A DNA stretch of 33,638 nucleotides from a virus, in the IMG/VR virus record IMGVR_UViG_3300036760_001195, positions 1-33,638 of that record, one strand, 5' to 3'. The notes beneath the pieces are model-generated. The model was not told the origin of the DNA, did no database searches, and was given only the letters and a program-made list of their open reading frames with translations. Made by a program: the position numbers and the translations under genes. This document shows positions 1 to 33,638 of this stretch, piece by piece (the stretch's first letter is position 1; every line of letters begins with the position of its first letter).

Positions 1-1
1 A

Positions 2-2575
2 GACACCAAGAATAAAAACCCTTTACCAGATACTGAAGGGAGACAGGCTGTTTCTCCTTTTACAACAAGCTTACCGTTTGCACGTATTGATGCTGCTGAT
101 TTGGTGAGTTTTATTGTTACAGGGGTTCCATATAATTTTGAATTATTTATTAAGAATGCTGTGTTTGGAGGTCGTCTTTTTTCTACACAGGGAGAAACAG
201 ACCAGAGAAGTGATGAGAATTCGTTCTTTGGATTCTTAAAGGGGTCTATTGGCGAGCAAAACGATAGATTGGGGGACTTCGAGCCGTATATCAACGTAGG
301 AAATTTTACACCTAAAAGCTTGGAGGATGATAGGCTCAAGTTAGAAGATCAGGAAAAGTCGGCAGTGTCTAGTCTAGATAGAGCGTATACAACCTTTTTG
401 ATAATTCGACTTTCAAGTTTTGTTACTCGAGCAGCAAAGGCTCTAATTAATGCTGAAGCACAGGAGAAGGCATTAGCTGCATTGAAAGATTGGAAAGCTC
501 TAGTGGCCGAGACATTGGCTATTGTGGCAGCTTCTCCTGAAAATACCATCATATCTAAGTTCATTGAAATGGTAGTGAAATCTGCTCGTGCTGCCTCGGA
601 TGAAGGGGCAGGTACTAAGGCAACAGTACTGCCTGATACTGAAGAAACTTCAACTGATCTTAAAAAGATAGTCGAGATGTTATTAAAACCAACTAGCAAA
701 GTAGATACAGGACTGTTTGATGAGGTGGTGAATGTCATTAGAGCTGAGACGCATGATGATGCTGGTCTTAATACTTCACTTACTACTTTTATAAGAAATT
801 TGTTAACACTTGATGATTCTTATCGTAATGAATATCGTGAAGTCATAAGAGTCAATAATGCGCTTAAAAATTTTGACAGCATTTTACCTGTCTTAAAAGA
901 CTTCGTATCAGATGCAAGACGGGTATCTGCAGTGCAAAAAATAAATGCAAACTCATTAGACTCCACAATTGAAAGAGTCATCAGACAAGAAAAGAGAAAC
1001 TTCCTTGTTATTTCAGACCGGTATCAGCTTGATAATGCACTACAGGCATATCAAACTGAAGTAGCTGGTGGTGACTTTGCTCTTTTTCAAAGTGAATTTG
1101 AAACTCCACTCTCAGTATGTAAAAGAGCTGCAGAACAAGTAGATTTTGAGTTTTTTGCAGATTCACAAGGTAATTTGCAGTTTAGACCACCAACATACAA
1201 CAGAATACTAAAAGAGCATTTTGGATTAATATCAGACACAGATAGCCCAGTGCGCGATGCCATTCTAGTTCAATTTGGTTCTAGTCAAGGACTGGTACTG
1301 CAGGCAATATATAAGAGTATTGCCTTGGTAAGCCACACTATATTAGAATATACGCAAAAAAGAGAGGGAACACTAACGCAGTTGCTAGAAAAAAAGCGCA
1401 GCATACTTAGTTCTTTGTCTACGGGTAATTTGGGTGATATTAATCTTGCAGAGGTGTTAGGGGGTACAAAGGCACTACAGGAAGAAGTAGTGCAAAACAG
1501 AAAATCAGCACTTGACGAAGAAATACTTAAGGGTAAAATAGAAAGCACCAACGATGGAAAAGTAGACATAAGTTTTTCATTTGATGTTACAGTGATAGAG
1601 CAGGTCAAAAAGATTATCGAAGACATTAGATTAAAAGAGCAAATGTTTATTGCGACAACGGCCAGGGTACAGATTGAAGCTGAAAATGTCGCAAGACGAG
1701 AATTAAAAAATGCACAAGAAGAATTCGAAAAAGCTGCTGATGCAGAAAAAGATGCCAAAAAAACAGAGCTACAGGCCAAGGCCAATGAGTATGCTAAGGT
1801 GTTTGGAGAAGCAGAGTTATTAAAGCTTCTTCAACAAGTTCCATTATATGATAACATAATAACAGAGCTTACCGCGTTGTCTGATAACCTCATAGCCGCC
1901 AAAAAAACAGCGACAGATGGGGCTAAAAGATTCGTCGATAGCTTAAAAACTCTTTTTGAAGAGCACCGTATCCACAGAATATCTGATTATGACCTGATTA
2001 GTTACAGCTTGACTGAAGCACCGCCACGTTTTACTCGTTTAGATGTTATTGGGTCTCCCGATCTGATACCAATCCAGCTTGGTGGTAGTGGAAATGAGTT
2101 TTATTGGTCGGGTGGTATAGATTATGATATGTGGCGGAACTATGGATTTATGGCAGAAAGTGTTCAAAAGGCCTACTTCCATTCAGGAGATACTGCAAAA
2201 GTGTATTGTCGAGCGCTTCTTGCTCGTGAACGTGGTCGAATTTTCTCTGGGTCTATAGTTGTGCGTGGAGATGCAAAATATCGCTTGGGTGATTGTGTTT
2301 TTCTAGAAACTCAAGGTATGTACTACTACGTAATGGGCATCAGCAATGAATTTCAATATGGACAAAGTTTTCAAACCACTTTAACACTTGGATATGGCCG
2401 TCGTATCGGTGAGCTTATCCCACATCCGTTTGATGTTTTAGGTGGTATAATGATAGAGGCTTATCAGTCAGATAATGAGCTTAACTTGGCTCGCGAAAGT
2501 TTGTCAGCGCACAACAAGCAAAGACAGGATCTTGAGTCTTTTGCCACTAAATTAGGTGTGAAACTTGTGCAGTAA
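2..2575 (+). CDS. Tail/baseplate hub protein (gp27/gpD-type), 5' truncated
   Basis: The reading frame is open from base 2, so the start lies before the window and 857 residues are visible. An internal GTG at 101 is not needed as a start. The C-terminal part (about 1980-2490) reads like a contractile-tail hub: a stretch with YRLGDCVFLETQGMYYYVMG followed by a 'TTLTLGYGR' strand. This resembles the closing beta-domain of gp27/gpD/XkdQ-type hubs. A second hub-like segment is near 1110-1210, where a 'DSQGNLQFRPP' strand follows a helix. Between them (about 1290-1960) lies a long Lys/Glu/Ala-rich segment predicted to be coiled coil, and another helical segment lies at 400-950. These make it much longer than the usual 350-450-aa hub. 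It is followed directly by the spike gene, as expected for hub and spike partners. The family call is by pattern; the coiled-coil function is unknown. Confidence 0.66.
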   Translation, partial: DTKNKNPLPDTEGRQAVSPFTTSLPFARIDAADLVSFIVTGVPYNFELFIKNAVFGGRLFSTQGETDQRSDENSFFGFLKGSIGEQNDRLGDFEPYINVGNFTPKSLEDDRLKLEDQEKSAVSSLDRAYTTFLIIRLSSFVTRAAKALINAEAQEKALAALKDWKALVAETLAIVAASPENTIISKFIEMVVKSARAASDEGAGTKATVLPDTEETSTDLKKIVEMLLKPTSKVDTGLFDEVVNVIRAETHDDAGLNTSLTTFIRNLLTLDDSYRNEYREVIRVNNALKNFDSILPVLKDFVSDARRVSAVQKINANSLDSTIERVIRQEKRNFLVISDRYQLDNALQAYQTEVAGGDFALFQSEFETPLSVCKRAAEQVDFEFFADSQGNLQFRPPTYNRILKEHFGLISDTDSPVRDAILVQFGSSQGLVLQAIYKSIALVSHTILEYTQKREGTLTQLLEKKRSILSSLSTGNLGDINLAEVLGGTKALQEEVVQNRKSALDEEILKGKIESTNDGKVDISFSFDVTVIEQVKKIIEDIRLKEQMFIATTARVQIEAENVARRELKNAQEEFEKAADAEKDAKKTELQAKANEYAKVFGEAELLKLLQQVPLYDNIITELTALSDNLIAAKKTATDGAKRFVDSLKTLFEEHRIHRISDYDLISYSLTEAPPRFTRLDVIGSPDLIPIQLGGSGNEFYWSGGIDYDMWRNYGFMAESVQKAYFHSGDTAKVYCRALLARERGRIFSGSIVVRGDAKYRLGDCVFLETQGMYYYVMGISNEFQYGQSFQTTLTLGYGRRIGELIPHPFDVLGGIMIEAYQSDNELNLARESLSAHNKQRQDLESFATKLGVKLVQ

Positions 2576-2583
2576 TCTATTGA

Positions 2584-2591
2584 TATAAATA
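2584..2591 (+). promoter_or_regulatory. Candidate T4-type late promoter core TATAAATA
   Basis: TATAAATA lies in the 46-base gap between the hub and spike genes, the longest gap in the window and the only one with room for a promoter. It matches the -10 core recognised by the T4 gp55 late sigma factor, where no -35 box is required. The stretch is AT-rich, so a chance match is quite possible. No sigma gene is in view to support it. Confidence 0.25.
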
Positions 2592-2621
2592 TCTATATAT
2601 GGAAGAACTGGAGAGTAAAAA

Positions 2622-5006
2622 ATGGTTTTATCAGTTGAATCTCAACAATGGAGTAAGTTGCGCCTTGGCCGTGTCGCCAATATCAACTACTCTACTCAAA
2701 CCTGCGAGGTTAGATTCTATGATAGGATAGCAGGATCCAGAAAAGATGTTTTGTTGGCCCAGCCATATCTTGGCCGTGGTTGGGGCATTTTAACTGGTGT
2801 TGAGATAGGCTCGATTGTTGTGGTTGGTGAAGAGCTGGGTGGGCACATTCGCATATTGGCCTATTTACCACACGCTCAGTTTCTTCAGGACGACGTCAAC
2901 AAGCGTATTGATGTCACTTTTGATGAATCGCCTTATCGACGACCTGCATCAGGTGAGATAGTATTACAGAGCAAGGCTAACTCCGTTATTGCTATGAATG
3001 GTATTGGTGATATTATCCTAGAAACTCCAGATGGCAATACAATTGAGCTTGACCGAGAGGCAGATCTAATATTCCAACAAAGCTCGCAACATGAAGTGGT
3101 TAGCGATGCAGGGGTTATGACAGCAGGGGTTGTGAGGAGAGATGTTCGAGGATTGGAAGAGCGCGCACTTGATGCTATATTCGGTGGTATTTCAAGTTTA
3201 GGATTCGATTTCGATGTTTTTTCTGAAACTATAGGCATTGATCCTCAATATCCACTAATTAGTGACCTTGGTGGTAAGAACCAGGTAGTTAATCAGGGCC
3301 TTACCCCAGGATTGTTTGATCCATTTTTTCCTAAAGCATTGATTGAAGGAAGAAACAGTGGTGTCAACGTAATTGACATGTTGAATCCTGCGGTTACAGA
3401 GTGGAATATGGAGATCCATGAGTTTGGGGATGGAAACCCTGGTGTAGACCTTCCTATTCTTGATGATAATGCAAAGAAAAAGGGTCACGTAGAGCCTAAT
3501 GTTTTAGCACAGATTACTTTTGGGACTTTAGTCAATGAAGTGGGAAGACAGTTACGATTTGATTATGCCTTCGGCTTCGACGACGTAACAACTGGAGGTC
3601 AAAAATTATCTACCAAGGGTCATGGGAAGGTGTGGAAGACTGGTGAGTCAACCAAGAGCTTAGACCATCATTTTGATCGCAATAATACATTGAAGCATCT
3701 CGTGGGCGCCCAATCACAGGCTCCTCAAAATAGTGTCCCAGGACACAACACCGATGCAGAGTGGACGGTGGACTCATTAGAGCAAGTTCCTACAGCTGTA
3801 TTGTTCAGGTCCTTGTTGCATACTAAGGGTGCAGATAATTTTGGGCGATTAGAAACCAATCTTGCTATTCCATTTAGAGCAGGACAGCAAGAACGAATCA
3901 ATGCAGCCTTGCAAAATTCCAATCCAGGTAGTTTGTGGGAATTGCAAGTAGACAAAGAGGGACTAACTAAATTAAATATTCCAGCAGCGACAAGTATTAA
4001 TGGACTTGAACCATATAGGGCAGGAAGAAGTCTCTTACTCAATATGGATGGGGATGCAACGATTGCCATAGGTAGGCAACAGGCTACTGGTCAGCAGGGT
4101 TTGGATCGTCTCACAACTGTTGATTTTCTTAATAGAAATAGTTATCCAAATTACGGTCGTAGAGGTCGCAGTTTAACATTAGATTTAGCTGGTAATTTAG
4201 AAGCACATATTGGTGCCGATAATAATGTAAACCAAAGCATAATGGTACAGGCAGATGGAAGTTGTGCTCTATTTTTAGGTAAAGAGCTGGGTGTACCTAG
4301 TACAGCACTGGATTTTAATAATATTCCGATTACTCGCGCTGCCAAAGCAAAAACCCGTAAAGATCGCAGTTTGACAGCCAGGTTAGAGGGTAATGCTGAA
4401 TTAGAAGTTGGACATGACACTGAAGGTCAACAGTCAGTTATTATTAGCACCACTGGTGGGGGTACACTACATTGTGGAAAGGATCGTGACGGGCGCAGCC
4501 TTGAAGTTATTACTACTGGTGGAGTTCATATTCAAATTCAGGGTCCAATGAAGGAAAAATCTTACGCTTTACATATTAGTGCAGATGGTGAACTACATAT
4601 CCAGACGACTGGTAATATTTTTGTGGAAACAGAGAAAAAATGTCACATTCTAGCACAAGACGATATAAGCATAGAGGGCAAGAAAAATATAGCACTTAAT
4701 GCTGCAAACAACATTACATTACTAGCCGGTTCTGCTATCAGCTTGGGAGCTCCCAATGTAGCAATCGTAGGCTCTGATGCGGGACTACAAGTTGGTAGCG
4801 GAAGTTGTGGCATAAAATGTAATTCACTCAACATTGATACACTAGCAGGAGTGAGTATTTTAGGAAGTTTAGGTGTTACTGGACAAGTAATGATCGCAGG
4901 TCCTGGAGGTTCGCCAAGACCAGTAGCTAGGGTGGGTGACATGGTACAGGCTGGTCCTCACATCGGTCAGGTTATTTCAGGTTCTCCGGTTTTTTCGTCT
5001 ATATAA
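2622..5006 (+). CDS. Baseplate central spike: OB fold, beta-helix, PAAR-like tip
   Basis: This 794-aa protein probably forms the trimeric membrane-puncturing needle under the hub. Residues 1-95 look like the gp5/gpV OB fold: 'WSKLRLGRVANINYSTQTCEV', then 'QPYLGRGWGILTGVEIGSIV'. Residues about 110-160 include 'SGEIVLQSKANSVIAMN' and 'ETPDGNTIELD', the entry to a gp5C-type helix. Residues about 450-750 are short repetitive beta strands of the 'SLTARLEGNAELEVGHD' and 'GNIFVETEKKCHILAQDDIS' kind, fitting an intertwined beta-helix. The last 35 residues contain 'ARVGDMVQAGPHIGQVISGSP', which resembles a PAAR tip fused to the spike. The start is supported by GGAGAG 11 bases upstream. The middle part (160-450) is not assigned. 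No lysozyme domain is seen, unlike T4 gp5. Confidence 0.8.
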   Translation: MVLSVESQQWSKLRLGRVANINYSTQTCEVRFYDRIAGSRKDVLLAQPYLGRGWGILTGVEIGSIVVVGEELGGHIRILAYLPHAQFLQDDVNKRIDVTFDESPYRRPASGEIVLQSKANSVIAMNGIGDIILETPDGNTIELDREADLIFQQSSQHEVVSDAGVMTAGVVRRDVRGLEERALDAIFGGISSLGFDFDVFSETIGIDPQYPLISDLGGKNQVVNQGLTPGLFDPFFPKALIEGRNSGVNVIDMLNPAVTEWNMEIHEFGDGNPGVDLPILDDNAKKKGHVEPNVLAQITFGTLVNEVGRQLRFDYAFGFDDVTTGGQKLSTKGHGKVWKTGESTKSLDHHFDRNNTLKHLVGAQSQAPQNSVPGHNTDAEWTVDSLEQVPTAVLFRSLLHTKGADNFGRLETNLAIPFRAGQQERINAALQNSNPGSLWELQVDKEGLTKLNIPAATSINGLEPYRAGRSLLLNMDGDATIAIGRQQATGQQGLDRLTTVDFLNRNSYPNYGRRGRSLTLDLAGNLEAHIGADNNVNQSIMVQADGSCALFLGKELGVPSTALDFNNIPITRAAKAKTRKDRSLTARLEGNAELEVGHDTEGQQSVIISTTGGGTLHCGKDRDGRSLEVITTGGVHIQIQGPMKEKSYALHISADGELHIQTTGNIFVETEKKCHILAQDDISIEGKKNIALNAANNITLLAGSAISLGAPNVAIVGSDAGLQVGSGSCGIKCNSLNIDTLAGVSILGSLGVTGQVMIAGPGGSPRPVARVGDMVQAGPHIGQVISGSPVFSSI

Positions 5007-5021
5007 GATATAGGAGATAAC

Positions 5022-5537
5022 ATGCCTTCGTCAACTGAAATAGAAGCTATAGATAATCTCACTACTATGCTTCAAGGTAGATTAGATACCTTAAATACAA
5101 ATGTATCTAGTGTAAATACTACTTTGATAGCTACTAATACTGCTTTGGCTACAATTAACACCACACTTGGTACCATTAAGACCGCTCTTGACAACATAGA
5201 GACCAAGTTAATTGCCTTAGGTATTGATATTGATCAGTTTGTAACCGCATTTGGAGCCATAGGCACAAATGACCCTGTTGTGGATAATGTGCAAGCAGTT
5301 ACAGGTGACATTGATAGTATCAAGAGTGATATCAATGTTATTAAATCTGATTTTGATGCCATTAAGGCTAATTTCGATATTCTGACCACAGCCTTTGGCG
5401 TTGTAGCAGCGCAAACATTAGCTCAAAACGTACAAGATATAAGAGACGATACAAGGGAAGGAATAGAAATGTCTATTCAACAACTACAGAGCTCAGGTTT
5501 AACTTTGAAGGTAAATCGGCCGGTGAGGAGACCGTAA
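5022..5537 (+). CDS. Small coiled-coil baseplate protein
   Basis: This 171-aa protein is dominated by two coiled-coil blocks. The first is a Thr/Asn-rich heptad series at residues 8-65 ('NTALATINTTLGTIKTALDN'). The second is at about 90-125 ('SIKSDINVIKSDFDAIKANF'). A short non-helical linker separates them, and the C-terminus is basic. There is no signal peptide or catalytic motif. TAGGAG stands 7 bases before the ATG. It sits between the spike and a second low-complexity structural protein, so a trimeric rod or a scaffold of the tail tip is plausible. I do not recognise a family. Confidence 0.7.
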   Translation: MPSSTEIEAIDNLTTMLQGRLDTLNTNVSSVNTTLIATNTALATINTTLGTIKTALDNIETKLIALGIDIDQFVTAFGAIGTNDPVVDNVQAVTGDIDSIKSDINVIKSDFDAIKANFDILTTAFGVVAAQTLAQNVQDIRDDTREGIEMSIQQLQSSGLTLKVNRPVRRP

Positions 5538-6664
5538 TGGGGTTCGAGTCAATTGATAAGAGTCAAGCACTACTAGATCAGGCTCATGGTGTAGCACCAT
5601 CGCCTCCTAGTACTAGTGGCGCTGCGACAGCCGCTGCTAGTTCTGCAACTCAGGCAGGTGCTCAGGCACAACAAGGCATCGGTGCCGCCACTGGAGCAGC
5701 TTCTGGTGCTGCTTCTGGTGCTGCTTCTGGTGCTGCTTCTGGTGCTGCTTCTGGTGCTGCTTCTGGTGCAGTTTCAGGTGCACTAGGGGCATTCACAGGA
5801 GCCCTTTCTGGGGTTGTAGCTACAGTTACAACAATATTTTCTGTTGCTTTAGCTTTTCCAGCAAAATTAGCTGCTGCAATTCATTTACCAACTTTACCTA
5901 AACTACCGATCCCATCGGTTCCGGTTCCTAAAACTCCTTCACTTCCTGGAACACCCGGAGTACCGAGCTTACCGGCAGTCCCTGGTGCACCTAAACTTCC
6001 TGGTTCACCAGCAATCCCGGGTGCACCTGGAATCCCAGGCGCACCAACAGTGGGCAGTGGTGCTTTTTCGTTACCTAAAGTACCTCTTCCATCTTCATTT
6101 TCATTACCTAAGATCGCGGTACCCTCTTTGCCTCAACCTCCTATCCCTGCAGGGTTAAAGCCTCCAGCTGTACGAGTGCCAGTAGAGGTTCCAAAACCGC
6201 CTGTTAGTCCGACCCAGGAAGTTTTAAAGAAGGAAGAAGAAAAAAAAGAAAAGGAGTCTGTGGATCTTACCGAGAAGGAAAAGAAGTGTGTTGCACTTGA
6301 CGATGAGCGTGCTGACATTTTAAATAGGATTAGAGAGATTGGACAGAAACAATCTGATATCCAGCAAAGATTAGATAGTATACCTAGTATATTATCAACG
6401 AATACAGCAGCTCGAGATGCAGCCGAAGTGGGTAGTCCGCGTTTTAATTTATTAAATAAAACAATTGACAGAATACAACAAGAACAAACAGAAAAAACAG
6501 AAGAATTAAAATCCTTAAACGAAGAAGAAAGTAGACTTAAAGTAGATGCTGAGAAGAAAGATCAACAGGAAACAGACAATGGATGTACCCTTGAAGTGAT
6601 ATTTAGCGCAATAAGGAAAAGAAATAGATTGAAAGAAATGAGTTCTCAAAGTTCAACTTCATAA
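5537..6664 (+). CDS. Ala-Ser-Gly repeat, collagen-like Pro-rich and coiled-coil protein
   Basis: The 375-aa protein starts inside the previous stop (TAATG at 5535-5539), with GAGGAG at 5525-5530 as ribosome-binding site. It has four visible parts. Residues 20-52 are Ala-rich. Residues about 53-82 are Ala-Ala-Ser-Gly repeats, followed by a hydrophobic stretch ('VVATVTTIFSVALAFPA', about 95-112) that could be a membrane or packing helix. Residues 118-225 are a Pro-rich, partly collagen-like run ('PGAPKLPGSPAIPGAPGIPG'). The C-terminal half is a highly charged coiled coil with KKEEEKKEKE near residue 235 and three Cys. I recognise no family. The build suggests an elongated structural protein. 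The long repeat region could also vary in length. Confidence 0.7.
   Translation: MGFESIDKSQALLDQAHGVAPSPPSTSGAATAAASSATQAGAQAQQGIGAATGAASGAASGAASGAASGAASGAASGAVSGALGAFTGALSGVVATVTTIFSVALAFPAKLAAAIHLPTLPKLPIPSVPVPKTPSLPGTPGVPSLPAVPGAPKLPGSPAIPGAPGIPGAPTVGSGAFSLPKVPLPSSFSLPKIAVPSLPQPPIPAGLKPPAVRVPVEVPKPPVSPTQEVLKKEEEKKEKESVDLTEKEKKCVALDDERADILNRIREIGQKQSDIQQRLDSIPSILSTNTAARDAAEVGSPRFNLLNKTIDRIQQEQTEKTEELKSLNEEESRLKVDAEKKDQQETDNGCTLEVIFSAIRKRNRLKEMSSQSSTS
5696..5779 (+). repeat. Seven 12-bp tandem repeats encoding (Ala-Ala-Ser-Gly)n
   Basis: The unit GCTGCTTCTGGT is repeated five times without a change (5708-5767). One variant copy flanks it on each side (GCAGCTTCTGGT before, GCAGTTTCAGGT after). 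The identity at third codon positions points to recent slippage or expansion and not to selection on the protein alone. A change of whole units keeps the reading frame. Confidence 0.95.
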
Positions 6665-6676
6665 GGAAATTCATAA

Positions 6677-7891
6677 ATGGTTGTAACCGGAAGCAGCTGG
6701 CAAAAATTAACACTAGGTTCTTTGATACCAGCACTAGATCCTGACAAAGAGGGTTCAGTAGCAAGTAAGGTAATCAAAGAGACCGAAAGGTTGTCATCTC
6801 AAGTAAAAGATAGTCTGGGTAAGGTCGAGAATTTGACTCGCTCCGTTTCTTCCACGCTAAAGACAGTTGGAGATCTGGGTAAGCAGATTGATCAACTACA
6901 AAAGGAAATTGAAAATCTGATTGGTAATGCTGTTAACACGGGTGTATTTATGCATGTGTTGGGGCTGAATCCAATTTTTAGTGACACGCAGCCGACTGAT
7001 GTGACAAATGAACTAAGAAGTATTTTCTTCGTAGAGACAGACGATCCTAATAGACCCGTATTTAAGGGAGACACTGCTTCGGTTGGTGGGATACTACTGA
7101 TCATTACAGCTCCTAATGTAAATGAGATGATCGATGCTGTAAAGAGACTCGCTATTATTTTTCCTGTATTTGAACGTGCGCTGAACACGCTATCGCAACA
7201 GATCGTAAAAACGGGCGACCTAATTGTCAGTCCTTTTGCAAAGTTGAAAGCTGATATTGACAAATTTCAAGCAGATTTCGACAAGTTTGATCAGTTTGGT
7301 ATTTCAGCAAAGCCCTTTACTGATTTGTTTGACCGAGTAAAGGACCCAGGTGCATTGGTAACTGATCCTAATAATTTTGATCGTTGGTTTGCTTTAAGGG
7401 TGTCTGACTTGATTCCAGCTCTTAACCCAAACATACCTGGATCACCTGCTTCGATAGTTGTGGCCGCAGAAAGAGATATAGTAGGAGGAGCTGCTTCTTT
7501 GTTGAAACAAGCAGATGGATTGGCAAGCGGTGTAGACCAGTTGTCCGGAGCCATTAATACTACTAATAGGCAGTTACAAAAGTTGGCTACCAATGTAACT
7601 GAACTTGTCACCTCTCTGGGAAATACAGGCATATACATTCACACAGTGGGCTTAGATGGTAGCATATCTAACTCACAAGAATTTGTGAGTGCATGTGGGA
7701 ACGCTTTGACAGACCTTAGCGACAAGGATAGACCACGTGCTGCTGGACAGATGACAGCTTTTGCTGGCATGGTAATAGTATTTGGGGCTGCCAATCCATT
7801 GGGTCTTGGTACGCAGTTCAAGAGCATAGGTACGGTATTTGGCGGTTTGAATGCTAATTTGAAGACAGTGTCTCAAGCAGCGAGGTTTTAA
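6677..7891 (+). CDS. Internally duplicated putative baseplate protein
   Basis: This 404-aa protein consists of two copies of a roughly 160-residue unit. Copy 1 is at about residues 10-170 and copy 2 at about 240-403. Each begins with 'LIPALDP' or 'LIPALNP' and a Gly-Ser/Ala-Ser segment. Each continues with a long amphipathic helix ('LGKQIDQLQKEIENLI', 'NRQLQKLATNVTELVTSL') and reaches 'NTGVFMHVLGL' or 'NTGIYIHTVGL'. Each ends in a hydrophobic segment (about 138-146, 370-377). AAGGA precedes the ATG. It lies between structural genes and upstream of gp25, so a baseplate or tail-tip role is inferred from position only. I recognise no family. Confidence 0.7.
   Translation: MVVTGSSWQKLTLGSLIPALDPDKEGSVASKVIKETERLSSQVKDSLGKVENLTRSVSSTLKTVGDLGKQIDQLQKEIENLIGNAVNTGVFMHVLGLNPIFSDTQPTDVTNELRSIFFVETDDPNRPVFKGDTASVGGILLIITAPNVNEMIDAVKRLAIIFPVFERALNTLSQQIVKTGDLIVSPFAKLKADIDKFQADFDKFDQFGISAKPFTDLFDRVKDPGALVTDPNNFDRWFALRVSDLIPALNPNIPGSPASIVVAAERDIVGGAASLLKQADGLASGVDQLSGAINTTNRQLQKLATNVTELVTSLGNTGIYIHTVGLDGSISNSQEFVSACGNALTDLSDKDRPRAAGQMTAFAGMVIVFGAANPLGLGTQFKSIGTVFGGLNANLKTVSQAARF
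6704..7888 (+). repeat. Diverged intragenic duplication (6704-7190 and 7396-7888)
   Basis: The two halves share the order of motifs at protein level: LIPAL(D/N)P; helix; NTG(V/I)(F/Y)(M/I)H; a (D)RP segment; then a hydrophobic strand ending in 'APN' or 'AAN'. DNA similarity is low, so the duplication is old. A helical linker with 'KADIDKFQADFDKFDQFG' separates the copies. Confidence 0.7.
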
Positions 7892-9021
7892 TGGCACGAC
7901 TTGATGGACAGCGATTTGCTGAACTAGCGACCAGCATTCTAGACATACTGAAAACGAATAAGTTTGCGAATGAATCGTTTCAAGATGCCTTTATAAGACT
8001 GATTGGTCTCATACCAAATGTAGATTCTACCCAGGTAGCTGCACAAGCTGGTGATTTATCAACTCGTACCTCTGAAAAGTTGTTGGCTAATTTTGATGAA
8101 GAAGTTACAACGGGTCAGGGAGGAGAAACTGTAGTAGACGGCTTATTTAAGAGTTCCGATGCCAACAAGCAAAGCTTAAGACTTTTAATAGGTAGCTATG
8201 TAGACAATCTATTAACCTTTGTGGACAAATGGAATCGACAACAACGTGGTCAACAAGCAAGACGGTTGCAAAGGTTAGTTGGCAATATTGCTGATCCTTT
8301 TGATCCCACCTTGATTGGCCGTGTGGGTGATATTTCTTTACATAGCTCTGTTGTTGGAGCTAATGAGATACGATCCGAGGTGGTTAATATAGGGGAAGTT
8401 ATTAGACAGGTCAATCAGGGGCTTAAAGAAATAGAACTATCAAAATCAGATCGATCCATTGGCACACTAACCTTGCAGGCCAGCTTATTTGAATTGGTTT
8501 TGACACAGCTTAATTTGTTGATTTCTGCTATACCAGTAGACAAGTTAGGTCAACTTGGTGGTGTTGTGACAAACACTATTAAGACCCCTGTTATAGGGAT
8601 TGAAGACAGTGCCAGTAAAATCGGGACTCAACGAAGAGCAGTGGGTGTTGAGCTAGCAAGGCTGCAAGAACAAGAAGCGCTAATTATTACAGGTGTGAAT
8701 CTCGAAACTAATGAAGTGTTATCGCTTAAGAATTTTTTACAGGGACTGTCTTTCTTAACCAACAAAGTACAATACAAGTGCAAGGAATGTAAGTTTTTTC
8801 AAAAGGGAGGACAGATATCTCAGTCACTGACGGATATTTCGAGAGAAAATCCAACACAAGGAACTATTTGCACCTTTAGTTTTCAAGGAAAGACTGGGTT
8901 ACCAACACAAGAAAATTTTTCCTGTAAAGAAGTATGGGGACTCATTAACAATGATTTTTGGACTGCAAGTTTGGACGTAATAAATCAGTTTGTAAAAGCA
9001 TTTTTGGCAAAGGATAAATAA
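7891..9021 (+). CDS. Putative baseplate protein with C-terminal four-Cys site
   Basis: The 376-aa protein starts inside the preceding stop (TAATG at 7889-7893). The first 290 residues are mostly helical and charged, with no recognised domain. Residues 297-345 contain the only prominent Cys cluster: C297-x2-C300 ('KCKECKFF'), C327 ('GTICTFSF') and C345 ('SCKEVW'). The spacing fits a structural zinc site or an iron-sulfur cluster. Phage lambda tail-tip protein L is a known case of a tail protein with a 4Fe-4S cluster at its C-terminus, but I see no sequence similarity strong enough to claim homology. The gene is directly upstream of the gp25 homologue (1-base gap), so a baseplate location is likely. 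Function is unknown. Confidence 0.7.
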   Translation: MARLDGQRFAELATSILDILKTNKFANESFQDAFIRLIGLIPNVDSTQVAAQAGDLSTRTSEKLLANFDEEVTTGQGGETVVDGLFKSSDANKQSLRLLIGSYVDNLLTFVDKWNRQQRGQQARRLQRLVGNIADPFDPTLIGRVGDISLHSSVVGANEIRSEVVNIGEVIRQVNQGLKEIELSKSDRSIGTLTLQASLFELVLTQLNLLISAIPVDKLGQLGGVVTNTIKTPVIGIEDSASKIGTQRRAVGVELARLQEQEALIITGVNLETNEVLSLKNFLQGLSFLTNKVQYKCKECKFFQKGGQISQSLTDISRENPTQGTICTFSFQGKTGLPTQENFSCKEVWGLINNDFWTASLDVINQFVKAFLAKDK

Positions 9022-9022
9022 T

Positions 9023-9454
9023 ATGTCTTTTGATATCCGTCTAGTCGATGGAGATATTCAATTAGGAGGCAACGGAGACGTTGACAGAGTTGTCGACTCT
9101 GATAAATTGGCACAAGATGTCATTAAGTTGCTGAATACTACTATTGGGAGCGATCCGCTAAATCCTAATTATGGTTCTACTCTTACAAGCAGTGACATTG
9201 GTCAAGCCATTGCAAGCCCCACCAATATGGCAGCACAAGCCCAAATAGTGATTGCACAAGGACTAGATCAGTTGATCGCTATTCAAGGACTGCAACGAAG
9301 TATACAGACTGTAACTGATGCCGAAACTATTTTAGATTTTGATACACCAGTAGTAGAGTTAGATCCAATAGAGCCAAGGCAATTTAATATTAGAGTAAAT
9401 GCTATATCAAGGGATTTAACACCAATAACAGTGGCATTTATCGTGCGATTTTAA
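9023..9454 (+). CDS. Baseplate wedge protein, gp25/gpW-type
   Basis: The 143-aa length and pattern match the gp25/gpW family. An N-terminal 'DGDIQLGGNGDV' beta-hairpin is followed by 'DKLAQDVIKLLNTTIGSDPL' and 'NPNYGSTL', which correspond to the family's conserved helix, L-x-T-x-x-G turn and P-x-Y-G motif. The C-terminal half is a mixed strand region ('FNIRVNAISRDLTPITVAF'). In contractile tails this protein joins the sheath-proximal part of each wedge to the J/gp6 protein. The next gene is J-like, the standard arrangement. AAAGGA lies upstream of the start. This is one of the firmest calls in the window. Confidence 0.88.
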   Translation: MSFDIRLVDGDIQLGGNGDVDRVVDSDKLAQDVIKLLNTTIGSDPLNPNYGSTLTSSDIGQAIASPTNMAAQAQIVIAQGLDQLIAIQGLQRSIQTVTDAETILDFDTPVVELDPIEPRQFNIRVNAISRDLTPITVAFIVRF

Positions 9455-9466
9455 AGGAGACGTGAA

Positions 9467-12400
9467 ATGGTACTCAGACCCTTGGAAGTCATAGTAGGTG
9501 AGATATTACAGCAGATACAAGCGGTATTGCCAGAGGCTAATGTACTGCCAGGTAGCGTAATTAGGGAAACGTTTGTGAACGCACCTGCATCACAGATTGC
9601 CTTGTTGCATGAGGCTTTAGAGTCTGTTCGTACTGCTCAAACGATTACTTCTGCTACTGGATCAGATTTAGATCGCATAGCTTCCAATTATGGTTTAACT
9701 CGTGATACAGGTCGTCCTGCCATTGGTCGAGTTACCTTGGTGTTCACAAATACCATCACTAGCAGCAATGTCCTTATCGCTGATGGTAGTCTTGTATCCA
9801 CAAATGAACAGTTCAATACCACAAGTTTCACGGTTGTTGGATCTTTTACCTTCCGACCAATTGATAAAGATACCTTTGCAGCTGAGGCTCGTAGACTAGA
9901 TAGTTCATTACGTGCTGCTGGCATCAAAGATGCTACCCATGTTACAACAGTTCCCGTCGAGTCGTTGCGGGTAGGCACCAAGGGTAATGTTGGTGCATTC
10001 ACTATAAAACGTGGTAACATACCGGGGGTAAGGACAGTAATCAATCTTACACCCACCGTCGGCGGTACTGATATTGAGTCTGATGACTCATTGCGTCGTC
10101 GCATATCGCTAGCTCTATCTGGTGCAAGCACTGGGACTGCAGAGGGGCTCATTGCATTGGCTCTAGCCAATCCTAATGTAACTGACGCTACCGTGATCCG
10201 TCCTGGTGACCCTTTGATGACTCGAGATGGATCGGAGTTTGATGCAGAGGGTAACCTAGTTAAAGAAGGAACAGGTCGTGATGTTGACGTATATGTAAAG
10301 GGAGCTCAGTTTATAACAAATACTGAATCTCTGGCGTTCGTTGACAATAGTGAAGGTGCATCTGTAAGCACTGCTAATAATCTTATCCTTGGTATTTCAG
10401 ATGTTACGGATACAAACTTATTTGGCAAGCAGCCAGTGAGCACTGTGCTGGACTTAACAGGTTCAGTGAGTGGTAGTAACTTCAAAGAAGGTCAAGAAAT
10501 AAGAGATGAAGAAGGCAATGTCATCCTAGATGGCAATTATGTTCTACTTAAGGATTTTGAGGCTGATGGTTTCAGTATTGTTAGAGACAACGAAACTGGT
10601 GAAACCAAGGTAGCTAAATTTTTGAGCCCCACCAATACTCGATTCACTGTATTGGAGCAGCTCCAGTCTAGCCCTAAGTCCAACAGTGCCTTAGGCAGAG
10701 ATAGTATTTTCTGGCTTACTAATGTAGCTACTATAGAAGATGAGGTAGTTGTGAGAGGGCCCGAGTTTAATGGTGCTGACACCTTGGCATTTTCTAATGT
10801 TGCACAAATTAAGTCGGTTACTGAAGATGTGGTATTGACAAAAGAAAGTATTGTGATAAGTAGTGAAGAAGAGCCGTTCATCATCTTTACTAAGCATTCG
10901 CCAATCGTAGAGGTTACTGGCGTTAGACATTCACGCCTAGGTTTCAATTATGATTTTGAGATCCTCGATGCTGACACTGGCAAGGTACAGTTGATTGGCC
11001 GTCACCCTCCGCAGGAGGATGATGTTGTTCAAGTGTCCTACACTTGGCGACAGGGGCATCTACAGAATATAGAGTATTTCTTACAGGGTGACACAACAAA
11101 GTGGCTACGTGAACCATACGAAAGACCAAAGTCAGATGGCGTTACACTGTTAACCCCAACTGTGCTGCAGAAATCCTTGGATTTACAAATTCAACCGCTG
11201 ACACCTACTTATTTGGCCCTTGAGATGACACAGCTTACTGCTCGTGGACGTTACGATCTAACTGTAACAGGAGACAGGGCGCGTGTGATCAACAACGAGA
11301 GACTTGATTTTGTAACGAATCCTTCTTTTGAAACGGACGATTTTGTGTTTCATGTTCGTGGATCACGCAGTTCGAATGCCTCTAGAACTAGATTGGGCCG
11401 CGTTGTAGCCGTAAGAAACCTATCAAGGGGGTTTGAGTACAGCATAGAAAATATGGCCTTGAACACTAACATCTACGACCCGGCTGTGCGCGTAGAGCCT
11501 AGTTTGGCTGATGACCAGTTTTTGTTAGATTCGAGGATTAATACGAGACGGCTTGAGGTGGGAGATAAGTTTCAATTTAGTCGTAAGTCGCTATTGAGGC
11601 ATTGGACGACAACAGAAGATTTTACTAATAACATTTCAGGTAATCAATCACCTGTGTTTGATCCTATCACAACCAGAATAGAGAATGATCAGGTTACCGT
11701 CAAAAGGCAAGAGGACGACAAGTCGTCTCCAGTAACAACATTGGCAGGGACTATCACAACTAGTGGTGTTCTATCGGGGCTCGTTGACATTGCAGATAAT
11801 GTGATTATAGAAACGGGCACAACCGTTGTGTTGCAACCTAATACAGTCGTAAGAGTGAGAGATCGACGATCTTTGAATACAGTAGAAGCATTCCAAGAGC
11901 AAGTGGAACTGGACAATACTATCAGCGATCTTGATATAGACTCTGCTACCAACATCGAGGAGAATGTCTTTATTTTTCAAAGACCGGCAGCTACCACGGC
12001 TACGTTCTTTGTAATTTTGAATACGGCTGGTACAGAGAGCCTATCAATCTTTTTTAATAGGGATGTGGTGAGGAAAGTTGTTTCAGAGCGTGATACGCTC
12101 GGTTTTCCGACTGCATTTCAGTATTACATCAAGGATCGCTTGATACCTGACGAGTTTGTTGGGGTTGTTGCTGGGCATGGATTGTTAGCAGCCATAGCTA
12201 GCGTCCCTGCTACGTTCCTGGGATACAGAAGAACAGAAGTTGATGCAACAAGCACTTTTGTATCCAAGGCAGCCACTATTAATGGCAGAAGTCAGTATGG
12301 TGTTTTGCTAACAAAGATACCTCGTGTTACAGGGTTGACTGTTGATGATTTCAGCTTCTTCCAGGCAAGTAATCCAGATGCGGCATTTACAGACATCAGC

Positions 12401-15400
12401 TATGATAGTGATAGAAACGTGTTCTTGGCCGATGGTCTTGCTACACAGTCGAACTACAAACTTGAATACTTCATTGGTGTAGTTAACAGATTGTCCATTA
12501 GGGTACGTGGTACTTTGCAAACAGCACCAGATGTTGATGGGGATAACCCTGTTGTATTTACTAGTAGTGCTGCCAATCCAGAGCCAGGTGATTGGGATGG
12601 CATCATATTTGAGCCATCAAGTCGTACTGGTGCTCCTGGTAACGCATTTATCACTAGCTTTTTGACAAACACAACTGTCAAATATGGTAGAATAGGCATT
12701 CAAAACGATATTTCAGATCCTTCGATTGATCGTTGCCTTATTAAATTGTGTTCAGATGCAGGCTATTCTGTGACTTCTAGTTTCTTCCACAAAGTTGGGT
12801 TCACTAGGTCAGATTTGCGGCTACTAAGTAATGATTTTTCACCAGGTGGCAGGAGCTACGCCGAGAGTCGCAACTTCGGTGAAGGGTATGGCTATGGATA
12901 TGGATATGGTGATGCATACGGCGATGCCTATGGTGACGCTTATGGTGGTGCGGCATCAACACGTACTTTGTCTTACTTGTTAGACAATCTGTTGACCACA
13001 TCTTTGGGTGAGATGCCAACATTCTTCAAAGTTGGTAATCCAGAGCTGTTGAGCAGTGACGTCATTCATACAAGAGGTTTTGAGTCTAAGTATGTTACGG
13101 GCCTACAATCAGGTGTAGATTACGCTGTATATGTAGATGGTACACAGATTGTTCCTGGAATTGATGCAGATTTTGCTCTTGAGTATGATCGTCGTCGTGG
13201 TGGATTCCTATTGTCGTTTTTCAATACATCGCGTACTTTGAATTTCCTTAGCCACATCGGTGCACATCCAGGCAACATTACCATTGACTATTACGCAGTG
13301 TTTGCCAATGGAACGATACGCGATAGTATCTTCAGCGGCAACGGAGATACGGCCATTGATATCAATAACACTGCTTTCTTGGTAATGCGGAACAACACAC
13401 TGGACAGCAATGGTTTTCATGGAATTACGGTTGAGGATTCGTATGCTGTTATCAGTAACAACCTCATCACTGGCTATAACATTGCTCCGATTCTACACGA
13501 TGGTAAGTCAGTAGTAGCGACCACTACCAATGACATGTGGAGTCTGTCTATCACTAATAGTGAGCAGAATGAGATTGCTGACATAGACGAGTTGGTGTTG
13601 AAGATCGACTCTAACGATACAATATTGACTGTTGCTACACCTGCTCTGTATAAGCGTAATAGTGTGATTAAGATTGACGATGAATTCATGCAAATACAAA
13701 ATGTCCTTGGAGATAATATCTCAGTTGTACGCGGATTTAATGATACTGTGCCAACTGCCCATGCTGCAAATGTACAAATCTTGATTCAGCGCATTAAGGT
13801 TATTTTCACAATCAGTGGAATCCCTGGTGAGTTTTGTCAGGTGAGAGAGGTTACTAGTGATGGAGCATTTATACCCAATCGTGTACCAGTGGACATGGTC
13901 AAGATTGATAACAATACGTTTAGAATTGCCTTTTCTGTTGATAGAAGTAGTACGTTTTTCTACAGGTATCAGTTTAAGCGAGAGTTAGCGGATCCGCTTT
14001 GGATAGCAACTGAAACGCGCAGATTTTTCTCTTTCCAGTTTGGCAGTGCAGTAAACAACTTGATCAATCCTAACCACGAAAATAACTTGGTAGTGGGTAG
14101 TCTAGACGATGTCAACTATTCTGATAATCCTGAATATGAGCAGCCAGAATTTGAGGCATTTCGAATTCCAAGTAGTAGCCCTGCAAGTGCTGATAATCCG
14201 ATCTATGCAACGCCGTTTGATCCATCTGAGCAACGTTTACGCTTCTTGGGTAGGCTACCAATTCAGCAGGAGGTTAATCTATTCAACGGTACGGCCAGTA
14301 TAGTTCTAACGTCAACACCTATCATTGTGACCAGCCTACAGAGCGACGTCATAGTGCAGTTGGTAAGTAACCCAACTCGTAGATTGGCAGTGTCATCTTA
14401 CAACAACAGTACGAGAACACTGACTTTGGCTACTCCAGTCACAAGTGCAGATGTTGGGACATATCAGGTAGTGTATAATGCACCGATTACATTGGGTTCA
14501 TCGAGGTCTCCATTTCCACTGGTAACGACTTTGACTTACATTTTCAATGAACAACGAGTGGTAGACTTTACTAAACTTGATTGGAGAGAAACAGGCAGCA
14601 GTGGTAATGTGAAGATACGATTCCGAGTAGCGGGGACTATTGATGATCTGTCTGCTCAAACTTTTAGTGCCTTCGTTGAGGCACCACCTTTCGATTTATC
14701 ATTCGATTCTGATACATTCCCTCGAGGTGCTGCTATTGAGTTTGAGGTGACACTAGAAACAAACGATAGAGGGTTTGCAGCAGATGGCTCTCCACTATTC
14801 CCCAAACTGGAGGATATGTCATTGTTTTTGACGCCAGCTCGAGATAATCTATTGTACAAAGCACTAAGTGTTGTTTTTGACACAAGGGATAAGGTGACGG
14901 TGATCATTATAGAGGACGACCAGAGACAAGGACAGGGTATTCGCAACAGTACGTTCTTAACAGTTGGTTCTGGTGAAGTACTAAGTGCTATCGTTAGAAA
15001 GGCCTCAGATAATTTTGCAGAGAGTACGGAGTTTGTGATAGGTGAAACAGAGGCCATCGCTACAGGTCAGACCTCTATTCGTATTAAGGGTGATGTAACC
15101 ATTGAAAGAACTGTACCATCCGTAAATGATGAAATAGTAGTCGATTATATTTATGTAGATGTGGACGACAAGGAAGAAGTGACGTTCGTAGAAAATGGAG
15201 TGCAAGTGACAGATAACAGGTTTTTGCGTGTTACTAATGTAGCTTCTGTGGTTATTATAGATAAGATTGCGGTAGATCCAGTGGGTGAGCTGTTGAGTAT
15301 TAGTTCAACGTCTCAGCCGGTTCCTGGAGCTCAATACTTAGCTGCATACACTTTTGCAGCCCCTGTTGATGGCGAGATAATCACTACTACTTACACTTAC

Positions 15401-15817
15401 AATGACACCATTCGTACCCTTGCACAAGCCGTAGAAACAGATCGTGTATTAACGTCTGATGTTTTAGTGCGTGAAGCGTTTGAAGTGCCTGTCCATATCG
15501 AGGCTAACGTATTGATCACTAGTGGATTCAGTGCAAGCTCGGTCATAGTTGATATTACTAATGCCTTGAGTTTGTTCTTTAGTACTTTTGCTGGTTTCGG
15601 TGGTACCATGCTGCTTTCAGATGTGAAAGCAACTATGACCAGCATAACTGGTGTAAGCAGTGTAACCATTAATGTATTGAGTAGGAATTCAGCGGCCACC
15701 GTAGGAGATATCACTTTTAATGGTAGAGAGGCTGTTGCTTTGGCAACCAATAACCCGATACTGACAGTAGCGTCAGTGACAAGTCCAAGCCAGGTGCTTG
15801 CCACAAATAGTGTATAA
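9467..15817 (+). CDS. Giant baseplate J-like (gp6/gp47-type) wedge protein with beta-helix insert
   Basis: This 2116-aa protein has typical J-like ends. N-terminal: 'LPGSVIRETFVNAPASQIAL', 'TGSDLDRIASNYGL' and 'ESDDSLRRRISLALSGAS' within residues 1-230. C-terminal: 'VREAFEVPVHIEANVL', 'GGTMLLSDVKATMTSITGVS' in about 1990-2090. Family members are usually 300-700 aa, so well over 1000 residues are inserted between the ends. The insert holds several beta-sandwich segments and a right-handed parallel beta-helix at about 1008-1345 (entry 'FTSSAANPEPGDWDGIIFEP', rungs 'NTLDSNGFHGITVEDS' and 'VISNNLITG'). A Gly-Tyr-rich loop at about 1140-1163 interrupts it. AAAGGAG precedes the ATG. The protein probably builds the baseplate ring and also carries an exposed, possibly carbohydrate-binding arm. 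Confidence 0.85.
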   Translation: MVLRPLEVIVGEILQQIQAVLPEANVLPGSVIRETFVNAPASQIALLHEALESVRTAQTITSATGSDLDRIASNYGLTRDTGRPAIGRVTLVFTNTITSSNVLIADGSLVSTNEQFNTTSFTVVGSFTFRPIDKDTFAAEARRLDSSLRAAGIKDATHVTTVPVESLRVGTKGNVGAFTIKRGNIPGVRTVINLTPTVGGTDIESDDSLRRRISLALSGASTGTAEGLIALALANPNVTDATVIRPGDPLMTRDGSEFDAEGNLVKEGTGRDVDVYVKGAQFITNTESLAFVDNSEGASVSTANNLILGISDVTDTNLFGKQPVSTVLDLTGSVSGSNFKEGQEIRDEEGNVILDGNYVLLKDFEADGFSIVRDNETGETKVAKFLSPTNTRFTVLEQLQSSPKSNSALGRDSIFWLTNVATIEDEVVVRGPEFNGADTLAFSNVAQIKSVTEDVVLTKESIVISSEEEPFIIFTKHSPIVEVTGVRHSRLGFNYDFEILDADTGKVQLIGRHPPQEDDVVQVSYTWRQGHLQNIEYFLQGDTTKWLREPYERPKSDGVTLLTPTVLQKSLDLQIQPLTPTYLALEMTQLTARGRYDLTVTGDRARVINNERLDFVTNPSFETDDFVFHVRGSRSSNASRTRLGRVVAVRNLSRGFEYSIENMALNTNIYDPAVRVEPSLADDQFLLDSRINTRRLEVGDKFQFSRKSLLRHWTTTEDFTNNISGNQSPVFDPITTRIENDQVTVKRQEDDKSSPVTTLAGTITTSGVLSGLVDIADNVIIETGTTVVLQPNTVVRVRDRRSLNTVEAFQEQVELDNTISDLDIDSATNIEENVFIFQRPAATTATFFVILNTAGTESLSIFFNRDVVRKVVSERDTLGFPTAFQYYIKDRLIPDEFVGVVAGHGLLAAIASVPATFLGYRRTEVDATSTFVSKAATINGRSQYGVLLTKIPRVTGLTVDDFSFFQASNPDAAFTDISYDSDRNVFLADGLATQSNYKLEYFIGVVNRLSIRVRGTLQTAPDVDGDNPVVFTSSAANPEPGDWDGIIFEPSSRTGAPGNAFITSFLTNTTVKYGRIGIQNDISDPSIDRCLIKLCSDAGYSVTSSFFHKVGFTRSDLRLLSNDFSPGGRSYAESRNFGEGYGYGYGYGDAYGDAYGDAYGGAASTRTLSYLLDNLLTTSLGEMPTFFKVGNPELLSSDVIHTRGFESKYVTGLQSGVDYAVYVDGTQIVPGIDADFALEYDRRRGGFLLSFFNTSRTLNFLSHIGAHPGNITIDYYAVFANGTIRDSIFSGNGDTAIDINNTAFLVMRNNTLDSNGFHGITVEDSYAVISNNLITGYNIAPILHDGKSVVATTTNDMWSLSITNSEQNEIADIDELVLKIDSNDTILTVATPALYKRNSVIKIDDEFMQIQNVLGDNISVVRGFNDTVPTAHAANVQILIQRIKVIFTISGIPGEFCQVREVTSDGAFIPNRVPVDMVKIDNNTFRIAFSVDRSSTFFYRYQFKRELADPLWIATETRRFFSFQFGSAVNNLINPNHENNLVVGSLDDVNYSDNPEYEQPEFEAFRIPSSSPASADNPIYATPFDPSEQRLRFLGRLPIQQEVNLFNGTASIVLTSTPIIVTSLQSDVIVQLVSNPTRRLAVSSYNNSTRTLTLATPVTSADVGTYQVVYNAPITLGSSRSPFPLVTTLTYIFNEQRVVDFTKLDWRETGSSGNVKIRFRVAGTIDDLSAQTFSAFVEAPPFDLSFDSDTFPRGAAIEFEVTLETNDRGFAADGSPLFPKLEDMSLFLTPARDNLLYKALSVVFDTRDKVTVIIIEDDQRQGQGIRNSTFLTVGSGEVLSAIVRKASDNFAESTEFVIGETEAIATGQTSIRIKGDVTIERTVPSVNDEIVVDYIYVDVDDKEEVTFVENGVQVTDNRFLRVTNVASVVIIDKIAVDPVGELLSISSTSQPVPGAQYLAAYTFAAPVDGEIITTTYTYNDTIRTLAQAVETDRVLTSDVLVREAFEVPVHIEANVLITSGFSASSVIVDITNALSLFFSTFAGFGGTMLLSDVKATMTSITGVSSVTINVLSRNSAATVGDITFNGREAVALATNNPILTVASVTSPSQVLATNSV
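12884..12955 (+). repeat. Gly-Tyr-rich repeat in the J-like protein
   Basis: The segment encodes GYGYGYGY followed by three Gly-Asp-Ala-Tyr units and GGA, inside the beta-helix region. At DNA level it consists of degenerate 6-base (TATGGN) and 12-base (GGTGATGCNTAN-like) repeats. Comparable segments occur at 20338-20374, 22373-22413 and 28600-28790. Confidence 0.9.
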
Positions 15818-15825
15818 GGAGTGAT

Positions 15826-16437
15826 ATGGCGTTACTTAATGCAGCTGGATCTAACGATAAAGAGACATTTGTACAGGCACTGTTAAGTGCTCTGTCAGAT
15901 TTCTATAACAAGGGGTCGGACACCAATTTGGCTAAGCTGTATGAGGCTCTAGCCAGTGTTTTGACTCTGACAGATCGTGATTTATCAGCATTGCTACATG
16001 ATAATTTTCTATCAGTGCAAGCCATAGATGAAATAGTACAAAGGGGTTCTATAGCTCTGGATCGTCTACAAAAAGAAGGTGCATTTAGGGTTGATCGTAT
16101 TGGTTACACTCCATCGGCTTTCATAAGAACTGAGGCACACCGTCTTAATACAGGCGACACAATTGTAACATTAGGTTCACTACCTGTTGATTTTACGGCT
16201 GTGCGCATTTTCAATACAAGTGACCCAGGTAGGATTCCAGTTTCTTTTATCCTAGATTTTTCTGAAGACGATAATACGATCACAGTAGCAGGAATTCCTA
16301 ATCCTGGTTTATATAATTTTGAATATGTCGATGCTGGCAACATCAAGGGTGTCAAGGGTGCTATTCAAGTGCCAACGGAGCTATTTAGGCTTGGTTGGGA
16401 TGAAGGTGGATTTGGGAACTTCGGTTGGGATCAATAG
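15826..16437 (+). CDS. Tail protein downstream of J (position of gpI), 203 aa
   Basis: Residues 1-85 are helical and begin 'NDKETFVQALLSALSDFYNK'. Residues about 100-170 form a small beta-domain ('RLNTGDTIVTLGSLPVDFTA', 'NPGLYNFEYV'). A homologous-looking unit occurs in the 1205-aa gene at about 535-605 ('LINGQGKVALGTVPSDHT', 'SAGNYTIEYP'). The C-terminus is Gly/Trp-rich ('LGWDEGGFGNFGWDQ'). AAGGAG lies before the ATG. The gene occupies the place where P2-like phages have tail protein I, but I see no direct I-family signature. It may link the J ring to fibres. Function is inferred from position. Confidence 0.65.
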   Translation: MALLNAAGSNDKETFVQALLSALSDFYNKGSDTNLAKLYEALASVLTLTDRDLSALLHDNFLSVQAIDEIVQRGSIALDRLQKEGAFRVDRIGYTPSAFIRTEAHRLNTGDTIVTLGSLPVDFTAVRIFNTSDPGRIPVSFILDFSEDDNTITVAGIPNPGLYNFEYVDAGNIKGVKGAIQVPTELFRLGWDEGGFGNFGWDQ

Positions 16438-16451
16438 AGAAGGAGATATAA

Positions 16452-16988
16452 ATGTCATTGCCATTACTAACAACCAATGTAACTGAGGTAGTGATTACAC
16501 CATTTTTGGAGCTATCATTACAACCATCTGGTAGTCCAGGTTGGGGGCTCGTTACTAATAATAATCTAATTAAACTTGAAAATTTCACACAGACACAATC
16601 TGAAACAATCACTGCATTACAACAGACTGTTGATAATGCCCTTTCGAGCCTAAATGCAAGCTTTACACTACTACAAAGCGATGTACAGGATGAGGCAATT
16701 GACAGATCAAACCAAGATGCTAATCTGCAATCTCAAATAGATGCTATACCTGACAACCTATCTCTTACCACAAGATTTGTAAATCGTGCATTAACTGCCA
16801 ACTCTCCGGCAACATTGGTGCACAATCTGGGTCTGTTCCCAGCTGTTACAATCATCAGGCAAATAGGTGTCAGCGGTGGCACAGATGTTACACATTATTT
16901 TGATACTGTCATACAGCATAATGGCCCCAATCAAATCATCGTAACGGTAGGCGTAGGTGGTGTATACACAATTATTTGTAACACATAA
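16452..16988 (+). CDS. Small tail-fibre-like protein
   Basis: In this 178-aa protein the N-terminal part 'PSGSPGWGLVTNNNLIKLEN' resembles fibre attachment segments. Residues 45-100 form a coiled coil ('TITALQQTVDNALSSLNASF'), consistent with a trimer. The C-terminal 70 residues ('LVHNLGLFPAVTIIRQIGVS', then 'VIQHNGPNQIIVTVGVGG') have the V-x-H-x-L-G-x-x-P-x-V pattern common in phage fibre tips. GAAGGAGATAT is a strong ribosome-binding site. The role is probably receptor contact or attachment of the large adhesins that follow. Confidence 0.68.
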   Translation: MSLPLLTTNVTEVVITPFLELSLQPSGSPGWGLVTNNNLIKLENFTQTQSETITALQQTVDNALSSLNASFTLLQSDVQDEAIDRSNQDANLQSQIDAIPDNLSLTTRFVNRALTANSPATLVHNLGLFPAVTIIRQIGVSGGTDVTHYFDTVIQHNGPNQIIVTVGVGGVYTIICNT

Positions 16989-16996
16989 GGACAATA

Positions 16997-19900
16997 ATGG
17001 TCGGACTAGAATATCCTATTAAGCTGAAGCATAAGAACCTTTTACCAGGTTCTGAAATAATCACTGTACCGGGTGGTCAGTTCGATGCTCTGGTCCGAGA
17101 TCAGGATTACACCATTGATTACAAGAATGGCATCGTTACCATTGCATTGGCTGGTATAGTGTCTACCTTACCCCAGGTTCATACTTCTAACGCTGTAGAT
17201 CTTAATATTTCATACCGTCGCAAAGTCAACTTTAGCGAAGAGTTCATATTAGAATCACACATAGAGGTTTTCAACGAGGTGGCAACGGTAAGTGACGTAT
17301 TTAAGTTGACGGTAACGAATGGTCCCGTACTTGATGTGTTCAGAGCTTTTAACCGCACTACAGGTGAGCTATACACAGTTAGTTCATTTTTGAATAAAAC
17401 GATTTTCATTGCAGGTTTTAATACTCCTAGAGCTGTAGATCTGACACGACAGACATCATCGCTGCGTACTCGGGTAATCAGTAGTGGCCAGTTTGATAAT
17501 ACACTTGGTATTATATTGCCTGAGGGTTTGCAACCCGCTAAAGAACATAAACTTACAAGTGTCAATGTTATTCAAGCTGATACCTTATTCAAATTTTTGG
17601 TTCGAGGCGGTGTTGATATCGTAGAGAATATATATGAGATTGAAGTGACGCCTCAAATAACTGGTGTAGAGCTGTATACGGGTAGTACTATTCTTCGTAG
17701 AGCAACACGTCGCCTTATATCAAATGTTGACTTCGTTGCCACCATCAATGCCAATACAATGCTATTAACTGTGACCTTGACTGCCACTGGTAAGATTGTA
17801 ATAGGCAACAATAGTGTGTTTTACAGGTTGAACAAGACCTATCCTATCCAAGGACAGTCATTGTTTGAAGGTGCCAACATTACAGAAAGTGAGCATCGCC
17901 TAGCCTTTGTTGAAGATTTCTTGTCAGAGGTTGTTTCTTTTGGGGCTGATAGCTTAGCACACCTGTCGGGGTTTGAGCCCTTTATTAAAAAGGGGCAAGA
18001 AGTAGATGAGTTTGTATTTCCATCACTTATAGTGACCAACCAGGCTGGTACGATTACTTTTGTGGAAGGCACCGACTATTTGGTAGACACGGCTTTCAGA
18101 AGACTAATCCGTGCATCAACAAGCATTGCACTTCTACCTCATGCAACTGTAAAGGTGATTTATGTGGATCAGGAAGACCTTTTTGCTAACGTCACCATAA
18201 TGCAAGATGTAGTGTTGGTGGACTATGATTATGGTAGTAATGCTTTGAACTGGACTCCTAGTTTTACTGACACTGTTTTTGAAGAGAGAAGAGAGCTAGC
18301 AGAGGATACACGTTTTGTTACCCTGTCACAGTTTCCTGCAAACAAAGAGGTAGTAGTATTCAGAACGTTGGATAACCAACGTGTGCAACAGATCAATGTT
18401 GTCGATGTAGATTTGATCAATAAACGAATACAGCTAGATCCTGTCCCCGCAACAACAACATATATCATTGAATATATAGCACGCGACCAGGTAATCGATC
18501 CAGGCACTAGTTATTTTGTGTCCTATCGATACGGCGCTCGTAAGAGAGCTTTAATAGACAATTTTGCCACCTTACTGGGTATTACTACTGGCACAGTTAC
18601 TCGCACCGAAACATTCGATCTGATCAATGGACAGGGTAAGGTGGCACTGGGTACAGTACCTTCTGACCACACAAGGATTCTGATTTATGCAACAGGTGAT
18701 CCCGATAAAACACCTTTAGCAACTGCAAAAACCTTTGATATATCGACCGATACGTTGTTTTTCACAAATGTGATCAGCGCAGGTAACTATACGATCGAAT
18801 ACCCAGTAGTTGGGTTTCAAACAGAACAGTTGCGTACGGCCATTATTGCTCTACTGCAATCTTTTATATTAGGGCCTACGAGAGAGTCGCTGGTGCTATT
18901 AGTACAGGCATTAACGGGTGTTGAGCCTGATGTTATTGAATCACTCTCGAATGGATTTAATTTAACAAGTGGTACAGATAGTGATTTTTTGAATCCATTA
19001 CCGCCAGTTATTTCGCCACCTCTATCTGATGGAAGTAGTTCTATAGAGTTTGCACCGAGCAGGTTTAATAATGGTGTGTCTTTGAAGGCAGCTAATAGTG
19101 CCTGGATCTCTTACAGTGCTCTTAATAATTTGCGTGTTGAAGAGGGTAGCTTCAGTTTTCTATTAGGTACTTTGTGGGATGGTGATGATGGACGACCTCA
19201 TCACTTGTTTGATATGGTAGGTACCGATGATTTTACTAATAGAATAACGTTATACAAGAACAAAAGAGGATCGTTGGCCTTTGAGATACATGATAAAAAC
19301 TCTAAATTACATCGTGTAACCACCGATATCAATAGGATAGTCCGTAATGAAATCATCTTTTTGGAAGAAGGACAAAGTTCGGTGAGATTGGCTCATTCGC
19401 CAGCATATACTATTGTGGATTTGAACAATAATCAACAGTCGGACATCTTCGAAGCCAACAGAACTGAGTTTATTATTACACCAATATTTGGAGGTATTGC
19501 AGGTTTGGGGCTCAACATTACAACACTTGTTCAGATCAGTGATGACCCAAGCTTTGTTACTCAAGTTGGCCAAGCAGCCGTTGCTGCCAAACTACGAGCA
19601 CTGGCTAATGTCTACGAAAGCCATCAAGGCAAGTTGACGGTACAAACTGAGAAGTCTTTTATAGAAGGATGTCAGCTATTTGATAACGTTTTACTAGAGT
19701 TGGCAGAAAGAGGACATGATGTTCATCTCTTTATTGATCTACCTCAATCTGTGATCTCTGATCAAGAGCGTGAACTGTATATCCTAGAAAGACGTAATTT
19801 GCTGAATGCCATTGGTATCGAAGCAGGTGATAAAGATGGGATAGCAGGAGGATTCGAGATAGACAGTTTTGCAAGTGTTTTTCCTGAACTGGGGTTGGAT

Positions 19901-20614
19901 TATGCAAGTGCTTTTATTGATCCTTTGACAAACGAAGGACTGGTGGATCGTACTGATGTATTTAGGGCTTCGTTGGGCCCTGATTTCTCTATACCAGACC
20001 CTGAAGGGGCACTTGTGTACATGCCAGGTGACGTCAACATTGATTTTCAGAAAAACCCTATGATTGTTCAAAGTTTCATTCCAATCACCAACTCTTTATT
20101 GTCGGCTGCAGCAATGGCAAGGCCTGATGTTATCAATAGTTGGTACTTTGTTGTAAATGTCAATGATTTTACTGTTCCTGAAGCGGTGTTGTTCAATGGT
20201 TGGATAACATCAGTAGTAGATCCGTTAGTGCAGACTGGTAGGGTATTCTGGAGAACACTATCAGGAACTTTGACAGTTTTTAGAGAGTACGAAAAGTTCC
20301 TCGAGATCAATCGTAACAGAGTAAGGTTTGTAACAGGATCCTATGGATCATACGGCGTTTACGGTTACGGTGGGCTGCAGGAAATAAGGGCCTTAACATG
20401 GGACGAAGTGACAAATACTTTGACATTTAATCCTGTGATAGATAAAGCAGGATTCTATCTGTTTAGTTATATTAGTGGGTGGACAAAATTTGAGGAAGCA
20501 GAGCACCTGGTTACAGCAACTTGGAAGTTGCATACTAAAGATGGAGCACCACCTATGGTTAAATTATTTTTAGATGGTGAGCTTGTAAACCACAAAATCT
20601 TTGGAGATTTGTGA
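16997..20614 (+). CDS. Large tail adhesin A with LamG-like domain and deacetylase-like insert
   Basis: This 1205-aa protein starts after AAGGA. Residues 1-600 are repeated beta-domains of the 'DQDYTIDYKNGIVTI' and 'GTDYLVDTAFRRLIR' type, including the unit shared with the 203-aa protein. Residues 610-660 are helical. From 685 ('FAPSRFNNGVSL', 'GSFSFLLGTLWDG', 'NRITLYKNKRGSLAFEI') it reads like the first half of a LamG/concanavalin jelly roll. Residues about 880-1095 interrupt this with a polysaccharide-deacetylase-like (NodB/GH57-type fold) segment, 'LELAERGHDVHLFIDLP'. The LamG part resumes at 1169 with 'HLVTATWKLH' and 'VKLFLDGELV' and stops abruptly at residue 1205. The last LamG strands are missing. 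A Gly-Tyr loop sits at about 1115-1126. The gene 3' end is duplicated in the next gene. Fibre/adhesin is the best call. Confidence 0.68.
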   Translation: MVGLEYPIKLKHKNLLPGSEIITVPGGQFDALVRDQDYTIDYKNGIVTIALAGIVSTLPQVHTSNAVDLNISYRRKVNFSEEFILESHIEVFNEVATVSDVFKLTVTNGPVLDVFRAFNRTTGELYTVSSFLNKTIFIAGFNTPRAVDLTRQTSSLRTRVISSGQFDNTLGIILPEGLQPAKEHKLTSVNVIQADTLFKFLVRGGVDIVENIYEIEVTPQITGVELYTGSTILRRATRRLISNVDFVATINANTMLLTVTLTATGKIVIGNNSVFYRLNKTYPIQGQSLFEGANITESEHRLAFVEDFLSEVVSFGADSLAHLSGFEPFIKKGQEVDEFVFPSLIVTNQAGTITFVEGTDYLVDTAFRRLIRASTSIALLPHATVKVIYVDQEDLFANVTIMQDVVLVDYDYGSNALNWTPSFTDTVFEERRELAEDTRFVTLSQFPANKEVVVFRTLDNQRVQQINVVDVDLINKRIQLDPVPATTTYIIEYIARDQVIDPGTSYFVSYRYGARKRALIDNFATLLGITTGTVTRTETFDLINGQGKVALGTVPSDHTRILIYATGDPDKTPLATAKTFDISTDTLFFTNVISAGNYTIEYPVVGFQTEQLRTAIIALLQSFILGPTRESLVLLVQALTGVEPDVIESLSNGFNLTSGTDSDFLNPLPPVISPPLSDGSSSIEFAPSRFNNGVSLKAANSAWISYSALNNLRVEEGSFSFLLGTLWDGDDGRPHHLFDMVGTDDFTNRITLYKNKRGSLAFEIHDKNSKLHRVTTDINRIVRNEIIFLEEGQSSVRLAHSPAYTIVDLNNNQQSDIFEANRTEFIITPIFGGIAGLGLNITTLVQISDDPSFVTQVGQAAVAAKLRALANVYESHQGKLTVQTEKSFIEGCQLFDNVLLELAERGHDVHLFIDLPQSVISDQERELYILERRNLLNAIGIEAGDKDGIAGGFEIDSFASVFPELGLDYASAFIDPLTNEGLVDRTDVFRASLGPDFSIPDPEGALVYMPGDVNIDFQKNPMIVQSFIPITNSLLSAAAMARPDVINSWYFVVNVNDFTVPEAVLFNGWITSVVDPLVQTGRVFWRTLSGTLTVFREYEKFLEINRNRVRFVTGSYGSYGVYGYGGLQEIRALTWDEVTNTLTFNPVIDKAGFYLFSYISGWTKFEEAEHLVTATWKLHTKDGAPPMVKLFLDGELVNHKIFGDL
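19634..20280 (+). other. Degenerate polysaccharide-deacetylase-like domain in adhesin A
   Basis: 'LTVQTEKSF' (residue 880 on), 'ERGHDVHLFIDLP' (905-916) and 'GGFEIDSFASVFPELGLDYA' follow the order of deacetylase-like motifs. As I recall them, these are L-T-x-D-x-E, G-H-D-V-x-L-H-x-H-P and G-G-x-x-x-D-x-x-x-x-x-L-x-x-L-G. The first-motif Asp is Gln883, and the paired metal-binding His positions are Phe912 and Asp914. If the alignment is right, the metal site is lost and the domain probably binds and does not hydrolyse. Confidence 0.4.
20338..20374 (+). repeat. Gly-Tyr-rich loop in adhesin A
   Basis: The stretch encodes GSYGSYGVYGYGG between a strand ending 'RVRFVTG' and one starting 'LQEIRALTW'. 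It is the shortest of the four Gly-Tyr segments in the window. Confidence 0.85.
20573..20614 (+). repeat. Left copy of 42-bp direct repeat (3' end of gene A)
   Basis: It encodes the final DGELVNHKIFGDL and stop (TGA) of gene A. The right copy at 21631-21672 encodes the same 13 residues and stop (TAA). The copies differ at 6 of 42 bases, all synonymous: GAG/GAA, CTT/CTC, GTA/GTG, TTG/CTA, TGA/TAA. An 18-base core around AACCACAAAATCTTTGGAG is identical. GGAG at 20603-20606 serves as ribosome-binding site for the nuclease gene. Confidence 0.97.
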
Positions 20615-21672
20615 TGGTAGAAAAGAAAAATTTACAAGAGACCAAAGAATATGTTCAATCATTTGGATATGCCTTATTGTCACAATATAAAAATGCTCGT
20701 ACCAATCTTGACATCCAGTGTGACAAAGGACATAGATATGAGGCAACATGGAATGGTTTTCAACAAGGCAATCGTTGTCCATATTGCTCAGAGAAAAAAG
20801 TAACCTATAGTCAGGTCAGGGAGCATATTGAGCAACAAGGGTACTTCTTACTATCACAACAATACAAAAATAATAGTACTAAACTTGATGTCCGATGCAA
20901 TAAAGGGCATAAATATGAAGTATCTTGGAGTAATTTTCGACAGGGAAGTCGTTGTCCATATTGTAATAAAAAGAAAGTAACCTACCAGCAAGTTAAAGAT
21001 TATATTGAACAACAAGGTCATTATTTATTGTCGTTAAATTATACAAATAGTAGCACCAATCTTGATTTTGAGTGTAAAGAAGGACATCGGTACCAAATGA
21101 CTTGGGACAGGTTTAAACAAGGCTGTCGTTGTCCTACTTGTGGCAATAAAAAGAAAGGATCGACATTGCGACTCACTTATCAATATATTAAAAACCACAT
21201 TGGACAACATGGTTATGTCTTGCTATCAAAACAGTATAAGAATAATAATATTAAGCTTAATGTACAGTGTAATAAGAAACATCAGTATAAAGTGACTTGG
21301 GGTGATTTTCAACAAGGATGCAGATGTCCAAAGTGTAATGAATCTAAGGGTGAAAAGAAAATTGCTGAAATCTTAATTAATTTTAATTTACCCTTTATTA
21401 GACAACATAGGCTGGGTGATACTCAATTAAGACTTGATTTCTTCATTCCTTCTCTTAATCTTGGGATAGAATATGACGGACAACACCATTTTGAACCAAC
21501 TCGATTTGGTGGAATATCAGTTGACAAAGCTATAAACAATTTTAAAGAGCAGCAACAAAGAGATAAAAGCAAGAATAGGGTTTGTAAAGACTTAGAAATA
21601 AAATTGATCAGAATTCCTTACAATCAAGCAGATGGTGAACTCGTGAACCACAAAATCTTTGGAGATCTATAA
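20614..21672 (+). CDS. Homing endonuclease 1: four zinc ribbons plus EDxHD/Vsr-like nuclease
   Basis: This is a 352-aa free-standing nuclease. ATG at 20614 overlaps gene A's TGA and has GGAG 7 bases upstream; the GTG at 20611 is less likely. Four repeats of about 55 residues follow the pattern LLS-x(2-3)-Y-x-N-x(4)-L-x(3)-C-x(2)-GH-x(4)-W-x(2)-F-x-x-G-x-x-CPxC (about 20650-20800, 20815-20985, 20986-21170, 21175-21345). They are probable DNA-binding zinc ribbons; the fourth has KH in place of GH. The nuclease part has E247/E252, D275 ('LRLDFFIP'), 'GIEYDGQHHF' (E286, D288, H291, H292) and 'QRDKSKN' (D317), the arrangement of EDxHD (I-Bth0305I-like) or Vsr-like enzymes. After 'KLIRIPYNQ' the C-terminus is replaced by a copy of gene A's last 13 residues. 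AT-richer codons than the neighbours suggest transfer. It probably cuts alleles lacking it at the A/B junction. Confidence 0.85.
   Translation: MVEKKNLQETKEYVQSFGYALLSQYKNARTNLDIQCDKGHRYEATWNGFQQGNRCPYCSEKKVTYSQVREHIEQQGYFLLSQQYKNNSTKLDVRCNKGHKYEVSWSNFRQGSRCPYCNKKKVTYQQVKDYIEQQGHYLLSLNYTNSSTNLDFECKEGHRYQMTWDRFKQGCRCPTCGNKKKGSTLRLTYQYIKNHIGQHGYVLLSKQYKNNNIKLNVQCNKKHQYKVTWGDFQQGCRCPKCNESKGEKKIAEILINFNLPFIRQHRLGDTQLRLDFFIPSLNLGIEYDGQHHFEPTRFGGISVDKAINNFKEQQQRDKSKNRVCKDLEIKLIRIPYNQADGELVNHKIFGDL
21631..21672 (+). repeat. Right copy of 42-bp direct repeat (3' end of nuclease 1)
   Basis: This recoded copy of the gene A terminus forms the C-terminus of nuclease 1 in the reading frame used in A. It ends in TAA directly before the ATG of gene B. 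See the left copy for the differences. Confidence 0.97.
21661..21664 (+). promoter_or_regulatory. Ribosome-binding site of gene B within the repeat
   Basis: GGAG lies 8 bases before the ATG at 21673, inside the codons for Gly-Asp of the repeated peptide. The same four bases in the left copy precede the nuclease start by 7. The duplicated segment therefore carries both a protein terminus and the translation start signal of the following gene. Confidence 0.65.
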
Positions 21673-22416
21673 ATGCCACTTATTGTACCTGCTGTAGGAC
21701 ATCTAAGAGCAGTTCTCATCAATAATAATGCTGAGAAAACGAATGATCCTATTGTGGATCTTATCCTTAGTGCACAGGGTGCCACGCTAATGCTCCTTAG
21801 TAACAATGAAGACTTTGTGGGGGCTGTATGGGAGCCATATGTCACAGCAAAAGAGTGGATATTGGACGATGATCAAGTTGGTCCAGGTTTTGGAGACGGT
21901 GAGAAAGCAGTATACGTAAAATTCAGCAGCGGCTTAGTAGAGTCTTCTATATATACTGCTATTATTATTCTAGATACTACACCACCAATTGTCGGTGCAA
22001 TACCTATACTAATTAATGAAGGTGATCTTGAGGTTACTACAAGAGATGTCATTTTAACTTTTAATGTATTGGGAGCAACAGTGGTTGAGCTTTTTAATGA
22101 AAGTGAGCTTGAGAATACTCAGGGGACTATTTTACCATACAATAATACAATTTTTTGGAGATTATCTAAAAATAATGGTCGAAAGACTGTACTAGTTGTA
22201 TTTATTGATGATGCGGGTAATCGCTCATCTTTTTTCAGTGCTACTACTATATTAACAAATCAGGCAGTAGGTTTCCCTTCAGCAATTGCACTAAGCGATG
22301 CAACAACAGATCACTTTATAACCTTAAATGGTACAGGTGATCCTGAGGCAATAATTCAAGTTCTTATTGATGGTTATGGAGGAGAGGGATATGGTTATGG
22401 ATATGGTTATGGATAA
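21673..22416 (+). CDS. Ig-like repeat adhesin B ending in a Gly-Tyr run
   Basis: The 247-aa protein starts immediately after the nuclease stop and in the same frame (TAA ATG). Residues 14-95 match the well-known bacterial/phage Ig-like repeat. 'LRAVLINNNAEKTNDPIV' is followed by a 'GATLMLLSNNEDF' strand, 'AVWEPYVTAKEWIL', 'DGEKAVYVKF' and 'LDTTPPIVG'. A second beta-domain covers about 95-195 ('KTVLVVFIDDAGNRSSFF'). The last segment 'DHFITLNGTGDPEAIIQVLI' begins another Ig-like domain. It ends 2-3 strands in, with DGYGGEGYGYGYGYG and a stop. The protein is therefore either truncated inside a Gly-Tyr loop or deliberately tipped with it. Adhesin or fibre segment by domain content. Confidence 0.65.
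   Translation: MPLIVPAVGHLRAVLINNNAEKTNDPIVDLILSAQGATLMLLSNNEDFVGAVWEPYVTAKEWILDDDQVGPGFGDGEKAVYVKFSSGLVESSIYTAIIILDTTPPIVGAIPILINEGDLEVTTRDVILTFNVLGATVVELFNESELENTQGTILPYNNTIFWRLSKNNGRKTVLVVFIDDAGNRSSFFSATTILTNQAVGFPSAIALSDATTDHFITLNGTGDPEAIIQVLIDGYGGEGYGYGYGYG
22373..22413 (+). repeat. Gly-Tyr-rich C-terminus of adhesin B
   Basis: Degenerate TATGGN hexamers encode YGGEGYGYGYGYG followed directly by TAA. A slip of whole hexamers would lengthen or shorten the tip without a frame change. Confidence 0.9.
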
Positions 22417-22427
22417 AGAGGATATAA

Positions 22428-24164
22428 ATGGTTGATACGACTTCACCTTTTACAATTGCAAATCCTGCAGGTGGTATATACTTAGAAAATACTGTGATTG
22501 CATTGACACCATATACAGATTCTTCACAAGCCTCTGTTGATATTAGTGCTGATGTATTTTGGCAACGATATGTACAATCGGCAGAGGGGATATATGATGT
22601 CACAACTCGTTGGAACCTTGCTGGGATGAATCCTGATTGTATACATGTAAGATTTTTTGATCCAGACAATAGACAAACTCCATTATTTACATCACCTGGT
22701 GAGTGCAATAATATAGCAGCACCTATAACTAATAATACTACAGCCTTACAAGAGGCATACGATCGTGGTGATTTTTCTATTATGATCAATGGTTGTGATG
22801 CTGTAGATGATATGGGTTTTACAATTAAATCATTATTTCAAGATAATGGTGATCCTATTCCGTTTACAGAGTATCAACCTGGTAATATTTATGTTAATCC
22901 CGAAGTAGGAATGTTTATGTTTTTTCATTTTCCTGATAAGTGGGACACATGCTCCTATTGGGATTTTTCATGGTGGGATAACGGGACCTTATCAGACTCA
23001 ATACTTACAAAACCACCTTATATAACTAACTGGGATACTGTATTAGATACGCTACAGTCCGTATCGTCAATTACAAGGTTAGGTGCGACAGCAACCGTAA
23101 TAACGGTAGGCAACCATGGTTTTGTAACAGGTGATACACCTGGTATTGTAGGGGCTGATCAACCAGAATATAATGGTACACACATTATCATTGTAACTGG
23201 GCTCACTACATTCACATATACTGTGTCTGGATCGCCTATGACTCCTGCAACTGGCACCATTACAACGAGCAAGGGTATTCCAATCCCCTTTACAATGTCT
23301 GGCTGTGAGTGGGATGGGCAGGTCATCCCAGGATGGGCAGAAGCCAATTGGGATGACCTTGATAATCCAATTCCCATCAATACCTATTGGGATACTGTAA
23401 GCGAAGCACCTGCAGAGGGTGCAAATGTAGTCGTATGTTATTGGACCCAGGATAATACAAATCCGTTGGAACAACCAGATGATACAACTCCAAACGTAGC
23501 GAACAGTTATCGATCACACTTATTCACGTCACCGATAACAGTCACAACCTTTACACAGTTGCGTTTTCGTGGTATTGATGCTGTTGGTAATATTGAAAAC
23601 ACAAAAATAGAAACATATGAAACAGGTCTTCGCCTATCTTTGGTGAAAGGAGTGAATCTGATTTCACAGCCTCGTGTACTATCAACCGTAGATGCAAATT
23701 TATCAACATTATTTAGTGGAATGAATTTATTGCAGATTTATCGTGTTGAAAACGGATTATGGCAAGTGTTCGTCCCTGACTCAGGTGTCCTGAATGATTT
23801 TGATAAAATAGATAATCAGCATGGGTTTTTTGTAATTATGAATGGCCCTGATACGTTTTGTATCCCCTATGGAGAATTGCCAATAACTACAACTTTGACT
23901 ATAACAGATAAAGATATCAATCAAGGATTCAGTGCTGTTGGTGTGCCGAGAAAGAGTACAGCAGACAATTCAATTAACAATTTGTTGGATTCTAGGGCAA
24001 TTCAATTTGAAGAATTATTTAGGGTAACGAACAATGTATTTGAGACATATATATTTGGCAGGTCTAGTGCCTTAAATTTTAATCCTTCTGACTTAACACC
24101 TGGAAGAGGCTATGGTGTTGTAACGAGTCGAACGCAAGTATTTGAACTACCATTTATTGATTAG
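22428..24164 (+). CDS. Multidomain tail adhesin, 578 aa
   Basis: AGAGGA precedes the ATG. Residues 1-35 'TTSPFTIANPAGGIYLENTV' match the start of chitobiase-type/bacterial Ig repeats. Residues about 35-210 are Trp- and Asp-rich ('CSYWDFSWWDNGT') and not assigned. Residues about 214-283 are a beta-domain ('NHGFVTGDTPGIVGADQPEY', 'TFTYTVSG', 'PATGTITT') that recurs in gene D at about 753-820. Residues about 380-575 resemble the secreted-protein repeat around 'LSLVKGVNLISQPR', 'LLQIYRVENGLWQVFVPDSG' and 'HGFFVIMNG'. It is an adhesin-like chain of binding modules. There is no signal peptide, as expected for a virion protein. Neighbouring genes have the same build. Confidence 0.63.
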   Translation: MVDTTSPFTIANPAGGIYLENTVIALTPYTDSSQASVDISADVFWQRYVQSAEGIYDVTTRWNLAGMNPDCIHVRFFDPDNRQTPLFTSPGECNNIAAPITNNTTALQEAYDRGDFSIMINGCDAVDDMGFTIKSLFQDNGDPIPFTEYQPGNIYVNPEVGMFMFFHFPDKWDTCSYWDFSWWDNGTLSDSILTKPPYITNWDTVLDTLQSVSSITRLGATATVITVGNHGFVTGDTPGIVGADQPEYNGTHIIIVTGLTTFTYTVSGSPMTPATGTITTSKGIPIPFTMSGCEWDGQVIPGWAEANWDDLDNPIPINTYWDTVSEAPAEGANVVVCYWTQDNTNPLEQPDDTTPNVANSYRSHLFTSPITVTTFTQLRFRGIDAVGNIENTKIETYETGLRLSLVKGVNLISQPRVLSTVDANLSTLFSGMNLLQIYRVENGLWQVFVPDSGVLNDFDKIDNQHGFFVIMNGPDTFCIPYGELPITTTLTITDKDINQGFSAVGVPRKSTADNSINNLLDSRAIQFEELFRVTNNVFETYIFGRSSALNFNPSDLTPGRGYGVVTSRTQVFELPFID

Positions 24165-24172
24165 GTAAAAAT

Positions 24173-27100
24173 ATGGTTACAACTGTTATCAAAACTATAA
24201 AACCAGCCGGAGGCGGTGACTATACTGACCTCAATGCTTTTGAGTTAGCAGAGAGGCAGAATCTTGTCACGAATGACAGGATATTGGTTGCTGAATGTTA
24301 TTCAGGAGGGAATCTAGCAACAGGTAGTATCCAGTTTGACAGTGCTAATTGGACTATGGACAGCACACATTATGTAAGTATAACTGTAGCTAATGGCCAT
24401 GAACATGCTGGTGTTTATGATACAGCTAAAGCCTATGCTGAGGTTAGTGGTGTAACATTGGGTTCTGCAGTTATAGATTTTAAGAATATTGATTTTGCAA
24501 GAATTGAAAAGCTCCAAATAAGAAAGGCTGATACCACTACTGGTTCGAGATGGACAACGTTGTGGACAAGTTCAAGTTCTAGTGCAGCATATTATATGAA
24601 TCGCTGTCTTTGTGTCAATGAAGGAGACAACGAGGCTGCAATACGTATTATTGGAGGTGGGGCTGGCGCTAGTCGTCATATTATCAAAAATAGTATACTT
24701 ATAACACATGGAACTTCTAATACAGCAATACAAGAAATCGCTTCTGGGGGTACATGTAATATCAGACTGCACAATAATACCATCATTGGTGGTATTACTG
24801 GTAGTGGTGGAGGAGACATCCTCACTAGAAATAATTACATTAAAGCTCGTCCAAGTACTGGATTTTGTTATGACGTGAGCTTTGGTAGCACATTAACACA
24901 AGGTGCTGACGATGCTACAAGTACTACAGAGAGTTTGACAGTAGGACTACGAAATGTAGCGTATTCAACTACTAACTTTGAGAACGTGACAAGCGGCAGT
25001 GAAGATTTGCATCTTAAGTCTGGTTCAGTACTGATTGATAATGGTAGTACGTTAACTGGATTTGTTAATCCGTTGGCCAATGTCACTGAGGACTGGGAAG
25101 GTGATACTCGTCCGTTCGGTAGTGCCTATGATATTGGTGCTGATGAGTTCGTTGTGACACCTCCAGTAGCAGATTTTTTTGGTGTACCCACATCTGGTAC
25201 TGCTCCATTGTTGGTTAATTTCACAGATACGTCTACGAATACCCCGACATCTTGGGCCTGGGACTTTGGTGATCCTGGCAGTGGAGTAAATAACACTTCT
25301 GTTCTACAGAATCCATCACACACATTTAGTAGTGCAGGTAGTTACACTATATCGCTAACATCTACTAACGGCGGTGGATCTGATAACGAAACAAAAACCA
25401 GCTATATCGTCGTTGTGCCGCCTGCACCTGTAGCAGACTTCAGTGGAGTACCAACGTCTGGGGCTGTGCCTCTGTTGGTTAACTTTACTGATTCGTCCAC
25501 TAATGTCCCAACGTCTTGGGCTTGGAACTTTGGAGATCCAGGAAGTGGGCCAAACAATGTATCGACCTTACAGAATCCGTCACATACCTATAGTACTGTC
25601 GGTACTTTCACGGTATCACTAACATCAACCAATGCCGGTGGTTCAGACAATGAGACTAAGACAAACTACATCGTAGCTACACCGCCACCACCAGTAGCTA
25701 ATTTTAGTGGCGTTCCAACTTCAGGCGTTTTGCCGTTGGTGGTCAATTTTACTGACTCATCTAGTAATACACCTACTTCTTGGTCATGGGATTTTGGTGA
25801 TCCGCCAAGTGGAGTAAACAACACATCAACTGCACAAAATCCATCACACACATATAATATTTCAGGTCTTTACACAGTAATACTGACCGCGACTAACGGT
25901 GGTGGGTCTGACAATGAAACAAAGACCAATTATATCACCGTAACTGCTCCACCAGGTCAGGCAGATTTTACTGCAATACCAATATCGGGCAATGCTCCAC
26001 TAAATATTCAGTTTGTCGATTTATCGGGCAATTCGCCTACTTCTTGGTTGTGGGATTTTGGTGATCCTGCAAGTGATAGTGAAAACACAGCGATTATACA
26101 AAATCCATCACACGTTTATGTTAATCCAGGTGTATACTCGATTACATTAACTGCTACTGGTCCTGATGGTTCTCAAGTCAAGACAAGACATAACTACATC
26201 ACAGTTTTGATCTCACCACCAATAGCTGATTTTTCTTTTACACCTATTGTGGGTTTCGTTCCGCTAACTGTAACATTTGCTAACGAGTCTACCAATTCAC
26301 CCGTTTCATTCTTGTGGGATTTCGGTGATGGAGCGACATCAGTAGAAGTAAGTCCTACACATATTTATACTGAGGCAGGTATATTTAATGTCACACTGAC
26401 AGCGACTAACACGGCTGGCTCAGACGACAAAGTATTGAGCCTCGAAGTATTGCCGATACCAGATCTGGTTGCTGATTTTATCACTGGCAGCATGACGTCA
26501 GGCAGTATTGTGGTAGAGTTTATTGATCAATCTACCGATGCATTAGCTTATGCGTGGGATTTTGGTGATCCTGGTAGTGGACCCAATAATGTGTCTACTA
26601 TACAAGGTCCTACACACACCTATACTACGGCTGGTTCATATCAAGTGATGTTAACAGTTACTCATGGCCCATTCGTGGATGTAGTGTGCAAAAACATATT
26701 AGTCACTTTGGAAGTCGCACGCTTCCAAGAGATTTGGGGGACTGCAAGGTTTGCTAATGGTACTCCTGTTGATCCTAATAGGGTAGTCCAGACAAGTAGG
26801 ACCATTAGCGCTAGTGAGTTTGAGTGTGGTGGTGACTCGACAGATTCTTTCCACGTCTACAGAACTATAGACGATGGTGGGGTGACGCGATATCTGGTAA
26901 GAGGGCGAGGAAACACACTAGGTGTTCCGGATAGTGGGTTCCAAGATGGAGAACCCGTATTCGTATATATAGGTGGTCGGTTGGCCACAACTACTGGGGG
27001 TGTGCCTGTATCTGTACCATTTTTCCAGACTTTGCCTTCTAATCCAAAGAGCCACATTGAGCTAGACCTAGTATTTCCATCTGCTGTAACAACCATCTCT

Positions 27101-28405
27101 CCAGTGGGTGGCACATATGGTGATCGTGTTATTATTGTACTGACCAGCAATGTTGTGCCTGCAATGATCTGGTACACAACTGATGGTAGTGATCCCGTAA
27201 CCTCTCTGACGCGCACAATGTATACGACATCTTTTACGTTGTTAGAGGGCCCCACAACTATTAGGTTTTATACTGAAGATCCACTAGGACCAGACGAGGC
27301 AGTCAGAGAAGAAACGTACATCATACAAGAACCAACAGTCATTGCAGCACCACCGCCCGCAGATTATAGTGCACCACAGCAGGTAGTGTTGACAAGCAAC
27401 AGACAGGGAGATGTATATTTTAGGCTAAACTTTGCAGGTGGATATGAAAAATTCACAGGAACACCAGTATTGATTGGTTCTGGTACATCGGGCATGCAAA
27501 CAACTATAATACAGGCCTATGTAATTGATCATCGTGGTAGAGTGGGGCCTATTTCTGTTTTGACCTATAGAGTAGATCTATTGAACCCAGTGATCACTAG
27601 TTTTACACTTAACAATGGAGACTCTGTGACGGGTAGTCAGATTATCGCCGTACAAGTACAGGCCTCGAGTTTTACCAACACGGTGACTGGATTATTGTTA
27701 TCGACATTCCCTGATTTTAGTGATGCGTCTGTTCGTTTGTACCAGCCTGAAGTTACATTTTTGCTACCAGCACCTGATGGAGCTAAGACTGTATATGTAC
27801 AGGTGTCAGACCAGTTTGATCCTCCACGTTTTTCAGAGGTGAAGAATGAGGATATCATACTAGATACTGAAATACCAGTGTTTACACTGTCAGCTGGACC
27901 TTCAGCTCCAATTGGAGAAACAACGTTTGCCTTTACAGGAACTAAGAGCTCCAACAGTGGTATTTTCTTAAAAGTGAATGGTGGATCTGAAACACTAGTC
28001 ATTCCTTTCGGTGTAGCAACAACATGGGAATACATAGTTGCTTTGTCAGAGGGTGTTAATACCCTTGATTTCCAAGCAGCAACGGCAGTTAATAATAGAA
28101 GTGTCACACAGACAAGAACGATCAATGTTATCCTGCTACCGTCAGGAGTGACTTTTGCTACCACAATTACAAGGCCCAATGGTACATGGAGAGTGCCATT
28201 TGTTTTCTTTGACGAGTCTATCGTAATACCGCATTGGAACAGTCATGATTTTAGAATCATAGTTAGTGTTGATACAGGTCCAGATCCTATTGTATTATTC
28301 CCGACTTCAGACGCTGTTCTTAATAGAAGTGTAGTCACTGTGTTCGGCACTGCTACCCCAGGTAGTCGTGTCACTTTGAAGATTGAGCCGAGGGTAGAAC
28401 CATGA
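24173..28405 (+). CDS. Large tail adhesin: beta-helix, six PKD repeats, chitobiase/Ig-like domains
   Basis: Residues 1-325 of this 1410-aa protein form a right-handed beta-helix. It opens 'TIKPAGGGDYTDLNAFELAE', has rungs such as 'HIIKNSILITHGTSNTAI' and 'LHNNTIIGG', and closes 'AYDIGADEF', a typical phage/bacterial surface beta-helix. Six PKD domains follow (about 332-846), each with V/I/Q-A-(D/N)-F near the start and a W/F-x-W-(D/N)-F-G-D core. Residues about 905-1020 resemble chitobiase-type domains ('ISPVGGTYGD', 'IWYTTDGSDP'). Further Ig-like parts continue to the end ('RVTLKIEPRVEP'). No strong ribosome-binding site is visible (AGGT only), so translation may depend on the preceding gene. 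It is probably a long glycan-binding arm. Confidence 0.75.
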   Translation: MVTTVIKTIKPAGGGDYTDLNAFELAERQNLVTNDRILVAECYSGGNLATGSIQFDSANWTMDSTHYVSITVANGHEHAGVYDTAKAYAEVSGVTLGSAVIDFKNIDFARIEKLQIRKADTTTGSRWTTLWTSSSSSAAYYMNRCLCVNEGDNEAAIRIIGGGAGASRHIIKNSILITHGTSNTAIQEIASGGTCNIRLHNNTIIGGITGSGGGDILTRNNYIKARPSTGFCYDVSFGSTLTQGADDATSTTESLTVGLRNVAYSTTNFENVTSGSEDLHLKSGSVLIDNGSTLTGFVNPLANVTEDWEGDTRPFGSAYDIGADEFVVTPPVADFFGVPTSGTAPLLVNFTDTSTNTPTSWAWDFGDPGSGVNNTSVLQNPSHTFSSAGSYTISLTSTNGGGSDNETKTSYIVVVPPAPVADFSGVPTSGAVPLLVNFTDSSTNVPTSWAWNFGDPGSGPNNVSTLQNPSHTYSTVGTFTVSLTSTNAGGSDNETKTNYIVATPPPPVANFSGVPTSGVLPLVVNFTDSSSNTPTSWSWDFGDPPSGVNNTSTAQNPSHTYNISGLYTVILTATNGGGSDNETKTNYITVTAPPGQADFTAIPISGNAPLNIQFVDLSGNSPTSWLWDFGDPASDSENTAIIQNPSHVYVNPGVYSITLTATGPDGSQVKTRHNYITVLISPPIADFSFTPIVGFVPLTVTFANESTNSPVSFLWDFGDGATSVEVSPTHIYTEAGIFNVTLTATNTAGSDDKVLSLEVLPIPDLVADFITGSMTSGSIVVEFIDQSTDALAYAWDFGDPGSGPNNVSTIQGPTHTYTTAGSYQVMLTVTHGPFVDVVCKNILVTLEVARFQEIWGTARFANGTPVDPNRVVQTSRTISASEFECGGDSTDSFHVYRTIDDGGVTRYLVRGRGNTLGVPDSGFQDGEPVFVYIGGRLATTTGGVPVSVPFFQTLPSNPKSHIELDLVFPSAVTTISPVGGTYGDRVIIVLTSNVVPAMIWYTTDGSDPVTSLTRTMYTTSFTLLEGPTTIRFYTEDPLGPDEAVREETYIIQEPTVIAAPPPADYSAPQQVVLTSNRQGDVYFRLNFAGGYEKFTGTPVLIGSGTSGMQTTIIQAYVIDHRGRVGPISVLTYRVDLLNPVITSFTLNNGDSVTGSQIIAVQVQASSFTNTVTGLLLSTFPDFSDASVRLYQPEVTFLLPAPDGAKTVYVQVSDQFDPPRFSEVKNEDIILDTEIPVFTLSAGPSAPIGETTFAFTGTKSSNSGIFLKVNGGSETLVIPFGVATTWEYIVALSEGVNTLDFQAATAVNNRSVTQTRTINVILLPSGVTFATTITRPNGTWRVPFVFFDESIVIPHWNSHDFRIIVSVDTGPDPIVLFPTSDAVLNRSVVTVFGTATPGSRVTLKIEPRVEP
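25166..26712 (+). repeat. Array of six PKD-domain repeats
   Basis: Units begin near 25166, 25430, 25692, 25959, 26220 and 26467, each about 250-265 bp. Units 1-3 are closest, sharing (F/S)GVPTSG, (P)LLVNFTD and GGSDNETKT. Units 4-6 are more diverged; unit 5 has the canonical DFGDGA turn, where five others carry DFGDP or NFGDP with a Ser-rich insertion. This gradient suggests recent duplication at the N-terminal end of the array. Confidence 0.85.
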
Positions 28406-29718
28406 CAAGTTTCGTTTGCGTACAGGTTTTTTCACAGCCACTCACGGTGGTCATCAGGAGTCCAACACACAGAATCCCTGTGTGTGACACATCGCCACTT
28501 TTGATATTTAGCACTATTGGTAGGGATAATGTGTGTGGCCAACCTGATTGCGTACGAGTTTTCATTGATAATGTTGAAGTGCCCGTGAGTAGGGTTGGTG
28601 AGGCCTATGGATATGATCAATATGGTGCTGATGGTTTCCCATTCGGTGCTTTTAAAGAGGCCTACAATGATGCCTATGGGTATGGCTACGGGTTTGGATG
28701 TGAGCTCAAGTTCGGTTATGGGTATAGTGGTGATCCTTACGGTTATGGTGCAGACGACAATGATGACACATATGGTGCAGACAGATTGCCAGGGGTGCTT
28801 CATATTTTCCAATTGCCAGTAATCCCGAATGGACGACACAGTTTGAGGGTTGTGGTACGCAGTACGTCAGGGTTAGAATCAGAGGCAACAGAGTATTTTA
28901 TTGTTGATAGTGAGCCGCCTGTGGTTACTATTGCTTCACCACCTAACGATACTATAAATCCTGTGATTGAAATTCCCGTACTTCAGTACACAATTGAAGA
29001 TTTTTCAGGTGTCTTAAGTGCCGATGTCATCATTGATGGTGTAGATTATGGATGGTTGCCATCTGGTACTTTATTGGACTTTTTGAAGAGTGGCCTACAT
29101 ATACTGACAATTGTGGCACACGACATAGCCACTCATGGTTGCCCCGAGGGGAACATAAGTTCCACTACTATCCGGTTTAACCTATTGAAGCCTATTGAGG
29201 TGAAGGTAGGAGACGCATTCTACCTGGGCACTGATGCCCTTACACAGACTAGGCCAGTGGATGGTATTATTGAGGAATTTCGCGTCCTCAATCGACTATC
29301 AACAGAGGCCAACGTACTAGACGAGTTTAGGCTACTTAGGGAAAAGATAGGGTGTCAGCTACGTAAGGGTGCAGCTATCATAAGCCCTAGTGAGGCGTTC
29401 ACCTTGCAAAATCTTGGTTTGCGGTCTGAACGTATTAATTTACCAGAACAAACCCTTGTGTTGTGTCATTATGATAATAACGTAAGGAGTCTATCTGGTA
29501 TAGACAACCGCGATGAAAATGGTGTGGGAGTTAATCTATCTAACCCTGAGAACCAAATTATTGATGAGCTTGCCGCTGGTCGACGTGTTGATGTAACTGT
29601 GAAATTTAATGAAGGTCAGTTTATAGATAGAGAATTAATCAGAGAATTAGTTCATAGGGTAGTGCCCGCATTTGCTGAAGTTAGCATAGTGTTTGAGGAG
29701 GTCCCAATACGGGTATAA
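28402..29718 (+). CDS. Tail adhesin C: Ig-like domains with Gly-Tyr loop and orphan LamG C-terminal strands
   Basis: The 438-aa protein starts with an ATGA overlap of the previous stop. Residues 1-165 form an Ig-like domain with an inserted Gly-Tyr/Asp-rich loop (about 68-130) between 'CVRVFIDNVEVPVSRVG' and 'LPGVLHIFQLPVIPNGRHSL'. Residues 170-258 are a second Ig-like domain ('DSEPPVVTIASPPND', 'GLHILTIVAHD'). Residues 269-300 ('GDAFYLGTDAL', 'VDGIIEEFRVLNRLS') look exactly like the last strands of a LamG domain, yet the LamG beginning is absent from this gene. The rest (300-438) includes 'QTLVLCHYDNNVRSLSG' and ends with 'RELVHRVVPAFAEVSIVFEE', similar to closing segments of baseplate-linked tail proteins. 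The missing LamG half is in gene A. Confidence 0.66.
   Translation: MTSFVCVQVFSQPLTVVIRSPTHRIPVCDTSPLLIFSTIGRDNVCGQPDCVRVFIDNVEVPVSRVGEAYGYDQYGADGFPFGAFKEAYNDAYGYGYGFGCELKFGYGYSGDPYGYGADDNDDTYGADRLPGVLHIFQLPVIPNGRHSLRVVVRSTSGLESEATEYFIVDSEPPVVTIASPPNDTINPVIEIPVLQYTIEDFSGVLSADVIIDGVDYGWLPSGTLLDFLKSGLHILTIVAHDIATHGCPEGNISSTTIRFNLLKPIEVKVGDAFYLGTDALTQTRPVDGIIEEFRVLNRLSTEANVLDEFRLLREKIGCQLRKGAAIISPSEAFTLQNLGLRSERINLPEQTLVLCHYDNNVRSLSGIDNRDENGVGVNLSNPENQIIDELAAGRRVDVTVKFNEGQFIDRELIRELVHRVVPAFAEVSIVFEEVPIRV
28600..28790 (+). repeat. Long Gly-Tyr/Asp-rich loop in adhesin C
   Basis: About 60 residues are rich in YG, AYG, YGYG, DAYG and YGAD units and interrupt an Ig-like domain. It is the longest of four such segments and the most diverse in sequence. 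TATGGN and GATGCN words recur at DNA level. Confidence 0.88.
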
Positions 29719-29719
29719 G

Positions 29720-30631
29720 ATGGGAGCAGATAATCGAAAACTAACAATAGAACAAATTCGTCCTTTATTCCAAAAGAGAAATTATACTTTATTATCTAGT
29801 GAGTATATTAATACCCACTCTAAGTTAAAATTTATCTGTCCTAATGGACATAGGGGTGAAATATCGTGGGTATGTTTTGGCCCTCGTAGACAAGGCTGTT
29901 CAGCATGTTATGGCAATAAAAAAAAGACGATTCAAGAGACACAAAAGGCTTTCAAGAAAAGAAAATACATTTTATTGTCTTCTGAATATGTAAATTGTGA
30001 TGTAAAGCTCAGCTACACTTGCCCAGAAGGTCATACAGGGCAAATCAGCTGGAACAATTTTAATCAAGGTCAGGGTTGTCCTATCTGTTACGGCAATGCT
30101 AAGGTCAATATAGAACAGATTCGATTCTTTTTTGAAAAAGTAGGTTATAGTTTATTATCGTCTGATTGTCTTAATAACAGTGATAGACTTTATTATATGT
30201 GTCCCAAAGGACATCGAGGACAGGTAAGTTGGAATAATTTTAGTCATGGTCACCGTTGTCCACAATGTTATGAGTGGAAAAATCAAAAGAGATTGGGGGA
30301 AGTTTTGGAACAGCTTTTTCCTGGTAAAGTTAAACGACAAGATAATTTAGAGTTTTTAAAACGCCAAAAGGTGGATTTTTCCATTCGTGATCTAAGGCTG
30401 GCTTTTGAATATGACGGTCAGCAACATTTTAATCCTGTGCGATTTGGTGGTATATCACAAAAAGAGGCTATCTCTCTTTTTAAAAACATGGTTCGCCTTG
30501 ATAAACAAAAAAATAAATTATGTCAGGAAAATAATATTCGTCTAGTTCGTATTCGGTATAATGAGCCACTAACTATAGAGTATATTAAAAGTAAAATAGA
30601 GCAAATGAGTATTGGAGAACAAGTAAAATGA
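29720..30631 (+). CDS. Homing endonuclease 2: three zinc ribbons plus EDxHD/Vsr-like nuclease
   Basis: The 303-aa protein is a paralogue of the nuclease at 20614-21672. ATG at 29720 is one base after gene C's TAA; an in-frame TTG at 29693 would add nine residues and is less likely. GAGGAGG at 29695-29701 is 18 bases away, so initiation may rely on coupling. Three zinc-ribbon repeats have 'CPNGH', 'CPEGH' and 'CPKGH' followed by (Q)GCSAC, GCPIC and RCPQC pairs. The nuclease part has D219 ('KVDFSIRD'), 'AFEYDGQQHF' (E230, D232, H236) and D261 ('RLDKQKN'). It keeps a 20-residue C-terminal helix after 'RIRYNE' that nuclease 1 lacks. The codons are AT-rich. Its stop overlaps the start of gene D (ATGA). 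It is probably a mobile gene inserted between C and D. Confidence 0.83.
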   Translation: MGADNRKLTIEQIRPLFQKRNYTLLSSEYINTHSKLKFICPNGHRGEISWVCFGPRRQGCSACYGNKKKTIQETQKAFKKRKYILLSSEYVNCDVKLSYTCPEGHTGQISWNNFNQGQGCPICYGNAKVNIEQIRFFFEKVGYSLLSSDCLNNSDRLYYMCPKGHRGQVSWNNFSHGHRCPQCYEWKNQKRLGEVLEQLFPGKVKRQDNLEFLKRQKVDFSIRDLRLAFEYDGQQHFNPVRFGGISQKEAISLFKNMVRLDKQKNKLCQENNIRLVRIRYNEPLTIEYIKSKIEQMSIGEQVK

Positions 30632-33600
30632 GTATTCGAATGATTAACGAGGACCTCGATCCTCAGAAGCAACCAAATTTTTACGATGGGCAACAGCTCA
30701 ATGTAAATGATTTGGAACAGTTGCAGATCTTTTTGAACAAAAAGATCGAAACTGGCATTCACGATATTGGATTTGATGGCTTAGTAGAGGCCACAGGACT
30801 TCAGGTTAACGCTGATCCTATCATGGTTGAGCCTTTTGCTTTTCCAATGGTGCCTCAGTCTAACGCCAATCCAAATTTACAAAATTTTCGTGATTTTCCA
30901 GAAGATGTGCTTGATACACAAGATGTCAAAATCTATCAGGTTTTCAAGGCTGAAACCAACAACATTCAGCGTTTTGATCTGAAGCTGCAGCTAATCGAAG
31001 GTGCAGGTAATAGTCAACTTTTGGTAGAGTTGGTACAACTCACAGTCCCTTCAAATCCACTTAGTGCTCTCTCCTTAAATGCTCTATTCACTAAGCAGTT
31101 TGAACCTGGTGACATTCCTACCACCTCTAGCGATGGCCGTCTCATTGTTGATGTCTCTTCTCAGAATGAAGGCCAGGGTATTTCTTTAGTTGCTGGTAGT
31201 TACTATGCTATTTTGGTCCGTTTTCTACGTGAAACTGGTAGTCAAGATAAGCTAAGAGTGTTTCACTCAAATGTAACTGAAACAGCTGCTATCAACAGCA
31301 ATCTATATGCTCACTTTTTTGTTAATGGTAATTTCCAGCAAGGGCTGTTTAATGAAAACGCTGAGTTGGTGGGATTGGTTCTATACCACCAGGTTTATAC
31401 ATCTGCAGTAAGAGTAGAAGTAGGATCTGCCTATTTTAAGGGTGAACATATTCTAGTTGAGGAGCCCCAACGTTTCCTTAGCGTAGTAGATCGTAGAAAC
31501 ATTACCGATGCCGCTGGTGAGCACCCTAACTTTGTTGCTATTAAGTTCGTGTTGAACCCTACCGATCCCGAATTACACCCTCGAACAGGCAACAGTGTGG
31601 ACTCGCGATTTGAGGATACCTTTGCAACTCAAGTGTTTAATAAGACAGGTTGGGATGTAGAGCTCGCTAAGGGTGAAAATCGGGAATGGCTTCTATTGGC
31701 AATAGTGATAGATAGAAATATTATACCATTTAGAGAGCGATTTGTTTTTACTCTAAGTCAGCGCACTAATCTGGCTTACAACGATTGGCTCAATCCATGT
31801 ATTACTACACCGAGTCTACCTGCTCTGCAGCTTAAGGCTGCGCGACCAGATGATTTTGTGTTCTTCGTAGACAACGTCCCAGCAGAAGTGCCTCTAGTGG
31901 ACGATAATGGCAATCAGGTGTTCGATGAACTGGGTAGAGCAATCATAGATAATGTAGCACACGTGTTCTTGGCACTATATTTGGACGGTGGAGTAAATAC
32001 GAGAAGGTTTGAGATGGCACTAAATAGCTCAACCTCTACAACACCTCCATTCAATAGTTACTTTGTAACGATCACAGATCCTGATAGTGCCCTAATCCCA
32101 AGTTTGGCTAATTTTGCATTTGATGTTAATGAACTAACGCCAAATACATTCTATAACTTTGTGGCTATTACAGAGCGAGGTCGTTCTGTGTTTTTACAGG
32201 ATTTCAATGTACAAATTCGTACACCAGATCCTAACACAGGTATTTTGTCTTTAACACGTTCTAGAGTTTTCAATACTCGTCTTAATGCTGGTAGCTTAAC
32301 AGCTGTTATCAATGAAGACCTAAGACTTGGTGCTCCTATAGTATCATTTGGCAACGTAGGTCAACGTGTTACAGGTTTTGATTCCATTATACATGTGGAT
32401 GAAGATCCAATACGTAATGGTGTAACCGCTTCTCAAACAATTAATCCAGTCACCGACACATTGCTGGAGGCAAGTGCTTTCAAGTTTGAACCATTACCGA
32501 TGTGTTTAGAACTTGGTACACTAATAGGCGGCAATAATACTGATGTACAGACAGCTGTAGTTGCTGATGATATCGTTATCAAAGTCAATACCGTACCAGT
32601 TACATATTCAGGCACTGAAGGACCAGAGCGTGGTGGTGCCGGCGCTCCTCATACAGTTAGTGGACGCATATTGTTCAGTGACAACGCAGGAGAAAGACAG
32701 GCTCAAATCAACGCATTGGGTGTCTCTGTAGGTGCCACAGCTACGGGTAGTGGAGGCAACCATAGAATCAACGATCTTGTAGGTCTTCACGTAACTGTTC
32801 GCGATATTAATGGCCGTGACAACTCACAACAGAGTATCATAGCAGTTACACAGATGGATGGTTTTCCACAAGCAGTAATGTCTCTTACCCGAGCTGTTTC
32901 TACTGCAACTGTTACTACATCATCGCCACACGGTTTTAGTAGTGGTGATGAAGTTTTGATGGGTGGTGCCAATGAAACTCAGTATAATGGCTTCTTTACA
33001 ATTACTGTAACTGGGGTCACAACATTTACCTTCACGATCACCGGCACACCCTCAACACCTGCTACTGGCACGATTACAGCTACGAGAGATCAGTTCTTGG
33101 TTTATCGTGTCATTGCTATGGGACGTGGTACGGGCAATCCAGCAGGTTTTTCTACTGGTGAGGAAGGATTCCTATATATTCAGAATAGGCCAGCACGCGA
33201 TATTGTTGGAGTACCATTAAGATTTATCTATACGCCATTTGGTGCTTCTATTCTAGACGTACGACAAGTTGATTCTCAAGAGTTGTGGTTCGGTGAGAGA
33301 GATATTATATATGCTACTAGCGCAGCTGCTTTGGCAGATGATGAGGTAGGGATCGATCCAATCAGTGGTCAGATATATTGGAACGATCACGACCTAGATT
33401 TGATCTTTCACCAACTTGATCTAACGGCTACAATCGAATATTTCCAGTTGGACCAACGATTTGCTGTGGTGAATTTTTACCAGACACATTGTACTCCTTG
33501 GGGATGTACGGACGATTGTGCGATTGATAATGAAGATGTGGCGGTACAGAATGCTGTTACCGCTGGTGAGATCATAATCAGGGTCAATGGACAGACAACC

Positions 33601-33638
33601 TATACGATTGGTTTGATTACCATTGATCTAACCAACCC
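30628..33638 (+). CDS. Large fibre/baseplate-attachment protein D, 3' truncated by window end
   Basis: An uninterrupted frame of 1003 codons runs off the window. The start overlaps the nuclease stop (ATGA at 30628-30631), with GGAG 11 bases upstream. The N-terminus 'DPQKQPNFYDGQQLNVNDLE' followed by 'GLVEATGLQVN' has the F-x-D-G-Q-x-L pattern of phage proteins that attach fibres to the baseplate (reminiscent of DUF4815-type proteins). Residues about 235-285 contain 'VYTSAVRVEVGSAYFKGEHI'. Residues about 475-535 look FN3-like ('FDVNELTPNTFYNFVAITER'). Residues about 753-820 repeat the beta-domain of the 578-aa protein ('SPHGFSSGDEVLMGGANETQ', 'PATGTITA'). A Cys-rich 'HCTPWGCTDDCA' stands near the visible end. 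It is probably a fibre network or receptor-binding component; the C-terminus is not seen. Confidence 0.7.
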   Translation, partial: MSIRMINEDLDPQKQPNFYDGQQLNVNDLEQLQIFLNKKIETGIHDIGFDGLVEATGLQVNADPIMVEPFAFPMVPQSNANPNLQNFRDFPEDVLDTQDVKIYQVFKAETNNIQRFDLKLQLIEGAGNSQLLVELVQLTVPSNPLSALSLNALFTKQFEPGDIPTTSSDGRLIVDVSSQNEGQGISLVAGSYYAILVRFLRETGSQDKLRVFHSNVTETAAINSNLYAHFFVNGNFQQGLFNENAELVGLVLYHQVYTSAVRVEVGSAYFKGEHILVEEPQRFLSVVDRRNITDAAGEHPNFVAIKFVLNPTDPELHPRTGNSVDSRFEDTFATQVFNKTGWDVELAKGENREWLLLAIVIDRNIIPFRERFVFTLSQRTNLAYNDWLNPCITTPSLPALQLKAARPDDFVFFVDNVPAEVPLVDDNGNQVFDELGRAIIDNVAHVFLALYLDGGVNTRRFEMALNSSTSTTPPFNSYFVTITDPDSALIPSLANFAFDVNELTPNTFYNFVAITERGRSVFLQDFNVQIRTPDPNTGILSLTRSRVFNTRLNAGSLTAVINEDLRLGAPIVSFGNVGQRVTGFDSIIHVDEDPIRNGVTASQTINPVTDTLLEASAFKFEPLPMCLELGTLIGGNNTDVQTAVVADDIVIKVNTVPVTYSGTEGPERGGAGAPHTVSGRILFSDNAGERQAQINALGVSVGATATGSGGNHRINDLVGLHVTVRDINGRDNSQQSIIAVTQMDGFPQAVMSLTRAVSTATVTTSSPHGFSSGDEVLMGGANETQYNGFFTITVTGVTTFTFTITGTPSTPATGTITATRDQFLVYRVIAMGRGTGNPAGFSTGEEGFLYIQNRPARDIVGVPLRFIYTPFGASILDVRQVDSQELWFGERDIIYATSAAALADDEVGIDPISGQIYWNDHDLDLIFHQLDLTATIEYFQLDQRFAVVNFYQTHCTPWGCTDDCAIDNEDVAVQNAVTAGEIIIRVNGQTTYTIGLITIDLTN

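Follow-up and report, generated by a model that had tools for sequence, protein, structure and literature searches.

A silently differing duplicate of a gene end flanks a putative Vsr-type homing nuclease gene in a viral genome

Introduction

How can a free-standing nuclease gene settle between two tightly packed genes and leave both of them whole? The window analyzed here, a viral sequence of 33,638 nucleotides (IMG/VR record IMGVR_UViG_3300036760_001195), raises this question. A nuclease gene (nuclease 1) separates gene A from gene B, and the end of gene A occurs on both sides of it, once as the present end of A and once as the end of the nuclease (Table 1). The two copies differ in DNA sequence and encode the same residues. 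Here, we describe this arrangement, the empty junctions in related contigs, similar cases among other nucleases, and the mechanism that probably produced it.

Table 1. Features of the A/B junction in the window.
Feature	Coordinates	Strand	Description	Basis
Gene A	16997..20614	+	Virion/tail-region protein, 1205 aa; putative target gene; ends in left copy	ORF; homologs in L003, L006, and L008
Left copy	20573..20614	+	Present last 13 codons of gene A and TGA	Sequence
GGAG	20603..20606	+	Shine-Dalgarno-like; 7 nt before nuclease ATG	Sequence
Nuclease 1	20614..21672	+	CapR/treble-clef zinc-finger repeats and predicted Vsr/EDxHD-type nuclease domain	Pfam, PHROG, AlphaFold, Foldseek
Right copy	21631..21672	+	Last 13 codons of nuclease 1 and TAA	Sequence, structure model, tail length
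GGAG	21661..21664	+	Shine-Dalgarno-like; 8 nt before gene B ATG	Sequence
Gene B	21673..22416	+	247 aa; directly 3' of A in empty-site relatives	L003, L006, and L008

Results and Discussion

The Duplicated Gene End

The initial annotation described the last 13 codons and stop codon of gene A as recurring in frame at the end of nuclease 1 with six synonymous differences, and this description proved exact. The left copy reads GAT GGT GAG CTT GTA AAC CAC AAA ATC TTT GGA GAT TTG TGA, and the right copy reads GAT GGT GAA CTC GTG AAC CAC AAA ATC TTT GGA GAT CTA TAA. Both translate in frame to DGELVNHKIFGDL followed by a stop codon. All six differences among the 42 nt are silent, two of them in the TTG/CTA codon pair and one in TGA/TAA, and the 21 central bases are identical. 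A repeat finder delimited a core of 37 nt (20572–20608 versus 21630–21666; 92% identity), 5' of which the flanks of the two copies are unrelated.

The probability that six random substitutions in 42 nt are all silent is ~3e-5. In the left copy, the last codon and stop codon (TTGTGA) overlap the start of the nuclease gene (TGATG at 20612–20616) and may be a leader of the inserted element, in which case only three silent differences are left within the core. These three lie in consecutive codons (GAG/GAA, CTT/CTC, and GTA/GTG), and three random substitutions placed within the first 12 codons would all be silent with a probability of ~0.006.

Nuclease 1

The ATG of nuclease 1 overlaps the TGA of gene A by one base; the start chosen by the ORF tool is a GTG at 20611. 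The protein matches CapR and DUF4379 in Pfam and belongs to phrog_559 (E=3e-83). A PDB sequence search gave nothing useful. For the AlphaFold model (pLDDT 89.7), the first three Foldseek ranks are Vsr (1cw0 and 1vsr) and I-Bth0305I (3r3p), with prob 1.00 and E values of 0.002–0.04, and the modeled catalytic domain has a Vsr/I-Bth0305I-type fold. Six residues (D276, E287, D289, H293, D318, and K321, in the pattern D, E-x-D-G, H, D, K) are invariant in 30 aligned sequences, an assignment made from the alignment rather than by residue-by-residue mapping onto 3r3p. The PHROG label for this family, which also contains a second nuclease of the window (29720–30631), is "HNH endonuclease"; judging from the modeled fold of nuclease 1, this label looks wrong. 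A group I/II intron-encoded endonuclease was considered and rejected because no intron RNA family was matched up to E=1 at 19500–23000.

Nuclease 1 has a tail of 16 aa after the conserved RIxY motif, and 13 of these residues are derived from A. In 117 other family members, this tail has a median length of 17 and a minimum of six residues, so that nuclease 1 without its A-derived end, with a tail of 3 aa, would be shorter than every scored homolog. The A-derived residues are modeled as a C-terminal helix (342–352; pLDDT ~65–77). Nuclease 1 thus appears to have lost its own tail and to use the stranded end of A instead.

Genes A and B in Relatives With an Empty Junction

Gene A has no match in Pfam and PHROG searches. 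Homologs with 60–61% identity are present in three IMG/VR contigs (L003, L006, and L008), and gene B is 54% identical to its L003 homolog. In all three contigs, B lies directly behind A, the end of A is present as a single copy, and the nuclease is absent from the junction; a nuclease profile search of these contigs gave no match. Such presence and absence at one site is the pattern of a homing endonuclease gene (HEG). The earlier proposal of a mobile nuclease gene inserted at the A/B junction is supported by these relatives, none of which has both copies at its empty site. Searches found no DNA-level relatives of the window in phage or plasmid records and no protein relatives of gene A in phage records or bacterial genome contigs, and there is thus no close empty site for comparison.

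The GGAG motif in each copy sits in the codons TTT GGA GAT of A, and it is also found 5' of B in L003, L006, and L008 with a spacing of 9–11 nt. The predicted ribosome-binding site of B and the last codons of A are therefore one sequence, and an insert at this position must duplicate the segment to keep both genes whole. For the second nuclease of the window, located between genes E and F, the insertion site is an ordinary intergenic one without a terminus duplication; the L006 contig is empty there and has a separate intergenic leader/spacer of ~20 nt. This second nuclease is of the Vsr/CapR type, and its last codons (GGAGAAC...) may hold the ribosome-binding site of F.

Gene D of the window (1410 aa) contains four tandem 264-nt units of 88 residues each (25158–26205), like repeated virion-protein domains. 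Glycine/tyrosine-rich stretches of the GYGYG type (12880–12942, 22377–22415, and 28678–28702) occur in several virion-gene products, including the C-terminus of B, and most of this stretch is absent in gene B of L003. A 12-nt tandem repeat of low complexity (5615–5788) encodes (GAAS)n.

Survey of Related Nucleases

Flanking repeats were scored for 127 non-redundant nucleases of this kind from IMG/VR and phage records. Thirteen of them had z > 8, and the next score was 4.2. After filtering of these outliers, six cases were accepted, namely the window and five others. The rejected outliers were tandem nucleases (two in L042, one in L055), presumed intron repeats (two in L071), neighboring paralogs (L155), and an intergenic, probably promoter, repeat (L127). 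In L042 (2678–5322), each of the two tandem nuclease genes is preceded by a common leader/terminator-like sequence (91% over 141 nt). In L071 (2636–5671), a split gene contains successive nuclease ORFs, and the repeats that surround them, GGGTAAAGCTAAATAA... and TAGTAAGAAAGACTAAGTCC..., resemble group I intron cores.

Two of the accepted cases, the window and L034, involve the 3' end of a gene. In L034, the nuclease gene has the opposite orientation; NWSIPTIAGAVRKA is the present end of the terminase gene, and the stranded WSMPTIAGAVRR beyond the nuclease keeps a terminator-like hairpin. The only site that is unanimous among relatives is a Met/Ile site (Met in Jenst, EZ-2018a, and a B. tequilensis contig), and the copy that now completes the terminase is the odd one there; the other sites are split. 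The remaining four cases (L031, L039, L056, and L081) are mirror images at 5' ends, with an RNA-ligase-like target gene in L031 and a peptidyl-tRNA-hydrolase-like one in L081. In L039 and L056, the latter being the weakest accepted case with a short repeat, the duplicated gene start forms the N-terminus of the nuclease, mirroring the window. The duplicated junction of L039 comprises the end of the upstream gene and the start of the downstream gene, comparable to the window. Within the first 26 coding bases, its copies show a single base difference, indicating that strong recoding is not required everywhere. For polarity, the relatives of L031, L056, and L081 are too distant to be decisive, and no phage relative of L039 was found.

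These results also bear on whether the duplication in the window could be a convergent similarity arising by chance or the product of a chimeric assembly. The window is a metagenomic contig, for which such errors may be considered, but its repeat scores z = 15.7 against Markov-shuffled flanks (4.2 for the top HEG outside the outlier group), both reading frames are intact, and the arrangement recurs in independent contigs. An origin of this kind is highly improbable.

Polarity of the Two Copies

Four of the six differences are informative with regard to L003, L006, and L008, and the relatives match the right copy at all four and the left copy at none. As in the right copy, the GAA/GAG site is GAA in two of the three relatives (GAT in L003) and the last Leu codon begins with C in all three. 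The Val/Met codon is ATG throughout, with the third base of the right copy, and the stop codons are TAA or TAG, with its second base. Over the whole segment, the left copy has 15, 10, and 12 mismatches to L003, L006, and L008, respectively, compared with 12, 6, and 8 for the right copy. These patterns suggest that the right copy is more likely to be native, stranded beyond the insert, and that the left copy was recoded or imported. Support for this likeliest polarity is moderate: four sites correspond to a one-sided P of 1/16 under equal rates, two of the four lie in the possible leader TTGTGA, and the relatives are only ~60% identical. A related phage is a possible source of the left copy, in line with an origin from two related phages.

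The initial annotation held that the nuclease carries its own copy of A's end. The duplication itself stands, and the assignment of the right copy as the carried one is probably reversed. Under the original assignment, the right copy arrived from a related phage as the C-terminus of the nuclease, and the left copy is native and has been changed only through drift and its fusion with the start of the nuclease. The left copy is indeed continuous with A, its last two codons were perhaps remade by the insertion (the TGATG overlap), and the relatives are distant. However, the GAA/GAG and GTG/GTA sites within the core also point to the right copy as native, and the odd copy at the unanimous site of L034 is the one completing the terminase. 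Moreover, nucleases of this family have a tail of ~17 residues of their own, and a tail acquired from another gene before insertion would be an extra step. Taken together, we regard this reading as unlikely.

Another explanation is a simple target-site duplication. One insertion would have copied 37–42 nt of A through a staggered break or template slippage, followed by drift. Consistent with this, the two copies resemble one another more than they resemble any relative and share their 21 central bases. Yet a right copy freed from its role in A should gain amino acid changes, which is difficult to reconcile with six silent differences, and all four informative changes are on the left, constrained copy. 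The first objection is weakened by partial constraint on the right copy, which contains the ribosome-binding region of B and encodes a nuclease helix. We consider a simple duplication quite unlikely overall.

Proposed Mechanism

The arrangement is probably the result of a homing gene that entered the end of A, brought a recoded end with it, and left the native end stranded as nuclease tail and ribosome-binding site of B. A free-standing gene for a Vsr-fold homing endonuclease would cut within the last codons of A and insert there. At the start of the inserted block, the portion of A located 3' of the insertion point would be present in a silently differing version, making A complete again. The native end would come to lie beyond the nuclease gene, where it would still provide the ribosome-binding site of B and also encode the last 13 residues (the C-terminal helix) of the nuclease. 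Since the re-supplied end would otherwise rebuild an uncut junction, its silent differences may have a protective role, preventing self-cutting and also lowering loss by recombination between the repeats. Prevention of self-cutting, also suggested in the initial annotation, would be compatible with the geometry of the insert. The model is supported by the independent parallel in L034, the mirror images in L031, L039, L056, and L081, and a precedent of the same polarity in fungal mitochondria.

More generally, the Vsr/CapR phage homing nucleases may include a natural cleave-and-rescue class, in which the enzyme targets a gene terminus, a recoded restoring end escapes cutting, and the displaced end becomes part of the nuclease, such that the elements are interlocked. 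We offer this generalization tentatively and with some doubt. The model predicts that the empty junction and the native end are cut and the carried end is spared; one enzyme and three DNA substrates suffice for an assay. If true, the mechanism would explain how free-standing homing genes can settle in tightly packed genes without splicing, by bringing the missing piece with them. It would be a phage counterpart to the mechanism reported for fungal mitochondria, and recoded gene drives would have a natural model in it. It also serves as a warning that gene ends adjoining homing genes may be of foreign history.

Comparison With Known Systems

The initial annotation regarded the arrangement as not known in this form, but it has been published for mobile ORFs of fungal mitochondria. 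In Glomus, endonuclease ORFs lie near the 3' ends of atp6, atp9, cox2, and nad3; a diverged, inserted C-terminus completes the gene, and the native C-terminus, stranded downstream, is closest to empty-site relatives, with largely silent differences (Beaudet et al., 2013; PMC3630166). The atp6 gene of Allomyces macrogynus, as cited in the same paper, follows the same logic, and C-terminal duplications near endonuclease ORFs are described in a second fungal mitogenome paper (PMC6279837). As in these fungi, the nuclease in the window has a copy of the gene terminus on either side. The fungal enzymes are of the LAGLIDADG or GIY-YIG type and mitochondrial, whereas the window has a predicted Vsr/EDxHD-type enzyme in a phage. 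Unlike in the fungal cases, the probably stranded end in the window forms the modeled C-terminal helix of the nuclease and the predicted ribosome-binding site of the next gene, and the phage set includes mirror-image cases at gene starts. The new elements are thus the Vsr-type enzyme, the phage host, the probable reuse of the displaced end in the nuclease, and the mirror-image forms.

Among phage systems, the free-standing homing endonucleases of T4 are placed in intergenic regions by a review whose searched passages do not mention duplicated gene ends (PMC2988022); the searched passages of a phage HEG survey (PMC10448857) do not mention them either. No phage precedent was found in the open-access literature. 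Like the T4 seg and mob enzymes, nuclease 1 is not intron-encoded, lies between conserved structural genes, and is expected to convert empty sites. In the fold of its modeled catalytic domain and in the conserved acidic and His residues, it matches I-Bth0305I and the EDxHD homing endonucleases. I-Bth0305I is intron-associated, whereas the window has no intron RNA match and nuclease 1 carries a CapR-type finger array. Engineered cleave-and-rescue and recoded homing drives couple a nuclease to a part of its target that carries silent recoding. The window shares this pairing of a nuclease with a silently recoded target piece; it differs in being natural, with a putative protection from cutting.
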